Assembly: GCA_018816555.1 (NCBI GenBank) | Contig: JAHIVT010000031.1 | Span: 1 to 64,000, forward strand | Reading direction: 5' to 3' | DNA: 64,000 nt | Origin: Pseudomonadota bacterium | GTDB lineage: Bacteria > Desulfobacterota > Desulfobulbia > Desulfobulbales > SURF-16 | In this document: piece by piece, positions 1-64,000 of the stretch | Numbering within the stretch: position 1 is the stretch's first letter | Layout of the letters: the number at the start of each line of letters is the position of its first letter | Translations under genes and position numbers: made by a program | Notes under the pieces: generated by a model | What the model was told of the DNA's origin: nothing | The model's input: the letters and a program-made list of their open reading frames with translations, nothing else | Database searches by the model: none

Positions 1-164
1 ACCTGCCTTTTCAGGTGGGCATCGGCATTATCCTCGTAACCGTTATGGCGATACTGGGAAACAGGCTCATGGGGGGCAAGTTTTTCCAGCCAGACATCGT
101 AATCATGGTGCAGGCCGGACTCGTCGTCGTTGATAAAGACCGAGGCGGTGATGTGCATGGCGTT
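1..164 (-). pseudogene. yjbQ: 3' part of chromosomal yjbQ, split by the mobile element; continues off the left edge
   Basis: Read on the minus strand from position 164, the sequence encodes [14 protein letters not shown], then the [16 protein letters not shown] block, then [10 protein letters not shown] at the window edge. These are residues 42 onward of the YjbQ/UPF0047 family (secondary thiamine-phosphate synthase type). The matching first 41 codons lie at 8580-8702. The fragment has no start of its own except an internal ATG at 156-158, and an in-frame TAG of element DNA lies just upstream at 177-179. It aligns with about 6 differences in 54 residues to the intact copy inside the element (6506-6922). 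The C-terminal part of the gene is outside the window. Confidence 0.93.
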
Positions 165-185
165 CCCTAAGTAAATCTAGTTATA
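147..185. other. attL junction (chromosome | element)
   Basis: Left of the core is yjbQ sequence (GATGTGCATGGCG on the plus strand). The TT core is at 163-164. To its right is the element half-site CTAAGTAAATCTAGTTA at 167-183. The reverse complement of this half-site matches the other element half-site (8559-8575) at 15 of 17 positions. Both half-sites stand exactly 2 bp from the core, as expected for a large serine recombinase attP. Confidence 0.88.
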
Positions 186-401
186 TACAGGCACCCCTCC
201 CTTTACTTCTTTCGGGAAGTCTCTTCCTCAAGCGAAATATCCGTATCTCGACCGGCACAAGGTCCGCAAAATTGCCGGAGTGCAAGGATGGTTTACTGCC
301 TGTTGACGCCAACTTTAAAGAAAAAGATACCACACGCCAGGATGCTAAACAAGTAAGTGTCCAGGCTGCCTTGGAAAATAAACTGTGGAGGGATTGGTGA
401 A

Positions 402-1094
402 ATGAGCATGGGAAAACTAAATACCGAGGCCAGCGCAAAACCCGAATTTGTCACCACGAAAAAGGCGGGTCGAAAAGGAAGTTTGAAGAAGCCTGTAAGT
501 ATGGACAAAGGTCAAATACACCTTGTTAACGCGCCCCCGAAAAGGACAGTCGGCAACGGCAGTGAAAGCCGCCCTCTCCGAAACCGCAGCGTAGAAACTC
601 GTTTCAGGCCCGGAAATCAGCTTTGGAAGGTCCGATCCACCCACGGAAGAAAGCCACTATTTTCCACACCAGAAAAGTTGTTCGCTGCCTGCCGCGAATA
701 CATGGAGTGGGTGGATCAAAACCCCCTGAAGGAGGCCAAGCTACTGCGTTGCCGGGGAAGGGCTGCCGTAGTCTACCTTTCGAGGATGCGCCCAATGACA
801 ATCGACGGGCTGTGCCTCTTTTTGGGCATCAGCCAAGGAACATGGCGAAACTACCGCAAGAGGAAGCATGCCGGTTTTTTAAGGGTCTGTAAATGCGTCG
901 AGTCGATCATCTGGGATCAGAAATTCGGTGGCGCAGCGGCGGGCTTTTTCAAATACGCCATAATCGCCCATGAGTTAAGCAAGAAACAAAGGCAGAGGGC
1001 TCGCGAGCGGGCTGGTCCGCACCATACAAGGTCGGACGAAAGAGCCAGGGAGGCACGGGTGGCACTGCTGAAGATAACAGATGAAGGGGAATGA
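402..1094 (+). CDS. P22 gp3-like DNA-packaging protein (small terminase homologue)
   Basis: This 230-residue protein has a basic, low-complexity N-terminal region of about 85 residues and then a domain matching P22 gp3-type DNA-packaging proteins. The match covers YMEWVDQNPLKEAKLL, MTIDGLCLFLGISQGTW, FLRVCKCVESIIWDQKF and GAAAGFFKYAIIAHEL, roughly residues 86-190. In that family the protein binds the pac site and hands DNA to the large terminase. No large terminase, portal or capsid gene is nearby. The start is ATG 402 because GGAGGG lies at 387-392; an in-frame upstream start exists but lacks such a site. In the excised circle this gene would follow the recombinase stop codon (398-400) by one base. 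An alternative reading as a generic HTH DNA-binding protein is less likely. Confidence 0.8.
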   Translation: MSMGKLNTEASAKPEFVTTKKAGRKGSLKKPVSMDKGQIHLVNAPPKRTVGNGSESRPLRNRSVETRFRPGNQLWKVRSTHGRKPLFSTPEKLFAACREYMEWVDQNPLKEAKLLRCRGRAAVVYLSRMRPMTIDGLCLFLGISQGTWRNYRKRKHAGFLRVCKCVESIIWDQKFGGAAAGFFKYAIIAHELSKKQRQRARERAGPHHTRSDERAREARVALLKITDEGE

Positions 1095-1177
1095 GTGTAT
1101 AGAACCAACCCCGGCAATCGACAGATGGCCTTAGATGCCCCCCCAGGAGGGTAATAAAGGAATATTTCGCCGCTGCT

Positions 1178-1206
1178 TTTAAAAATTAAAACTAAATTTG
1201 TATAAT
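1178..1206 (+). promoter_or_regulatory. Candidate sigma-70 promoter before the Cys-rich small ORF
   Basis: A perfect TATAAT at 1201-1206 is preceded, at 17 bp spacing, by a weak -35 (TTTAAA, 1178-1183). It lies 20 bp before the ATG at 1227 in an AT-rich gap. It would serve the small ORF and possibly the polymerase-like gene. Confidence 0.4.
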
Positions 1207-1226
1207 CCCATAGAAGGAAAGTTACT

Positions 1227-1445
1227 ATGGCCCTACGACATAGAATTAGAAATCGGGAAGGCGGCACTGAGTCAGTCCGGCTTACCCCCATTAAGGCAAT
1301 TCGGCTGGCGTGCCTGGAATGCTGCGGCTGGTCGCCGAAGGAAGTGACCGGATGCACGAGCCCGCTTTGTCCCTTATTTCCTTACCGGGCCGGGAGTAAC
1401 CCCGAGCGGGCAGGTATCGGCGGTCGATTGGGGCAAAAAAACTAA
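1227..1445 (+). CDS. Cys-rich small phage-type protein
   Basis: This 72-residue protein contains PIKAIRLACLECCGWSPKEV followed by CTSPLCPLFPYRAG. This Cys-rich layout (CxxCC, then C, then CPL-PYR-G) recurs in small uncharacterised prophage proteins. The cysteines could form a metal-binding knuckle, but no function is known to me. A GAAGGAAAG ribosome binding site stands 6 bases before the ATG, and a candidate promoter lies just upstream. It sits between the terminase-like gene and the polymerase-like gene, in the same direction. The last 25 residues are low in conserved features. Confidence 0.65.
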   Translation: MALRHRIRNREGGTESVRLTPIKAIRLACLECCGWSPKEVTGCTSPLCPLFPYRAGSNPERAGIGGRLGQKN

Positions 1446-1575
1446 CTTGAGTCGGGATTTTCTTCGAAAGAAATAGACCTTAGGGGCTAGGGATACCGGA
1501 CACCCGAAAAACCTGTTTCCTGGCAGGCCCGCCCTTATTATTAAATCCAGGGTGGCACTCCAGGAGGTGCATAGA

Positions 1576-2835
1576 ATGAAGTCAATTCGTGTTCTAGCCA
1601 GAGAAGCAGCTAAACAACGCACTGAGAGTTCGGAATATCGTAAGTACCGTCTTAACAATGCTCCTTCCTTCGACCATTCCCTGACTCTCCTTGAGCAACA
1701 CGCGGCGGTATCACGCCAGATTTTATCCGAAATAACAGAAAAAAATCTTGACGGCACTGTTGGGAAAGAACGTATCAAAAGCTTTGAAATCCTTTGTGCA
1801 AATTTGCTCCGTCGGGAAAGGATGATAGCATTGCCCATGGCCCCAGAATATTGGACAAAATGCCGATACCGTCGAGCTGGTCAATTCGTTCGTGAAATAA
1901 TTCCTTCAATGGAACAAAAAGGGCTGATCGGTCGAAAGAAGGGTTTCCGGTTTCCCAATAATTCGCGCCTCACTAGGATTTGGCCTACGGATTCCTTCCT
2001 GGAGCGTTTTCCGGGGGAAAGATCCCAAGTTTTTATCGAAAGAATGCCGGTGGAGTTGGTCGTTTTGCGCGACGAAGAAAAAAGAGACAAGAATTATAGG
2101 AACACCAGGGAAACCGAAAGGATACGAAGCCTTCTACAAAAAGCAAACGCTCTCCATCGCAAGGCAGATATCTTGGACAGCGAAGGTAAGAGGATAGACA
2201 CCGACCTCCACGCCGTTTTCAATATTACCTTTAACCGGGGTGGGCGTTTGTATGCTGGCTGGGCAAAATCCTTCCAAGCTATGCCTGAAGAAGCCCGCAT
2301 AGCCATAACTATCGATGGCCAACTCGTCGTTGAACTGGATTTTTCAGCGTTGCATCCTCGCATGCTCTACGCGATGGAAGGTGTGCAATTTCCCCTAGAC
2401 AAAGACCCTTACGTCCTTGATCAAGATAAATCCCTTCGGGAGATATTAAAAAAGATCTTCCTTGCTATTTTGGGGAGCAACAGAAGAATTCAGGCCGTAG
2501 CGGCGGGCAACAACTACCTCCACGAAAATTACAGTGCATACCTTCTCCTGAAACGGAAGGGGAAAACCGTGGCGCAGCTAATTCGTGAATTCAGGAAACA
2601 TCACTGGCCCATCGTGAAATTCTTTCTTCGGGGGATGATGCCAGAAATCCAAAACCGGGATAGTAAAATAGCCATGGACATCCTTTCCCACTTCATCGAA
2701 AAGGATATTCCCTGTCTACCCATTCACGATTCCTTTATCGTGCAAGAGCAACATGAATACGAACTGCGGGCGGCTATGGATAGAGCGTTCCGCGAAAGAA
2801 ATAACGGATTTTCTTGCCCAATAAAAAAGTCTTGA
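1576..2835 (+). CDS. Family-A DNA polymerase-like protein of the mobile element
   Basis: This 419-residue protein carries two motifs that look like the catalytic core of family-A polymerases. LVVELDFSALHPRMLY (Asp about residue 255) resembles motif A. LPIHDSFIVQEQHEYEL (His-Asp about 384-385) resembles motif C. Between them, LREILKKIFLAILGSNRR could supply the basic fingers helix. There is no 3'-5' exonuclease or 5' nuclease domain, and the A-to-C spacing is shorter than in Pol I. The start is ATG 1576 behind AGGAGGTG (1562-1568). The likely role is element replication, with a non-catalytic or primase-like variant as the alternative. The call rests on motif reading only. Confidence 0.6.
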   Translation: MKSIRVLAREAAKQRTESSEYRKYRLNNAPSFDHSLTLLEQHAAVSRQILSEITEKNLDGTVGKERIKSFEILCANLLRRERMIALPMAPEYWTKCRYRRAGQFVREIIPSMEQKGLIGRKKGFRFPNNSRLTRIWPTDSFLERFPGERSQVFIERMPVELVVLRDEEKRDKNYRNTRETERIRSLLQKANALHRKADILDSEGKRIDTDLHAVFNITFNRGGRLYAGWAKSFQAMPEEARIAITIDGQLVVELDFSALHPRMLYAMEGVQFPLDKDPYVLDQDKSLREILKKIFLAILGSNRRIQAVAAGNNYLHENYSAYLLLKRKGKTVAQLIREFRKHHWPIVKFFLRGMMPEIQNRDSKIAMDILSHFIEKDIPCLPIHDSFIVQEQHEYELRAAMDRAFRERNNGFSCPIKKS

Positions 2836-3355
2836 AAATAACGTAAAAACAAATAAATAATTAAATATTTTTTAGTTATATTGAGGCTACTGATTCCTAA
2901 GTAGGGAAGCGGGATAGGGGAAGAAAGGGGAAAGGAGGAGACAGAAAGAACGGTACTCTTTCTGTCTCGCCGCCGTTCAACAGACGTTGCAACCCCGGTT
3001 TTAAGGCTCTTTATGCCCACTTTGGGCAATTGAAGCGGTAAGTGGGGGCAGGCAGTACGCCGGAGCCTAGGAATTTTTCCCCCTTAGGTTTGGGTCGAAG
3101 ACTACAAATGTTGTCAATGATCCGGCTGACAATTTGAATCATCATATCACACGAATCCCAGTTCCAGGATGGATTCTGGCATTCATTCAGTCCGACCTTG
3201 GAAAGCTAATGACTTTGGGAGTTTTTTACTGGAGTAAATTGAAATCCACATTGCCAGTGTCCGCTGCAAATGTTAGAGGAAATATGGGTTTTTCCATGCG
3301 TTTTGTTCGTTGACTAAAAAATGGGAGCCATGCTGATGTATGCAGGAGGGGGATA
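2836..3355. other. Non-coding stretch with a strong hairpin
   Basis: I find no convincing gene in these 520 bases. The left part is AT-rich, followed by a purine-rich run (about 2898-2949) that leads into the hairpin at 2938-2968. The right part ends with AGGAGGGGG at 3344-3352, the ribosome binding site of the next gene. It could hold the promoter of that gene, a replication origin or a packaging site, but no specific motif proves any of these. Confidence 0.4.
2938..2968. repeat. Perfect 12-bp stem-loop
   Basis: GAGACAGAAAGA (2938-2949) and TCTTTCTGTCTC (2957-2968) are perfect inverted copies around a 7-base loop. No T-run follows on the plus strand, so it is not a typical intrinsic terminator. 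It lies about 100 bases after the polymerase-like gene. Confidence 0.75.
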
Positions 3356-4297
3356 ATGAGCATGCATTACTGCCGCAACTGCGGTAAATACATGAGTTTC
3401 ACAAGGGAAAAGTTAAGTATTTGGCATGGTTTTCTAATGGTAATCCTATTTCCATTTAGTATCCCATTTATAATCGAAAGAGCGTTGTCTTGTAATCGCT
3501 GCGTCGGTTGCGGGCTTACCTGGCTCCAAAGCATCTGGGCGGGAAATCGTTTATCCAAAATGCGTAAAGAGTTACGGGTGTTAGAGGAGGAAAACAGATT
3601 TTCACAAAAAATGAATAAAAATACCCATAGCAAGAAATATGACTACCCTGTTTTTAAATGGGCTATACGAATTATTCTGTTTTTGATCTTTACAAGTATA
3701 GTGGTTTCAATTTTCCAACCAGAACGTCAAACTATGACGACTGAAAATAAACCTTCCCACCCAACTGATATTGAGAAAAAACATAATGATAACGAAGCCG
3801 AAGCCGGCAATGGTACGCAAAATAATTCAAATTCAAAGAATGAAAATTTAGATAATGCTGATAAACAATCATCAGCGTTATATCACCTGTTTCACCCCGA
3901 TGAAACTGAAAGGGTACAGAGTAAACCACAGATATTGAGGGATCAGCAAAATCAATCGATTTCTGACACTACAACAGTAGCTAAAGGTTCTGTGGGAGGG
4001 AATACCTGGAAGACAGTAGGGGAGATCATAAGCACTGGGAAGGATACAAAATCGATATGGATAGAAATTCGATATGAAAGGTATCCAGGATATTATCAGC
4101 GCGAGTTGCATGAAGTGGATTGCGCGAAAAGGCTGATCAGATCTTCTCAAGGGGGAACTTATACGGATGACGGAAAATTAGTCAAATCCTTAGTTCCTGA
4201 CGAATATGAAGTCGATGAATATGACTTGTCCTCTATTCCACAAACACCTTTAGGAGGCATTTTCAATGCTCTATGCGGGAAATTAGCAAAAAAATGA
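3356..4297 (+). CDS. Zinc-ribbon membrane protein with a C-terminal adhesin-E-like domain
   Basis: This 313-residue protein begins with a probable zinc ribbon: CRNCG at residues 6-10 and CNRCVGCG around 46-53. A hydrophobic segment lies between the cysteine pairs (WHGFLMVILFPFSIPF). A clear membrane helix follows near 105-125 (WAIRIILFLIFTSIVVSIF). Next comes a polar Asn/Glu-rich linker. The C-terminal 100 residues (WKTVGEI...KSIWIEIRYER...YEVDEYDLSSIP) resemble surface-adhesin-E-like domains of periplasmic proteins. Start ATG 3356 has a strong AGGAGGGGG site. The gene is AT-rich compared with the chromosome. It may be satellite cargo; its function is unknown. Confidence 0.55.
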   Translation: MSMHYCRNCGKYMSFTREKLSIWHGFLMVILFPFSIPFIIERALSCNRCVGCGLTWLQSIWAGNRLSKMRKELRVLEEENRFSQKMNKNTHSKKYDYPVFKWAIRIILFLIFTSIVVSIFQPERQTMTTENKPSHPTDIEKKHNDNEAEAGNGTQNNSNSKNENLDNADKQSSALYHLFHPDETERVQSKPQILRDQQNQSISDTTTVAKGSVGGNTWKTVGEIISTGKDTKSIWIEIRYERYPGYYQRELHEVDCAKRLIRSSQGGTYTDDGKLVKSLVPDEYEVDEYDLSSIPQTPLGGIFNALCGKLAKK

Positions 4298-4582
4298 GCA
4301 ATGATTCGGATAGACGATAAATTGCAATTCTTCGGCAGTACTATCGCCAACAGCGAGAAGTCTGGTTCGCCATCTCGTCACTTGGAACAGTTCGATATAG
4401 TTATCCACGCTCGCTATCTGATGATCTAGGCTATGATTTTTTTGAGACCAATATGGCCGCGCTCACCTGTCGTCACTGTCCGTCATCGGTGGTTTTTTTA
4501 CCAAGGAAAAAATCCGTAGCGTTTGCAATGTCGCTGTCAGTAAGCTGTTCGACGGGCCGGGTCAGGCAAGTTCTCGTTCCAC

Positions 4583-5386
4583 TTAGTGCGATGGCCAAAT
4601 GGGGTAAAGATTATCAAATTCCTTCCAATACGCATAAGCACAAACTGGCGTAAAGTCCCCTGCCGCCTTGGATTCTTTAACTGCCCTTGCGGCTTTCTCG
4701 TCGCCTCCTCCTTTTAATACCGCGTAAATTTCAAATGATTCAGAGGAATCGTTTTTAGCAAATGCCAAGGCTTTTTTTAAGGTCAGGGCTTCAATTTTAT
4801 GAATGTATTGCATATTGCCGAAGCTATAAGGAAAATACATCGTACAAGAAATGTGTGGGTATGGTTTGCTATTGCTTACCCCACATTCGGTGTAGAAGTT
4901 CACTTCGAATCTTGCTGACCTTATTTCATCTTCCATTTTATTAGCTATTCTCTGTAACCTTGATGTTGTTGATTCGACATTGTAAGTTTGCTTTGGTGAT
5001 GAAATAGAGTATTTGTTGAACATTTTTTCAGATGCTAATTTGTCAGCTTCTCTCGTTGCTTCTTCACGAGTTGTAAAATTTCCAAACCATACAAAGCTTA
5101 CATTTTCTTGCTCAAATGAAAAGGCTTCAATCCCTTTGTCAACAAGTTTATCCTTTAATCTTTCAGCCGTTTTGTTATTGTTAAAAGGGCCAATCTGAAT
5201 ATAGAAACCAATAATATTGTCTTTTTGACCTTTTTGGGCTCTGTATCCAGGCATAGGGACATTAGACAAGTGAACTATGCCATTGGGGTCAACGTAAGTG
5301 TAGAATTCTGCATATGCGGATGAAAGTTTCTGAGATAAAGCCGTCGCCAAAAGCAGCAAAACAAGTGATACATGCATTTTATTCAT
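4583..5386 (-). CDS. Secreted DUF4124/SPOR-domain protein
   Basis: This 267-residue protein has a signal peptide (MNKMHVSLVLLLLATALSQ, cleavage probably after AYA), then a DUF4124-like segment (FYTYVDPNGIVHLSNVP). Next is a SPOR-like repeat at about residues 60-130 (GFYIQIGPFNNNKTAERLKDKL ... SFVWFGNFTTREEATREAD). SPOR domains bind denuded peptidoglycan glycans. The C-terminal half has two widely spaced Cys residues and no family I recognise. It is the only element gene on the minus strand and has its own AAGGTGAG ribosome binding site. Its position suggests accessory cargo acting in the envelope. Confidence 0.6.
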   Translation of the reverse strand: MNKMHVSLVLLLLATALSQKLSSAYAEFYTYVDPNGIVHLSNVPMPGYRAQKGQKDNIIGFYIQIGPFNNNKTAERLKDKLVDKGIEAFSFEQENVSFVWFGNFTTREEATREADKLASEKMFNKYSISSPKQTYNVESTTSRLQRIANKMEDEIRSARFEVNFYTECGVSNSKPYPHISCTMYFPYSFGNMQYIHKIEALTLKKALAFAKNDSSESFEIYAVLKGGGDEKAARAVKESKAAGDFTPVCAYAYWKEFDNLYPIWPSH

Positions 5387-5905
5387 TTTCTCACCTTATA
5401 TTCATTTATTACTTCTCGGCCTGATAAAGTATGTATTCCAGGGTAAGTCGGGCCGCCGACTTCGAGTGATTGTGTGTGGCCGACTTCACTGAAATAGGCA
5501 GATAGCCACAAACTTGACAAAAAAGACTTTTTTGTTATCCTAACACAGTTGCAAGGGAAAAACACATTGGGAGGGTGCTTTCAGGTAACGAAATATGGAC
5601 CATTATTATATTACTGGATTGGAAATGGATAAATAATTCCTGTATCTGTAAGGCATTCAGTTTCCAGCAGCATCTGGCCACACTTGCCAATGGTACGCTT
5701 AGTCACCCGCACGATCCAGGCGAGAACCCCCCTCTCTCACTCTTTAATTATTGCTTAAAAGTTAAAGAGTAGTAAATATTTTATTCCTTTTAAAATTAAC
5801 AAGTTAGCCTATTTTCCCCCCTTTCTTTCTTTTTTTAGGTTTATTTCTCTTTAAGTTTTTAGTATAATAACAATATAACTTAACCAAAAGAAAGGGGGTG
5901 GCTTT
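5387..5905. other. Non-coding stretch, divergent promoter region
   Basis: These 519 bases separate the minus-strand secreted protein from the plus-strand recombinase operon. Short open frames here lack ribosome binding sites or recognisable content. The right half is pyrimidine-rich and AT-rich and contains the promoter candidate at 5840-5868. No operator-like palindrome stands out. Confidence 0.5.
5840..5868 (+). promoter_or_regulatory. Candidate promoter of the recombinase/yjbQ operon
   Basis: A perfect TATAAT at 5863-5868 lies about 37 bases before the ATG at 5906. The -35 at 17 bp spacing (TTTATT, 5840-5845) is weak. It is the only good -10 before three tightly packed genes, so it may drive tyrosine recombinase, yjbQ and serine recombinase together. 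Confidence 0.45.
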
Positions 5906-6496
5906 ATGGCTCAGAAAAATCCAAATCATCCTAAAAAAGGCAGCCTGCTTACCGTTGAGCCGATCAAGCAGGTCAAGAACATCAAGGCCATTAAAGCCCT
6001 GTTGGCCACCAAGCCAAGAGACTTAGCTCTCTTTGTGCTCGGAATCAACACGAATCTCCGGGCGAGCGACCTGATCGGGCTTAAGGTATCACAGGTTCAA
6101 GGGGTTAAGGCGGGGGAAGATTTAGTTTTGAAGGAAAAAAAGACAGGGAAGCAACGCCGGATCACCCTGAACAAGGCGTGCGTCGAGGCGGTCAGGAACC
6201 TTCTTGCATCCCGTTCTTGCCAACCCGACGATTACCTGTTCCTTGGGCAGCGTGGGCCGATCACTGCGATTTATGTGAACCACCTCGTAAAGCGGTGGAC
6301 CACCGCGATCAACCTAAAGGGGAGGTTCGGAGCGCATACCCTGAGGAAGACTTGGGGGTACCACCAGCGCGTTACGTTTGGGAGTGATATTCCGACCCTG
6401 ATGACTTGTTACAACCACAGCTCGCAACGTCAGACGCTTGATTACCTTTGCATTCAACCCGAAGAGATCAAGAATGTGTACGAAAACTGCTTGTAA
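5906..6496 (+). CDS. Compact tyrosine recombinase (catalytic domain only)
   Basis: This 196-residue protein carries the full catalytic set of tyrosine recombinases. There is an Arg in NLRASDLIGLK, a Lys in EKKTGKQRR, an HxxR motif in AHTLRKTWGYH, a further His in CYNHSS and the nucleophile in QTLDYL. It lacks the usual N-terminal core-binding domain, so it is about half the normal integrase length. It starts behind GAAAGGGGG and ends 9 bases before yjbQ. As the element ends fit a serine recombinase, this enzyme is unlikely to be the main integrase. Dimer resolution or DNA inversion are possible roles (inference). Confidence 0.82.
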   Translation: MAQKNPNHPKKGSLLTVEPIKQVKNIKAIKALLATKPRDLALFVLGINTNLRASDLIGLKVSQVQGVKAGEDLVLKEKKTGKQRRITLNKACVEAVRNLLASRSCQPDDYLFLGQRGPITAIYVNHLVKRWTTAINLKGRFGAHTLRKTWGYHQRVTFGSDIPTLMTCYNHSSQRQTLDYLCIQPEEIKNVYENCL

Positions 6497-6505
6497 GGGG
6501 AAAAC

Positions 6506-6922
6506 ATGAAAAGCTTCCGGAAGGAATTATGGTTCAGCGTCCCAACCCGTAGGGCTTATATCAACATCACCCCTCAGGTCGAGGAATGTCTTCGGGAAAG
6601 CGGCATACGCGAAGGGATCGTGCTCTGTAACGCGATGCACATAACAGCTTCGGTCTTTATCAACGACGATGAGGCGGGGTTGCATCACGATTACGACGTA
6701 TGGCTCGAAAAGCTCGCTCCGCACGAGCCGGTTACCCAGTACCACCACAACGTCGGGGAGGACAACGCCGATGCTCATATGAAGCGGCAGATCATGGGCC
6801 GTGAAGTGGTGGTAGCCGTAACAGACGGTAAGCTCGATTTCGGTACCTGGGAGCAGATATTCTACGGCGAGTTCGATGGCTGCCGAAAAAAGAGGGTTCT
6901 GGTCAAGATCATCGGGGAGTAA
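6506..6922 (+). CDS. yjbQ: Intact yjbQ carried by the element (YjbQ/UPF0047 family)
   Basis: This full-length 138-residue YjbQ-family protein belongs to a family often annotated as secondary thiamine-phosphate synthase. It includes the conserved [14 protein letters not shown] and HHDYDVWL blocks and ends [11 protein letters not shown]. It is about 85% identical (14 differences in 95 residues) to the chromosomal gene that the element has split. It lies between the tyrosine recombinase (9-base gap) and the serine recombinase (3-base gap), so it is co-transcribed with them. The crossover site of the chromosomal gene is altered here mostly by synonymous changes. The clear inference is that it restores YjbQ function to the host. 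Confidence 0.92.
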
Positions 6923-6925
6923 GTC

Positions 6926-8602
6926 ATGATACGGTTTGCACCAATTGTGCGGGTAAGCACCGAAAAACAAGAGCAACAGGGCGAATCCTTACGGACCCAG
7001 AAAAGCCAACTCGTCCAGTATGCTAAAAGCCTGGGAGGCGTTATTCCTGAGTTTTGCTGGCAATATTCCGGCCAGGAACATGCAACTCCTGATTTTGAGC
7101 GCAGGAAGCTCGAAAAACTGCTAAAGGATTCCAGTAAGGGGATATTTGATGCAGTGATCGTGACCGATGCCTCCCGCTGGTCCCGCGATAATCGCAAAAG
7201 CAAAGAGGGCCTTCAGGTCTTTCGGGAACAGGGTATTCGGTTTTTCGTCGGCACCACCGAATATTATCTTTTCAATCCCGAGCATACTTTCTTTCTAGGG
7301 ATGGCGGCGGAAATCGGCGAATTCCATGCCCGGCAGCAAAGCCTTAAATCAATTACAAACCGAATCGAACGTGCTCGGAGGGGCATTCCATCCACCGGAA
7401 AACTGCCTTATGGACGAATTTTTAATCCAGTGACCAGCCAATGGGACATCGACCCGGAAAAGCAGAAGAATATTATATGGGCGGCGGAGCGGTATCTTGC
7501 CGGCGAGCCTATGGGAAAGATATCTGCTACCTTGGGCATGAACCATACGAACTTATGGAAGGTCCTCACCCAAAGATCAGGGGAAGAATGGACAATATGC
7601 TTTCGTGTCAAGAAATTGAACGTTGACGAGGAGGTCACAATTCAGATTCCCCCTCTTTTACCGGCTGAAACCATAGCCGCAATCAAAGAGAGGGCCGCTG
7701 GTAACAAGACATATTCCCACGGCCAAATCAAGAACCCTTATTTGTTAGGTCGGGTCGTTTTTTGTGCAGAATGCGGTTATGCGATGTTCGGACAGACAAA
7801 CCACCACAATCGTCGCTATTATCGCCATCCTAGAGGAAGGACCAAGGTTTGCGATCCTAGCTTGTGGGTTCCGGCTGAGGACTTGGAGAAAGCTGTAATG
7901 GTGCAGATTGTTGCCATGTTCGGCGACCCTGAAATTTTAAAAGAGGCCGTTGAGCGGGCTACGCCTAACGCAGGGAGAACCGAGGAGCTTCAAACCCGAC
8001 GTAAAGACATCGAAAAAGGAATCTCCTCAATCCAGGCTAAAAAAGATCGTCTGGTTGAAGCCGTTGCGGATGGAATAATGTCCAGCGACGAAATCCGGAT
8101 GAAGATGGATAAGCTTCGTAGTCAGGAAGAATGTCTTCGGGAAGAAAAGGTCCGCATTGGTTGCAAGCTCGATAACCTTCCGGACTACCGACGGCAGGTT
8201 TCCAAACTGGCTAAACTTGCCAGGACAGCGAGTGCTGAAAGTATGTCTCGCAGGCCGGAACGGTTATCACAAATGACTTTCCAGCAGAAAAGGCAGCTTG
8301 TTCAAACCGCTTTCGGTGGAACGGACATGGACGGCAAGCGTCTCGGAGTCTACATCAAAAAGAATGAAAAAGGGATATGGCAATACGAAATTAAGGGAAT
8401 AGTCTCGGCGGCCGATTGGCTCAATGTCAATATCTCGCAGGCATCAGAACCGACCTTTGCTGGAAAGCTTCCTATGAAGAAAAAAGAGGCTCAGGACATA
8501 TTAGGCGTTGATACAGATTATAGCGATTTCAATCCATTAGAAGCTTTGGAAGAAGGTTTAACTAAATTTACTAAGCCTTGCACAGCAGCAGACCCTCTTT
8601 GA
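6926..8602 (+). CDS. Large serine recombinase (integrase of the element)
   Basis: This 558-residue protein starts at ATG 6926 behind GGGGAG. The N-terminal resolvase domain has the catalytic Ser in [16 protein letters not shown] (about residue 11) and the DASRWSRD motif. The recombinase domain follows ([12 protein letters not shown] onward). A zinc ribbon has [11 protein letters not shown], then the YYRH block and a further Cys. A coiled-coil stretch (about residues 350-415) comes next, as in phiC31-type integrases. The gene runs across attR: the last element-encoded residues are LTKFTKP, and the final CTAADPL plus the stop come from antisense yjbQ. In the excised circle the frame stays open for 78 further codons, to the TGA at 398-400. 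Confidence 0.95.
8555..8596. other. attR junction (element | chromosome)
   Basis: The element half-site TAACTAAATTTACTAAG (8559-8575) is followed by CC, then the TT core at 8578-8579. The yjbQ sequence (GCACAGCAGCAGACC on the plus strand) follows. Joining the yjbQ parts of attL and attR across the core restores an uninterrupted yjbQ frame reading [10 protein letters not shown], which confirms the crossover point to within the TT. Confidence 0.88.
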
Positions 8603-8702
8603 TACCGCTTTCCTCCAGGCATTTCTCCACCTGGGGGGTGATGTTGATAAAAGCCCGGCGGGTGGGCACCTCAAACCAGAGTTCCTTGTGAAAGCTTTTC
8701 AT
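8571..8702 (-). pseudogene. yjbQ: 5' part of chromosomal yjbQ, split by the mobile element
   Basis: Starting at ATG 8702 (minus strand) with a GGAG site 11 bases upstream, it encodes 41 residues of YjbQ ending in GLLLC. It then runs into element DNA, giving two foreign codons (KA) and a TAG at 8571-8573. The intact gene would continue with NAMHIT at 164 and leftward. The truncated 43-residue product lacks the conserved His-rich core and is presumably inactive. The host promoter and ribosome binding site appear untouched, so a short transcript antisense to the 3' end of the recombinase gene is expected. Confidence 0.92.
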
Positions 8703-8997
8703 TTTGATTATTTCTCCTAATTCCCGTCGTCTGCCTGACCGCTTTTTGTGTCGTTTTGCCTGGCATAGCCTGAATTTTCCGGACAATCTGCCAATATCTC
8801 ATAATTTTCAAATCTGTAAAGCATTCAATTTTTACTTATCACGCAACATCTCTTAAAAACAGTATTTTTTTAACATTTGTTTTCTTCTATCGCATGCATT
8901 TGTTATAGTGATATGAAGTTTCCAAATGACAAAACAGCAGGACATGGTTTTCTCCCCGGAGGGCAGCGCCTCTCCGGAGATTGATCCAGGGGGGATT

Positions 8998-9246
8998 ATG
9001 AAGACGAAGCTCGGCCTGGCAATGGCACTTTTGCTGGGGGTGATCATTTTTACCCTGCAGAATACGGAAATGATAAGTATCCGATTTTTGTTCTGGCAGT
9101 TTTCGCTGTCCCGGGCGCTCATGCTGTTTCTTGTCCTGGGCATCGGCATTCTCCTCGGATTCCTGCTCGGTTCCTACCGCAGAAATGCCCCCACTAATGA
9201 TGCCGACTTTTCGCAATGGAAAGATGATGCCGGGAGGAATGTATGA
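8998..9246 (+). CDS. LapA-like (DUF1049) inner-membrane protein
   Basis: This 82-residue protein has two membrane helices (about 4-20 and 38-58) separated by the TLQNTEMISIRFLFW segment typical of LapA/DUF1049 proteins. A short polar tail follows. In E. coli, LapA works with LapB in lipopolysaccharide assembly control; here no lapB is next to it. ATG 8998 follows a GGGGG stretch. The stop overlaps the start of the next gene by 4 bases, so the two are probably co-translated. Confidence 0.75.
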   Translation: MKTKLGLAMALLLGVIIFTLQNTEMISIRFLFWQFSLSRALMLFLVLGIGILLGFLLGSYRRNAPTNDADFSQWKDDAGRNV

Positions 9247-10613
9247 ATCTGTCCCCTCTGTTCACCCCGCAATCGGTGGCGGTCATCGGGGTGTCGGCCA
9301 GTAATGACCGGCATCCAGCCAATGTCATTTTTTTCAAGAATCTGCTGCGTTATCCGGTCAAGACCTATGCGGTGAATGTCAAGGGCGGCGCAATCGACGG
9401 CGAGCAGGTCTTTCCTTCGGTGAGCGCCATCCCTGACAGCATCGATCTGGCGGTGATCGCCGTACGGGCGGAATATGTTCCAGCCGTGCTCGAGGAATGC
9501 ATTCGGGCGGATGTCAAAAGCGCCATTGTCATCTCCGGCGGTTTTTCCGAGGTGGGCCAGGATGATCTGCAGGCCGGCCTGGTCAGCATTGCCTCGGGTG
9601 CCGCTTTCCCCTTTGTCGGCCCCAACTGTCTGGGCATCTACTCCCCCGGAGTGGTGGACACCTTCTTTCTGCCGACGGAGCGCATGGTGCAGCCGGAAGC
9701 CGGTGATGTGGCCGTGGTCAGTCAGAGCGGCGGCATCCTTGTTGATCTGTTGGTCAAATTCGCCCGGGAGGGTGTCGGCATTTCAAGCGCCATCAGCATC
9801 GGCAACAAGGCCTATATCCGCGAACTGCAGCTGCTGGAATTCCTTGATGACGATCCACGCACCGGGGTCATCGTTTTCTATGTGGAGGGTTTTGCCAGGA
9901 ATGAGGGCCGAGCTTTTGTCCAGCGGGCGGCAAAATGCCGCAAGCCGGTTATTGTTCTCAAGGCCGGCAAGACCAGCGAGGGAAGTGCGGCCGTGTCAAG
10001 CCATACCGCCTCCCTGGCTGGCGATTACCGGGTGTTTGCCTCCGTCCTCGCCCAGTACGGCCTCATTGAGGCGCGAAACGAACTGGAACTTGTTTCCTTC
10101 TGTGAGGCCTTGAGCTGCTATCCCGACACCGTGATCAAGGGACGGGTGGGTATTATCAGCGGCAGCGGCGGCCACGGGGCCATGGCGGTGGACGCCTGCG
10201 TGGGCGGCGGGCTGAGCGTGCCGCGTTTTACCGAAGCCGTTCAGCAGTCACTGCGCAACAGTCTGTCCGAGAGCATACGCACCATCGCCTCGGTGGCCAA
10301 TCCCGTTGACCTGACCGGCAGCGCGGTGGAGAACGACTTTATCGCCGCGGTGGAGGCCTTCTGTGAGATCGCTGACATCGACAGCATCCTGCTGCTCATG
10401 CTGCCTTATCTGCCCGGCATCAGCGCTGATCTCGGGGCGCGGCTGAGCAAGGTGTACCGGCGCCACGGCAAGCCTTTGATCGCCTATGTTCCCCATGTTG
10501 AAAAATACCGGATGCTCATCGAGGGCTTTGAACTCAACCGGGTCCCGGTGGCATCCTCGATTGAAAGCGCCGTTCATATGACCTCTGTACTCAGGAGATG
10601 CCGGCTGTGTTGA
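9243..10613 (+). CDS. ADP-forming acyl-CoA synthetase, alpha (CoA-binding) subunit
   Basis: This 456-residue protein contains a CoA-binding Rossmann domain (SVAVIGVSASNDRHPANVI) and two succinyl-CoA-ligase-like domains (FPFVGPNCLGIYSP, VAVVSQSGGILVDLL). The phosphorylated His is in SSHTASLAG (about residue 253). The family converts acetyl-CoA or other acyl-CoA, ADP and phosphate to acid, CoA and ATP, a substrate-level phosphorylation step. The next gene supplies the ATP-grasp part. The alpha stop lies 16 bases inside the beta gene, which implies translational coupling. Substrate range cannot be read from the sequence. Confidence 0.9.
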   Translation: MNLSPLFTPQSVAVIGVSASNDRHPANVIFFKNLLRYPVKTYAVNVKGGAIDGEQVFPSVSAIPDSIDLAVIAVRAEYVPAVLEECIRADVKSAIVISGGFSEVGQDDLQAGLVSIASGAAFPFVGPNCLGIYSPGVVDTFFLPTERMVQPEAGDVAVVSQSGGILVDLLVKFAREGVGISSAISIGNKAYIRELQLLEFLDDDPRTGVIVFYVEGFARNEGRAFVQRAAKCRKPVIVLKAGKTSEGSAAVSSHTASLAGDYRVFASVLAQYGLIEARNELELVSFCEALSCYPDTVIKGRVGIISGSGGHGAMAVDACVGGGLSVPRFTEAVQQSLRNSLSESIRTIASVANPVDLTGSAVENDFIAAVEAFCEIADIDSILLLMLPYLPGISADLGARLSKVYRRHGKPLIAYVPHVEKYRMLIEGFELNRVPVASSIESAVHMTSVLRRCRLC

Positions 10614-11326
10614 CCAAAGAGATGATGGATATGCTGCATCGTGGCAGGAAGAACGGCTGGCTGATGGAGCCTGAAGCCAAGGGGCTTTTCGCCTCAGCCG
10701 CTCTGCCGGTGCCCCGCTTTGCCTGGGCTCTGGATCTGCAGGAAAGTCTGCAAAGTGCCGCTGCCATCGGCTATCCCCTGGTGGCAAAGGTTGTTTCCCC
10801 CGAGGTGATTCATAAGTCGGAGGTGGGCGGTGTGGCGGTGGGCATTGCCGATGACCGCCAATTGCGGCAGTTTTATGAAAAGGTCAGCGGGTTACCCGGT
10901 TTTACCGGGCTGCTGCTGGAAGAGATGGCAGCAGGCATTGAACTGATCGTGGGGGCCAAGATCGACTACCAGTTCGGGCTGATTATTCTGCTCGGCATCG
11001 GCGGCACCAGTGTGGAGATCTATGGTGACGTGGCCATCAGGATGGCGCCCCTGACCCCATCGGATGTCCACTCCATGCTGCATGAGCTGAAGGGCGGGCA
11101 ACTGCTGTCCGGTTACCGCGGCAGCGCGGCAGTCAATAAAGAGAAGCTGGCCCGGGTGCTGGTTGATTTCGCCGAGTTGGTGCAGGACATGGTTCCCTAT
11201 ATTGAGTCGATTGATCTGAACCCCCTGCTCTGTTCCGGGGAGGGCTGCGTCATTGCCGATGCCCGTATCATGCTCGGCGATGTTTTTCTGAAAACAGGCG
11301 AGGCTGACTCGGTTTTTACCGGATAG
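10598..11326 (+). CDS. ADP-forming acyl-CoA synthetase, beta (ATP-grasp) subunit
   Basis: This 242-residue ATP-grasp_5 domain protein has motifs LFASAALPVPRF, YPLVAKVVSPEVIHKSEVGGV, LLLEEMAAGIELIVG and the C-terminal IDLNPLL. It is the usual length for a separate beta subunit and overlaps the alpha gene by 16 bases. Together they form an acetate/acyl-CoA:ADP ligase. The ATG at 10598 has CAGGAG directly before it; a GTG a few codons later is possible. Confidence 0.9.
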   Translation: MPAVLTKEMMDMLHRGRKNGWLMEPEAKGLFASAALPVPRFAWALDLQESLQSAAAIGYPLVAKVVSPEVIHKSEVGGVAVGIADDRQLRQFYEKVSGLPGFTGLLLEEMAAGIELIVGAKIDYQFGLIILLGIGGTSVEIYGDVAIRMAPLTPSDVHSMLHELKGGQLLSGYRGSAAVNKEKLARVLVDFAELVQDMVPYIESIDLNPLLCSGEGCVIADARIMLGDVFLKTGEADSVFTG

Positions 11327-11342
11327 AGGATACAAGAACCGG

Positions 11343-12299
11343 ATGGAATATAAGGATTATTATAAGACCCTTGGCGTTGAAAGGGACGCCGGCCAGGATG
11401 AAATCAAAAGGGCCTACAGGAAACTGGCCCGCAAATTTCACCCGGATGTCAACAAGGATGCGGATGCGGAAAAACATTTCAAGGAAATCGGCGAGGCCTA
11501 TGAGGTATTGAAGGATCCGGAAAAGAGAACGGCCTATGACCACATTGGCTCGGGCTTTCAGGAGGGGCAGGAGTTCCGACCGCCGCCTGACTGGAATGCC
11601 GGCTTTGAGTTCAGCGGCGGTGGTTTTAGCGATGCCTCGGGCAATTACAGCGATTTTTTTGAGGAGTTGTTCGGCCGGGCAGGCGCAGGCATGGGGGGAC
11701 GAAGCTTCCATGTGCACCGTGGCGGCATACGGGCCAAGGGCGAGGACCACCATGCCAAAATCATGATTAATCTTGAGGATTCCTTTACCGGCGCGGTGCA
11801 GATCATTACCCTGCAGCTTACCGAAGTGGATGAGACGGGCCGGATAGTGTCGCGGCCGCATACCTTGAATGTGCGCATTCCCAAGGGAATCATGGAAGGA
11901 CAGTCCATCCGTCTAGCCCAGCAGGGAGGCCAAGGGTTCGGCGGCGGTCCCCGGGGGGATCTTTATATCGAAATCGCCTTTCATCCCCATCCGCTGTTTA
12001 AGGCGGATAAAAAGGATATCTATCTGGAACTGCCGATAACCCCATGGGAGGCGGCACTCGGCGCAACAGTCCCGGTCCCGACCCTGGGCGGCAGGGTTGA
12101 GATGAAAATTCCAGCCGGTTCCCAGTCAGGGCAGAAGCTGCGTCTGAAAAACAAGGGGTTGCCCGGCACAACCGCCGGTGACCTGTTTGTGGTCCTGAAG
12201 GTGGTGGTGCCCAAGGCTGACTCGGAGGCAGCAAAGGAAATCTATGAAAAAATGGCCGCCGTCATGCCGATGAATCCGCGCAGCGCTCTTGGAGTCTGA
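11343..12299 (+). CDS. cbpA: DnaJ-type co-chaperone, CbpA-like
   Basis: This 318-residue type II J-protein has an N-terminal J domain with the HPD triad at 33-35. A Gly/Phe-rich linker follows (EFSGGGFSDASGNYSDFFEELFG), then two C-terminal substrate-binding domains (about 120-310). The Cys-rich zinc finger of DnaJ is absent. It stimulates DnaK ATPase in the cytoplasm. The next gene, 3 bases downstream, is a CbpM-like modulator, the same pairing as E. coli cbpA-cbpM. Confidence 0.9.
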   Translation: MEYKDYYKTLGVERDAGQDEIKRAYRKLARKFHPDVNKDADAEKHFKEIGEAYEVLKDPEKRTAYDHIGSGFQEGQEFRPPPDWNAGFEFSGGGFSDASGNYSDFFEELFGRAGAGMGGRSFHVHRGGIRAKGEDHHAKIMINLEDSFTGAVQIITLQLTEVDETGRIVSRPHTLNVRIPKGIMEGQSIRLAQQGGQGFGGGPRGDLYIEIAFHPHPLFKADKKDIYLELPITPWEAALGATVPVPTLGGRVEMKIPAGSQSGQKLRLKNKGLPGTTAGDLFVVLKVVVPKADSEAAKEIYEKMAAVMPMNPRSALGV

Positions 12300-12302
12300 G
12301 AT

Positions 12303-12620
12303 ATGGCAAATAAAAGAGACCAAAATTATCTGTTTCAGCCGCTGACCGGCATGATCCTTGACGATCAGGCCAGGCTTTCTCTCGAAGAATTGTGTGAAAT
12401 CTGCGATATCAGTGCGGAAACGATTCTGGCGATGATCGAGGAAGGACTGCTTGAGCCCCAGGGCAGGAGGCCTCCTGAATGGCGTTTCAGATGCTATGAG
12501 GTCCGCCGGGTGCAGGTGGCCTTGCGGTTGCAGCAGGATCTCAGGGTCAATCTGCCGGGGGCTGCCCTGATTATTGATCTGCTTGAGGAACTGGAGGAAC
12601 TCCGGCGCCGCCTGGGATGA
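12303..12620 (+). CDS. cbpM: CbpM-like MerR-fold chaperone modulator
   Basis: This 105-residue protein begins with a stretch that fits MerR/CbpM folds (LSLEELCEICDISAETILAMIEEGLLEPQG) and continues with WRFRCYEVRRVQVALRLQQDLRVN. It ends in a Leu/Glu/Arg helix. CbpM binds the J domain of CbpA and inhibits it. Direct coupling to the J-protein gene (3-base gap) makes that role likely, although a DNA-binding MerR regulator of the operon is also possible. Confidence 0.75.
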   Translation: MANKRDQNYLFQPLTGMILDDQARLSLEELCEICDISAETILAMIEEGLLEPQGRRPPEWRFRCYEVRRVQVALRLQQDLRVNLPGAALIIDLLEELEELRRRLG

Positions 12621-12801
12621 TGTTTTGTTTCTCCGGTTTTTTGCACGGGGGAGATCCTGGAGTCTGTGGTTGATCGCCGAATAGCCGGTTTCCGGGTAGT
12701 GCTGGGGAAAATTGAAGATACTAAGGATGTCATTTACCTGATCAGCGCGGAGTTTGTCGGACATTCGCCTGAAGTTTTTGAGGAATAAAGGATTGCCTTC
12801 C

Positions 12802-14955
12802 GTGAATAATCATAATGTTTCCGTGGAGTTTCCTAATCTGCCCGCCCGGCTGGGCGGGCTTGCCGATCTGGCCGAGAATCTCTGGTGGAGCTGGAACCCT
12901 GCCGCCCGCATGCTTTTTAAAATGATTGACCGGCAGGCCTGGAAGGCAAGTGTGCACAATCCTGACAAAATGCTGCGGGATCTGCCCCGGGAGGTGCTGG
13001 AGGCCGCGGCGAAAAAGACTGATTATATTCGCTATTATGATCTAGTCATGTCCCGCTATCGTAAATATATGGCCAACAGGCTCTGTTCTCTTTTTCCTGA
13101 CTCCGACAATCCTTCCCAGGTGACCATAGCCTATTTCAGCGCCGAATACGGCCTGCATCGCTCACTGCCTTTTTATGCGGGTGGCCTAGGCTTTCTTGCC
13201 GGTGATTTCATCAAGGAATGCAGCGATCTGAGTGTGCCGCTCATTGCCGTGGGGTTCATGTATCCGGAAGGGTATGTCAACCAGCGGATCAGTGAATCGG
13301 GCTGGCAGGAAAATATCAGCACCCAGCTTGACCGCAATCAGGCTGCGATTTCAAAGGTATTCGACGGTAACGGCAACCATCTTATCGTTCAGGTGCCGGT
13401 GGTTGACCCGCCGATTTATGTGGCGGTATGGAAAGTTGATGTGGGCCGGGTGCCTCTCTATCTTCTCGATACGGACATCGAAGAAAATGATCCCTGGAAC
13501 CGGGGGATTTCCGCCAGGCTCTATATCGGCGACATGGAACAGCGGCTGCGTCAGGAGATTGTCCTGGGCATCGGGGGCATGGAGGTGCTGGAGGCCCTGC
13601 ATGTCAAGCACTCCATTGTCCATCTCAATGAGGGGCATGCCGCCTTTGCTCTTCTTGAGAGACTACGGGACCGCCTGCAGAACGGCTTCTCCCAGGAGGA
13701 GGCCTTCACCAACGTGCGGCAGACCACGGTTTTTACCACCCATACGCCGGTTCCCGCCGGTCATGACGTTTTCCCTTTTCCTTTGATGGACAAATACTTC
13801 CGTGACTTCTGGCCCTCTCTGCAGATGGATCGCGATACCTTTCTCAACCTGGGGGTTCATCCTGATGAGCCGAATAAAGGTTTTAATATGACGGCGTTTG
13901 CCCTGCGCCTGTCCGGCTATCGCAATGGGGTCAGCAGAAAACACGGAGAGGTCGCCAACCGGATGTGGCAGGGGCTCTGGGTAGCGGAGGACCAAGGGCA
14001 AGAGGCTGCTGCCATTGACTTTGTGACCAACGGCGTGCATGTGCCCACCTGGATTGAGCCGAAACTCGAACTTCTTTTCAACAAATATCTGGGGCCGGAC
14101 TGGCAGGCGGATCATGATAATCCCTATCTGTGGGAAATGATCGATGAAATTCCGGATGAAGAGCTGTGGAAAACCCACGTCTGGCTGAAAATAAAGCTTT
14201 TTAATGTCATCCGGGAGAGAGCTAGGCAGCGGTGGACCAATGACCGCTCTCATCCTTCAGTGGCACTGGCCTGCGGTACCCTGCTCGACCCCTCTGTGTT
14301 GACCATCGGCTTTGCGCGGAGATTTGCCACCTATAAACGGGCGGATCTGATTCTGCAGGATGCGGAGCGGTTGGGAAAACTGCTCGGCCGTCAGAACCAG
14401 CCGATACAGATTATCTTTGCCGGCAAGGCCCATCCGGCGGATGATCCAGGTAAACTCATGCTGCAGAAAATCTTCAACGCCGCCCGTAACCCGGACTTTA
14501 ACGGCAGGATCGCCTTTGTGGAGGATTACGGGGAGCAGATTGCCCAGTACCTTGTGCACGGTGTCGATGTCTGGCTGAACAACCCCCTTTCACCAATGGA
14601 GGCCTGCGGCACCAGCGGCATGAAAGCCTCGCTCAACGGCGTGCCGCAGTGCAGCATCCCTGACGGGTGGTGGCTTGAGGCCTATAACGGTGAGAACGGC
14701 TGGTCCTTTGACGGCGGGCATACAGAAGGTTCCCGTGATAAAATCGATGCTGACTTGCTGTATCAGGTACTGGAGGAAAAAATTATCCCTCTCTATTACC
14801 AGGTGGATGAGGATGGTACCCCGTCCGGCTGGGTGAGAGTCATGAAGCATGCCATCAAAAGCACGGCGGCCCAGTTCTCAGCCAGACGGATGGTGCGGGA
14901 ATATGTGGAGAAATTTTACAGCAAGGCCGCTCATTTTACCACCGAGGTGGCATGA
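12802..14955 (+). CDS. glgP: Alpha-glucan phosphorylase (GT35, short type)
   Basis: This protein of about 717 residues belongs to the TIGR02094-type alpha-glucan phosphorylases. Landmarks are NLWWSWNPAARMLF near the N-terminus, IAYFSAEYGLHRSLPFYAGGLG, VHLNEGHAAFALLERL, FARRFATYKRADLI, and the PLP lysine in ACGTSGMKASLNG (about 608). It releases glucose-1-phosphate from glucans. I place the start at GTG 12802 behind AAAGGA; an in-frame TTG at 12754 would add 16 residues. A second GT35 enzyme of the classical long type lies at 28349-30835. Confidence 0.88.
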   Translation: MNNHNVSVEFPNLPARLGGLADLAENLWWSWNPAARMLFKMIDRQAWKASVHNPDKMLRDLPREVLEAAAKKTDYIRYYDLVMSRYRKYMANRLCSLFPDSDNPSQVTIAYFSAEYGLHRSLPFYAGGLGFLAGDFIKECSDLSVPLIAVGFMYPEGYVNQRISESGWQENISTQLDRNQAAISKVFDGNGNHLIVQVPVVDPPIYVAVWKVDVGRVPLYLLDTDIEENDPWNRGISARLYIGDMEQRLRQEIVLGIGGMEVLEALHVKHSIVHLNEGHAAFALLERLRDRLQNGFSQEEAFTNVRQTTVFTTHTPVPAGHDVFPFPLMDKYFRDFWPSLQMDRDTFLNLGVHPDEPNKGFNMTAFALRLSGYRNGVSRKHGEVANRMWQGLWVAEDQGQEAAAIDFVTNGVHVPTWIEPKLELLFNKYLGPDWQADHDNPYLWEMIDEIPDEELWKTHVWLKIKLFNVIRERARQRWTNDRSHPSVALACGTLLDPSVLTIGFARRFATYKRADLILQDAERLGKLLGRQNQPIQIIFAGKAHPADDPGKLMLQKIFNAARNPDFNGRIAFVEDYGEQIAQYLVHGVDVWLNNPLSPMEACGTSGMKASLNGVPQCSIPDGWWLEAYNGENGWSFDGGHTEGSRDKIDADLLYQVLEEKIIPLYYQVDEDGTPSGWVRVMKHAIKSTAAQFSARRMVREYVEKFYSKAAHFTTEVA

Positions 14956-14982
14956 GTCCGGAGGAGTCAATGTGCCGTATGC

Positions 14983-15612
14983 TTATTTCATGCGGTGAAT
15001 CGCGGATATTTCGTCGGGTCCGGTGATGCAGACATCCAAATCTTTGATGATCCCGTCTTCCAGGCCATAGACCCAGCCATGGACAGCCAGTTCCCGCCCG
15101 GCTTTCCATGCATTCTGGACAATGGTTGTGTGGCAGACGTTGGCCACCTGTTCAACCACATTCAGTTCACAGAGCAGTCTGAATCTGTCCGTCTCATTTT
15201 CCAAGGCATCGATTTTTTTTTGGTGAAAACGGTAAACATCCTTTATGTGCCGCAGCCAGTTATCAATCAGGCCATGTTCCTTGCTCTCCAGGGCTGCCTT
15301 GATGCCACCGCAGCCATAATGGCCGCAGACAATAATATGTTCGATTTTCAGCACCTCAACGGCATATTGAATGACCGACAGGCAGTTCAGATCGGTATGG
15401 ACCACCACATTGGCAATATTGCGGTGGACAAAGATCTCCCCCGGCAGCAGGTCGACAATCTGATTTGCCGGCACACGGCTGTCGGCACAGCCGATCCATA
15501 AATACTGCGGGCTCTGTTGCTTTGACAGTCTCAGGAAGAAATTAGGGTCGGACTCCGAAGTCTTTGCCGCCCATTTTTTATTGTTCTCAAAAAGATGTAA
15601 TAGTTTGCGCAT
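14983..15612 (-). CDS. can: Beta-class carbonic anhydrase
   Basis: This 209-residue protein interconverts CO2 and bicarbonate in the cytoplasm. The zinc ligands and catalytic pair sit where they do in E. coli Can: Cys42, Asp44 and Arg46 in CADSRVP, and His98 and Cys101 in CGHYGCGG. I chose ATG 15612 (MRKLLHLFENNKKWA), which matches the family N-terminus; an upstream in-frame ATG would add 26 unconserved residues. It is convergent with the glucan phosphorylase gene and ends 27 bases from it. Bicarbonate supply for the carboxylase set at 48919-52759 is a plausible link. Confidence 0.92.
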   Translation of the reverse strand: MRKLLHLFENNKKWAAKTSESDPNFFLRLSKQQSPQYLWIGCADSRVPANQIVDLLPGEIFVHRNIANVVVHTDLNCLSVIQYAVEVLKIEHIIVCGHYGCGGIKAALESKEHGLIDNWLRHIKDVYRFHQKKIDALENETDRFRLLCELNVVEQVANVCHTTIVQNAWKAGRELAVHGWVYGLEDGIIKDLDVCITGPDEISAIHRMK

Positions 15613-15903
15613 AGGTTGCCTTGGAGAGTAATACGAATTTTTTTTAAGTTTATCCTGTTTCGCTGTTTCCTGCAACCCGAAATGTCTCAAAGCTGTGCCG
15701 CATGATGACGGGGCTGCGCGACTTTCATTTTTGCAAGAGGCTCATAGTTATGGAATTTTTTTATCCTGATGCCGGTGATGGAAGCCTATCTCCAGCATTC
15801 CCTTATTAGCATTAATAGGATAAAAATTCGATAATTTTATCGCTGAAAAAACGAGTTGGTTTTTATGGGAGACTCGTTGCCGGGAGGCTGCACCGCCCCT
15901 GCA

Positions 15904-16254
15904 CTATTGGACGCAGAGACCGATGAATTGGTCCAGCTGCTTTGTCTGGGAAGGGGAGAGGGTGTTGTATGTAACACAATGATATCTTGTCTGGACCATA
16001 TCGGTTGGGATGCGGTAATCGGCAACAGATTGCACGGGGAGATTTCTCAGGCTGAAACCCTCATAGGACACATCCAATTTACCCGGGTCTTTGAACCACT
16101 GCTCGTTGCCGACATAACGGAAAACAAGACCGGTCTTGTTGATCTCAATGATATGAAAAGGGATGGCCAGGTCTAAAATGGCCAGGGTGCGGTCTTTTAT
16201 CCTGAATTGCCTGTCGCCATTGCCGCTGAACAACTCCGGATGTGATGCTTTCAT
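15904..16254 (-). CDS. PilZ-like domain protein
   Basis: This 116-residue single-domain protein has features that resemble a degenerate PilZ c-di-GMP-binding domain. These are RQFRIKDRTLAILD, then LDVSYEGFSLRNLP (compare the D/NxSxxG motif) and a C-terminal helix (SPSQTKQLDQFIGLC). The first PilZ motif (RxxxR) is not clearly present, so ligand binding is uncertain. A better PilZ protein lies at 47122-47514. It stands alone between divergent neighbours. Confidence 0.5.
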   Translation of the reverse strand: MKASHPELFSGNGDRQFRIKDRTLAILDLAIPFHIIEINKTGLVFRYVGNEQWFKDPGKLDVSYEGFSLRNLPVQSVADYRIPTDMVQTRYHCVTYNTLSPSQTKQLDQFIGLCVQ

Positions 16255-16536
16255 GATAGGGCCTCTTTGCTGTTGTCAGTTATTTCCTTTCATGGTCTTT
16301 TTCTCATCTGCTTTGTTATGATGCAATTGCAGTACCACGATGTGGTTTGATTTTTTTCTATTTATTTGAGTGAGTTAGCCGAAAGAGATTTGTGCGGAGT
16401 AATGGGGTGGTTGGGCTTTTGCCCGATGATGAGGTGAAATGGCCCAGAATCTGATCTTTTGCCGGTCAGTTTCTGGCGGCAATATTCGGGAAGCAGACCG
16501 GGATGTCGACAGTTTTTCTCCGCTGCTGCCGGTAGT

Positions 16537-17640
16537 TTATTCCATGCGTTTCTTGAAGAGCCAGGTGGCGGTGGAGAGGGTGACAGCGGCGATGATGGCC
16601 ATGGGCCAGGTCTGACGCCAGACCAAGGCCGCGCTGATGTCCTTGAGAAAAATTCCCCGGACAATGGTCATGAAGTAGCGCAGGGGATTGCCCTGGGTGA
16701 TGGCCTGCAGCCACGGGGGCATGTTCTCGATGGGGCTGGCGAACCCGGACAGGATGATGGCCGGCACCATGAAGACGAAGGCACCCAGGATGGCCTGTTG
16801 CTGGGTCATGGAAAGTGACGAGATAAACAGCCCGACACCGATGATGGCCAGCAGAAATACCGCCATGCTGGCGTAGAGGAGCGGCAGGGAGCCGTTCAAC
16901 GGCACCCGCATGAGAAACACGGCGGCCAGCACCATGAAGGTCCCTTCGATCATGGCGATAATGAGGGCCGGCACGGCCTTGCCCACCAGGATCTCCAGCG
17001 GGTGCAGGGGTGAGACCAGCAGCTGGTCAAAGGTGCCCATTTCCCGCTCCCGGGCCACGGACAGGCTGGTGACCAAGAGGCTGATCAGGGTGGTGAGGAT
17101 GCAGACCAGGCTCGGCACCGTATACCATTTGAAATCGAGATTGGGGTTGAACCAGTTGCGCACCACAAGCTGAGCCCCGGCCGATTGGCCCCCGGCTGCC
17201 AGACCGGCCTGGTAATTATTGACGATGCGCTGGGCATAACCCTGCACGATCCCCGCCGTATTGGTCTTGCGGCCGTCCAGGATAAAGCCCACCTCGGCCG
17301 GCCGGCCGTGTTCGATATTACGGGAAAAGTCCTCGGGAATCCACAGTACGGCAATGGCCTGCTGCTCGTCGATGACCGGTTTCACTTCGGCGGCACCGCG
17401 CAGGTGCAGGACCTCGCTGAAGGTGGCTGCGGCGGCAAAATCCTGCTCCAGGGTCAGGGCCGGTTTGCCCTCGTCCAGGTTCAGCACGGCCAGGGTCTGG
17501 TTCTTGGCCTCCTGGGTGGCGGCAAAGGAGAAGACGAACAGCTGGATCAGGGGCGGGACGATGAGCACGAAACGGCTCTTCTTATCCCGCAGGATGGCCA
17601 GCAGTTCCTTGACGATGAGGGCGCGGATGCGGCTGAACAT
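16537..17640 (-). CDS. ybhR: ABC-2 type permease, YbhR-like
   Basis: This 367-residue protein (E. coli YbhR is about the same length) has an N-terminal membrane helix at 22-45, a large periplasmic loop to about 170, and five C-terminal helices. The conserved SVAREREMGTFDQLLVSPLHP region is present. It is the last gene of the five-gene efflux operon; its start is 3 bases after the previous stop. With YbhS it should form the membrane channel energised by YbhF. Confidence 0.9.
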   Translation of the reverse strand: MFSRIRALIVKELLAILRDKKSRFVLIVPPLIQLFVFSFAATQEAKNQTLAVLNLDEGKPALTLEQDFAAAATFSEVLHLRGAAEVKPVIDEQQAIAVLWIPEDFSRNIEHGRPAEVGFILDGRKTNTAGIVQGYAQRIVNNYQAGLAAGGQSAGAQLVVRNWFNPNLDFKWYTVPSLVCILTTLISLLVTSLSVAREREMGTFDQLLVSPLHPLEILVGKAVPALIIAMIEGTFMVLAAVFLMRVPLNGSLPLLYASMAVFLLAIIGVGLFISSLSMTQQQAILGAFVFMVPAIILSGFASPIENMPPWLQAITQGNPLRYFMTIVRGIFLKDISAALVWRQTWPMAIIAAVTLSTATWLFKKRME

Positions 17641-17643
17641 GGT

Positions 17644-18768
17644 TCACCTCAGACGTTTGGCTGTCTTGCGGGCGGTAATGAAGAACAGCACCGCGGCAAG
17701 CCCCAGCAGGATAAGCACATTGGGCAGCAGCAGGGGCCAGACGTCCCCCACCAGAAAAAGTGTCTGCAGGTTGGTCACCAGGTAGCGCGCCGGAATGATG
17801 CGGGTCAGGACACGGATCGGCAGGGGCATGGAGGCGATCTCGAAAATAAAGCCGGACAGGAGAAAGGCCGGCAGAAAACCTGTGACCATGGCCACTTGGG
17901 CTGCGACAAACTGGTTTTTGGCCACTGTGGAGATCAACAGGCCCTGGCCCAGGGCGGCCAGCAGAAAAACCACCGAGGTGAGTAGCAGGGCGGGCAGGGA
18001 GCCGTGGAAGGGCACCTTGAATAAAAAGACGGCAACCCCGACGCTGCCCAGCATGGCCAGCATGCCCAGCAGAAAATAGGGGATCAGCTTGCCGATGATC
18101 ACCTCGGCAATGCCCACCGGGGTGGCCATCATCGCCTCCATGGTACCCCGTTCCCACTCCCTTGATACGACAAGAGCGGTGAGCAGGGTGCCGATGATAG
18201 CCATGATGATGGCGATGGCGCCGGGGACCAGGGAGTCGCGGCTCTCAAGCTCCGGGTTGAACCAGATGCGCGGCACCAGCCGCGGCCCGGGCCGGCTGTC
18301 GTCACCCTGCTTCAGCCTTCGGATTGTCGCCCAGGTGGAGACTACCCCCTGGGCGTAGTTCTGCACATAGTTTGCCGTGTTGGTTTCACTGCCGTCGGTA
18401 ATGACCTGCACCGGGGCCGCTGCGCCGGTCGCGTGCAGCCGGCGGGAAAAATCGCCGGCCAGGACCACGATGCCGCGGGAGCGCCCGGCCAGCAGATCCG
18501 CCTCAAGAACCCGGGCGTCCCGGCTGATGCGGGCCTCGAAATAGGGGCTGGCCACAAAGGCGGCGGCCAGTGATGCGGCCTCCTCGCCGCTGTCCTCCAC
18601 CGCCACCCCGATCCGCAGCCGTTTGGCGTCCAGGGAAACCCCGTAGCCGAACAGAAAGAGCAGAATCATGGGCAGGACAAAGGCGATGAGCAGACTGCTC
18701 GGATCGCGCATGACCTGTACGAACTCTTTGGTGATCAGGGCCTTCATGCGGCGCAGACGGTCTTTCAT
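17644..18768 (-). CDS. ybhS: ABC-2 type permease, YbhS-like
   Basis: This 374-residue ABC-2 permease has an N-terminal helix (SSLLIAFVLPMILLFLFGYG), a periplasmic loop, and five helices with VSREWERGTMEAMMATPV between them. ATG 18768 overlaps the TGA of the ATPase gene (ATGA), so the two are translationally coupled. An upstream in-frame ATG (18795) lies inside the ATPase gene and is unlikely. Confidence 0.92.
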   Translation of the reverse strand: MKDRLRRMKALITKEFVQVMRDPSSLLIAFVLPMILLFLFGYGVSLDAKRLRIGVAVEDSGEEAASLAAAFVASPYFEARISRDARVLEADLLAGRSRGIVVLAGDFSRRLHATGAAAPVQVITDGSETNTANYVQNYAQGVVSTWATIRRLKQGDDSRPGPRLVPRIWFNPELESRDSLVPGAIAIIMAIIGTLLTALVVSREWERGTMEAMMATPVGIAEVIIGKLIPYFLLGMLAMLGSVGVAVFLFKVPFHGSLPALLLTSVVFLLAALGQGLLISTVAKNQFVAAQVAMVTGFLPAFLLSGFIFEIASMPLPIRVLTRIIPARYLVTNLQTLFLVGDVWPLLLPNVLILLGLAAVLFFITARKTAKRLR

Positions 18769-20501
18769 GCGGCCTCCCGATTTTTGTCGTCCCACTGGTG
18801 GAGCAGTTCGATAAAGGCGTCCTCCAGGGTGGGATCGGGTAATTGCTCGGACTCGGTGCGGCCCTTGAGTTCGTCGGGGGTGCCGGTGGCGATCATCTGG
18901 CCGCGGTAGATGAGGCCGATGCGGTCGCAGTACTCGGCCTCGTCCATGAAATGGGTGGTCACCATCACCGTCACCCCGCGCTCCACCAGGCCGTTGATGT
19001 GGGTCCAGAATTCGCGGCGGGTCAGGGGATCGACCCCGGAGGTGGGCTCGTCCAGAAAGAGCACGGCCGGTTCATGCATCACGGCGCAGCTGAGCGCCAG
19101 GCGCTGCTTGAAACCCAGGGGCAGCTCCTTGGCCGCCACTTTCAGATGGGGACCCAGATTAAAGATGTCGATCATCCGTCCCACGGTCTCCCTCTGTCTG
19201 GCACCGGCCAGGCCATACACCCCGGAAAAGAATTCCAGGTTCTGACGGGCGGAGAGATCGCCGTACAGGGAGAATTTCTGGGCCATGTAGCCCAGGCGGG
19301 AACGGGCCTGGCCGGGTGCCTTCTGCAGGTCCAGACCCACCACCTTGCCGATTCCGGCCGAGGGGCGCAACAGGCCGCACATCATCTTGAAGGTGGTTGA
19401 TTTGCCGGCGCCGTTGGGGCCGAGCAGGCCGAAGATCTCGCCCCGCTTTATGGCAAAGGTGATATCCCGGGCTGCAGTGAAATCGCCGAATCGCTTGGTC
19501 AAGCCTTCAGCCTCCACCGTTATCTGGCCGTAATCCTCGATCTGCGCCATGGAGGCGGCCAGCACCGAGGTGCCGCCTGGTCCGCCGCCCAGGATGTCGA
19601 CAAAGGCATCCTCAAAACGGGGGGCAACCGGTACCAGTTGAGACGCCGGACCGGCATGGAGCACCGCCGGGTCCGGTAGGGAGCTGACGGCCCGCAAGAC
19701 GATGCGCACATTTTCGCCCTGGACGATGCCATCCTGCACCTCCTCCCGCTGCAGGGCGTTGGCCAGGACCCGGCGCCGGTTGCCGGCGATGTTGCGGATC
19801 TGGAAACAGCGGCCGGTAACCCGTTTGGTGAGCTCCTGCGGGGGGCCGGAAAATATCAGCCTGCCTTCGTTAAGCAGCAGAACCTCATCGCACTGCTCGG
19901 CCTCGTCCAGATAGGCCGTGGACCAGATCACCGCCATTTCCTCGTTCACCAGTTCCTGCACCATGCGCCACAGTTCCCGGCGGCTGACGGGGTCCACGCC
20001 GACGCTGGGCTCATCAAGGAGCAGCAGGCGCGGTTTGCGGATCAGGGCGCAGGCCAGGCCGAGTTTCTGCTTCATGCCGCCGGAGAGTCGCCCGGCCAGG
20101 CGGCTCTGAAACGGCGCGAGTCCCGTGAAGGCCAGCAATCGCTGGAAGACCTGCTGTCGTGCTGCACCGGTTACCCCCTGCAGATCAGCATACAGGCGCA
20201 GGTTCTGCATGACGGACAGATCCTCGTACAACCCGAATTTCTGCGGCATGTAGCCGATAATCCGATGCAGACGGGTCGTTTCCGTGCGGGTGTCAAGGCC
20301 GAATATGCTGATGGTGCCGGCACCGGGGAGAAACAGGGCGGCCATGAGACGGATGAGTGTAGTCTTGCCCGCCCCGTCCGGGCCGACCAGACCGGTCACC
20401 GCACCGGGGCGGATGACGGCGCTCAAGTCATCGAGTGCCGGAGGCTGGTTGTTGCCGAAGGTGTAGCTCAGTCCCTGGATATCAACGGGCGCATGCTCCA
20501 T
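18765..20501 (-). CDS. ybhF: Tandem-ABC ATPase of the efflux system, YbhF-like
   Basis: At 578 residues this protein has the same length as E. coli YbhF. Two ABC domains are fused: Walker A GPDGAGKTTLIR and signature SGGMKQKLGL in the first, and Walker A GPNGAGKSTTF with a degenerate signature (PLGFKQRLAL) in the second. Both have LLLDEP/LFLDEP Walker B motifs. The start is ATG 20501, 5 bases after the stop of the adaptor gene. The long frame upstream of it only shadows that gene. It powers the YbhR/YbhS permease. Confidence 0.92.
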   Translation of the reverse strand: MEHAPVDIQGLSYTFGNNQPPALDDLSAVIRPGAVTGLVGPDGAGKTTLIRLMAALFLPGAGTISIFGLDTRTETTRLHRIIGYMPQKFGLYEDLSVMQNLRLYADLQGVTGAARQQVFQRLLAFTGLAPFQSRLAGRLSGGMKQKLGLACALIRKPRLLLLDEPSVGVDPVSRRELWRMVQELVNEEMAVIWSTAYLDEAEQCDEVLLLNEGRLIFSGPPQELTKRVTGRCFQIRNIAGNRRRVLANALQREEVQDGIVQGENVRIVLRAVSSLPDPAVLHAGPASQLVPVAPRFEDAFVDILGGGPGGTSVLAASMAQIEDYGQITVEAEGLTKRFGDFTAARDITFAIKRGEIFGLLGPNGAGKSTTFKMMCGLLRPSAGIGKVVGLDLQKAPGQARSRLGYMAQKFSLYGDLSARQNLEFFSGVYGLAGARQRETVGRMIDIFNLGPHLKVAAKELPLGFKQRLALSCAVMHEPAVLFLDEPTSGVDPLTRREFWTHINGLVERGVTVMVTTHFMDEAEYCDRIGLIYRGQMIATGTPDELKGRTESEQLPDPTLEDAFIELLHQWDDKNREAA

Positions 20502-20506
20502 AGGAT

Positions 20507-21514
20507 TTACTCCGCGCGGGTCTGCCGCTCTTTTTCCGTGAGACGGACGGTGACCGGCATCCCCTGGCGCAGGCCATGGTCGGGATTGTCGGCGACGATG
20601 CGCAGCTGATAGACCAGGCGGGTGCGCAGTTCTTCGGTCTGCACCGATTTCGGGGTGAATTCCGCCTCGGGTGAAATGAAACCCACCTGTCCCTGATAGG
20701 GGTGGTTTGGTGCTGAATCGGTAAAGATCTGCGCCGGCATGCCCGGATAGACGCGGCCCAGATCCGGTTCCTCCACATAGGCCCGGATCCACAACGGTGT
20801 GTCCAATGCCAGGGTGAGTACGGTCTGGCCGATGCCGACAATGGCTCCTGGTTCTTCCACCCTGGTCAGGATGATTCCTTGCTGGGGGGCTTTGATTTCG
20901 GTGTCGCTAAGCCGGGTGCCGGCTCCGGCCATACGCGCCCGGGCTGCCTGCAGGTCGGCGCGGGCCGCCTCGATGTCTTCGTTGCGGAACCCTTCTCTGG
21001 CGAGATTGAGTCCCTCCTGGGCCGTGGCCAACCGCGCCGTGGCTTCTGCCAGGGCGGCACTGGTATTGTCAAAGGATTGCTGGGAAACAGCTCCGGTTGC
21101 GATGAGGTTTTTAAGCCGTTGGTATTCGGTTTGCAGATTTTTTACTGAAGCCTGGCGTTCCCTTACCAGAGCTGCGGACTGGGCGATTTCCTGGGGCCGG
21201 GTGCCTGCCTCCATTTTTTTCAGAACGGCGGCCGCCTGTTCCAGCTGGGCCTGGGCGAGATTCAGCTCATCCAGGTAAGGGGTGTTATCCAGGCGGGTGA
21301 GAACCTGACCTGCCTGCACCCGGTCCCCCTCCTGGACCAGAACTTCGGCTATGCGGCCGCCCACCCGGAAGCCGAGATCCACCTTGCGGATGTCCACGTT
21401 GCCGTACAGGGTCAGCTCTCCTGTCCCGATCTGCTTATTATGCATGGTACGATAGACGAAACCGCCGGCCACGGCGGCGAGTATCAACAGCAGGAGAATC
21501 ATTTTTTTCTTCAT
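20507..21514 (-). CDS. ybhG: HlyD-type membrane-fusion protein, YbhG-like
   Basis: This 335-residue protein has an N-terminal membrane anchor (ILLLLILAAVAGGFVY), a first half-lipoyl segment (YGNVDIRKVDLGFRVGGRI), a long coiled-coil hairpin (about 85-205), and a second lipoyl and beta-barrel part (IKAPQQGIILTRVEEPG). This periplasmic adaptor joins the inner-membrane transporter to an outer-membrane channel. No TolC gene is in the window. It is encoded between the TetR regulator and the ATPase, as in enterobacterial cecR-ybhGFSR. Confidence 0.92.
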   Translation of the reverse strand: MKKKMILLLLILAAVAGGFVYRTMHNKQIGTGELTLYGNVDIRKVDLGFRVGGRIAEVLVQEGDRVQAGQVLTRLDNTPYLDELNLAQAQLEQAAAVLKKMEAGTRPQEIAQSAALVRERQASVKNLQTEYQRLKNLIATGAVSQQSFDNTSAALAEATARLATAQEGLNLAREGFRNEDIEAARADLQAARARMAGAGTRLSDTEIKAPQQGIILTRVEEPGAIVGIGQTVLTLALDTPLWIRAYVEEPDLGRVYPGMPAQIFTDSAPNHPYQGQVGFISPEAEFTPKSVQTEELRTRLVYQLRIVADNPDHGLRQGMPVTVRLTEKERQTRAE

Positions 21515-21535
21515 ATTCGATCCTTTTCGCCTTGA

Positions 21536-22231
21536 TCATTTTTTACCAGGCAGATTTTTCAGGCCGAAAAGCGCCGCCCGAGTCTGTTCCAGAACAATCC
21601 GGTGGATTTCGGCTGTCTCACCGGAACTGTATCCCTCCAGGCCCAGATTGCGGATCAGGGTTTCCCGGGCAAAGCGAAACGCCATGATCTGGCCGATAAA
21701 GATGAAGGCGCGCAGACGTGTTTCCCGGTCCGGCTCGGTTTCGGTCCCGGTTATTGCGGCCAGCAACATTGCCACCATGTTCAGTATGGGTTGCATGAGA
21801 CCCGTATAAATATTGTCATAGGCATTGCTCGGTGACATCTGCTCCCGCAGAATGATGCGGCTGAAGCGCGGCGCCTCTTTTGATCCGACGATAAAATCGA
21901 CCAAACGGCCCAGGAATTTTTCCAACAGTTCCTGAGCCTCCTCAGGCGCAGGGGTACTCTGGGCGACGCGCTTCTCGATCTCAGCCAGGATCGGGTCGAG
22001 CTGGCCGCGCACCGTGGTAATGATATGTTTGATGACCGCACCATACAGTCCTTCCTTGCCGCCGAAATGATAGGGGATGGCGGCCAGGTTTACTCCTCCC
22101 TGGTCTGCGATCATTCGGGTGGTGGCCCCGGTGTAGCCGCATTCCCCGAAGATATCCAGGCCGGCTTCGATGAGTCGGTTGCTGGTGGTGCCGGTGGCGG
22201 TCGCTGATTTTGCTTGTGTCGTTTGAACCAT
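21536..22231 (-). CDS. cecR: TetR-family repressor, CecR-like
   Basis: This 231-residue protein has a TetR helix-turn-helix near the N-terminus (RLIEAGLDIFGECGYTGATT, then IADQGGVNLAAIPYHFGGKEGLY). It also has a CecR/DUF1956-type C-terminal domain (LRAFIFIGQIMAFRFARET). In E. coli, CecR represses itself and ybhGFSR and responds to antibiotic stress. The 20-bp palindrome at 22266-22285, 35 bases before the start, is the obvious operator. The ligand is unknown. Confidence 0.9.
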   Translation of the reverse strand: MVQTTQAKSATATGTTSNRLIEAGLDIFGECGYTGATTRMIADQGGVNLAAIPYHFGGKEGLYGAVIKHIITTVRGQLDPILAEIEKRVAQSTPAPEEAQELLEKFLGRLVDFIVGSKEAPRFSRIILREQMSPSNAYDNIYTGLMQPILNMVAMLLAAITGTETEPDRETRLRAFIFIGQIMAFRFARETLIRNLGLEGYSSGETAEIHRIVLEQTRAALFGLKNLPGKK

Positions 22232-22265
22232 GGGCAGTCTCCTTCATTCAATCATGTTTATACAG

Positions 22266-22285
22266 TAATTCAATCGATTGAATTA
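22266..22285. promoter_or_regulatory. 20-bp perfect palindrome, likely CecR operator
   Basis: TAATTCAATCGATTGAATTA is perfectly symmetric over 20 bp and lies upstream of the TetR gene. TetR-family dimers bind such sites, so autoregulation of the efflux operon is likely. Confidence 0.8.
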
Positions 22286-22386
22286 GTCAAATGATCGCAG
22301 CATTTTTTTATCAGGATTGCAGTCCAGGAGGGTGGTGAATGACGGTTGTCGGCTGAGGGATTATCCGGTAATCAGGACAAAAGCCA

Positions 22387-22410
22387 CCACCAGGCGAGAG
22401 GGCCTGGTGG
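22387..22410. terminator. GC-rich hairpin after the DUF4350-like gene
   Basis: CCACCAGGC (22387-22395) and GCCTGGTGG (22402-22410) form a 9-bp stem with a 6-base loop. It lies 38 bases beyond the stop of the minus-strand gene ending at 22448. No T-run follows, so efficient intrinsic termination is uncertain. Confidence 0.45.
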
Positions 22411-22447
22411 CGCAAGAGTATGGGGCTGGCGGAAGGGATGGAGGAGC

Positions 22448-23227
22448 TTAAATTGATTTTTCCCTGGCGCAGAACCATGTTGCCAGGTTTCTGGCCAGAG
22501 TCAGGTTGCCGTCCTTGAGAAACTGGTTCTGGAAAATGGCATCATCGCCGAAGACGACGAAAGAGCCGGAGCCGGTCCTGCCGGTCAGCACCATGGCAAA
22601 GGCCTGCACCGCGTCCTTGTCACTGAGCCGGCCGTTCTGGTCCAGGTCTACCCATGCCTTATGGGTGGTACGGGCAATGACGGTGATGTCTTTCTTCTTT
22701 TCGAGCAGAGCCCAGCCGCCATAGATATTGAAGCTTTCCAGTCCCGCGGTCAGCGGATGGGGAGCGAGATCCTTGACCATGAATTCCTTGGCATTGGTGC
22801 CGATGATATTTTCCTGCTCGGAAACGGCAAGGCTGGACATGGCGATCCCCATCTGGGGCAGCAGACCCAGCAGCGGTTGGGAGATGTGGGCCATGATGGC
22901 CAGTTTGCCGCCGTGGTAAACGAATTTCATAATGGCCAGCACCTCGGGCGGGGTGATGGGGGCAAAAGGTCCGGAGATAATGAGAACATTAACACCCTGC
23001 AGCACCGTATCGCTGATGGGGAAGATGGTTGTTCTGATCTCGGCGCCCTGCTCGGCAAAGACCCCGGCCAGCCCGGACAGGTCCAGGGGGCGGTTTGCCT
23101 CCACCAGGAACTGCTGACCATGGGATTGGTCAAAAAGCACCACCGGCCCGGCCTGGGCCTTGTGGGGTGCGAGGAGAAAAAAGGTTATGGCTACGAGGGC
23201 GGTGAGTCTGATTATGAAAAGATTCAT
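22448..23227 (-). CDS. Exported DUF4350/GIFT-like protein
   Basis: This 259-residue protein has a signal peptide (MNLFIIRLTALVAITFFLLAPHKAQA) and a class I glutamine-amidotransferase-like fold, as in DUF4350 proteins. VVLFDQSHGQQFLVE, VNVLIISGPFAPITPPEVLAI and FVYHGGKLAIMAHIS mark the domain, and the C-terminal part has GSFVVFGDDAIFQNQFL. An EF-hand-like WVDLDQNGRLSDKDA stretch near residue 190 could bind Ca2+. Its start overlaps the preceding ParB-like gene by 4 bases. The function is unknown. Confidence 0.6.
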   Translation of the reverse strand: MNLFIIRLTALVAITFFLLAPHKAQAGPVVLFDQSHGQQFLVEANRPLDLSGLAGVFAEQGAEIRTTIFPISDTVLQGVNVLIISGPFAPITPPEVLAIMKFVYHGGKLAIMAHISQPLLGLLPQMGIAMSSLAVSEQENIIGTNAKEFMVKDLAPHPLTAGLESFNIYGGWALLEKKKDITVIARTTHKAWVDLDQNGRLSDKDAVQAFAMVLTGRTGSGSFVVFGDDAIFQNQFLKDGNLTLARNLATWFCAREKSI

Positions 23228-24189
23228 GGAGTGGTTTTCCTTTTTTGTGCTGGGGGGAAAAGATCCCTGATTTCCTGCCAGATTGTCAGAAATTCCTTCC
23301 GGTTGGCGCAGGACAGGGTGAAGAGAAGTTCATCTTTTTCAAAGGACGGGCTATGTTCAACTCTGGCCTGATCGGGCAGGGCAAGGCCGGTGACAAAGTG
23401 TTGGAATTCCTTTTCCGCCTGGCTCAGGCGCGGGAATCGCTCGCAGGTGAGCCATTTCATCAGGTTGGCTGTTTTCTGCGGGGAATTTGCCTCACCATGA
23501 TTGATGATGCTATCCACCTCTGGGCTGTGCAACAGGGCCGAGATGGTGGTATTGTTGCGTGCCGCCAGTTCCCTGCAGGTGATTGCCAGCTTTTTCTGGT
23601 TGCCCACGGAGAGATGCAGGGCATTGATCACCTCAAACAGGGCCACCCGGTCGCTGAAGGAAAATTTCCCCAGTTCATAGGCCACCTTGTCGTCCAGTAT
23701 TCCCTGGTGCATGGCGATGAGCAGGGGTTCCTCAAGTTCCAGCAGCCTGAGATCCCGCTGAATATGATAAACGGATTGGGTAAGGCCCATCAGCGGCAGG
23801 AAGCGGGAGGCCAGCTCATTATCATCGATCAGAGCCAGGGCTTTTTTGAAGAAAACCGCACGTTCGACAGGGGTCAGGGGACGGGAAAGCAGGGCGTCTT
23901 CCAGGCATATTGCCAGGACGTCAATCTCATCGGTTTTTTCAGTCAGTTTGTAGCAGTCACAGGAGGAAGCACCCGTGGCCCCTATGGCGGCAAGCAATCT
24001 TTTCCGGCCGGCGACGATGGTGAAGGATGCTGTAGATTTTTCTTTGACAATCGGCGGATGGAGGATGCCGCAACGTCTGACGGATGCGGCCAGTGAAGCA
24101 GGGACCTGGCTGGTTATGAAAGACGGCACAAGCGAAAAGCTGTCATCGGAAAAATCGATATGGTTGATATTGATGCGTGATATGTGCAT
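23224..24189 (-). CDS. ParB-like N-terminal-domain protein
   Basis: This 321-residue protein has a ParB/Srx-type domain at about 1-110 (SLAASVRRCGILHPPIVKEK ... FTIVAGRKRLLAAIGATG), with a GRKR motif in place of the GERR/GERRxRA box. A helical middle follows with LTPVERAVFFKKAL and MGLTQSVYHIQRDLRLLELEEPL, similar to the KorB/ParB HTH region. It may be a DNA-binding regulator rather than a chromosome-partition protein, since no parA is adjacent. It has an AGGAGC site and is coupled (ATGA) to the exported DUF4350-like gene. Confidence 0.6.
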   Translation of the reverse strand: MHISRININHIDFSDDSFSLVPSFITSQVPASLAASVRRCGILHPPIVKEKSTASFTIVAGRKRLLAAIGATGASSCDCYKLTEKTDEIDVLAICLEDALLSRPLTPVERAVFFKKALALIDDNELASRFLPLMGLTQSVYHIQRDLRLLELEEPLLIAMHQGILDDKVAYELGKFSFSDRVALFEVINALHLSVGNQKKLAITCRELAARNNTTISALLHSPEVDSIINHGEANSPQKTANLMKWLTCERFPRLSQAEKEFQHFVTGLALPDQARVEHSPSFEKDELLFTLSCANRKEFLTIWQEIRDLFPPAQKRKTTP

Positions 24190-24315
24190 GAAGCTCCTCT
24201 TTAGGCGTTGCGCTTTTTTTACATGGTTATATACTGAAAAAGGACAATATCATAAAGATAATTTTTAACAACCCGGCCAGCTTCCGGTTTTATGGGGAAA
24301 TGATTATTATACACA

Positions 24316-24445
24316 GCGACATAAGTCCGAACCATCCCATCAGCCTTTGTCACTCGCTGCGGTGCCTGCTCACAGCGCTACAAGGATGCTCCGCCGGCTC
24401 TTCACTCGTTCCGCGCCTGGACTGGGCGCCTCGAACTTATGACGC
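24316..24445. repeat. 130-bp element bounded by 15-bp inverted repeats
   Basis: GCGACATAAGTCCGA (24316-24330) and TCGAACTTATGACGC (24431-24445) are inverted copies matching at 13 of 15 positions. The interior is GC-rich, unlike the AT-rich bases just before it. It contains two related direct blocks beginning CACTCG (about 24351 and 24405). The layout suggests a small palindromic dispersed repeat (MITE or REP-like). The right end lies 21 bases before the next gene. Confidence 0.55.
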
Positions 24446-24466
24446 CGTGTATTGTAAGAGAGGTTC

Positions 24467-25114
24467 ATGAAGGTTATCATGATCGCTGCCACTACCCTCT
24501 GTGGCCGCATCAGCCCTGCGCCCCTGGGCAGCGAGTTGGACCGCCGGTTTCTTGAGCGGATGCGGGATGAAACAGATGCCAGCCTGATGGGCAGCGGCAC
24601 CTTGCGGCATGCTGATCCGGAAATGCGGGGCACGGGCGGAAATCTGCAGCAACGCCTGCGCGCCTTCATCACCTTTTCCGGGGATATTCCGCTGCAGGGG
24701 AAAAAGGTTTTTGCCAGCGGCCCGGCGCCGCTTGTTTTTGCCGCTCTGGAGCGCCGGCAGGATCTTATGCGGCGGCTGGTAGGCAGGGCCGAGGTTATCG
24801 CGCTTCCAGCAGGGCTCGGCGGCTTGTCCCTTGCCGCGGCAATCGCGGAGCTCGAACGCCGGGGAGCACGCTCCGTACTCATTGAAGGCGGGGCGTCATT
24901 CAATTACTCCGCCCTGCAGCAGCGGGTGGTGGATGAACTGATGGTGACCGTCACCCCAAAGCTTTCAGGCGATGCACAGGCCGCAAGTCTGGTCGATGGT
25001 CCGGCGGCGCTGGGCAGTCCCTTGCTGTCGCTTGAGCTGATCTCCTGCCTGCCGCAGCCAAGCGGCGAGATTTTTGTTCATTACCAAGTCTGTTACGAGG
25101 AGGAAAATGCATAA
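24467..25114 (+). CDS. RibD C-terminal-domain reductase
   Basis: This 215-residue protein matches the RibD_C/dihydrofolate-reductase-like fold. It has MIAATTLCGRISPA at the N-terminus, a DASLMGSGTLRH segment that binds NADPH in relatives, and RRGARSVLIEGGASFNYSAL near 140-160. The deaminase half of RibD is missing. Relatives reduce ribosylamino-pyrimidines or pterins with NADPH. It overlaps the next gene by 8 bases and sits in a cluster with a PP-loop enzyme and FolE2, so a pterin or deazapurine substrate is plausible (inference). Confidence 0.75.
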   Translation: MKVIMIAATTLCGRISPAPLGSELDRRFLERMRDETDASLMGSGTLRHADPEMRGTGGNLQQRLRAFITFSGDIPLQGKKVFASGPAPLVFAALERRQDLMRRLVGRAEVIALPAGLGGLSLAAAIAELERRGARSVLIEGGASFNYSALQQRVVDELMVTVTPKLSGDAQAASLVDGPAALGSPLLSLELISCLPQPSGEIFVHYQVCYEEENA

Positions 25115-25859
25115 ACAAGAGCTTGCCATACTTTTTTCGGGCGGCACGGATTCCCTGGCCCTCTATGCCCTGGCTACGGCCGGCCATCACCCCGATCTGC
25201 CGCGGCCGAGACGTATTCATCTGCTCAACATGCTGAACGGCATGGGTCGTTTTCCTGATTTTACCCGCAACCGTTTTGAGACGGCAAAAAATATCCTGGC
25301 CAGACGTTTTCCCTTGCCGGAGGACATGCCGGAGGCCCTGCTGGTGGAGCTCGATATGGGCCGCCTGTTTCAGGGGTTGTGGCTTGATCGCTATGAAGAG
25401 TTCATGCCCCGTTACGGGGGGAAGAATCTGGTCTGCGTTGCCTGCAAGCTTGCCATGCATATCCGGGCGATCCTTTATTGCAACGAGCATCTGATTCCAA
25501 CGGTTGTTGCCGGCTATACCAAAAAGCAGAGTCATTATCCGGAGCAGACTCCGGTGTTCATGGAGAAGATTGCCAGATTCTCCGCCCAGTTCGGCCTCTT
25601 CGTCCGCTTCCCGGTCTATGATGACTTTGAGGAGGTGATGACCACCCGGCATCTGCTGGAGGATTTCGGTCTACCTTCCACCGGCGGCGGGGAAAGAAAA
25701 TGTCTGTTCAGCCAGACCCTGACCACCGCCACGGCCGGGGAAATAGGGGCATATCTTGACGACATGCTGCCCATTGCCCAGGAATACATCGAATGCGTCC
25801 AGGACGGCAGGATCAAGGAAGCGGCCGCCTGCTTTCCCCCTGGCCATGAAAACCATTGA
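25107..25859 (+). CDS. PP-loop ATP pyrophosphatase-family protein
   Basis: This 250-residue protein has the PP-loop LFSGGTDSLALYAL at residues 9-22. Later motifs are NLVCVACKLAMHIRAI, VVAGYTKKQSHYPEQTP and GERKCLFSQTL, giving three Cys that could bind metal. The fold is shared with QueC and tRNA sulfurtransferases, which adenylate a substrate; this protein does not match QueC closely. It overlaps the reductase gene by 8 bases (AGGA then ATGCATAA) and is followed by folE2 after 27 bases. The substrate is unknown. Confidence 0.7.
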   Translation: MHKQELAILFSGGTDSLALYALATAGHHPDLPRPRRIHLLNMLNGMGRFPDFTRNRFETAKNILARRFPLPEDMPEALLVELDMGRLFQGLWLDRYEEFMPRYGGKNLVCVACKLAMHIRAILYCNEHLIPTVVAGYTKKQSHYPEQTPVFMEKIARFSAQFGLFVRFPVYDDFEEVMTTRHLLEDFGLPSTGGGERKCLFSQTLTTATAGEIGAYLDDMLPIAQEYIECVQDGRIKEAAACFPPGHENH

Positions 25860-25886
25860 AGAGTAGATAATTTGGGAGAAAATAAT

Positions 25887-26801
25887 TTGCCAGGGGTTAT
25901 ACGCACTGACGGGCAACCATCACTGATTGACAGAGAAATCCATGAAAGGGTGCTTTCATCAGGCACGGATGTGCCGGAACAGGCCCCATCCTTCCCCATT
26001 CACCTTAATGAGGTGGGCATTTCTGGAAAAACGCTGTGGGTTTTGCTGCCTGAGGGCAGGCTTCCCTTTACCGCGTCCATCACCGTGGATCTGCCCGGCC
26101 AGACCCGCGGCATCCATATGTCCCGCCTGGAGCAGGCCATTTTCGAGTTGCATGAGCGTCCCTTTACCCGGCTGAGCCATTATGCCCGTGCCCTGGTGGA
26201 AAAGGTGGTTGAGCGGCAGGGTGGCAGTACGGCGCGGGTGAGCCTTACCGGCAAAAGGCCGCTGCTGCGGGAGTCAAAAATCAGTCGGCAGGTTTCCGTA
26301 GATCCGCTGCTGGTCAAGGTGGAGGCACTGATTCGTAAGGATGACCCTGCCGGGCTCATCGTGACTAACGGCATCGGTGTCAGCCATATCACCTCCTGCC
26401 CCTGCACCCAGGTCTATAATCTCGATGTCTTTACCGAGCGCGGCAACTGTCCCATGCCCACCCATTCCCAGCGTTCCCAGACATGGCTTCATCTGCGCGG
26501 CGCGGGTCATATACCGGCGTATCAGGATCTGCTCACCTGTCTGGAAAATTCCCTGCATCTGACCCAGGACCTGCTGAAAAGGCCGGATGAGGCGGAGATT
26601 GTATTGAAATCACACATCCATCCCCAGTTTGCCGAAGATGTGGTGCGGGAGACGGCACGTGAGGTCGGCCACATGTTCGGCGCTCTATTGCCGGGGGGCA
26701 CGGGTGTCATTATCGAGTCCCTTAGCCTGGAGAGTATTCATATCCATGATGTGTGCTGTCGTCTGGAGACATCCCTCGGGGCAATCTCTTCCCTTCTCTG
26801 A
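25887..26801 (+). CDS. folE2: GTP cyclohydrolase, FolE2/MptA family
   Basis: This protein of about 304 residues makes a dihydroneopterin-type product from GTP, the first step of folate or queuosine-type pathways. Family marks are GIHMSRLEQAIFEL, NGIGVSHITSCPCTQ with the conserved Cys, NCPMPTHSQRSQTWL, and the C-terminal ESIHIHDVCCRLETSLG. No ATG is available near the N-terminus. I choose TTG 25887 behind GGGAGAA, and TTG 25872 would add 5 residues. It is co-directional with the reductase and PP-loop genes. Confidence 0.88.
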   Translation: MPGVIRTDGQPSLIDREIHERVLSSGTDVPEQAPSFPIHLNEVGISGKTLWVLLPEGRLPFTASITVDLPGQTRGIHMSRLEQAIFELHERPFTRLSHYARALVEKVVERQGGSTARVSLTGKRPLLRESKISRQVSVDPLLVKVEALIRKDDPAGLIVTNGIGVSHITSCPCTQVYNLDVFTERGNCPMPTHSQRSQTWLHLRGAGHIPAYQDLLTCLENSLHLTQDLLKRPDEAEIVLKSHIHPQFAEDVVRETAREVGHMFGALLPGGTGVIIESLSLESIHIHDVCCRLETSLGAISSLL

Positions 26802-26819
26802 ACCATGTCCGGAGACCTC

Positions 26820-28253
26820 ATGCAAAAATATCCGGACCGCCTCTGCCGGGCCATCCAGGCTCTGGCTGTCCAGTACGAAGCGGATGTCTTTGTTGTCGGC
26901 GGCACGGTGCGGGACTGGATGAGGGGCGTTGCCGCCCGGGATCTTGATCTGGCTGTTTCCAGCTCAGCACTTGATTTTGCTAAGGCGCTGGCCCGTGAGC
27001 TGCAGGCCGCCTTTGTGCTGCTTGATGAAGAGGAACAAACGGCGCGGGTGGTCTGGGGTGATTATGTGGTGGATATCGCCGGTTTCAGGGGTGGAGCCCG
27101 GGATATCAGGCAGGATTTGCTGAAAAGAGATTTTACCATGAATGCCCTGGCCCTGCCTTTTTCACAGTATATGACCTCCGCCGCAGCGGACAGGCGATTG
27201 ATCATCGATCCGGCGGACGGCTTGACTGATCTGCAGGGCGGCAATATCCGCCTGATGGCGCCGGAAGCATTGACCGAAGATCCCCTGCGGCTGCTCCGCG
27301 CCTTCCGTTTTTTTGCCGAATCCGGATTTGTCATCGAACCCCACACCTGGCAATGGATTATTGATTACCGACAGCTCCTTTGCGCCGTTTCGCCGGAGCG
27401 TATATCCTATGAGCTTGACTGCATCATGGCAAGCCATCGGGCCTATGCCGCAACAGTGCTGCTTGACAGGGCGGAAGTTCTTGCCGTTCTGTTTCCCGAA
27501 CTGGGTAGGGGAGCGGGAATCACCCAGCCTGTCAGTCATCATCTTGATGTGTTCGAGCATAACAAGGAAGCATTGCGCTGGATGGAACGGATTATCCATC
27601 GTCCAGGTGATTTTTATCCGGCCCAGGGCGAGGCACTGACGAAGTATCTTGCCGGGGGCAAGAGAATTATCTGGCTCAAGTGGGCGGCGCTCTTTCATGA
27701 TCTGGGCAAGCCGGCCGCCTTGCGCACCATTAATCAGCGCATCACCTTTTATAACCATGACCGCATCGGCGGTGAACTTGTGGCAGCACTTGCCAACAGG
27801 CTGCGCTGGAGCCGGGAGAAGTCTGATCGGGTCAGCCGCTTTATTACCCTGCACATGTGGCCTTTTCATCTGAGCAATGTGCGCAGGAAAAAAGGGGTGA
27901 CGGCCAGGGCCTGCCTGAAAATCTACAAGGCGGCCGGCGAGGAGCTGCCCGGACTTTTTCTGCTGGCAATGGCGGACAGCCTGGCCGGTCAGGGAGAAGG
28001 GAAACCTGAAGGCATGGAAGAGGAACTTGTCGCGCTTTACACCCAGGTGCTTGATGTGTGCAGAACCCGGGTGGAGCCTGTGCTTGCCGGCCCGCGTCTG
28101 GTGACCGGCAAAGATTTGCTTGAGCTGGGGCTTGAGCCCGGCCCTGTTTTCAAGGATATTCTGGCCGAGGTTGAGCAGGCCCAGGTGGAAGGGGAGTTCA
28201 ACAGCCGTGAACAGGCCCTTGCCTGGGTCCGTCATTTTTTGTCTGTCCGTTGA
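26820..28253 (+). CDS. CCA-adding enzyme / poly(A) polymerase-like nucleotidyltransferase with HD domain
   Basis: This 477-residue protein has a class II nucleotidyltransferase head (VFVVGGTVRDWMRGVAARDLDLAV, catalytic DxD in DLDLAV). The RNA-binding neck follows (LLKRDFTMNALALPF, DPLRLLRAFRFFAESGF). The C-terminal HD phosphohydrolase domain includes LFHDLGKPAAL and TFYNHDRIGGEL. It adds or repairs tRNA 3' CCA ends, and the HD domain may remove 2',3'-cyclic phosphates. ATG 26820 is preceded by GGAG at 26811-26814; ATG 26805 adds five residues but has no such site. Confidence 0.88.
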   Translation: MQKYPDRLCRAIQALAVQYEADVFVVGGTVRDWMRGVAARDLDLAVSSSALDFAKALARELQAAFVLLDEEEQTARVVWGDYVVDIAGFRGGARDIRQDLLKRDFTMNALALPFSQYMTSAAADRRLIIDPADGLTDLQGGNIRLMAPEALTEDPLRLLRAFRFFAESGFVIEPHTWQWIIDYRQLLCAVSPERISYELDCIMASHRAYAATVLLDRAEVLAVLFPELGRGAGITQPVSHHLDVFEHNKEALRWMERIIHRPGDFYPAQGEALTKYLAGGKRIIWLKWAALFHDLGKPAALRTINQRITFYNHDRIGGELVAALANRLRWSREKSDRVSRFITLHMWPFHLSNVRRKKGVTARACLKIYKAAGEELPGLFLLAMADSLAGQGEGKPEGMEEELVALYTQVLDVCRTRVEPVLAGPRLVTGKDLLELGLEPGPVFKDILAEVEQAQVEGEFNSREQALAWVRHFLSVR

Positions 28254-28348
28254 TTTTATTTGATTTTTTTGTGTCTGTCATTATAGGCTAATTAAATTGC
28301 AGCTCTTTGAATCATTACTGATAAAGCTAACGAGAATGGAATGAAGAC

Positions 28349-30835
28349 ATGAAAAATGCGGACAACGGCATCACGCAAAATCAGACGTATTCGACAATTT
28401 TTAGCGCCAAAACTGCCGAGCAGTTCAAAGAGAGGATTAAGCATCACCTGATGAGCTTCCAGGGGCGCGATCCCATGCGGGCGGGACCGAGAGACGTTTA
28501 CAAGGCGCTCTCTTATGCCCTGCGGGATGTGCTGGTGGAAAAATGGATTGAAACCCAGAAGAACTTTTATGCCAAGAAAAGTAAAAGGGTCTACTATCTG
28601 TCCCTGGAGTTTCTGGTGGGCCGTACCCTGGGCAACACCCTGATTAACACGGGCCTGATGGGCGAGGTCTCCAAGGCCCTGGAACAGCTCGGTTATGACC
28701 TTGAGGCCATCCGGGAGATGGAGGAGGATGCCGCCCTGGGCAATGGCGGTCTTGGCAGGCTTGCCGCCTGTTTCATGGATTCGGTCGCCACCCTGAAAAT
28801 CCCGGCCTACGGTTATGGCATCCGTTATGAGTATGGTCTTTTTTATCAGAAGCTGGTCAATGGCTATCAGGTGGAAACACCGGACAACTGGCTGCGTTAC
28901 GGCACACCCTGGGAGTTTGAAAGGGCCTCCTATCTTTTCCCGGTCCATTTTTACGGCAAGGTCTACAACTATCTGGACAGAAACGGTAATTACCGCTCGG
29001 AGTGGGTAGATACCGAGGATGTCATGGCCATGGCCTGCGACATCCTGGTGCCCGGTTTCAATAACGGTCATGTGATCAACATGCGGCTCTGGACCGCCAA
29101 GGCTTCCCGTGAGCTTGATCTCAGCATTTTCAATGCAGGCGATTACATCCAGGCGGTGCAGGGCAAGGTCACCTCGGAAACGATTGCCAAGGTGCTCTAT
29201 CCCTCCGATGAAATCAGGGAAGGGCAGGAGTTGCGGCTGAAGCAGCAGTATTTCTTTGTCGCCGCCACCTTTCAGGATATCCTGCGTCGCTATAAGAAAA
29301 AGAACATCTCCTTTGATCAGTTCAGCAACCAGATCGCCGTGCAACTCAACGACACCCATCCGGCCATCGCCATTCCCGAGCTGATGCGTATTCTTCTCGA
29401 TAATGAGGGGTTGAGCTGGGAAAAGGCCTGGGATATCAGCACCAAGACATTTGCCTACACCAATCATACCCTGATGCCCGAGGCCCTGGAAACCTGGCCG
29501 GTGGATCTGATCGGCCGGGTATTGCCCCGCCATCTGCAGATTATTTATGAGATCAATCAACGTTTTCTGGATCAGCTTGCCCTGCAGTATCCCGGCGATA
29601 CCGGGAAGCTGCGGCATATGTCCATCATTGCCGAAGGGGAGACCAAGAGGGTGCGCATGGCCCATCTGGCCATTGTCGGCAGCCATTCGGTAAACGGCGT
29701 GGCTGAATTGCACACCCATCTGCTTAAGACAAGGATTTTCAGTGATTTCCATGAGCTGTATCCTGGGAAATTCAATAACAAAACAAATGGAATTACCCCC
29801 CGCCGCTGGCTGCTGAAATGCAATGCCGCCCTTGCTGCCCTTATCTCCGGGAAAATCGGCCATGGCTGGGTGACCGATCTGGACGAGTTGCGCAAGCTGG
29901 AAGAGTTTGCCAAAGATCCGGCGTTTCAGAAGAAATGGCGGACGGTAAAGCTGGAGAACAAGAAACGTCTTGCCCGGATCATTGGGGATGTCTGCGGCGT
30001 CAAGGTTAATCCTGATACCATGTTTGATGTGCAGGTGAAAAGGATTCACGAGTACAAGCGCCAGCTGCTGAATGCCCTGCATGTCATCGCCCTTTACCAC
30101 CGTATTATCAGTGAGCCTGAAAAGCCTATTACCCCGCGCGCCATCATTTTTGCCGGCAAGGCGGCGCCTTCCTATCGTAAGGCCAAGCTCATCATCAAGC
30201 TTATCAGCTCCATCGGCGAGGTGGTCAATAATGATCCGCGGGTTGGGGAAAAACTGAAGGTGGTGTTCATCCCCAACTATAATGTCTCCCTTGCTGAAAA
30301 AATTATTCCGGCAGCAGATCTTTCCGAACAGATCTCAACCGCCGGAACCGAGGCCTCAGGCACCGGCAATATGAAGTTTTCTCTTAACGGCGCCCTGACC
30401 GTGGGCACCCTTGACGGCGCCAATATTGAGATTCTGGAAGAGGTGGGCAAGGAAAATATTTTTATTTTCGGGCTTACCGCAAGCGAAGCGGAATATGAGA
30501 AGCAGCATAAGAGCCGCACGCCTGCTGTTGTTTATGAAAGAAACGCGGTGGTGAAACGAATTGTTGACAGCATTCGGGATGGTGTGTTCAGTTATGGTGA
30601 CCGGGAGATTTTCCGGCCTTTGGTAGATGATTTATTAAATGAAAATGACCCTTATCTGCTGCTGCTTGATCTGGAATCCTATCTTGACTGCCAGGAGAAA
30701 ATCGACTTCGCCTTCCGTGATAAAAAAACATGGACGGAAAAGTCGATTCTCAATGTGGCCCGTATGGGGAAATTCTCCAGTGACAGAACCATCAGGGAGT
30801 ATGCCAGGGATATCTGGGGCATAAAAGATGTGTAA
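28349..30835 (+). CDS. glgP: Glycogen/starch phosphorylase (GT35, classical type)
   Basis: At 828 residues this is typical of GlgP/MalP. It shows LSLEFLVGRTLGNTLINTG and DAALGNGGLGRLAACFMDS near the N-terminus. Later come VQLNDTHPAIAIPELMRIL and KRIHEYKRQLLNAL, and the PLP lysine is in EASGTGNMKFSLNGALTVGT. It cleaves alpha-1,4-glucan with phosphate to glucose-1-phosphate in the cytoplasm. It is preceded by a 95-base AT-rich gap likely to hold its promoter and is followed after 20 bases by an ExeA-like ATPase gene. It differs in subfamily from the enzyme at 12802-14955. Confidence 0.95.
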   Translation: MKNADNGITQNQTYSTIFSAKTAEQFKERIKHHLMSFQGRDPMRAGPRDVYKALSYALRDVLVEKWIETQKNFYAKKSKRVYYLSLEFLVGRTLGNTLINTGLMGEVSKALEQLGYDLEAIREMEEDAALGNGGLGRLAACFMDSVATLKIPAYGYGIRYEYGLFYQKLVNGYQVETPDNWLRYGTPWEFERASYLFPVHFYGKVYNYLDRNGNYRSEWVDTEDVMAMACDILVPGFNNGHVINMRLWTAKASRELDLSIFNAGDYIQAVQGKVTSETIAKVLYPSDEIREGQELRLKQQYFFVAATFQDILRRYKKKNISFDQFSNQIAVQLNDTHPAIAIPELMRILLDNEGLSWEKAWDISTKTFAYTNHTLMPEALETWPVDLIGRVLPRHLQIIYEINQRFLDQLALQYPGDTGKLRHMSIIAEGETKRVRMAHLAIVGSHSVNGVAELHTHLLKTRIFSDFHELYPGKFNNKTNGITPRRWLLKCNAALAALISGKIGHGWVTDLDELRKLEEFAKDPAFQKKWRTVKLENKKRLARIIGDVCGVKVNPDTMFDVQVKRIHEYKRQLLNALHVIALYHRIISEPEKPITPRAIIFAGKAAPSYRKAKLIIKLISSIGEVVNNDPRVGEKLKVVFIPNYNVSLAEKIIPAADLSEQISTAGTEASGTGNMKFSLNGALTVGTLDGANIEILEEVGKENIFIFGLTASEAEYEKQHKSRTPAVVYERNAVVKRIVDSIRDGVFSYGDREIFRPLVDDLLNENDPYLLLLDLESYLDCQEKIDFAFRDKKTWTEKSILNVARMGKFSSDRTIREYARDIWGIKDV

Positions 30836-30855
30836 GGAGATAATCCCGAAAGCAT

Positions 30856-31923
30856 ATGTATCGAGCGTTTTATAATTTAAAGGAAAAACCTTTTCAGATA
30901 ACCACCGACTCCCGTTTTCTCTGGCTCGGCGAAAAACACAAAGAGGCCTTTGCCACTTTAAAGTACGGCATCCTGGATGATAAGGGCTTTCTGCTGCTCA
31001 TCGGTGATGTGGGCACAGGCAAAACAACGTTGATCAATGCCTTGATCAACACTCTCAACTCCAAGGTCATCCTGGCAAAAATCCCTGATCCGAAACTGGA
31101 TGAAATGGATTTTTACCGGCTTCTCGCCAACGAGTTTTCCATCAAAAAGCCATTCAACACCAAGGGCGAATTCCTGCTTCTCTTTACGGAATTCCTGGAA
31201 AAGGCCTATGTGTCCGGCAAACAGGTGGTGCTCATTGCCGATGAGGCCCAGCGTCTGAGCCCGGAATTGCTCGAGGATATCAGGCATCTCTCCAATATTG
31301 AGAAGGAACATGTCAAACTGCTCAACATCTTTTTTGTCGGCCAGGTAGAGTTCAACAATATCCTGCTTGAAAAAAGAAACAGGGCCATCAGGCAGAGAAT
31401 TACCATCCACTATACCCTGGGAGCGCTCAATGAGCAGGAAATAGGCCAATATATTCACCATCGCCTGCAGGTGGCCGGGACGGCCGAGGAGATTTTCAAT
31501 GCTGATGCCGTGCTCGAGGTCTTTAAATTTTCCGGAGGCGCCCCCCGCCTGATCAACATCATATGCGACCGGGCTCTGCTCACGGGTTTTGTTGAGAGCA
31601 AAAAGAAAATCGATGCCGCCATGATCATTGAATGTGCGGCAGAGCTGCAGATTTCTCCCTATGATGACGATGACAAGCCGAAGAAGGAAGAACCGGCAGT
31701 TGACGAAGGAACTGCGGAGAGAGGTGCAACGGGAAAAGACAAAGTGACATCCACACCCGCAGTCCCGCCTGCTGCGGTAAGAAGCGAACTTGAGCACATC
31801 CAGCTGGATCTGACCGGTGTCAGAAAGAAAAAGAGCGGGATGTGGGGCATATTTTTCATCTATTTCACCCTTATTCTGCTTATTGGGGCTCTGTGCGCCT
31901 ATTTTTTTTATTTGCCTTATTAA
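30856..31923 (+). CDS. ExeA-like AAA ATPase with C-terminal membrane anchor
   Basis: This 355-residue protein has an ExeA/GspA-type AAA domain: MYRAFYNLKEKPFQITTDSR, Walker A GDVGTGKTTLINAL, and Walker B VVLIADEAQRLS. SGGAPRLINIICDRALL follows at about 230. An acidic, low-complexity linker follows, and the protein ends in a membrane helix (WGIFFIYFTLILLIGALCAY). ExeA proteins remodel peptidoglycan for secretion complexes, usually with a periplasmic binding domain after the helix. Here the protein stops right after it. It is probably co-transcribed with the haem sensor and TPR-OmpA genes. Confidence 0.82.
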   Translation: MYRAFYNLKEKPFQITTDSRFLWLGEKHKEAFATLKYGILDDKGFLLLIGDVGTGKTTLINALINTLNSKVILAKIPDPKLDEMDFYRLLANEFSIKKPFNTKGEFLLLFTEFLEKAYVSGKQVVLIADEAQRLSPELLEDIRHLSNIEKEHVKLLNIFFVGQVEFNNILLEKRNRAIRQRITIHYTLGALNEQEIGQYIHHRLQVAGTAEEIFNADAVLEVFKFSGGAPRLINIICDRALLTGFVESKKKIDAAMIIECAAELQISPYDDDDKPKKEEPAVDEGTAERGATGKDKVTSTPAVPPAAVRSELEHIQLDLTGVRKKKSGMWGIFFIYFTLILLIGALCAYFFYLPY

Positions 31924-31971
31924 AGCGTTCCAGCGTTCCAGCGTTTAAACGTTTAAACGTTTGAACGTTTT
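31924..31971. repeat. Six tandem 8-bp repeats between two genes
   Basis: Six octamers follow one another: AGCGTTCC twice, AGCGTTTA, AACGTTTA, AACGTTTG, AACGTTTT. They begin at the last base of the ExeA-like stop codon and end 18 bases before the next start. The middle units form short perfect palindromes (AAACGTTTAAACGTTT). Confidence 0.85.
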
Positions 31972-31989
31972 TCCCGAAGGAGAACAGGA

Positions 31990-32877
31990 ATGGGAATACG
32001 GCCACGTATTATCTTGATCATGGGGATCTTCAGCCTCATTGCCACCTTGATCATCGGTGCGGCAAGCTATAAGCTGACCGAGCGCAATGCGATCATCGAG
32101 GCAAAGCAGAAGGGGCAGCTGCTGTTTCATTATATCCTCGCCTACCGCCAGTATTTTAAAACCCAGCAAAGGGCTCTCGTCATGGAGCTTGTCGATGAAA
32201 ATCGCTTTTATCCTGAATTGATGTCTGGTTTTCTCGTAACAAGGGGCATCTGGGATGTCTTTGTAGAGGAAAATAAGGGTTATGATTTCAAACAGGCCAC
32301 CATTGATCCGCTTTATCCGCCGAATAAGGCGGACGTTGATGAGATAAAGATGATAGACACCTTCCGCCAAAGTCCTGATCTGCAGATGATGGAAGGGGTG
32401 ATTGACAAGAACGGCGAGAAGTACTTTTATCTGGCCTATCCTATCAAGATTGATGCCAAGGATTGTCTCCGTTGTCACGGCGATCCCGCCGATGCCCCCA
32501 AGGATCAGATCGAGATTTACGGCACGGAAAACGGCTATCACTGGCAGTTTGGTGATACGGTTTCCGCCTATGTTATTTATGTGTCGATTCAGGAGGCGCT
32601 GGCGTCTGCCAAACAGATGGCCGGCATGCTTTTTCTGGTCGGCATCGGCTGTTTTTTCCTGGCCCTGCTCGCCATGGCCCTCTTTCTTGACCGGAGCGTT
32701 ATCCAGCCCATTGAATATCTCAGCGACCGTATTGAGGAAATCAGCCAGGGGAAAAACCTGCAGGAAAGCTTCCGGCCTGAGGGTGATGACGAAATCGGCA
32801 TTCTGGCGCGGGCCATTGACCATCTGCGTCTGAGTATGATGAGGAGCCATAAAGGGAAGGAACATGGACGGGATTAG
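31990..32877 (+). CDS. Membrane haem-sensor protein (DUF3365-like) with HAMP, no output domain
   Basis: This 295-residue protein has an N-terminal helix (IILIMGIFSLIATLIIGA). A periplasmic DUF3365/Tll0287-like domain carries a c-type haem motif (CLRCHGDP, about residue 160). A second helix (MLFLVGIGCFFLALLAMALFL, about 213-233) and a HAMP domain (QPIEYLSDRIEEISQGKNL) follow. It ends right after HAMP, with no kinase, GGDEF or MCP output domain. The stop overlaps the TPR-OmpA start by 14 bases, so the two are coupled. It may signal by protein contact (inference). Confidence 0.75.
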   Translation: MGIRPRIILIMGIFSLIATLIIGAASYKLTERNAIIEAKQKGQLLFHYILAYRQYFKTQQRALVMELVDENRFYPELMSGFLVTRGIWDVFVEENKGYDFKQATIDPLYPPNKADVDEIKMIDTFRQSPDLQMMEGVIDKNGEKYFYLAYPIKIDAKDCLRCHGDPADAPKDQIEIYGTENGYHWQFGDTVSAYVIYVSIQEALASAKQMAGMLFLVGIGCFFLALLAMALFLDRSVIQPIEYLSDRIEEISQGKNLQESFRPEGDDEIGILARAIDHLRLSMMRSHKGKEHGRD

Positions 32878-33877
32878 TTTGCGGAAAATCTTTTTTGGGC
32901 TTCTGTGCACCGGCTGTTTCGGTACGACATGTAATCCCGGGGCCCAGGCAGCTGACTGTGCTTTGTTTCTGCATGATCTCGGCAAGCTCAAGGGGATGAT
33001 GCAGAGACAGGAACTCCTTACCCGGGCCATCACGGAGTGCCCGGATGATTATCAGATCAACTACTACTATGCCTATCATCTGGAGAGGTTGCGCCGGTAT
33101 GATCAGGCACTGCATTATTATGAGGCCGCAATAAGAATGCAGCCTGATTTTGCCAAGGGTTACTTCGGCATGGGAGATGTCTATCTGGCCCTGGGCAAGA
33201 ATAAGACTGCCATTGATTCATTCAGCAAGGGCTTGAGCCTTGACCCGGATAATGTCTGGGCCAAAAGGTCCTATCAGAAGGCACTGCAGCAGGATAAGTC
33301 AGGATCCCATGGTCGGCATGAGGAGACCGGTTGGGAGGCGAAGCCCCAGGAGGAGCCAAAGGAGGTGGTTGCTGCCGTAAAAGAGGATACCCAGGCTGTG
33401 CCGCCGGCCCAGGACACTGTTCAGGCAAAGCCGGCGGCAGAAGAGGATTCATCTTCGCCATTGACCGCCGAGGGTTTTGTCCAAAGCATGACAGGTGATA
33501 CGGGGCAGCAGGACACCGGAGGTCAGGGACATGTGCTCAGTATGCAGATTCAGTTTGAGATATCCTCCGGAGAGCTGACAGAAGAGGCAAAGGCAATGCT
33601 TGACAGCGTGGTGTGCAAGGCATTGCAGAGTCCGGAACTGCAGGGCCGCGGCTTTGAGGTGGCGGGACATACCGATAACAGCGGCACCCCGGAAATGAAT
33701 ATGTACTTTTCCAAGATACGGGCAATGCGGGTCAGAGATTATCTCGTTGAGCACTGTGGGGTTGCCACTGCCAGACTCAGCGTGGTCTATTACGGTCAGG
33801 AGAGGCCGGCATTCCCCAATACCAGCAGAAAGAACCGCATGTTGAACAGGAGAGTCGAATTCAGGCTGTTGCCGTAA
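32864..33877 (+). CDS. TPR and OmpA-domain envelope protein
   Basis: This 337-residue protein has a hydrophobic leader with several Cys (FFGLLCTGCFGTTCNPGAQA), which suggests export and perhaps a lipoprotein. Two or three TPR units lie at about 55-150 (YDQALHYYEAAIRMQPDFAKGYFGMGDVYLALG). A Glu/Ala-rich linker follows. The C-terminal OmpA domain (GFEVAGHTDNSGTPEMN ... SVVYYGQERPAFPNTS) should bind peptidoglycan. It overlaps the haem-sensor gene by 14 bases. Confidence 0.82.
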   Translation: MDGISLRKIFFGLLCTGCFGTTCNPGAQAADCALFLHDLGKLKGMMQRQELLTRAITECPDDYQINYYYAYHLERLRRYDQALHYYEAAIRMQPDFAKGYFGMGDVYLALGKNKTAIDSFSKGLSLDPDNVWAKRSYQKALQQDKSGSHGRHEETGWEAKPQEEPKEVVAAVKEDTQAVPPAQDTVQAKPAAEEDSSSPLTAEGFVQSMTGDTGQQDTGGQGHVLSMQIQFEISSGELTEEAKAMLDSVVCKALQSPELQGRGFEVAGHTDNSGTPEMNMYFSKIRAMRVRDYLVEHCGVATARLSVVYYGQERPAFPNTSRKNRMLNRRVEFRLLP

Positions 33878-33918
33878 CTCCACGTATCTGCTGCCCAGAG
33901 GGTTTTTCGGCCGCTTTT

Positions 33919-34641
33919 TCAGAAGATTCTTTTCCAGCTCTGGCCGGCGTTAAACAGATCCTTCAGGTTGACCAGCCCCTGGACCTTCAATTTCTTGGCG
34001 AGATAGATAAAGAGATAGGCCGTCTGCAGGGCATCCTGCAGGGCATCATGCTGTGAAAAGGGGGGAAGCCCGTAGGCATTGCTCAGGTCCGCCAGATTAT
34101 AGGAAATCTGCAGGTTAAACTGGTCGTGGTAATTCTCCCAGCAGGTTTCGGTATAGACCTGGGCCAGGCGCATGGTATCCATACAGGGATTTTTGATGGT
34201 GGAGCGGAAAATCTTTTTTGCCGCCTGATTGATAAATCCCACATCAAGACTGACGTAATGTCCAACCAGCAGGGAAGGACCGCAGAATTCGATGAACTTC
34301 GGCAGGATGTCCTTCAAGGTCGGGGCGTGGGCAAGTTGTTCAGGGGTAAGGCGATGGAGCAGGGTGCTGTCTGTAGCGTCTATAATTTTATGCGGTTTGA
34401 TTAAGGAATAAAAGGTCTCGCCGGCAACAATCTTCAGATCCCTGACATGAACGGCGCCAATGGAGACGATTTCATCCTTGCTGCTCAGACCGGTCAGTTC
34501 GGTATCGAAAACGACAAAATTATAAAACTCAAGCGGCTGGTTCTGATCAATATCCTTGAACCAGCTGTGATTTTGCGTAAAAGCAGGATGTTCTTTTTTC
34601 TCTTTGCCGCCGGAAAAAGGCCACAGATGCAAGATTCCCAA
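33919..34641 (-). CDS. DnaQ-family 3'-5' exonuclease (Pol III epsilon-like)
   Basis: This 240-residue DEDDh exonuclease has FVVFDTELTGLSSKDEIVSIG (ExoI, DxE), LLVGHYVSLDVGFINQA (ExoII) and a C-terminal HDALQDALQTAYLF (ExoIII, HxxxxD). It lies 11 bases after a cNMP/CBS/DUF294 gene, a pairing that recurs in many proteobacteria. It is not the replicative epsilon subunit by context; a role in nucleotide or RNA/DNA turnover under control of its partner is likely. Confidence 0.88.
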   Translation of the reverse strand: MGILHLWPFSGGKEKKEHPAFTQNHSWFKDIDQNQPLEFYNFVVFDTELTGLSSKDEIVSIGAVHVRDLKIVAGETFYSLIKPHKIIDATDSTLLHRLTPEQLAHAPTLKDILPKFIEFCGPSLLVGHYVSLDVGFINQAAKKIFRSTIKNPCMDTMRLAQVYTETCWENYHDQFNLQISYNLADLSNAYGLPPFSQHDALQDALQTAYLFIYLAKKLKVQGLVNLKDLFNAGQSWKRIF

Positions 34642-34652
34642 GTTCGTCCCTT

Positions 34653-36584
34653 TTAAATATCGCGTAAATGAAATTGCAGATTCAGGCTCGACTGAATTTT
34701 CCTGATTACCTCAAAGGCCTCTTTCAGCGTTTTTTTCTCAAGATCAGAGAGGTCGGCAGGGTTGATATAATTGTGCGGCTGTATGCCCTCTTCCAGCAGA
34801 TGCAGCTGGTGGATCAGGCGGAGCTGCATGAGAAATTCATAAGCTTCCACCGTTTCGTTGTAGAGTTCCTGGGAAATATGCCGATGTTCGTAAAGCAGCT
34901 GCAGGCGGCCCAGGGTGTTTGTTTCGGCAATACCGTATTTGAGCGCCATGATTCTGGCAAAATCAACAAAAGGGACCAGTCCGCTTTCCTTGAGGTTCAA
35001 TCTATTTTTATGATCGCCGTTTTTTTCCACGATGAAATTTTTGAAAAAGGAAAGCGGGGGACGGGATTTGAGACAGAATTTGGCCAGATGGGTCAAGAAT
35101 ATTTCCTGCTTCGGCGCTATGGCGCATAGATGCTTTCTTAAATTTCTGGCCAGACTTTCATCGCCGTAGCCTGATCGGAAATCAAAAAAGATGGTGGTGT
35201 TTAATAACTCCTGGGGATCCGGGGTGATCATCCACTGGTCAAAGGTCTTGGTCCAGTCGCTCAGATTTTTGCGCAGGTCAATGTTCGAGGCCATGATATT
35301 GCCGGGGCAGCGTGGATAGCCGCAGTGCACCAGGTGCTCGATAACCTCGTCCGAGAAAATTCTGAAATATTCGATGGTGTTCCGTTTCCTGGTTTCGTCT
35401 TGCGGCATTTCAAAGATCAGGGCATTGTCCTGATCCGTGCGGAATGTCTGCTCACGTCTTCCTTCACTGCCCATGAGCATCCAGCAGAACTTGACTGGTG
35501 GAGCCCCCATTTTTTCAATCATCAGAGTCAGCAGACGATCAAGAATCTGATCGTTTAAGATGGTGATCATTCTGGTGATATTGTTGGCCTTTGCGCCCTC
35601 TTCGATCAGTGATCTGACCACCAGCGGAACCTTCATGGACAACTGATAGAGATCTTCCGCCCTGCGCTGGGCGAGAATTTCCCGGAAAAGATAGAGGGGG
35701 GAAGTTCCCTGCAGAACCATGATGTCATGGGTGGTTACCACGCCGGTAATCTTTCCCTGCTTCTTAATGGCCAGATGGTGGATACGGTTGCTCATCATTC
35801 TCAGCAGGGCATCGAAGCAGACGGCGTGGGACTCGATGGTCTGTACTGGTTTGGCCATAATCCATTTGACCATGGTCTGGTAGTCAAGCCCCTGGGCGAC
35901 AACCCTGGTGCGCAGATCCTTATCCGTGATAATGCCGATGATCTCACCTGAGCTGTCTTTTACCAGCAGTGAGCCGATATGCAGCTGGGCCATGCGGATG
36001 GCGGCATTCTGCACGGTATCCTCGCTGTCGATGGTTTGCGGTTCGCCCTTGACCACGGCTCCCACCTGAGCGCTGAAGAGATAGAGTGAACCCTCAGTCC
36101 TGGTTGAGACACGATGCTGGCGCAATTCTTTATATGCCGTCCTCACCAATTTATCAGACATACTGCGCAGAAAGTAGGTGGTAACCTTGGGCGCTGAATG
36201 CAACAGATCCATGAATGCTTCCTTGTGGAAGAGGAAGCAGAAGGTGTCCTCCACGGTCTCCACATTGAGATTGGCCGTTGTATTCTGAATAATGGGCAAA
36301 GCCCCGAAGTATTCCCCTTCACCGCGGAAGTCTTTCAAGGTAACCTGGTCTTGCTCGTCTTTCAGGTAACTCTTGACGCCTCCCTTCTGGATAAGGTGAA
36401 AATGGGTGACTTCAGTGGTGTCCTGTTTGAAAATAAGGGTATTCTTCGGGTAAAAATCAATGATGCACTGGCGAGCCAGTCTCTTAAGGGTATCATTGTC
36501 AAGTTCATTAAAGGGCAAGGTCTTTTTCAGGAATTCGAGAACGATTTCAGGTGATATTGCATGGACATCATTTTTATGTGGCAT
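34653..36584 (-). CDS. cNMP-binding / CBS / DUF294 nucleotidyltransferase-like regulator
   Basis: This 643-residue signalling protein has a cyclic-nucleotide-binding domain at about 10-130 and two CBS domains at about 175-300 (GSLLVKDSSGEIIGIITDKDLR, then KKQGKITGVVTTHDIMVL). A DUF294 putative nucleotidyltransferase follows (WMLMGSEGRREQTFRTDQDNAL, with the G-S and DxD-like residues), then a helical DUF294_C domain. Relatives are often annotated as signal-transduction proteins paired with a DnaQ-like exonuclease, as here. The target of any nucleotidyl transfer is not known. Confidence 0.88.
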   Translation of the reverse strand: MPHKNDVHAISPEIVLEFLKKTLPFNELDNDTLKRLARQCIIDFYPKNTLIFKQDTTEVTHFHLIQKGGVKSYLKDEQDQVTLKDFRGEGEYFGALPIIQNTTANLNVETVEDTFCFLFHKEAFMDLLHSAPKVTTYFLRSMSDKLVRTAYKELRQHRVSTRTEGSLYLFSAQVGAVVKGEPQTIDSEDTVQNAAIRMAQLHIGSLLVKDSSGEIIGIITDKDLRTRVVAQGLDYQTMVKWIMAKPVQTIESHAVCFDALLRMMSNRIHHLAIKKQGKITGVVTTHDIMVLQGTSPLYLFREILAQRRAEDLYQLSMKVPLVVRSLIEEGAKANNITRMITILNDQILDRLLTLMIEKMGAPPVKFCWMLMGSEGRREQTFRTDQDNALIFEMPQDETRKRNTIEYFRIFSDEVIEHLVHCGYPRCPGNIMASNIDLRKNLSDWTKTFDQWMITPDPQELLNTTIFFDFRSGYGDESLARNLRKHLCAIAPKQEIFLTHLAKFCLKSRPPLSFFKNFIVEKNGDHKNRLNLKESGLVPFVDFARIMALKYGIAETNTLGRLQLLYEHRHISQELYNETVEAYEFLMQLRLIHQLHLLEEGIQPHNYINPADLSDLEKKTLKEAFEVIRKIQSSLNLQFHLRDI

Positions 36585-36649
36585 TGGGAGCGTTTTCCAT
36601 TGTTAAACCTGCCGGGTGAGCAGGGATGTTTTCGTTGGGGTTAATAATC

Positions 36650-38437
36650 CTATATCTGGCTTATGGGAAAATCGGGACTATACTCATCAGAAGGGATTTT
36701 TCTTGCTTTATAACAATCCGATTTTGTAAATGAAGGTGCTGCGTCTTCCTCTGATGCATATTTTAGTCTAATCTGATCAAATTCCTTGTTTCGTACCATA
36801 AAGGCATCGATAATATCCGGTGCAAAGTGCCGGCCTTTTTCCTTGGCAATTATTTCCATGGCTTCCTCATGGGGGCAGGCTGAGCGGTATTTCCGCATGG
36901 TGGTCAGGGCATCATAGACATCGGCCAGGGCAACAATACGCGCGGCCAGGGGGATTTCTTCTTCCCGGAGACCATAGGGATATCCGGTGCCATCCCATTT
37001 TTCATGATGGAAATAGGCAATTGTTTTCGCCATGGCTAAAAAGGACTGTTCCACGGTATGGTCATCCACCGCTTTGAGTATATTGCCGCCGTAAGTAGTA
37101 TGCTGTTTAATAGCCTCATTTTCTTCAGGAGTGAACCTGGCCAGTTTGAGCAGTATTTCGTCGGGTATGCTTACTTTGCCGATATCGTGGAGGATAGAGG
37201 AATGGTAGAGATCTTCGATATACTGATTGTTTATATATTCTTTATATTCATCCCGGGTGGCCAGTTCTCTGGCAATGACCTGGCTGTATTCCCGGATCCT
37301 TTCCAGATGCTTGCCGGTATGCATATCCCTGTACTCGGACAGCTTGGCCAGGCCGAGAATGGTGGCGGTTCTTGTTTCCTGCACGGTATTCAGTGATTGC
37401 AGCAAATCGTTATCCAGTTTGAGACGGGTGGATATATCCCTGATGAGCATCTGGAAACCTACCAGTATTCCCTCTTTTCTGATACCGGTGGCATTGCATT
37501 CCACATTGAAGATAGTGTTGCCCTGGCTGATCAATCTGAACTGGCAGCCGGTGACATTTTCTCCCCGTCGGAGTTTGCTCAGCAGCTGGGACTGAACGAG
37601 AGAAATATCTGTGGGATGAACCAGGTTAAGAAAATCAATGTCCTGATCAGTTTCCTGCAGATGCAGATTGTTGTAGAATCTGGGATTTGCCAAAAGAACC
37701 TTGTTTCCCATATCAACAAGGATAACGTCGTCAATGATGTTTTCGTACAGATCCCGATAGCGGCTTTCGAATTCTTTCAGCTCATTGGTTCTCGTCTTAA
37801 CGTCATCCTCCAGCTTTCCTGCATAAAAACTTAATTTTTTCCCTATTGCCCTTTCTCTCATGCGCAGATTAAATTCGTTTATGCGAGCTTTACGTTCCGC
37901 ATTACTTTGTACGGCAATGATAATGATGAAGGTTATTAAAAAGAAAGAGTTGACGAGAAAGTCGTGAAAGGCGGAAATTGTCAGGGGGTTGAATATAAAA
38001 ATCGGTCCAGCATAGATGCCAAAAAGGATTGCGCCAAGTGTTGCGGTTTGTGGCATGGTCAGCGGGAAGATGGCGGCGAAAATAACAAGAATAAGGATGA
38101 GTCCTACGTAATAAAATGAGGAGAATCCACCCGTCTGGACAATCATGGGTGAAATGGTGAGCGCTGAGACGAAATAGGCAGTGGTTCCGAAGATGAAGGG
38201 GTATCGTTTATTGATGTCCCTGGAGTTGAGCAGAAGAACGAAAAGGCAGAAGAGAGAGCCGGATAGCCGCCAGACAAGAAATTTGCTGAAATAATGGCGG
38301 ACGGCTACATAATCAAGAACTGAAAAGAGTGGAAGCAATATGGCCACTGTCCAGAGAGTAACGTTGGCCCGTTGGTGAAGCAGGTCCTGTAGCTCCTGAT
38401 GATATATGGCACTGTATTCTGGTTTGATATCGTTCAT
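36650..38437 (-). CDS. Membrane PAS/HD-GYP c-di-GMP phosphodiesterase
   Basis: This 595-residue protein has six or so N-terminal helices (about 28-190), a short coiled coil, and a PAS domain near 225-340. The HD-GYP domain has HSSILHDIGKVSIP, then HHEKWDGTGYPYGL and ARIVALADVYDALTT. The HD and GYP residues are intact, so c-di-GMP hydrolysis is expected. It is a paralogue of the protein at 43846-45543, sharing the same architecture. It stands alone between a cNMP/CBS gene and a lipoprotein gene. Confidence 0.9.
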   Translation of the reverse strand: MNDIKPEYSAIYHQELQDLLHQRANVTLWTVAILLPLFSVLDYVAVRHYFSKFLVWRLSGSLFCLFVLLLNSRDINKRYPFIFGTTAYFVSALTISPMIVQTGGFSSFYYVGLILILVIFAAIFPLTMPQTATLGAILFGIYAGPIFIFNPLTISAFHDFLVNSFFLITFIIIIAVQSNAERKARINEFNLRMRERAIGKKLSFYAGKLEDDVKTRTNELKEFESRYRDLYENIIDDVILVDMGNKVLLANPRFYNNLHLQETDQDIDFLNLVHPTDISLVQSQLLSKLRRGENVTGCQFRLISQGNTIFNVECNATGIRKEGILVGFQMLIRDISTRLKLDNDLLQSLNTVQETRTATILGLAKLSEYRDMHTGKHLERIREYSQVIARELATRDEYKEYINNQYIEDLYHSSILHDIGKVSIPDEILLKLARFTPEENEAIKQHTTYGGNILKAVDDHTVEQSFLAMAKTIAYFHHEKWDGTGYPYGLREEEIPLAARIVALADVYDALTTMRKYRSACPHEEAMEIIAKEKGRHFAPDIIDAFMVRNKEFDQIRLKYASEEDAAPSFTKSDCYKARKIPSDEYSPDFPISQI

Positions 38438-38640
38438 TTTTGCAACGGAGATGATGAATTACGCAGAACATTTTTAATAAAGATGAGCATAACTTAAAAT
38501 TTTATGAAAATCTAGAAAAGCGTGGGATAATAACTTTTTAGGGCGCTATTTTGTGAAGCAGGGAAAAAAGGGGAAGGTGAATGGGGTGAACCAATAAAGT
38601 GTAGTAAAAGTATGGTATATGTTTGATAATTCTATATTTC

Positions 38641-39192
38641 TTACCTGATGGCGCGTTTTTTCTGTTCGAGTCTGATGTCAAGCATCTTCAGTTGATCAAT
38701 ATGGTATTTCATTGTCTGGTTTTCTTTATTCAAGGTATCAATTTCCTGACTAAGTAATGCGCATTTGTTCAGCAGTGAGGTTTTTTCGCCTTTAAGAAAT
38801 TCATGTTGTTTTCTGAGCTGTGCCAGTTGATTTATTTCATGCAGAATATTTCTGAGGTAGTCGATTTCGAGCCGTTCATTTCGTTGCGGCGGGGCAAGTT
38901 CTTCATAACGGTCAAGGGCCATAATCGCCTTGCCATAATCAGGAGCAGGGTTGTTGTTATGTGAATAGAGCAGGACCAGGAAATAATATGTTTCGGGTGG
39001 AACGGAATCTGTCACCCCGGCCTGCTTTTCTTCGATAATTTTTTCAAGAAATAAAATTTCATCAGCAATATTATTTTGTTGCAACGCCATATAATAATTC
39101 GTGGAATCTCCGAACAGATGTTTTTCAGCGCAACCGGTCGTTAAAGAGACAACAAAAAGCAGGGCAAAGACAAGTCTGGCAAAATCGAACAT
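38641..39192 (-). CDS. Putative lipoprotein with coiled coil
   Basis: This 183-residue protein has a signal peptide ending in a lipobox (VVSLTTGCAEK, Cys about residue 21). The second half is a heptad-rich coiled coil (about 115-175: FLKGEKTSLLNKCALLSQEIDTLNKENQ, given here as a description of the segment). The first half may be TPR-like. It follows the GGDEF gene by 31 bases. The arrangement of an envelope sensor with a small coiled-coil lipoprotein recalls QseE-QseG pairs, so it may modulate the sensor's periplasmic domain (inference). Confidence 0.65.
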   Translation of the reverse strand: MFDFARLVFALLFVVSLTTGCAEKHLFGDSTNYYMALQQNNIADEILFLEKIIEEKQAGVTDSVPPETYYFLVLLYSHNNNPAPDYGKAIMALDRYEELAPPQRNERLEIDYLRNILHEINQLAQLRKQHEFLKGEKTSLLNKCALLSQEIDTLNKENQTMKYHIDQLKMLDIRLEQKKRAIR

Positions 39193-39223
39193 GAAACCAA
39201 CACCTCGCGGTTAACACGGAATT

Positions 39224-40606
39224 CTATTTTATGACCTTGGGAATGAAGAATGTTTCCCTCGTGACATGCTCTGGTTTCTCACCTCTGCGGTTCACCAGGT
39301 AAACGCTGCCCGACAGCGATTTCGCATGTTCTTTCAGTTCTGCGGCAATCTCCGCTACTTCGATATGGTTCATCCTTCTTACATGTTCATTGGTAACAAC
39401 GGCAATGGAAATCGACATCAGAGGAAAACGAACTTTAAGTCCCTGGCGGGTCACGCCTTCGATATAGCCCCGTATCTTATCCTCTGGTTTGTAGAATGAC
39501 AGTACTTTCAGGTCAAATTCCCTGACGATTGTCTCGCATATTTTCTGGTAATTTGCGGGTTTGACAATTATGGCAAAATCATCCCCGCCAATGTGGCCGA
39601 CAAAATCATCATCTGTTCCATATTTCGTCACCGCATCCTTTATCAAATCCGCGGTTGCCCGGATCACCTCGTTGCCTTTCGCGTAGCCATAACGGTCATT
39701 AAATGATTTGAAGTTGTCTAAATCAAGCATGCAGAATGCCAGGTATAAGCCTGATTCCAAGCGTCTTTTTAGAATATTTTCTATGGCCACTCCCCCGGGT
39801 AGTCTTGTCAGAGGATTTGAGTCGATTTGCAATTCCTCCAACCTCCCCAACTTGCCGGTCATAAAGTTGAAGGCTTTGGCAAGTTCACCAAATTCATCCT
39901 GTGACTCGATTTCCGCCAGATGGGTGAATTTGCCTTGGGAGACAATTTCGGTTGCCTGTTTCAATTGTTTGATGGATTTTGAAACGCTTCGGGAAATAAC
40001 GGCAATGGCACCTAAACCCAGAAGGATCGCCAGGCCGGACAACATCAAAGTGGTGCGGAAGATGTTGATGCTGACGTTGCCGAATTTCAGCATTTTCTGT
40101 TGCTGGCTTTCTGTTGCGGTTTCTTCGATGGCCTGAATCAAGGATATGATCTCATCAAGCTTGCCTTCCATGAAGTGATCCCTCTCTGCCGCACTGCTTT
40201 GAGAGTTGTTACTTGCAGCAGTAAATTCCTGCTTGTATATTTCCTCGAATTCATCATGCAGAGAGGCAAGTTGGGCAATGGGGATACTTCTCTGTTCGGG
40301 CAGATCATAGACCCCGTCAATGAGGGTTTTAAAATCCTTGCCCCGTTGCCAGAACATTTCTTGCATTTCCGGGCTTTGTAAAATCAGAAATCTGCGGCCG
40401 TATGCTTCCTGTGCCAGAAGGTTATCAACCATTTTGTCCGAGAGTTGTACCAGTACGGCATCGTTTTTCAGTATATTCTTGTTTATTTTGTCAAGTTCCT
40501 GGAGGCCCTGAAGCGACATGGCGGCAATGAAAATCGTCACGAGAATAACCGGCATATAGCCGAGAATCATTTTTTCTTCCAAGGTTAACCGTAAAAGTCT
40601 TTTCAT
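39224..40606 (-). CDS. Membrane HAMP-GGDEF protein (diguanylate cyclase)
   Basis: This 460-residue protein has a first helix at about 13-33, a periplasmic four-helix sensor region to about 175, a second helix and HAMP (about 180-258). A GGDEF domain follows with NPLTRLPGGVAIE, LDNFKSFNDRYGYAKGNEV and the active-site variant GGDDF. The substitution is conservative, so activity is plausible. There is no clear RxxD inhibitory site. AGGT precedes the start. A long leader upstream (40607-40870) can form alternative hairpins, suggesting control by an RNA element. Confidence 0.85.
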   Translation of the reverse strand: MKRLLRLTLEEKMILGYMPVILVTIFIAAMSLQGLQELDKINKNILKNDAVLVQLSDKMVDNLLAQEAYGRRFLILQSPEMQEMFWQRGKDFKTLIDGVYDLPEQRSIPIAQLASLHDEFEEIYKQEFTAASNNSQSSAAERDHFMEGKLDEIISLIQAIEETATESQQQKMLKFGNVSINIFRTTLMLSGLAILLGLGAIAVISRSVSKSIKQLKQATEIVSQGKFTHLAEIESQDEFGELAKAFNFMTGKLGRLEELQIDSNPLTRLPGGVAIENILKRRLESGLYLAFCMLDLDNFKSFNDRYGYAKGNEVIRATADLIKDAVTKYGTDDDFVGHIGGDDFAIIVKPANYQKICETIVREFDLKVLSFYKPEDKIRGYIEGVTRQGLKVRFPLMSISIAVVTNEHVRRMNHIEVAEIAAELKEHAKSLSGSVYLVNRRGEKPEHVTRETFFIPKVIK

Positions 40607-41161
40607 TCATCTGACCTCACAAGAGCAATTTGGGAAATATTTTAATGTTCCCCTGAAAACAATTTAGTTATCTTTATATAGTGTGACGGGTAGTAAGAGT
40701 TATGGCAGAAGCTAAAACCTGCTGTAAGACCAAGGTTTATTCTTGGTTTTCTAGCAAGAATCGCGCCTGGATAGGTTGTAGTGGCGGGAATCTTTTTTGC
40801 GTCACGGGGGGAGCCGCATTTGTCCTTCAGCAAAACCTGTCATGGAGGTAACTCGTCGGTTCGTATGGAGATATTGCTCCTGGTTATGGAGGGAGACTTC
40901 AGTGAGGTCCTGTTCGCTTGTTGATTGCAACAATGCACATCTTCAATTCACCAAAAAAAGTATCATCATCAATGGTACTCGTTAAAGCTGCCAATTAAAA
41001 ATTAAAATTCTTTCATTTTCCTGCTTTTTTGGCCTTGAAATTGCTTAAAAAACAACAATATCTGCTCTTCTTTAAGAAGAACAGTATGACCGATTGTCAG
41101 GAAGTTATTTGTTGTTTCTTGAAATTGTTTCGTGCTAAATTTATGATGTGGAGGATGCAAT
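40607..41161. other. Long non-coding region between divergent genes
   Basis: These 555 bases separate the GGDEF gene (minus) from the small lipoprotein gene (plus). I see no gene. The left half, read on the minus strand, contains mutually exclusive hairpins (40729-40794). The right half is AT-rich toward 41162 and probably holds the plus-strand promoter. Confidence 0.5.
40729..40794 (-). ncRNA. Candidate structured leader RNA of the GGDEF gene
   Basis: On the minus strand three helices compete. AAGATTCCCGCC pairs with GGCGCGATTCTT (40783-40794 with 40756-40767, 10 of 12 pairs). ATTCTTG of the second arm can instead pair with CAAGAAT (40755-40761 with 40739-40745, perfect). CAAG of the latter can pair in ACCAAG/CTTGGT (40742-40747 with 40729-40734). 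A GACGCAAA sequence just upstream is also seen in c-di-GMP-I riboswitches, but other parts of that consensus do not fit. The family is unassigned. Confidence 0.3.
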
Positions 41162-41569
41162 TTGAATTATCGGATAGGAAACCTCATAAATCTTCTTGGT
41201 ATAAAAGCCTGTAGGGGAATATGTTTTTTTGCCCTGTCATTTTCTCTTGCCGCTTGCGCAGCGTATCAGCCGCCTTTTACCCATCACCTTGATCCTCGGA
41301 TGACCTTGGTTGATGTGTTGAGTACCGCGCAGGAAAAAGGGTATGGGGGCTACTGTGAGATTGCTGAGTATAAGGATTATCACTTGCTGTGCTTTAAGAA
41401 TGATGAAGGCGGGGATGATGTGTTTCTTGTGGTGAATGAAAGGGGAAACCCTATGCTGCGTACCTTGGAATACGGCAGAATCGACGAAGCAAAGCTTGTT
41501 AATTTTGTCGATGACCTTTTAATGCATGAGGGCGAGTTTGATTTGTTAGCTACTCTCACTGCTCAATAA
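41162..41569 (+). CDS. Small putative lipoprotein
   Basis: This 135-residue protein starts at TTG 41162 with GGAGG seven bases upstream. The leader ends in a lipobox (FFALSFSLAACAAY, Cys about residue 32). The mature part (HLDPRMTLVDVLSTAQEKGYGGYCEIAEYKD...) has two Cys and no family I recognise. The 3' end overlaps the convergent sigma-54 activator gene by 14 bases. Confidence 0.6.
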   Translation: MNYRIGNLINLLGIKACRGICFFALSFSLAACAAYQPPFTHHLDPRMTLVDVLSTAQEKGYGGYCEIAEYKDYHLLCFKNDEGGDDVFLVVNERGNPMLRTLEYGRIDEAKLVNFVDDLLMHEGEFDLLATLTAQ

Positions 41570-43598
41570 AAAGCACTTCCCTGGGTTCTTGAATTTTAAA
41601 TTGGCAGATTTTGCGGCGCAGTGTGTCTTTTGAAATTTGCAGTTCGCGGCAGGTTGCCATTTTCTTCCATTTATTTCGTTGCAGAGCTTGATGGATAATA
41701 AATCGTTCCGCTTCCTCCATTGACATGGGCTTATCCAGGTGGGTTTTCTGCGGTTCCTCCTCTGTTTTCGGCCTGAAGGGTTCCGGCAGATGTTCAGGCT
41801 GAATTATTCCACCCTGGCAGAGAATAAAGGCGTATTCAATAATATTCTGCAGTTCCCTGACATTGCCCGGGAAATCGTGGCGCATCAGCAGAGCCATGGC
41901 GGCATCCGAGATTCCGGCGATATCCTTGCCTCTTTCCTTGTTGAATTTTTCCACAATATGCTCCACCAGCACCGGTATGTCTTCTCGGCGTTCACGCAGA
42001 GGAGGGATGAGCAGTTTGACGACATTGAGCCGGTAATACAGATCGTCCCGGAATGTCCCTTCCTGCATAAGAGCAAGCAGGTCGCGGTGGGTGGCGGCAA
42101 TAATGCGCACATCGGCATCCACCGGCGAGGATGATCCCAACGGTTCGTATTGTCTTGACTGAATAACTCGCAGCAGCTTGACCTGGACGGCAAGATTGAT
42201 GTCGCCGATTTCATCCAGGAACAGTGTTCCCTTTTCAGCGGCGGCAAATCTTCCCGGCCTGTCCTTTTTGGCGTCGGTGAAAGCGCCGGCTTTATAACCG
42301 AACAATTCGGATTCAAGCAGGGTGTCGGGAAGTGCTCCGCAATTGACCGCGATAAAAGGATGGTTGCGGCGTTCGCTTTTCTGATGAATGGCTTTGGCCA
42401 TCAATTCCTTTCCAGTGCCGCTTTCGCCGAGGATTAGGACATTGCTTTCACTGCGGGCAATTTCCGGCAGAATGTCAAAGATGCGGCGGACAGAAGGACT
42501 TTTGCTGATGATATCGCCCACCTGGAAACGGGACAGTCTCTGGCGCAGGGAGGTGATGATGCTGAGGTCGCGGATGCTTTCCACGCCGCCGACAATATTG
42601 CCTTCGCTGTCGACCAGCGGTGCTGCGCAGATGCTGACAGGTACTCTTCTGCCTTCAGGCCCCCTGATGGTGATTGACCGGTTTGATTCCGGTTTTCCCG
42701 TGCACATGCTGTGGGCGATGGCACAAGTCTCGCCGCAGATGCTGGCCTGAAAGATGTCGCTGCAGGGTTTGCCGATGGCTTCCGAGGCTGATACGCCGGT
42801 AATCTCTTCTGCGGCCCGGTTGAACGAGGTGATCTGCCACTGTCGATTAACAGTAAAGACCCCATCGGCAATGCTGTCCAGAATAAGAGCACGGCCCTGC
42901 GCTGTTGAGACGTTTCGAAAAACCTGCACGCCACCCACAACGTTGCCATCCGGGTCTTTAAGGGGGGTGGTGTTGATGTTGACGGGAATGCGTTTCCCTT
43001 GTGCCGTGGTGATAAAAAGAGAGCGGTTGACGATGGGTTCGCCGGTTTTGATGCTTTCCGCCAGGACACAGTTATCGCAAGCGTTGGACCGGAAGATTTC
43101 CTGGCAGCTCATACCTATGACTTCATGGCGGGCCCAACCGGTAAGATTCTCTGCTGCTTTATTAAATGAGGTAATCCGCCATTTGCGATCAACACTGAAA
43201 ACACCATCATTGATGCTGTTAAGGACAAATTCGGAAACAGTATGTTCGTCATATTGGTTTCTGTTGGGGATCGAGAGAGTGGCCTTATCCAGGGCAACAA
43301 GCCATTTCACCTCTTCCTGAAAGCAAATGCCATACCGATTTAAATGGGGGCCGGCTTGCATCCATTTCACTTCTCCGGACGCGGAAATCTCTTTCATCCC
43401 GGAAAAATTTTCCGGGTGGAGGTGGAGTCGCATGCCGGGGTAAAGGGCGGCATTGGTGGAAATTTGCGAACCTAAATGATTGAGGTCGATGCTGGTTGCA
43501 GGGTAATCTCCGGCATTTTCACCAAAGGAGAGGGTGAACGGCAAACGAAAGGGGAAGCGGTAGGTTTTGCGTCGATTAGCGGGAAAGCCTCCGATCAT
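41556..43598 (-). CDS. Sigma-54 activator with PilZ and two PAS domains
   Basis: This protein of about 680 residues has an N-terminal PilZ-like domain (RRKTYRFPFRLPF, ATSIDLNHLGSQIST) and two PAS domains, each with a Cys pair or cluster (IFRSNACDNCVLAES, IFQASICGETCAIAHS). The AAA+ domain has Walker A GESGTGKELMAKAI, GAFTDA in place of GAFTGA, and Walker B GTLFLDEIGD. A Fis-type HTH lies at the C-terminus. It should activate RpoN-dependent promoters in response to c-di-GMP and perhaps redox or metal cues. I place the start at ATG 43598 behind GGAGGG; longer in-frame starts exist. Confidence 0.85.
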   Translation of the reverse strand: MIGGFPANRRKTYRFPFRLPFTLSFGENAGDYPATSIDLNHLGSQISTNAALYPGMRLHLHPENFSGMKEISASGEVKWMQAGPHLNRYGICFQEEVKWLVALDKATLSIPNRNQYDEHTVSEFVLNSINDGVFSVDRKWRITSFNKAAENLTGWARHEVIGMSCQEIFRSNACDNCVLAESIKTGEPIVNRSLFITTAQGKRIPVNINTTPLKDPDGNVVGGVQVFRNVSTAQGRALILDSIADGVFTVNRQWQITSFNRAAEEITGVSASEAIGKPCSDIFQASICGETCAIAHSMCTGKPESNRSITIRGPEGRRVPVSICAAPLVDSEGNIVGGVESIRDLSIITSLRQRLSRFQVGDIISKSPSVRRIFDILPEIARSESNVLILGESGTGKELMAKAIHQKSERRNHPFIAVNCGALPDTLLESELFGYKAGAFTDAKKDRPGRFAAAEKGTLFLDEIGDINLAVQVKLLRVIQSRQYEPLGSSSPVDADVRIIAATHRDLLALMQEGTFRDDLYYRLNVVKLLIPPLRERREDIPVLVEHIVEKFNKERGKDIAGISDAAMALLMRHDFPGNVRELQNIIEYAFILCQGGIIQPEHLPEPFRPKTEEEPQKTHLDKPMSMEEAERFIIHQALQRNKWKKMATCRELQISKDTLRRKICQFKIQEPREVLFIEQ

Positions 43599-43845
43599 AA
43601 TGTGCCCTCCGGGATCAAAATGCGCCATTTGGACTAAAATATTATACATATGACTTTGCAACATGCTGACTGAAAAGTAAAGAGAATTCGGTTGAGAAAT
43701 GGGCAAATCGGCTTATTCTGCGTCTATTCTGCGGCGAGAATTATTTGGTAAGTGATGAAGGGAGTCAGGCGGGACGTGTGTTTGGTTGAAAAAGTATGAT
43801 ACGACGGCGCAATCTGCGCCTGAAAATTTTCCCTGATTTGACCAA

Positions 43846-45543
43846 TCAGAAAACAAGGCTACTTACTCTGGCCTGCTGGAATTCACTTTCTCTGGCAAGA
43901 AAGGCATCTGCAACGTCGGGATCGAAATGGATTCCTGAATCCTTTAGTATGATTTTTTTAGCCTGCTCATGGTTGGTGGCGGATTTGTAGCATCTTCTCG
44001 AGGTTATAGCATCATAGGCATCGGCCAGGGCGACGATGCGGGCGGAAAGAGGGATATCTTTCCCGGAAAGGCCGCTGGGATATCCGGATCCATCCCATTT
44101 CTCATGGTGGTAATAGGCAATCTGCTTGCCTATGGTCAGAAAGGATTGGCCTTTGGTCTGTTTTTCGCTCTCACATAATGCGTCGCCACCATAGATGGAA
44201 TGACATTTCATCACCTCGTATTCCTCCGGAGTGAGTTTTCCCGGTTTAAGCAGAATATTGTCAGGGATGCCGACCTTGCCGATGTCGTGCAGGATAGAGG
44301 AGAGATAAATATCATCTATATATTCCGGCGTGATGTAATTTTGATAGGCAGGGTGTTTGGCCAGTTCAGAGGCAAGGATTTTGGAATACTCCCTGATTCT
44401 TTCCAGATGATTGCCTGTGTCTCGATCGCGGAACTCGGCAAGCTTTGCCAGGGAAAGGATCGCCGTTGTGCGTGATTTGTCGATGAGACGATAGGATTCC
44501 AGCAGTTTCTTTTCCATTTTTTTTCTTCCAGTGATGTCCCTGATGACAAGCTGAAAACCGAGCTCTTTGCCTTCCTTTAAAATCTTTCTGGCATTACATT
44601 CGACGTCCAGCAGTTTTTCACCCTGTCCGATAATAATAAACTGAAAATCTATTACAGCCTCACCCCGGAAAAGTTTCGGCAGCATGCCGTCAGTCACCAC
44701 TGGCAGGCTGTCGTCATCAATTATATTGAGCAGTGATTTTCCCACAATACTTTGCGGCTTCATGCCTATGGTGCTGTAAAAATGATGGTTTGCCAGCAGG
44801 ATTTTCGCCTCGCTGTCGATCAGGACGATGAGGTCAAGAATGTTTTCATAGAGTTCTTTGTAGCGTAGTTCGGATTCTTCAATTTTTTTTATCCGTTTCA
44901 CAACCTCATCCTCCAGGTTATGGGTATAGAAAAAAAGATCCTGGTTCAGGGATCTGAGGTTCATACTGAGATTGAATTTTCGTATTCTCGCCCGGGTTTC
45001 CTCGTTGCATTGCACCAGGCTGACAATGATGAAAGAGAAAAAAAAGAAGCTGTAACAGAAAAATATTTTGAGATTTTCAGAAGAAGGTTGGCTGAAGACG
45101 ATAACGGGAACAGCATAGGTTAAGTACAGGGAAAAGCCTGCAAAAGCGGCTTGTTTCATGGTCAGAGGCAGCAAGGCAAATCCGCCTACGGAAATGAGCA
45201 GAAGCCCGACGTAGTATGAGGAGGCGTAGCCTCCTGTTTTCAGAACCATCAGGGTGATTGTCAGTCCGGCGAGCAGATATGCGCTTAATGTGAGAGACAG
45301 GGTGAGCCGATGGCCGTTTATCCGGCGCAGTATCTGAAGAAATAATACCAGAATAAAGGCGAAGCTTAACCGGTAGCCAAGAAAAATGAGGAAATGTTCC
45401 CTGGCAGCAAAGGAATCCAGCAAGGAAAAAGTCGGGAAAAAGATAATTCCCAGCCAGAGAAAGATAAAGGTTCTCTGCAGAAAAAGATTTCTGGTTTCCT
45501 GTTCGTAGGCATCTTTATAGTTAAGAGCAATTTCTTCCATCAT
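43846..45543 (-). CDS. Membrane PAS/HD-GYP c-di-GMP phosphodiesterase (second copy)
   Basis: This 565-residue protein has the same layout as 36650-38437: multiple N-terminal helices, a charged linker, PAS (about 215-330), and HD-GYP with SSILHDIGKVGIP, HHEKWDGSGYPSGL and ARIVALADAYDAITS. Catalytic residues are intact. The ATG overlaps the stop of the cNMP-methyltransferase gene (4 bases), so it is the third gene of a PilZ / methyltransferase / HD-GYP unit. It may lower c-di-GMP in response to the partner's product or to a ligand of the membrane domain (inference). Confidence 0.9.
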   Translation of the reverse strand: MMEEIALNYKDAYEQETRNLFLQRTFIFLWLGIIFFPTFSLLDSFAAREHFLIFLGYRLSFAFILVLFLQILRRINGHRLTLSLTLSAYLLAGLTITLMVLKTGGYASSYYVGLLLISVGGFALLPLTMKQAAFAGFSLYLTYAVPVIVFSQPSSENLKIFFCYSFFFFSFIIVSLVQCNEETRARIRKFNLSMNLRSLNQDLFFYTHNLEDEVVKRIKKIEESELRYKELYENILDLIVLIDSEAKILLANHHFYSTIGMKPQSIVGKSLLNIIDDDSLPVVTDGMLPKLFRGEAVIDFQFIIIGQGEKLLDVECNARKILKEGKELGFQLVIRDITGRKKMEKKLLESYRLIDKSRTTAILSLAKLAEFRDRDTGNHLERIREYSKILASELAKHPAYQNYITPEYIDDIYLSSILHDIGKVGIPDNILLKPGKLTPEEYEVMKCHSIYGGDALCESEKQTKGQSFLTIGKQIAYYHHEKWDGSGYPSGLSGKDIPLSARIVALADAYDAITSRRCYKSATNHEQAKKIILKDSGIHFDPDVADAFLARESEFQQARVSSLVF

Positions 45544-47081
45544 CCTTCTTTGGTGGCAAGGACAAAGAGGTTGACTTCTTCCTCTTCCGCGATGATTTCG
45601 ACGTTCGTGCCGAATGGAGTGCCGGCAAAGATATCTGCCAGATCTTCACGGGTGCGATACAGGAGTTCCCAGTGAAGTATTTCATCCATGAAGATTTGAT
45701 CCGGGTATGGTGCAAAATTGCCCAGCATAAGTTTTCCGCCGGGTTCAAGATGCTCGTGGCAGCGTTTGATCATGGCCTGAAAAAGACGGCGGTCAAGATA
45801 GTCGCACAGCCCTGCTGAATAAATGATGTGCTGTCTGCCGATCTCATGACTTACCCTGCCCAGCGACCATTTCACCAGATTTTCACGCATCAGGCGGATG
45901 GAGGCCATGTGGGGAAAGACATTGACATGCTGGTTGGTAAATTGCAGCGCCTCGGAGTCGATATCCACACAGAGTGCTTCGATTGTCTGGCTGTATTCGC
46001 AGTTTGTCAGGAAGTCAAACAACTCACGATTGGGACCGCAGGCCAGGTTCATGATCTTGATGTGGGAACCGTTGTGCAGAAAAGGCCTGGTCAGGGACGC
46101 GAGCTGGGCTGACAGCAACCTTCTTCGTCCCCTTATTGCCTTGGCGCCGGGTCGCTGCAGGCACCAGGCATCGACAATTTTGCCCAGCTTGCCGTCGCCT
46201 TCCGGCTGGTCCCGGTAAATGTGCTCCATCATCAGGAAATCGCCGGCATAGCCTTTAGGTTTGTAATAGGCCCTTTCGACAAAACGGCTGCGCATGATGT
46301 AGGGGAACACCTCCTTGAAGATAAAGCCCCACATGAGGTCCTGATCCTCCTGGCTCTCCATCAGCATTTTATATTTGGCCAGATTTTCATTAATTGTATC
46401 GAGAACAACGAAGCAGTGCTTGCTGATCTCCTTGTCAGGATCATCAGAGGATGTATCTTTCTGCAATTGGTAGGATATGTCGAACAGTTCCGCTTTCAAG
46501 GTTTCCACTTCACTGCTCACCTTATACCAGGCGGGGCTTTTGAGCAGTTTGCTGGGCATGGGCTTTGATTCGGTAAAACCCCGTCTTCGCGTGGCAAGAG
46601 ACGCGGCATAACCGATAACAGGTTCATTCTCTTCAAGGACTCTTCTGAATTTTTTGCAGATGCGCTGCGTTAAAGAGGTGACAAGCCGGCCATACAGGTC
46701 TGGTTTTTCATCGTACAATTTTTCAACGACAGCGAGATCAAATCTGCAGATCTCGGCATCTTCCGTGGCACGGATATCCCGCACACGGGAACCGCCGTCG
46801 AAAAAACCGATTTCACCGAAGAAATCGCCGGAACCAAGTAAGGCGACGGTAATTTTTGTCTCATCCGCAGTATAGGAAACCTCGATAATACCCTGTTGCA
46901 CGTAGTAAAAGGCGCGGCAGTCCTGCAGTTCGATTTCCTGTCCGGCTGAACATTTGATTTTATCCGCATAGGCGAGAATGGAATCGTTGAGTTGTCCATT
47001 GAAGGCAAAGATCACGTCGTCACCCATGGGGAAACTTTGCGGATCGCAGAAAAGGGGTGACTGTTGTACTGCGTGGGTCAT
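45540..47081 (-). CDS. cNMP-binding domain fused to SAM-dependent methyltransferase
   Basis: This 513-residue protein has a Crp-like cyclic-nucleotide-binding domain at about 25-150 (YYVQQGIIEVSYTADETKI, GSGDFFGEIGFFDGGSRV). A helical middle region follows, then a class I methyltransferase at about 330-510 (IMNLACGPNRELFDFL, ALCVDIDSEALQF, IIYSAGLCDYLDRRLF). The methyltransferase part resembles proteins annotated as 3-hydroxypalmitate methyl ester (PhcB-type) synthases; I recall this but cannot verify it. It may make a small signal molecule. It is coupled by 4 bases to an HD-GYP gene. Confidence 0.75.
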   Translation of the reverse strand: MTHAVQQSPLFCDPQSFPMGDDVIFAFNGQLNDSILAYADKIKCSAGQEIELQDCRAFYYVQQGIIEVSYTADETKITVALLGSGDFFGEIGFFDGGSRVRDIRATEDAEICRFDLAVVEKLYDEKPDLYGRLVTSLTQRICKKFRRVLEENEPVIGYAASLATRRRGFTESKPMPSKLLKSPAWYKVSSEVETLKAELFDISYQLQKDTSSDDPDKEISKHCFVVLDTINENLAKYKMLMESQEDQDLMWGFIFKEVFPYIMRSRFVERAYYKPKGYAGDFLMMEHIYRDQPEGDGKLGKIVDAWCLQRPGAKAIRGRRRLLSAQLASLTRPFLHNGSHIKIMNLACGPNRELFDFLTNCEYSQTIEALCVDIDSEALQFTNQHVNVFPHMASIRLMRENLVKWSLGRVSHEIGRQHIIYSAGLCDYLDRRLFQAMIKRCHEHLEPGGKLMLGNFAPYPDQIFMDEILHWELLYRTREDLADIFAGTPFGTNVEIIAEEEEVNLFVLATKEG

Positions 47082-47121
47082 CGGTTACTCCCTGGTAGAT
47101 GGAGAAAGGCGGGCAGGGATG

Positions 47122-47514
47122 TTACATCCTTTGTCCCGTCTCTTCCGCCTGTCCGTATTTATTAATAATTTTCTGCAGATAATCGAGGTGGTTTTCCGAT
47201 AATGGCCCGAACTTGATGCAACGTCTCCGCATGGTAATCTGGCTGAAAGGTTGTTCGGTGGGAAGAATAAAATCATTTATCGTGGTATAGGGAACATCCT
47301 CCAGACAGATACCGTCATCAGCCAGCAGATCAAGGCCATTGGCATCCCGTGACGCGCCGTTTGTGGTAAAATAGCAGAAGGCCAACCCTGAAAGGCTGAT
47401 ATCGATTATCTGCCCTATTTTGTTGGCAGGCGGTCGAAGAAAGGCATAGGTGCCGTCCCGGACAAGATATCTTTTGTGCCGCCTGCGCTCATTTGTCGGA
47501 TGTTCACTGGCCAT
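47122..47514 (-). CDS. PilZ-domain protein
   Basis: This 130-residue protein has a recognisable PilZ domain: ERRRHKRYLVRDGTYAF (RxxxR region) and IGQIIDISLSGLAFCYF (D/NxSxxG motif). These two motifs bind c-di-GMP. It is the first gene of the three-gene unit with the cNMP-methyltransferase (40-base gap) and HD-GYP genes. It is likely a small receptor or adaptor. Confidence 0.85.
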   Translation of the reverse strand: MASEHPTNERRRHKRYLVRDGTYAFLRPPANKIGQIIDISLSGLAFCYFTTNGASRDANGLDLLADDGICLEDVPYTTINDFILPTEQPFSQITMRRRCIKFGPLSENHLDYLQKIINKYGQAEETGQRM

Positions 47515-47777
47515 TTTTACCCCTCATGCATGGTGATTTAGGTTCAACCGCTACCAGGAAATTATTTTTCTCAATAGGTTATTATGACATCAACAATCGG
47601 GTGAATCAATGATGATTACTGTTTTTTTGCAAAACCTATAAAAAATAAAACAATATTCATTCAAACCTTGACAAGTATTATTCCATCATTGTGTAATTTT
47701 TATATTTCTGCCAGAAGAAATGGTTTCGTGAAAAATCGTCTCTTATAGATCATTGCCAGTTATCAGGAGAACTATTC

Positions 47778-48926
47778 ATGCCCTGTTCTTATATTTGTCA
47801 TGAATTGCACAATTTGCAATTTTTTTCTGAATTGACCGATGAAGAGTGCGGGCTGCTGCTGCCGTTTCTTCAGCAGGAGATGTTTCAGCAGGGTGAGCTT
47901 GTCGTGCAGGAAGGCGCATTCCCTGATAGGCTGTTTGTGGTGGTAAAGGGGAAGGTGCGCAAGGAAAAGGTCCTCGGCATTACTGTGGGAGCAAGCGGGC
48001 TTGAGGCATGGCAGGAAAAGGAGCTGTTTGAGGTCAAAGGAGCGGGACAGCACTTCTGTGAAGATGCCTTGATTGCCGAAGAGCCAGCCAATGTAGACTG
48101 GGTGGCCATGGAGAAGTCAGAGTTGTTTTCTCTTTCCGCCGGAAATTTCCGGCAGATCCAGCAGGAGTCGGAGCAGACAGGAAGAAAGCTGTTGCAGGCT
48201 CTCAGCTGGTCTTTGTATCGCAGTTTCCGCAAGCATGAAGGCCAGTTCGCCGCAGAGGTGGAAAATAAAAAGCTGCTCAGTCAGATGCGTGTTGAGCGCA
48301 AAAAGATCAAAGCCATGCACCGAATCGCCAGGAGCACATCGGTCAGCAGTGTCAATCAGACCCTTGATACGATTCTTGAGGCCTGCATGGACTGTCTTGA
48401 TGTGCAGAAAGGCTCAATTATGATTTTCAACAGGGGAGTGTTGCGAGTTGAGGCCGCTTTCGGCAGAAACAAAGACAAAATCCTAGGCCAGATGCAGGTG
48501 ATCAATGAGACCAGTGTTTCAGGCCGTTGTTTCATGAGCAAAAAACCGATCTTTATCCAGAATATCGAACAGGAAAAGGGTATCCAGCGCTCCCCTGATC
48601 CCAGCCAGTACTCGAACAATTCCCTGATCAGCATGCCGCTCATCAGCCCTGCCGGCGAAAGCATCGGCGTTTTAAATGTAAGCAAGACATCCCAGGCTAT
48701 CTTCACGGAGAACGATATGAAAATTTTGGAGGATCTCACTTTGGAGGCATCAGCGGCCCTGGCCCATGAAATTTGTCTGGCGCGCCTTTATCGTAATTTC
48801 CAGGAGACCCTGCTGGAGGTCAAGCAGGCCCAGAGGCAGCTTGTGCAGGCCGAGGAAAAGATCTTACGGATCATTCAGACCTCATGGCCGTCCATGGAAG
48901 CCCAGGGAGCAGCAGGCAATGACTAA
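47778..48926 (+). CDS. cNMP-binding and GAF-domain signalling protein
   Basis: This 382-residue protein has a cyclic-nucleotide-binding fold at about 10-130 (LVVQEGAFPDRLFVVVKGKV), a coiled stretch, a GAF domain at about 185-345 (ACMDCLDVQKGSIMIF ... SVSGRCFMSKKPIFIQNI) and a C-terminal coiled coil. There is no catalytic domain. GGAG lies before the ATG. It overlaps the carboxyltransferase gene by 8 bases, so a regulatory link with the carboxylase operon is possible. It diverges from the PilZ operon. Confidence 0.75.
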   Translation: MPCSYICHELHNLQFFSELTDEECGLLLPFLQQEMFQQGELVVQEGAFPDRLFVVVKGKVRKEKVLGITVGASGLEAWQEKELFEVKGAGQHFCEDALIAEEPANVDWVAMEKSELFSLSAGNFRQIQQESEQTGRKLLQALSWSLYRSFRKHEGQFAAEVENKKLLSQMRVERKKIKAMHRIARSTSVSSVNQTLDTILEACMDCLDVQKGSIMIFNRGVLRVEAAFGRNKDKILGQMQVINETSVSGRCFMSKKPIFIQNIEQEKGIQRSPDPSQYSNNSLISMPLISPAGESIGVLNVSKTSQAIFTENDMKILEDLTLEASAALAHEICLARLYRNFQETLLEVKQAQRQLVQAEEKILRIIQTSWPSMEAQGAAGND

Positions 48927-50463
48927 GTCGAATCTTTACGGCGAACTTGCCCGCAGAAATATTGAGATGACTGATCGGGAAAGACTTGCGGTTGATGCTG
49001 GCGCCGCCGGCGGCGTCATGACCGCCAGACAGAGGATGGAATTTCTTTTTGACGAGGGAACTTTTCAGGAGATTGACCGCTTTGTCACCCACCGCTGCAC
49101 GGATTTCGGCATGGAAAAGAAACGGGTGTCGGGCGATGCGGTGATCTCCGGCAACGGCATGATCAACGGACGGCTGGTCCATGCCTATGCCCAGGACTTC
49201 AAGGTCATGGGCGGCTCTTTTTCCGAGGAGAACACCAAAAAGATCTGTAAGGTGCTGGACAAGGCCATGCAGCTTGGCACGCCATTTATCGGCTTGAACG
49301 ACTCCGGCGGTTCCCGCATCCAGGAAGGCGTCTGCGGTCTGGCCGGCGTGGCGGAACTGTTTTTAAAAAATACCCAGGCTTCCGGTCTCATTCCCCAGAT
49401 TTCCGCCATCATGGGGCACTGCGCCGGCGGAGCGAGCTATTCACCGGCGCTGACCGATTTCATCGTCATGGTTGAAGGGCAGAGTCACATGTTTGTCACC
49501 GGTCCGGAGGTGATCAAGGCGGTGACCCACGAGGATGTCAGCATGGAGGAACTCGGCGGCGCCAATACCCATCATCAGTTGAGCGGGGTAGCCCATCTGG
49601 TTGCCGCGGATGACAAGGAGTGTATTGTTCTCATCCGCGAGTTGCTTGACTATATCCCGTCAAATAATCTGGAAGAAAGCCCGGTTAAAAAATGTTTTGA
49701 CGATCCCCGCCGCCGCGAGCCCTTGCTGAATAATTTCATCCCGGCCGATTCACGGACCTCCTATGATGTGAAATCCCTGGTCCGAGCCGTGGTGGATGAC
49801 GGCTCATTTTTTGAAGTGCAAAGCGGTTATGCCGTTAATCTGGTTATCGGCTTTGCCCGGCTCAACGGCAAATCGGTGGGTCTTGTCGCCAATCAACCGG
49901 CCCATCTGGCCGGTGCCCTTGATACCAATGCCTCCCGCAAGGGTGCGCGTTTTGTCCGCTTCTGCGACGCCTTTAACATCCCGCTGGTCACCTTTGTTGA
50001 TGTGCCGGGATTCCTGCCCGGCAAGGAGCAGGAACTTGACGGCATCATCCGGGATGGAGCCAAGCTCCTCTATGCCTATTGCGAGGCCACGGTGCCCAAG
50101 ATCAGCCTCATAACGCGCAAGGCCTATGGCGGTGCCTACTGCGTCATGTCAAGCAAGCATATCCGCGGGGATTACAATTTCGCCTATCCGGGGGCGGAAA
50201 TCGCCGTGATGGGCCCGGAAGCGGCGGTGAACATCATTTACCGGCGGGAGCTCGCCACGCAGCAGGGTGAAACATACCGTCAACAAAAGCTGGAGGAGTA
50301 CCGGGAGCGCTTCGCCAACCCCTATGTAGCTGCATCGCGGGGATATATTGATGAGATCATCATGCCGGAGGACACCCGCTGGAAGCTGATCATGGCCCTT
50401 GAACGATTGAAGACGAAGATGATAAAAAATCCCCCGAAAAAACATGGCAACATGCCGTTATAA
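48919..50463 (+). CDS. Acyl-CoA carboxyltransferase (propionyl-CoA carboxylase beta / 12S type)
   Basis: This 514-residue protein transfers carboxyl groups between biotin and an acyl-CoA, or between acyl-CoA and a keto acid. It has two crotonase-like halves: GLNDSGGSRIQEGVCGL with MGHCAGGASYSPALTDF in the first, and VTFVDVPGFLPGKEQE with RKAYGGAYCVMSSKHI in the second. The length fits PccB and the 12S subunit of methylmalonyl-CoA transcarboxylase. ATG 48919 overlaps the GAF gene by 8 bases. Biotin carboxylase and carrier follow, favouring an ATP-dependent carboxylase. The substrate (propionyl- or acetyl-CoA) is inferred. Confidence 0.88.
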   Translation: MTKSNLYGELARRNIEMTDRERLAVDAGAAGGVMTARQRMEFLFDEGTFQEIDRFVTHRCTDFGMEKKRVSGDAVISGNGMINGRLVHAYAQDFKVMGGSFSEENTKKICKVLDKAMQLGTPFIGLNDSGGSRIQEGVCGLAGVAELFLKNTQASGLIPQISAIMGHCAGGASYSPALTDFIVMVEGQSHMFVTGPEVIKAVTHEDVSMEELGGANTHHQLSGVAHLVAADDKECIVLIRELLDYIPSNNLEESPVKKCFDDPRRREPLLNNFIPADSRTSYDVKSLVRAVVDDGSFFEVQSGYAVNLVIGFARLNGKSVGLVANQPAHLAGALDTNASRKGARFVRFCDAFNIPLVTFVDVPGFLPGKEQELDGIIRDGAKLLYAYCEATVPKISLITRKAYGGAYCVMSSKHIRGDYNFAYPGAEIAVMGPEAAVNIIYRRELATQQGETYRQQKLEEYRERFANPYVAASRGYIDEIIMPEDTRWKLIMALERLKTKMIKNPPKKHGNMPL

Positions 50464-50549
50464 TAAAAAGTTCTTTTTTTATGCCAGGGTTTTAAAAGTG
50501 CCATCTTCCTGGTCGGAAAATCAACAGTCAAAACGCAAAAGACACATTC

Positions 50550-52046
50550 ATGTTTAACAAAATCCTCATAGCAAATCGCGGCGAAATCGCCATCAGGGTC
50601 ATGCGGACCTGCCGGGAAATGGGCATTGCCACTGTTGCCGTCTTTTCCGAAGCGGACAGGAAGTCCCTGCATGTCCGCTATGCGGATGAGGCTTACTGCA
50701 TTGGCCCTGCCCCGGCCATAGAGAGCTATCTTGACGGCGATGCCATCCTGGAGGTGGGCCGCAGGTCCGGGGTCCAGGCGATCCACCCGGGTTACGGTTT
50801 TTTATCGGAGAACAGAAACTTTGCCGGCAAGTGCCGGCAGGCGGGGCTGGTCTTCATCGGTCCGTCGCCCGAGGTGATCGAGCAGATGGGCAATAAAACC
50901 GTGGCGCGGAAAACCATGCTGGCAAATGGCGTGCCGGTCATCCCCGGAACAACGGAGGCCCTGGAGGATCTGGAGGCGGTCCGTCGTGTCTGTGCCGAAA
51001 TCGGCTTGCCGGTTATGCTGAAGGCTGCCGCGGGCGGCGGAGGCAAGGGAATGCGCATCGTCACCAATGAAAATGACCTGCAGGATGCCTTTTCCGCCGT
51101 GCGGCGCGAGTCCTATGCCTCTTTTGCCGATTCCCATATCCTGGTGGAGCGTTATTTCCCGGATGCCCGGCATATCGAGGTGCAGATTCTTGCTGACGAA
51201 CACGGCAATGTCATACATCTTTTTGAGCGGGAGTGTTCCATCCAGCGACGCTACCAGAAGGTGATCGAAGAATGCCCCTCGGTTTTTGTTGATGATGATC
51301 TGCGCGACAAACTCACCACAGCAGCGGTGCAGGCGGCCACAGTCGTGGGCTACACCGGGGCGGGCACGGTGGAGTTTCTGGTGGATGAGGCGAAAAATTT
51401 TTATTTTCTGGAGATGAACACCCGGATCCAGGTGGAGCACCCGGTGACCGAACTGGTGACCGGCATCGACCTGGTCAGGGAGCAGCTGCTGGCCGCGGCC
51501 GGAAAGCAGCTGAGTGTTGCCCAGTCGGATGTCCACCGCAACGGTTGCGCCATGGAATGCCGTATCTATGCCGAGGACCCAGGTAATGATTATATGCCGG
51601 CTCCGGGGCAGATCCGCAAGGCGGTTTTTCCCCAGGGGCCGGGGGTCAGGGTTGACAGCGGGGTTTATGAGGGGTGGGATGTGTCCCTGCATTATGATCC
51701 CATGATCGCCAAAATTTCGGTGTGGGCAAGAAGCCGTGAAGAGGCGCGACGCAGGATGCTGCGGGCCCTGGATGAATGCATTGTTTTCGGGGTGAAGACT
51801 AATCTCGATCTGCACCGGGCGATTTTAATCGATGAGACCTTTATCAGCGGCAAGTTCGATACCCGTTTTCTTGACCGCCACCTTGCCCCACATCCGGCAC
51901 CGGACATTTTGGCGGATCTGGCCATTATCGCCTCTGTCTGCAGCACCCTGTCATCCTCTCCTGCCCGAGAGGAGCGCGTTGCCACGGAAGAGACCGGCCT
52001 CTGGCGGATGGCCAGCAAGTATCAGTTCTGGGCAACACGATTTTAG
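50550..52046 (+). CDS. accC: Biotin carboxylase
   Basis: This 498-residue ATP-grasp enzyme carboxylates biotin with bicarbonate. It shows the N-terminal FNKILIANRGEIAIRVMRT, the Gly loop KAAAGGGGKGMRIV, EMNTRIQVEHPVTELVTG and a C-terminal AccC domain. It lies 86 bases after the carboxyltransferase gene. An extra C-terminal tail of about 45 residues (EERVATEETGLWRMASKYQ) goes beyond the usual 450-residue enzyme. Bicarbonate may come from the carbonic anhydrase at 14983-15612. Confidence 0.93.
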   Translation: MFNKILIANRGEIAIRVMRTCREMGIATVAVFSEADRKSLHVRYADEAYCIGPAPAIESYLDGDAILEVGRRSGVQAIHPGYGFLSENRNFAGKCRQAGLVFIGPSPEVIEQMGNKTVARKTMLANGVPVIPGTTEALEDLEAVRRVCAEIGLPVMLKAAAGGGGKGMRIVTNENDLQDAFSAVRRESYASFADSHILVERYFPDARHIEVQILADEHGNVIHLFERECSIQRRYQKVIEECPSVFVDDDLRDKLTTAAVQAATVVGYTGAGTVEFLVDEAKNFYFLEMNTRIQVEHPVTELVTGIDLVREQLLAAAGKQLSVAQSDVHRNGCAMECRIYAEDPGNDYMPAPGQIRKAVFPQGPGVRVDSGVYEGWDVSLHYDPMIAKISVWARSREEARRRMLRALDECIVFGVKTNLDLHRAILIDETFISGKFDTRFLDRHLAPHPAPDILADLAIIASVCSTLSSSPAREERVATEETGLWRMASKYQFWATRF

Positions 52047-52258
52047 GGGCCGTTAGGAAATAATCATTATATTTCCAAATAGTTCGTTACGGGCTCTTAT
52101 GCCGGTAGTATCTTCATGTAATAGTTATTTTTTTGCAACGGCTTAAAGGAGATTTGCAACTTCATGTTTCACCTCGACTTTTTTTTATATTTATCTGATT
52201 TTATGTCGTTTTTCCTATTTTATTATCCTGGTGGAAGCCTCCGTTCGGACAGGCAGCC

Positions 52259-52759
52259 ATGAAGCACGCGGTGCAGGTGGATAAGAGAACGTATCAGGTC
52301 GAATATGAGAAGACAGCCGGTGGGCTCAGGGTGTGGGTGGATGGTCGCAGCTACCAAGCCGACGCGTCGGCCCTGAGCGGCGGGTTTTTCTCCATCTTAG
52401 TCAACAATCGATCCTATGACGCCTTTGTCAGCAGAGAGAAAGACAGTTTCGCCGTGGTGGTTGCCGGCAAGACCATGGATGTGGATTTTTATGATCCCCG
52501 CAGCCGGCAGCCCTCTGATGAGAGTAAACGCTCGGCCGGGGTTTCCCGCCAGACTATCTGCGCCCCCATGGCCGGCCGCATCGTCCGTTTTCAGGTGATG
52601 TCAGGGGACCTGGTGCAGGATGGTCAGGGTCTCATTGTCCTGGAGGCAATGAAGATGGAAAATGAGTTGAAGTCCCAGGGCATCGGCCTGGTCAGAGAAA
52701 TTCTTGTGGCTGAAAACGATGTTGTCGTCCCTGGCCAGCATCTGATGGTTATCGAATAA
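52259..52759 (+). CDS. Biotin carboxyl carrier protein
   Basis: This 166-residue protein has a C-terminal biotinyl domain (ICAPMAGRIVRFQVMSGD, biotin lysine in VLEAMKMENELKS). The N-terminal 90-residue beta-rich part (KRTYQVEYEKTAGGLRVWVDG) is found in carriers of propionyl-CoA or oxaloacetate-type carboxylases. It completes the three-component carboxylase. A 212-base AT-rich gap before it may hold its own promoter; a short inverted repeat, GGAAATA/TATTTCC (52056-52076), is in that gap. Confidence 0.88.
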   Translation: MKHAVQVDKRTYQVEYEKTAGGLRVWVDGRSYQADASALSGGFFSILVNNRSYDAFVSREKDSFAVVVAGKTMDVDFYDPRSRQPSDESKRSAGVSRQTICAPMAGRIVRFQVMSGDLVQDGQGLIVLEAMKMENELKSQGIGLVREILVAENDVVVPGQHLMVIE

Positions 52760-52798
52760 ACACCTGCCTTATCGGGAAGATACTCCCCGCCATACCTG

Positions 52799-53179
52799 TT
52801 ACTCTTTCCTCCTCTCATCCCTTTTCAGACCAATGAGCCGCCAGCCGTAGGCCAGGAGATTAATTGCCACGACAGCGATACCGAAAAGGATCTGCATCTC
52901 CCGGGTCAGGCCGGCGGGATAAACGATGGGCTCCACATAATGTTGCACAAAACCGCCGCTGTAGACGGATTGTCCGCCTGCCCGGCGCAGGTGCTGTTCA
53001 AGGGGGGTGAGGGGGCATATCCAGCCCTCAAATTCAATGAGTGCTCCCCAGGCCGCAGCGGGGATATGCAGGAACATCAAGCGTGGCCATTTCAGGACCA
53101 GGTAACCTCCGGTCACCACAAAGATGATGAACAGGAGATGAACGATCACCAGCAGATCGGCGGTAAGGCGAAAGAACAT
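52799..53179 (-). CDS. DUF2784 membrane protein
   Basis: This 126-residue protein matches DUF2784: FRLTADLLVIVHLLFIIFVV, then a conserved GALIEFEGWICPLTPLE segment, then HYVEPIVYPAG and a C-terminal helix. Three or four membrane segments are apparent. The start is ATG 53179, giving a 19-base gap after the radical SAM gene, so it is the last gene of that operon. The longer upstream frame shadows that gene. The function is unknown. Confidence 0.82.
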   Translation of the reverse strand: MFFRLTADLLVIVHLLFIIFVVTGGYLVLKWPRLMFLHIPAAAWGALIEFEGWICPLTPLEQHLRRAGGQSVYSGGFVQHYVEPIVYPAGLTREMQILFGIAVVAINLLAYGWRLIGLKRDERRKE

Positions 53180-53198
53180 GGCAATCTTGATCCTGCGG

Positions 53199-54383
53199 CT
53201 ATTGCCAGACTCCCGGGATGGTGGTCCGGCAGAATTTACAGAGGCTCCCCTCCAGATTGTTGACCGGCATCCGGTAGCCGCGTCGTTCGATGAGCAGTTG
53301 TCCGCAATGGTGGCAGTAAGTGTTGCTGCCCGGATGATCCGGCAGGTTGCCCAGATAGACATAGCGTATACCCTCGGCCATGGCCAGTTTCCTGAAGTTG
53401 TCCAGGGTGGAGGCAGGGGTGGGGGGCAGTCTGGTCAACTTGTAGTTCGGGAAAAAACGCAGAAAGTGCAGGGGGTGATCAGGCCCGAGATTGGTCACTA
53501 TCCAGCCGCACATCTCTTTGATCATCTCCTCGTTATCGATATAGCCCGGCACCACCAGAGTGGTCATTTCAAAATGGACCCCCTGCTCATTCATGGTTTT
53601 GAAGGTGTTGAGCACCGGCTGCAGCCGGCCGCCGTTCAGTTTGCGGTAGATGGCGTCATCAAATGACTTGAGATTGACGTTGGCGGCATTGATCACCTTG
53701 CATAATTCCAGCAGGGGCTCTTTATTGATGAAACCGTTGGAGATCCACAGGTTATTGATGCCGGCCTGACGGGCGAGGCGTGCGGTGTCGATCATGTATT
53801 CGAAGTAGGTGGTAGCCTCGGAGTAGGTGTAGGCGATGGAGGCGGCCCCGGCCTCCCGTGCCTTCCGTACCACCTCGGCCGGAAACATTTCCTCATGGCG
53901 CACCTCATGGGGCTTGGCCTGGGAGATCTCCCAGTTCTGGCAATTGAGGCAGCGGAAATTACAGCCGGTGGCGGCAATGGAAAAGGCGGTGGTCTGGGGC
54001 TTGAAGTGATAGAGGGGTTTTTTTTCCACCGGATCAAGGTGCACCGCGCAGGGATTGCCGTAGGCCAGGCTGTAAAGGGTGCCGTCCATGTTCACCTTTG
54101 AGCGGCAGATGCTGCGGTCGCCCGGTTCCAGCAGGCAGCGATTGGGGCAGATGTTGCACATCACCTTCCGGTCTTCCAGCTTCTGGTAGGAAAATCCCTC
54201 CTTGTGCCACTTCCACAGGGTTTTGGGTGCATCGTTTTTAAAAATGGTACCCCGGATGTCTTCCTCTCCTGATAGCTCATGCCTGTCGTTCTGAAAGGGC
54301 CAGAGTCCGGCATGGGCGGCGCCGGACTGGGCAAGCATTGCTGCGCTCAAACAGAGGAAAGTGCGGCGGTCAATGGGTTTCAT
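53199..54383 (-). CDS. AmmeMemoRadiSam-system radical SAM enzyme with twin-arginine leader
   Basis: This 394-residue protein starts with MKPIDRRTFLCLSAAMLAQ and an AxA-type cleavage site (GAAHA), a Tat-like export signal. A first Cys cluster follows (MCNICPNRCLLEPGDRSICR), then the radical SAM motif CNFRCLNCQNW (CxxxCxxC). SPASM-like Cys residues near the C-terminus (YCHHCGQLLIERRG) complete the pattern. It belongs to the uncharacterised AmrS family, encoded with Memo and AMMECR1 proteins. An exported radical SAM enzyme is unusual, since the chemistry needs low-potential electrons. It follows the membrane spermidine-synthase-like gene by about 170 bases. Confidence 0.88.
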   Translation of the reverse strand: MKPIDRRTFLCLSAAMLAQSGAAHAGLWPFQNDRHELSGEEDIRGTIFKNDAPKTLWKWHKEGFSYQKLEDRKVMCNICPNRCLLEPGDRSICRSKVNMDGTLYSLAYGNPCAVHLDPVEKKPLYHFKPQTTAFSIAATGCNFRCLNCQNWEISQAKPHEVRHEEMFPAEVVRKAREAGAASIAYTYSEATTYFEYMIDTARLARQAGINNLWISNGFINKEPLLELCKVINAANVNLKSFDDAIYRKLNGGRLQPVLNTFKTMNEQGVHFEMTTLVVPGYIDNEEMIKEMCGWIVTNLGPDHPLHFLRFFPNYKLTRLPPTPASTLDNFRKLAMAEGIRYVYLGNLPDHPGSNTYCHHCGQLLIERRGYRMPVNNLEGSLCKFCRTTIPGVWQ

Positions 54384-54404
54384 GAAATGATTCTATCATA
54401 AGAA

Positions 54405-54439
54405 AGTGAAAAGTAAGAAGTGAGAAGTTAGGAGTGAGG
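54405..54439. repeat. Five tandem heptamers, AGTGARR type
   Basis: Units AGTGAAA, AGTAAGA, AGTGAGA, AGTTAGG and AGTGAGG follow each other upstream of the radical SAM gene. An inverted array of the same heptamer lies 96 bases to the right (54536-54571). Confidence 0.8.
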
Positions 54440-54535
54440 GAGGGAGCACCTCGCTCCGGCTGAAGGTGTCCGGCTATGGAATAATTTTTCCCCAATAATT
54501 CCCCACTGCTCTTTCGCCTGTTTCCGGGTTTTTTT

Positions 54536-54571
54536 CTCACTCTTCACTCCTTACTTTTTACTCCTCACTCC
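54536..54571. repeat. Inverted heptamer array overlapping a gene end
   Basis: On the minus strand this reads AGTGAGG, AGTAAAA, AGTAAGG, AGTGAAG, AGTGAG. It supplies the last codons and the stop of the membrane protein gene ending at 54551. With 54405-54439 it can form a long imperfect stem. Confidence 0.75.
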
Positions 54572-56626
54572 ACAGGCCAGGGCGGACATACCGAAAATCT
54601 TGATCAGCATGAGACCGGCCGTGGCCCAGAAAATGCCGAGAAAGGGGATAAACAGCAGACTGGTGATCAGGGTGCCGCAGGCCGCGCCGATAAGATCCGA
54701 GGAAAAGATTCTGGCCGCAGCAGGGTTGTCGCCGCCCCCCAGGGTAAGGGCCAGGGGAAACTGGCAGCCGCATAGCAGGGAGATGGCAAAGCCGAACAGC
54801 AGGAAAAAGCCTGGCTGCAGCCGGTCATGGGCGGTGACCAGGGCCAGGAGAAGCATGGCCAGGGTCATGATGATGAGTGTGTCGCAGAGGGCCAGGCTTT
54901 TTTTAAAGTTTCTGCGGCGACGCAACCGTTCTCCGAGCCAGGCTCCGGGCAGCAGACCGGTGAGGAAGACGGTAACCAGCAGGCCGATCTGTTCGTAGAC
55001 ATAGCCGAAAAGAATCTGATAGACGAAGATGACCAGGGTTTCACTGCCCATGATGACAAAGCCGGTGGAAAAGAGCACCAGTTCCTCCCGCCGGGAGCGG
55101 CAGAGATACAGGAGCAGCAGGATGAAGCCTGCCACGGTAAATGGCAGGGGAGAGGTGGCAAAACGGGCAAACCATTGCTGGAACATGATGCGCAGCAGAA
55201 AAGGCGAGGTGTCAAGGTTTACCGGGGTGTCGGCCAGCAGGTTGTCCTGCAGGTACTTGAGCCGTTCCGGGGTGATGTTGCCGGAAAAAAAACTGCTGAT
55301 ATAGGTGGTGTGAATCCCTTTACTTTTGAGCAGGGCAGCAATATCCGCATTCAGCGGTCGATCGCTGCAGAGAAAGGTGATTTTGTTGCCTGGAAGCGAC
55401 AGGACGTGTGAGAAATGGAGCCGGGCGGTGTTAAAGAGAGAGGAGATTTTCAAGCGGGCGGGGTCGGACAGGTAGTTGTCAAAGCCCGCCACTCTGAAGG
55501 AAAAAACCCCGTCCGGTCGCAGATGCTCGCGGGCCAGACGGAAAAACTCGCCGGTGAAAAAGCGGTTGATCTGAAAGGTGTCGGGTTCCGGCAGGTTGAT
55601 GATAATGGCGTCATAACGCCGGTCGGTGCCGGCCAGAAAGGCCCTGCCGTCCCGATGAATGATGTGAAGTTCCGGCAGGGGCTGCAGTAGCTTGTAACGC
55701 AGCTGGACATCGGTCAGTTTGCGGTCGATCTCAAGATAATCCACCCGGGCGGGCCGGTATTTGGCCACCTCCTGCAGCATACCACCTTCGGCCCCGATGA
55801 GGAGAATGTCATGGGGGTCGCCAATCTGCGACAGGGGGAAATGAATGGCCTCCTCGTCCTGACTGATATTCTGGTTGCTGAAAATGGGGGAGCCATCGAC
55901 AAAGATGGTCAGCAGTTCCCGGTCCTGGTGCACGGTGATGCGGCCGTAACGGGATTCCTCATAGTGGATCAGGCGTCCCTCAAAGGGGGTGAGGGATTTA
56001 TTTTCAAGGAGCAGACCGATCAGCAGTACACCCATGGCGCCAGCCAGGGATAGGAGAAAAGCCGGTCGCACCTGTTGCCTGCCTGCGACGATAAGCGTTG
56101 CCGCAACCAGCAGAGGCAGGTTGGCCACGAATATGGATTGCAGGGGAGTGAGCCATAATACCAGGACAAAAGAAAACAGCATCCCGCCGCAGATATCGCC
56201 CACATTGTCGAGCATGTAGATCCGTGCCCCGGGATAGTCTGGGTTTTGGTTCCGCAGCACATAAAGACTGTAGGGCACGAGAAAACCGTTCAAAAGCCCA
56301 AAAGGAGCGGTCAGACCGAAGATGGCTGCCATGGTGGGATAGAAGCCGACGTCCGCGCCATGCAGGAAGATAATGTCCCGCAGAGTGCGGATGGACAGGA
56401 CCTCGATGACGGCAAGGGCGGCCAGCAGGAGAGAGTATCGGGTCAGCAGGCTGAGACTCGCCGGTCTGCGGCGGATGGCAAGCAGGGCCAACCAGGCCCC
56501 CATGCCGCCCAGGATAAGCCAGGAAAAAAAGATCAGGCTAATGGTGAATTCATTGCCCTGAAACTGAGCCAGAAATTCCCGCACCAGCACCAGCTGCATC
56601 ACCACCGAGGAAAGCCCGATGGACAT
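54551..56626 (-). CDS. Membrane protein with spermidine-synthase-like domain
   Basis: This protein of about 691 residues has some six to seven helices at the N-terminus. A Rossmann domain of spermidine-synthase type follows at about 245-430 (ILLIGAEGGMLQEVAKYRP, VDYLEIDRKLTDVQL, YDAIIINLPEPDTFQINRFF). A second membrane half with about six helices ends the protein. Such fused proteins are common and mostly uncharacterised; aminopropyl transfer is not proven. The start ATG 56626 is uncertain; an in-frame ATG at 56716 would overlap the Memo gene by 62 bases. The C-terminal GVRSKK is encoded by a heptamer repeat. It sits between Memo-AMMECR1 and the radical SAM gene. Confidence 0.8.
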   Translation of the reverse strand: MSIGLSSVVMQLVLVREFLAQFQGNEFTISLIFFSWLILGGMGAWLALLAIRRRPASLSLLTRYSLLLAALAVIEVLSIRTLRDIIFLHGADVGFYPTMAAIFGLTAPFGLLNGFLVPYSLYVLRNQNPDYPGARIYMLDNVGDICGGMLFSFVLVLWLTPLQSIFVANLPLLVAATLIVAGRQQVRPAFLLSLAGAMGVLLIGLLLENKSLTPFEGRLIHYEESRYGRITVHQDRELLTIFVDGSPIFSNQNISQDEEAIHFPLSQIGDPHDILLIGAEGGMLQEVAKYRPARVDYLEIDRKLTDVQLRYKLLQPLPELHIIHRDGRAFLAGTDRRYDAIIINLPEPDTFQINRFFTGEFFRLAREHLRPDGVFSFRVAGFDNYLSDPARLKISSLFNTARLHFSHVLSLPGNKITFLCSDRPLNADIAALLKSKGIHTTYISSFFSGNITPERLKYLQDNLLADTPVNLDTSPFLLRIMFQQWFARFATSPLPFTVAGFILLLLYLCRSRREELVLFSTGFVIMGSETLVIFVYQILFGYVYEQIGLLVTVFLTGLLPGAWLGERLRRRRNFKKSLALCDTLIIMTLAMLLLALVTAHDRLQPGFFLLFGFAISLLCGCQFPLALTLGGGDNPAAARIFSSDLIGAACGTLITSLLFIPFLGIFWATAGLMLIKIFGMSALACGVRSKK

Positions 56627-56654
56627 GACGAGCCGGCTGACGCCTTTTTCGCTA

Positions 56655-58136
56655 TTATTCGCTGAAGTATTGGACCTGATAGGTGAGAACCTCCAGTTTT
56701 CCTGTTTGCCAGGCATTGGGGCGAAGTCCCGCCTTCATGCAGAGACGGCTGAGGAAATCTTCCGGTTGGGGAAGCTGGTCCCATACCTGGGGCAGAAAGG
56801 TGGCGCCGGCCATGCCGTCCCGCAGGATGACCCCGTCAATCTTCGGACGCAGTATGGTCGGCAGATCCGTTCCTTTGTCATAGGTCAGCGGTTGGGGTTC
56901 GGTCAGGATGCTCACCTCGATATCCACCTCATCGAATTCTTTTTTCTGCAACGGCGGGAATCTTGGGTCGCCGAAGGCGGAGTTGACCGCGTTGTGGCGG
57001 ATATTGGCGGCCAGGGATTCCTCCGCTGCAATGGAACCGATGCATCCCCGCAGTTGTCTGTGTTTATGCAGGGTGACAAAGGTGCCCCGCTCCTGCTGCA
57101 AAACCGGATCACGCAGTTCTGTCTCCAGTTTTTTACGTTCATCCTCCGGCACGGTCAGACCGAGCTTGAGGGCGATGGTCTGCCTGGCCAGAGTGAGTAG
57201 AATCCTGCCCTGCTCGGCATTAATTGCGCTGGATGAGGTGTTTTGCTTGTCCATGGTGATATCTCCGTAAAAGGCAATGGCGGCATAGCCGACAACCTTG
57301 TCGTGGCTGCCGGCCGTGTCGCCGCTGTTGGCATAATGAATGAGCACGGGCTGCCAGTTATGGCGGCGGGCCAGATTGATCAGCACCTGCAGAGGCACCA
57401 GGCCGCAGGCGCTGTTCTCACTTGAAGCCAGTGCCTGACCGTCCAGATTGAGGATGTGATTGATGGTCTGCTTATCTTTGCCCATGGCCAGGTCGTAGGG
57501 CAGGTGGTGGGAGAGATCCGAGCTGACCACCACCAGGGTTCTTGGGGTGAGCAGCGGGGCAAGGGCTGCGGCGATGGGCGCAGGCTGGGCCGAACCCAGC
57601 ACAATGGGCACCAGGGCAAAGTTGCCGAGCAGATACTGCAGGAAAGGCAGGTTGACCTCGAGAGAGTGCTCCGCATCATAGCCTTCCGGAATCGGCCGGA
57701 ACAGTTCGGTCTGCCGGAGCAGCCGGCGGGCATCGGCGTGGAGCGGGATCTTGCCCAGGGGGGTGCGGTAACTGCTCACATCGCTGATGGCAGCGCTTTT
57801 GTAACCGACCTGGTGGTCCGGGCCGAGCAGAATCACCTTGTCGAACTGTTTCTTGTCCAGCACCAGGGCGGCGTGGGCTGCCGTGGGACCGGAGTAAATA
57901 TAGCCGGCATGGGGCAGTATCAGGGCGCGCAGTGACTTGCCGGCAGGTCTTGCAAAGCTGTCCTGTCGGGCTTCACTGCAGAGCCTGTCAAGGTCGGCGG
58001 TCAAGGCGTTGATGTCGGCCGGATAGAAGCGTCCGGCCCAGACGGGCTCCCGGCAATCGTTGCCTTGGACACTATCAGAGGAGGCGAGGACAAAAAAAAT
58101 GGTAAGCGCAATGAACAGGGATCGGAAAATGGCCAT
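56655..58136 (-). CDS. Memo-AMMECR1 fusion (AmmeMemoRadiSam proteins B and A) with signal peptide
   Basis: This 493-residue protein has a signal peptide (MAIFRSLFIALTIFFVLASS, cleavage near VQG). The Memo domain spans about 30-290, with likely metal ligands in ILPHAGYIYSGP, LGPDHQVG, EHSLEVNLPFLQ and NSACGLVP. The AMMECR1 domain spans about 310-490, with its hallmark LRGCIGSI. The two are separate genes in many organisms. GGGGGAAAAG precedes the ATG. It is the first gene of the four-gene operon. The leader and the Tat signal of the partner argue for a periplasmic location. Function is unknown. Confidence 0.88.
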   Translation of the reverse strand: MAIFRSLFIALTIFFVLASSDSVQGNDCREPVWAGRFYPADINALTADLDRLCSEARQDSFARPAGKSLRALILPHAGYIYSGPTAAHAALVLDKKQFDKVILLGPDHQVGYKSAAISDVSSYRTPLGKIPLHADARRLLRQTELFRPIPEGYDAEHSLEVNLPFLQYLLGNFALVPIVLGSAQPAPIAAALAPLLTPRTLVVVSSDLSHHLPYDLAMGKDKQTINHILNLDGQALASSENSACGLVPLQVLINLARRHNWQPVLIHYANSGDTAGSHDKVVGYAAIAFYGDITMDKQNTSSSAINAEQGRILLTLARQTIALKLGLTVPEDERKKLETELRDPVLQQERGTFVTLHKHRQLRGCIGSIAAEESLAANIRHNAVNSAFGDPRFPPLQKKEFDEVDIEVSILTEPQPLTYDKGTDLPTILRPKIDGVILRDGMAGATFLPQVWDQLPQPEDFLSRLCMKAGLRPNAWQTGKLEVLTYQVQYFSE

Positions 58137-58532
58137 GGTCTTTTCCCCCGGAAAAGTTCGGCGTGTTCCGCAGCTGCCTTGAGGCGTGGCGGCACAGAAG
58201 GCCGGAAAAACACGCCGAAATTTAAAAAATCATTATACCCCGTTAGGGGAAAAAAGTGAAAGAAAATATGGCAGGAAACGGGTGGACTGGCCATGGCTGT
58301 GAGGCCTGGCTGCATTGTTTTTGCATGTGCTCAGACCATGGAAGATGCATCATTGCAATTTCGAAAATGAAAAAATGAAAAGAGAAGCAAAGAAAGCGCT
58401 CTTGAATTATATTAAAACCGATGAATTGATTATTATCAGGTTGTCAGCGCTTCATTGTCTCGCCAGAGCAAACAGGGCGGGATCAAGCTGACTGGCAACC
58501 TCGCCTGAACAGGCAATTTCAAGGAGGACGAA
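58137..58532. other. Divergent intergenic region with a long inverted repeat
   Basis: These 396 bases lie between the Memo-AMMECR1 gene (minus) and the FecR-domain gene (plus). TTCGGCGTGTT (58157-58167) and AACACGCCGAA (58209-58219) are a perfect 11-bp inverted pair around 41 bases, in the 5' leader of the Memo operon. The right part is AT-rich and ends in AAGGAGG before the FecR gene. No gene is seen. Confidence 0.55.
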
Positions 58533-60572
58533 ATGAAAATAGTAAAGGCTGTGCTGATTGCCGCTGTGCTGATTGTCGTGCAGGCTTACGCCTTTTCCGT
58601 TTACGCGGGTCTCGGCTATATGCGTCTCAGTTATCTCGAAGGTGATGCCCAGATCATGACCCCTGAGGCGGGCCAGTGGGGACTGCTGTCGATCAATACA
58701 CCCATCGGTGAAGGTGATCAGATCTGGGTTCCCCAGGATGGCATAGCCGAACTGCAGCTCAACTCCGGAAGTTATATCAGACTTGACGGCAACACCTCTC
58801 TGCAGATACTTTCCATGGATGAGGATTCCTCGCAGTTTTATCTCTCCCAGGGCAGTGTTTATGTTCATTACGATGCGCCCCAGGGCAGCGTCATCCAGAT
58901 GGATAATCCTGATACTTCAACCCGGGCTTTTGACCGGGCGATTTTCAGGGTCGATGTCCAGGACCAGTTCTCGGATGTGTCGTGCTACAAGGGATACGTT
59001 GAAACGGAGAATCAGCTCGGTAATACCAGGGTAAACGCCGGTCAGACGGTGTCGCTCGGCAGGGATACCAACGGCGATATTGCTCCGCTTGGTCCGCCGG
59101 ATGAGTGGGACTTGTGGAACAGGGCAAGGCATGATGAACTTTTTCCGAGAAACGTCCCCGTGGCAGGTTCTTATCTGCCCTCCGAGCTCAGCCCCTATTC
59201 TTCTGAGCTGGGACGCAGCGGCAGATGGGTGCGGGTGCCGGATTACGGCAATGTCTGGACCCCGACGGCCTTTGTCGGTCCCAACTGGGCTCCCTACCGG
59301 CATGGCAGATGGATCTGGCGGGGCCATGATTATGTCTGGCTGTCCTCCGAGCCTTGGGGATGGGCGCCTTATCATTACGGCAGATGGGCTTTTGCCCCGG
59401 CCATCGGCTGGTTCTGGGTACCTCCTCATCACGGTTCCGTTTACTGGGGACCGGGCTATGTCGGTTGGACCAGGACAGAGGATTATGTGGGATGGGTACC
59501 GTTGGCGCCTGGTGAAATGTACTACGGACGGGGCTATTATGGTCGCAACAGTGTCAACATCACCCATGTCGATATCAAGCGGGTAAACGTCACCAAGGTT
59601 TATAAGAACGTTTATGTCAACAACGGGCCTACCATTGTCAGGCAGAAGAATTTTCATAGGGGTTTTCGGGATGATGATCATGTCGATACGAAGATCATTA
59701 AGGAAAAAATATTTGTCAAAAATCATATGAGACCGGGTACGCCTGATATAAAACCGTCAAGGGAGAGCTATTTTGTCTCGGACAAGCGGATTCCCGCGGA
59801 CAAAGCTCCTCCCCACCGGATAAAGGATGTGCAGGTAAAAGAGTTGAAACAGGCCCGCAAATTTATCAGGGAGAGGGATAAATCTGTTCTCCATCCAGGC
59901 AAAGCACCGAAGGCCCTGCAGCTCATCGCTGTTTCCACGCCGAGAACCCCTGGCAAGAAAAGAAACATGTCCCAGCACTTTATGCCGGAGGAACAGCGTC
60001 AGCCTGTAGCCCCTGATAATGGCCGTGGCCGGAAAGAGGAAAAGAAACAGGTGCAGGTTGAGGAGCAACGCCGGCCTGTAGCCCCTGATAATGGTCGTGA
60101 CAGAAAAGAGGAAAAGAAACAGGTGCAGGTTGAGGAGCAGCGCCGGCCTGTAGCCCCTGATAATGGCCGTGACAGAAAAGAGGAAAAGAAACAGGTGCAG
60201 GTTAAGGAACAGCACCAGCCCGCAGGCATTGATAACAACCGCGGCAGGAAAGTAGAGAAGGTGCCCGCACAGATAGAGCAGCAGCGTCAGCTTGCAGCAC
60301 CTGATACTGGCCACGGCCGGAAAGAGGAGCGGAAACAGGTGCAGGTTGAGGAGCAGCGCCGGCCTGTAGCCCCTGATAATGGTCGTGGCCGGAAAGAGGA
60401 GGGAAAACAGGTTCAGGTTGATGAGCAGCGGCAACCTGCCGGTTTTGATAGCGGTCATGGCGCAAAGGGCAAAAAGAAACAGGTTGATGAGCAGGGTCAG
60501 TCCGGCGCACCTGAATGCGGTCCCGGCCAGAAAGACGAATTCAACCCCGCCAAGTGTCCCCAGCGAAGGTAG
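58533..60572 (+). CDS. FecR-domain/DUF6600-like exported protein with charged C-terminal repeats
   Basis: This 679-residue protein has a signal peptide (MKIVKAVLIAAVLIVVQAYAFSVYA) and a FecR-like beta domain at about 35-175 (GDQIWVPQDGIAELQL, GSYIRLDGNTSLQIL). A Trp/Tyr-rich region of YxWxP-like repeats lies at about 220-330 (RWIWRGHDYVWLSSEPWGW, FVGPNWAPYRHG). The tail is basic and highly charged, with eight copies of a 24-residue repeat. Strong AAGGAGG ribosome binding site. An intrinsic terminator follows. It is probably a periplasmic or surface protein; its function is unknown. The tail reads open on the antisense strand too, which is a composition effect. Confidence 0.78.
   Translation: MKIVKAVLIAAVLIVVQAYAFSVYAGLGYMRLSYLEGDAQIMTPEAGQWGLLSINTPIGEGDQIWVPQDGIAELQLNSGSYIRLDGNTSLQILSMDEDSSQFYLSQGSVYVHYDAPQGSVIQMDNPDTSTRAFDRAIFRVDVQDQFSDVSCYKGYVETENQLGNTRVNAGQTVSLGRDTNGDIAPLGPPDEWDLWNRARHDELFPRNVPVAGSYLPSELSPYSSELGRSGRWVRVPDYGNVWTPTAFVGPNWAPYRHGRWIWRGHDYVWLSSEPWGWAPYHYGRWAFAPAIGWFWVPPHHGSVYWGPGYVGWTRTEDYVGWVPLAPGEMYYGRGYYGRNSVNITHVDIKRVNVTKVYKNVYVNNGPTIVRQKNFHRGFRDDDHVDTKIIKEKIFVKNHMRPGTPDIKPSRESYFVSDKRIPADKAPPHRIKDVQVKELKQARKFIRERDKSVLHPGKAPKALQLIAVSTPRTPGKKRNMSQHFMPEEQRQPVAPDNGRGRKEEKKQVQVEEQRRPVAPDNGRDRKEEKKQVQVEEQRRPVAPDNGRDRKEEKKQVQVKEQHQPAGIDNNRGRKVEKVPAQIEQQRQLAAPDTGHGRKEERKQVQVEEQRRPVAPDNGRGRKEEGKQVQVDEQRQPAGFDSGHGAKGKKKQVDEQGQSGAPECGPGQKDEFNPAKCPQRR
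59988..60551 (+). repeat. Eight 72-bp in-frame tandem repeats
   Basis: Units start at 59988, 60060, 60132, 60204, 60276, 60348, 60420 and 60486. All are 72 bp apart except the last step of 66 bp. Each encodes a variant of EEQRRPVAPDNGRDRKEEKK plus QVQV. Copies two and three are almost identical, which points to recent slippage or unequal exchange. Confidence 0.88.
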
Positions 60573-60603
60573 AAAAACAGCTTGGCATAGAAGCTGATGG
60601 CAG

Positions 60604-60631
60604 GAGGGTCGTTTCCGACCCTCTTTTTTTT
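60604..60631 (+). terminator. Intrinsic terminator after the FecR-domain gene
   Basis: GAGGGTCG (60604-60611) and CGACCCTC (60616-60623) form an 8-bp stem with a TTTC loop, followed by eight T. It stands 32 bases after the stop codon. Confidence 0.92.
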
Positions 60632-60697
60632 GCGCAGAAGTTGCAAAGCCAGCCAGAATTTGCAGAAGTGCTCTGCTCTCAACAGGCGGATTGCCGG

Positions 60698-61534
60698 TCA
60701 GTCCTGCTTGCCCCTGGCGCTCAGTAGCTTGTCCAGTTCATTGGCGATGAAGCCAAGGTGCATTTTTTCCTCTTCCGCCAGATGGACGAACATTTCTCTG
60801 CTATGCTGGTCAGGGCTTTTGCTGGCGATCCTGCTGTAGAGATCCTGGGCCTGGGTTTCAAGCATCATGGCCAGGAACAGGATGTCCTGCTGGTCATAGA
60901 GATGCTGCTGGAAGTGGTTTAAAATAGCCTCTCGGCTGAAGCCGCCTTCCATGATATTGCTCTGTTTGTCCACCCTGGGAATGTCCGCCTCGGATGGTTT
61001 GAAATCAGCGATCAGCTTGGCTTTGTGTTTGTCCTCAAAGCTTGCCAGCCGCAGAAGCAGATCCTTTTCTGCTGGGCTGTCGCATTTTTCCGCAAAAGCG
61101 AGATAAAGCTGCTGCAGGCCTTCTTCCATGGTGTAGGCCATGGTAAAGGCATCCTTGTATTCCCCTGAGGTGAAAAATTCCATACCCAGGGATTCCGGCC
61201 CTTTGGCCTTGAAACCGTTCCATGCCTTGATGCCGCCGGAAATGTTGTAAACTTCGCTGAAATTGCTACCCTGCAGCATCTGAGCGGCAGCCTTGCTGCG
61301 TCCGCCGATGGCACAGTAAACCAGGGTAGGTTTGGCAGGGTCCAGTTCGTTAATCCTGGACATCAGCTCCTTGACGGGAATGAGAATAGCGCCCGGCAGA
61401 TGTTCGAGTTCGTATTCCTTGGGTTGCCGGACATCGAGAAGCTGATAGCTGTCAGACGGGTTTTCCTTCAAAAAGGCGCGGGCCTCATCTGCAGACATGT
61501 TCTTAGATAGCTGAAATAAACTTTTCCAGTTCAT
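60698..61534 (-). CDS. Rhodanese-ferritin-like fusion protein
   Basis: This 278-residue protein has an N-terminal rhodanese domain (LLDVRQPKEYELEHLPGA, active-site Cys in VYCAIGGRSKAA). A C-terminal four-helix ferritin/rubrerythrin-like domain has ASFEDKHKAKL, MMLETQAQDLYSRIA and LAEEEKMHLGFI, providing Glu and ExxH ligands for a di-iron site. It lacks the rubredoxin Cys motif. Sulfur transfer coupled to iron or peroxide handling is a plausible role in an anaerobe. It is transcribed towards the FecR gene and stands alone. Confidence 0.88.
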   Translation of the reverse strand: MNWKSLFQLSKNMSADEARAFLKENPSDSYQLLDVRQPKEYELEHLPGAILIPVKELMSRINELDPAKPTLVYCAIGGRSKAAAQMLQGSNFSEVYNISGGIKAWNGFKAKGPESLGMEFFTSGEYKDAFTMAYTMEEGLQQLYLAFAEKCDSPAEKDLLLRLASFEDKHKAKLIADFKPSEADIPRVDKQSNIMEGGFSREAILNHFQQHLYDQQDILFLAMMLETQAQDLYSRIASKSPDQHSREMFVHLAEEEKMHLGFIANELDKLLSARGKQD

Positions 61535-61551
61535 TGCAATCCCTCTCGTGA

Positions 61552-61579
61552 AGTAAATAGTGAAAAGTAAAAAGTGAGA
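61552..61579. repeat. Four tandem heptamers, AGTGARR type
   Basis: AGTAAAT, AGTGAAA, AGTAAAA, AGTGAGA, between two minus-strand genes. Same family as the arrays at 54405-54439 and 54536-54571. Confidence 0.75.
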
Positions 61580-61636
61580 AGAGTGGTCTTCTGACTACTG
61601 AATTCTGAATTGACAGGTTAGTGGTGTATATCAAGA

Positions 61637-62872
61637 TTAAGGAGTGTTGGATAATTTTTCAAGCAGATTAACAACTTGATCCCGCAGATTTTTCGGCTGG
61701 TTCAGCATGACGACAAAGGGGATTTTGTCTTCTCCCCTGGGAAAATAGCCGGCATAACAGTAGACGCCGGTCAGGGTGCCTGACTTGATCAGTCGACCTT
61801 TGTCCATATGCAGCAAGTGGGCATAAGGCCGGAAGGCCTGCAGAATTTTTACCATGGTGGCGGGGGTGATCAGGTCGTTTCTGGACAGACCCGAGCCCTC
61901 AACCATAACGATCTGCTGCTCGTTTAAGCCAAATGAGGCAAGAAAGTTGCGGAAAACATCCCGGCTTTTCTGCCAAGTGGCCGGATAGCCTTTTTCCTTT
62001 GCCCCGCAGCTGAGAAAAAGCTGGTTGGCGATAAAGTTGTTGGAAAAGCGCAGCAGTCCGGCAATAACCTGCTCAAGGGGTTGGCTCGATGTGTGGGTCA
62101 GAATGAGTTTTGCCTCGCCGGGCACGGTTTTTCCGGTAATGACGCCCCGGCCTTTGATGCCAAGCCGTTTCTGCAGGCCGCGGAACAGTTCACCGGTGTG
62201 GATGAGGATGTCCTGGTGATCGTTGGTAAGATTGATCCGGTGGGTGCCGGCCGGCAGGTTTTTACCCAGGCGCAGCATGATGGGCAGGGTGGGGGTCTGC
62301 GCTTCGGCCGAGGAGATGGTACCGTCAGTGCCTTTGCGGAAGTTGATGGTGTTGAAGTTGGCGGCCAGGGCGCTGTTGGCCGCGTCATAGGGATTGAGGG
62401 TCTCGCTGCGGCCGTCTGCCTGATGCTCAAGCTGGAAGGCATCGGCATCGAGGAAAATATTGTTTATGGTGCCGACTCCCTGCTGCTGCAAGGTTTGCAG
62501 GATGACGGCAATCTCTTCGGAGGTGAGAAAGGGATCGCCATAGCCCTTGATATACAGATCGCTGTTGCCTGCCAGATAAAATTCCGTGCGGAAATGGAAA
62601 TCCTCACCCAGTATATGCAGGGCACCCAGGGATGTGACGATTTTCAGGGTGCTTGCCGGTACAAAAAAGGTATGCGCATTCTTAGCGGCAAGGGGATGGT
62701 CTTCCGGGCCGACCATATAACCGCCGTTGGCAATCAGGCTGTCGATTTTTTGCAGAATGGGCTTCTTTACCCCCCCGGCAGGGCAGGATGCGGCAAAGAT
62801 CAGGGTGAAAAGCAGAAAGCAAAAACAGGGCATTGCCGCATGCAGCAATGCCCTGTTTTTGGTTGGAATCAT
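61637..62872 (-). CDS. dacB: PBP4-type D-alanyl-D-alanine carboxypeptidase
   Basis: This protein of about 411 residues has a signal peptide (MIPTKNRALLHAAMPCFCFL to about residue 30, ending FAASC, a possible lipobox). The catalytic SxxK is in FVPASTLKIVTSLG, the SxN motif in LLRFSNNFIANQLF, and the KTG-like motif in GRLIKSGTLTGVYCYAG. It trims peptide side chains of peptidoglycan. ATG 62872 gives the best leader; TTG 62881 adds three residues, and ATG 62833 would lose the basic N-region. The first codons lie within a terminator-like hairpin (62821-62860). It follows trpB by 9 bases. Confidence 0.85.
   Translation of the reverse strand: MIPTKNRALLHAAMPCFCFLLFTLIFAASCPAGGVKKPILQKIDSLIANGGYMVGPEDHPLAAKNAHTFFVPASTLKIVTSLGALHILGEDFHFRTEFYLAGNSDLYIKGYGDPFLTSEEIAVILQTLQQQGVGTINNIFLDADAFQLEHQADGRSETLNPYDAANSALAANFNTINFRKGTDGTISSAEAQTPTLPIMLRLGKNLPAGTHRINLTNDHQDILIHTGELFRGLQKRLGIKGRGVITGKTVPGEAKLILTHTSSQPLEQVIAGLLRFSNNFIANQLFLSCGAKEKGYPATWQKSRDVFRNFLASFGLNEQQIVMVEGSGLSRNDLITPATMVKILQAFRPYAHLLHMDKGRLIKSGTLTGVYCYAGYFPRGEDKIPFVVMLNQPKNLRDQVVNLLEKLSNTP
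62821..62860 (-). terminator. Intrinsic terminator-like hairpin inside the 5' end of dacB
   Basis: Read on the minus strand: five A, then CAGGGCATTGC, an 8-base loop, GCAATGCCCTG, and five T. The 11-bp GC-rich stem is perfect and is extended by A-T pairs. It lies 22 bases after the trpB stop and inside the signal-peptide codons of dacB. It could act in both directions. Confidence 0.75.
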
Positions 62873-62881
62873 ATTGATCAA

Positions 62882-64000
62882 TTAAATCTTCGGCAGATTC
62901 TTGGTGGCTGCGGCGATGGCCTCTTCCGGGTAATCGTAGTTGTGCAGTTCGCCGGCGTAGTATTTCTCATAGCTTGACAGGTCAAGGAGTCCATGGCCTG
63001 AGAAGTTGAAGAGAATGGTCTGCGGATCATTGAGATCACGGGTGGCCTCAATGATTGCCGCCCGGATGGCATGACAGGTTTCCGGGGCCGGAATAATGCC
63101 CTCGGTCTGGGCAAAAAGCCTGCCCGCCTCGAAACATTCCATCTGATGCACGCTTATCGGTTCAATCAGTTTTTCCCGGACCAGGGCCGAGACAATGGGC
63201 GACATGCCGTGATAGCGCAGACCGCCGGCATGGATGCCCGGAGGAATGAAATCATGGCCCAGGGTGTACATATAGAGCAGGGGGGTCATGCGGGCGACAT
63301 CGCCGTAGTCATAGGCATAGACGCCGCGGGTCAGGGTGGGACAGGAGGCCGGCTCCACGCCGACAAAACGGATCTTTTTTCCTTCCAGTTTGTCTGTGAG
63401 AAAAGGAGTCATCATGCCGGCATAGTTGGAGCCGCCGCCGCAGCAGCCGATAACTACATCCGGATAGGCGCCGATCTTGGCCATCTGTTTCTTTGACTCA
63501 AGGCCGATGATGGACTGATGCAGAATGACGTGGTTGAGCACCGAGCCCAAGGCGTATTTGGTATCATCCCTGGTGGCGGCATCCTCCAGGGCCTCGCTGA
63601 TGGCAATGCCCAGGGAGCCGGCGGTGCCCGGCATATCCTCCAGGATTTTGCGGCCGAAGGCGGTATCAGGGCTCGGGCTGGCGACGATATCCGCGCCATA
63701 GGTGTTCATCATGATCTTGCGGTACGGCTTCTGGTCATAGGAGACGCGCACCATGTACACCTTGCATTCGAGGCCGAACTTATGGGTGGCAAAGGAAAGG
63801 GCGCTGCCCCATTGGCCGGCGCCGGTCTCGGTGGAGAGGCGTTTGACGCCTTCCCGCTTGTTGTAATAGGCCTGGGCCACCGAGCTGTTGGTCTTGTGGC
63901 TGCCGGAGGGTGAGACGCCTTCGTTTTTGTAGTAGATTTTGGCCTTGGTACCCAGGGCTTCCTCAAGGGCATAGGCTCGCACGAGGGGGGTGGGCCGCCA
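62882..64000 (-). CDS. trpB: TrpB2-type tryptophan synthase beta chain, cut at the window edge
   Basis: The visible 372 residues lack the N-terminus, which lies beyond the right edge: reading starts at [18 protein letters not shown]. The PLP lysine is in [19 protein letters not shown], followed by [17 protein letters not shown] and the phosphate-binding loop [12 protein letters not shown]. The sequence features ([34 protein letters not shown]) match TrpB2 rather than classical TrpB1. TrpB2 condenses indole and serine without needing TrpA. No other trp gene is in the window. Confidence 0.92.

Follow-up and report, generated by a model that had tools for sequence, protein, structure and literature searches.

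A gene close to the start of the window (the whole 64,000-nucleotide stretch of DNA that was analysed) encodes a packaging protein of the P22 type, and the locus raises the question of what such a gene does in a small integrated element that holds no other recognised gene for a phage head or tail. An earlier note on this DNA had suggested that the element is a phage satellite that redirects packaging. The features of the element and its borders were as follows.

3..162, minus strand: C-terminal part of the host yjbQ gene, attL side (UPF0047 6.8e-12), truncated by the contig start
163..164: attL core TT, start of the element (located by comparison with the empty site in genome G021)
402..1094, plus strand: terminase small subunit, P22 gp3-type, with a 66-aa basic leader (230 aa, ORF intact)
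1227..1445, plus strand: 72-aa protein with five cysteines (CLECC..C....C), matching only phrog_8795 at 0.046
1552..2835, plus strand: 427-aa phrog_4756 protein (4.8e-60)
3356..4297, plus strand: cargo, 313 aa, containing paired cysteines and a hydrophobic segment, no significant family match
4583..5386, minus strand: cargo, 267 aa, with SPOR (2.8e-10) and DUF4124 (3.4e-5)
5906..6496, plus strand: short tyrosine recombinase, catalytic domain only, 196 aa (Phage_integrase 2.9e-20, phrog_216 2e-38)
6506..6922, plus strand: intact yjbQ copy carried by the element (TIGR00149 1.6e-32)
6926..8602, plus strand: large serine recombinase (Resolvase 1.2e-16, Zn_ribbon_recom 2.4e-9, phrog_95 2.3e-55)
8578..8579: attR core TT, end of the element (located by comparison with the empty site in G021)
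8580..8702, minus strand: N-terminal part of the host yjbQ gene, attR side (71% aa match, residues 1-49)

The product of the gene at 402-1094, which the earlier note had called a gp3-type packaging protein, matched Pfam PF16677 (GP3_package) at 8.3e-21 (74.6 bits, the cut-off being 29.4) and the terminase small subunit family phrog_606 at 1.5e-38. Residues 71-216, which form the gp3 body, were 43-45% identical to the small terminases (TerS) of the P22 group, and the closest annotated relatives were Lederbergvirus-type TerS proteins. A profile built from the protein and 18 phage homologues from IMG/VR matched the P22 gp3 structure (PDB 3p9a) at 4.7e-75. In the AlphaFold model, for which the alignment with 18 IMG/VR phage homologues served as input, residues 1-82 were disordered and residues 85-230 mostly confident; 3p9a was its sole clear structural match (Foldseek 2e-9; VIA Z 10.4, rmsd 4.5, 118 aligned residues), with the runner-up entry at Z 4.1. 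A structure unlike the small terminases had been named in the note as an outcome that would overturn its reading; the comparison with the P22 gp3 family gave a clear match and this outcome was not seen. Altogether, sequence family and predicted fold confirm that 402-1094 encodes a genuine small terminase of the P22 gp3 type.

The element's TerS thus shares its sequence family and predicted fold with P22 gp3, and differs from it in the 66-residue basic leader at its N-terminus, which is absent from the phage TerS proteins in the alignment, and in residues 182-195 of the conserved C-terminal region, where near-invariant phage positions are altered from LLNANIIARDLGL to FFKYAIIAHELSK (the phage version reads LLN-NIIARDLGL). 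Such departures could mean that the gene is decaying. A further difference is that no gp2 (TerL) gene adjoins it: downstream lie the 72-aa gene, whose product is possibly a small zinc-binding protein as judged from its cysteines, and then the polymerase-like gene described below. Among 80 IMG/VR viral contigs with this TerS family, TerL stood directly behind TerS in 79 (69 P22-type by homology plus 10 terminase-like ORFs judged by eye); the sole contig with no terminase-like ORF in that place was IMGVR_UViG_3300025738_000107 (L178, 4333 bp). The absence of large terminase, portal, capsid and tail genes, as claimed in the note, was borne out by PHROG and Pfam searches of the element's main ORFs and by tblastn with P22-type TerL and portal across the whole 64-kb window, neither of which gave a match.

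The borders of the element were read against a genome of the same genus, G021, in which yjbQ is whole and the same neighbours lie beyond it; the flanks were 94-98% identical (98% between the piece at 3..162 and the intact gene, 94% DNA identity for the piece at 8580..8702). From the TT core at 163-164 to the one at 8578-8579 is a distance of 8,415 bp, which gives the length of the element and agrees with the 8.4 kb first estimated. The attB site reads GTGCATGGCG-TT-GCACAGCAG and the reconstituted attP junction TTTACTAAGCC-TT-CCCTAAGTAAAT. The attP arms form an inverted repeat, TAACTARATTTACTWAG, in which 16 positions pair over 26 bp, a value reached by 19 of 100,000 random pairs. Together with the recombinase gene at 6926-8602, whose final codons cross attR, the inverted arms conform to the layout that a large serine recombinase would be expected to have. 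This enzyme, presumed from its sequence to be the element's integrase, conserves Ser11 in RVSTE and showed no score for the PF07508 Recombinase domain. Its gene and those of the polymerase-like protein and TerS are all uninterrupted. The carried yjbQ copy was 86% identical at the amino acid level to the intact gene of G021 and is, as judged from sequence, a replacement for the element's own target gene.

Further C-terminal yjbQ fragments were observed in G020 (C12 44091-48204, L090) and G416 (C69 25397-30762, L094), where they stand in a row, and on a separate contig of the host's own genome (G000:C145:81944-82120, L089). These fragments look like scars of repeated insertion at a hotspot. The short tyrosine recombinase has a 62% identical homologue beside a related serine recombinase in Ca. 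Tharpella. An Rfam search gave no match.

The 427-aa protein belongs to phrog_4756, a PHROG entry with no listed function. Its AlphaFold model (pLDDT 86.5, alignment of 28 sequences) showed, over residues about 165-427, the fold of A-family DNA polymerases and single-subunit RNA polymerases, with a VIA match to the Plasmodium apicoplast DNA polymerase (Z 15.1, rmsd 3.4-3.6, 230-232 residues) and mitochondrial RNA polymerases nearly as close. D263 and H392-D393, which supply the acids of motifs A and C, were invariant in all 28 sequences, making polymerase activity plausible for this predicted protein. Both marks of the A-family polymerase superfamily, the palm/fingers fold and the motif A/C acids, were thus present, and the model makes it a candidate replication or priming protein. 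With this gene and the serine recombinase, the replication-type gene and integrase listed in the note were recovered. Large phages of Vibrio, Aeromonas and Rheinheimera, ICP1 among them, encode relatives of phrog_4756, as does an island from the same order (G109) in which an integrase and restriction-type genes were assigned by eye; a single-sequence query of IMG/VR returned no close relative. The host genome holds a second phrog_4756 gene (G000:C51:100-1032, L020; 8e-13), truncated by a contig end.

Serine recombinases related to that of the window were found in 14 genome contigs, the longer ones being 34-53% identical in their best segments. Nine of the 13 recombinases compared, the window's included, were located at yjbQ, in hosts of Desulfobacterota type, Tharpella, Spirochaetota, Planctomycetota and Myxococcota. 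In a tree of the 13 the yjbQ-targeting enzymes did not form one clade and most forks remained open. Besides the element of the window, three more were bounded at both ends, and the core position in yjbQ was the same across the bounded elements.

NZ_AP021875.1, about 3.477-3.486 Mb: Desulfosarcina widdelii PP31 element, about 9.15 kb, in a complete genome
QQVE01000068.1: planctomycete element, about 13.2 kb, with TerL (phrog_2 9e-26)
PGXU01000004.1: spirochaete element, about 11.7 kb, with the polymerase-like gene
Intact yjbQ copies in the bounded elements: window 6506-6922; L045 9560-9973; L093 13016-13429; L092 2660-3079

All four bounded elements carry a yjbQ-directed serine recombinase and a complete, replacement yjbQ besides the broken one, and three of the four carry the small tyrosine recombinase; the polymerase-like protein is likewise present in three (window, planctomycete and spirochaete, the last at 39% aa identity). 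The recognised head or packaging gene changes from one element to the next: TerS in the window, a lone head maturation protease in D. widdelii (phrog_530 1.3e-39, DUF2213 8.1e-33), and in the planctomycete TerL, preceded by an unassigned 162-aa ORF. No phage head gene was recognised in the spirochaete element, and nothing resembling a portal, capsid or tail protein was matched by the remaining larger ORFs of the sister elements. In the planctomycete element the yjbQ copy lies at the end opposite the recombinase. At a site other than yjbQ, an HK97-type capsid gene (L052 5305-6705, Phage_capsid 4.7e-55) lies upstream of a related serine recombinase as the sole recognised head gene; this locus was left out of the count because its left element end is the contig end.

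In our view the element is probably a helper-dependent phage satellite, or something functionally very close to one, whose own TerS redirects the packaging motor of a helper (probability about 0.6). The large serine recombinase would integrate the element inside yjbQ, and the intact yjbQ that it carries would let the host keep the function of the gene despite the insertion. Upon infection by a suitable P22-type headful phage, the element would excise and be copied with the help of the A-family-polymerase-like protein. A ring of the element's TerS would then bind element DNA at a putative pac site and hand it to the TerL of the helper, so that helper heads would be filled with element DNA and transfer it in particles. 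The sister elements with other lone head or packaging genes strengthen this reading, as far as their gene content can tell. Also counting for it are an intact TerS that lacks the neighbouring TerL usual in viruses, the exact borders with their empty site, and the uninterrupted recombinase and polymerase-like genes. Standing against it are the missing helper in the host's metagenome-assembled genome (MAG), the lack of close TerS relatives in IMG/VR and 84,980 genomes and of the exact attP junction in IMG/VR, the lack of a recognised regulator of the AlpA/Stl type, the deviations of TerS, the spirochaete element with no recognised head gene and what reads as a fuller prophage at locus L054, discussed next.

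At L054 a related recombinase adjoins ORFs that read, by eye, as protease, portal and terminase, so that the recombinase family probably serves real phages too. This fits a history in which a temperate phage integrated in yjbQ and lost everything except terS and a few early genes, as would the changes of TerS at conserved positions and the strong differences in GC3 between the genes of the element (0.35-0.70). We regard such a decayed prophage as unlikely. Other phage late genes were unmatched among the main ORFs, the intergenic stretches having been searched with TerL and portal; the main ORFs are intact, and the att sites are in place. The clean attL and attR within yjbQ and the intact recombinase also spoke against a decayed part of a larger prophage, which the earlier note had named as a finding that would overturn it. 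The main reason for preferring the satellite reading is that independent elements share a recurring, non-phage backbone while the lone phage gene changes, which one-off decay would not predict; this argument is drawn from three elements.

The same variation of the lone gene between elements would also suit an integrative island that is not a satellite, moving by conjugation, transformation or passive transduction. Its TerS would be a decoy, poisoning the packaging motor when P22-type phages infect, and the sister elements' lone protease and TerL would likewise be decoys aimed at assembly. The alteration of the conserved C-terminal stretch of TerS and the spirochaete member, which has cargo and no recognised head gene, point the same way, and defence by interfering with virion assembly is known from a tail-assembly inhibitor (PMC10884400). 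On the other hand, the element showed no recognisable relaxase or defence family, and nothing convincing emerged for defence families in the window or in the cargo of the sister elements. Furthermore, redirecting and poisoning are compatible, and one satellite may do both. An island of this kind is in our judgement an improbable account of the locus. That terS has no packaging role, having hitchhiked passively or been domesticated as a DNA-binding protein such as a regulator of the element, is very improbable: the weak HTH_17 match within it (0.032) and the basic leader would fit, but the gp3 body is conserved throughout, as is its predicted fold.

The satellite reading calls for a helper, and the note had suggested looking for prophages with a matching large terminase in the same genome. 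The outcome was negative: the host MAG (4.93 Mb, 183 contigs, 97% complete) contained no credible TerL. PF16677 matched there once, at the TerS of 402-1094, and PF03237 was absent. A phrog_2 match on contig G000:C34 was rejected as TerL, its ORF and RecB-like neighbour indicating a RecD-like helicase, and similar weak phrog_2 matches in genus mates were set aside as probably RecD-like helicases too. With PF03237 absent and the lone phrog_2 match RecD-like, no resident helper was seen in the host MAG. A helper need not be resident, since for one cfPICI the mobilising helper was not among 17 resident prophages (PMC11389934).

Outside the host, TerS had no close relatives in IMG/VR or in 84,980 genomes, and IMG/VR held neither close relatives of the serine recombinase nor the exact attP junction. 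Among 22 genomes of the host family TerS occurred only in the element of the window; PF16677 was present in 7 of 395 genomes of the phylum and in none of the 14 genomes with related recombinases. In D. widdelii, the TerL region of a prophage held no close relative of the element's head maturation protease.

Comparison with known satellites places the element near several families. It is a discrete integrated element with its own integrase and an incomplete set of virion genes, which are the general marks of a satellite. PICIs prove the principle of satellites with a lone terS (PMC6092414), an optional feature of that family that the element also shows. Like SaPIs and terS-carrying PICIs, it is small and integrated and has a replication-type gene, and its terS stands alone, other genes for head or tail being absent (PMC6092414). 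Unlike them, it has a serine recombinase at its border, no recognised regulator of the Stl/Rpr or AlpA type, an A-family-polymerase-like protein in place of primase-Rep, a TerS of the P22 gp3 type, a position in yjbQ with a replacement copy, and a Desulfobacterota-type host. For Gram-negative PICIs, defined by an AlpA/MerR-type regulator plus primase-Rep (PMC6092414), the main ORFs gave no Pfam, PHROG or NCBIfam match. The cfPICIs and Streptomyces satellites also bring part of a head or packaging module, in their case a full set (capsid, protease, portal, terminases) as against one gene here (PMC10690885); of the capsid, portal, protease and terminase set that defines cfPICIs, TerS alone was present (PMC10690885). 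PICMIs are likewise very small satellite islands with an integrase and one replication gene (PMC10803314), and none of their marks (AlpA, DUF3987/DUF5906 primase, fis site) was found in the element (PMC10803314). As these defining genes were missing, the element was not filed as a member of PICI, cfPICI or PICMI. If our inference holds, it would work like a terS-carrying PICI.

The PLE of Vibrio cholerae has a large serine recombinase, which we take to be a likeness to the element, and we know of no TerS of its own. Its helper, ICP1, encodes a relative of phrog_4756. Like the element, PLE has no large terminase (PMC7567579); it measures 18-19 kb (PMC6092414) and has RepA, as against 8,415 bp here, and hosts and attachment sites differ. 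The comparison with SaPI and PLE is one of functional analogy. Thus, the proposal of a satellite that redirects packaging was upheld in part: the gene combination and the sister elements speak for it, whereas the helper TerL was missing and the PICI, cfPICI and PICMI tests failed.

Tentatively, and at odds that we put below even, the yjbQ elements may form a cross-phylum class of phage satellites in which each takes one or two different head or packaging parts (TerS, TerL or maturation protease) suited to its own helper, with no fixed inherited hijacking module. Literature searches found no report of phage satellites combined with large serine recombinases and a small terminase, of yjbQ as an attachment site, or of satellite candidates in sulfate-reducing-type bacteria. 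If the satellite reading is true, packaging piracy would extend beyond the satellite families known so far. A lineage of serine recombinases that ranges across Desulfobacterota, Planctomycetota, Spirochaetota and other groups would then have reached it with swappable single head genes, and sulfate-reducing-type bacteria would gain satellite candidates. D. widdelii PP31, with its complete genome, offers a directly testable case. The element is, in addition, a clear example of mobile DNA that compensates its insertion with a spare copy of the broken gene.

Other lone packaging genes were also noted. In G410 and G112, TerS-like proteins had no TerL recognised in their partly annotated surroundings; the one in G410 (L029 9545-10216, phrog_606 4.3e-16) stands alone near an anti-restriction gene and an integrase. 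At L232 a second planctomycete TerL (phrog_9 7.7e-36) and a tyrosine integrase-like ORF lie near each other (8713-10149 and 12302-13603); no head or tail gene was noticed nearby, and from its gene content this locus is possibly another lone-terminase element.
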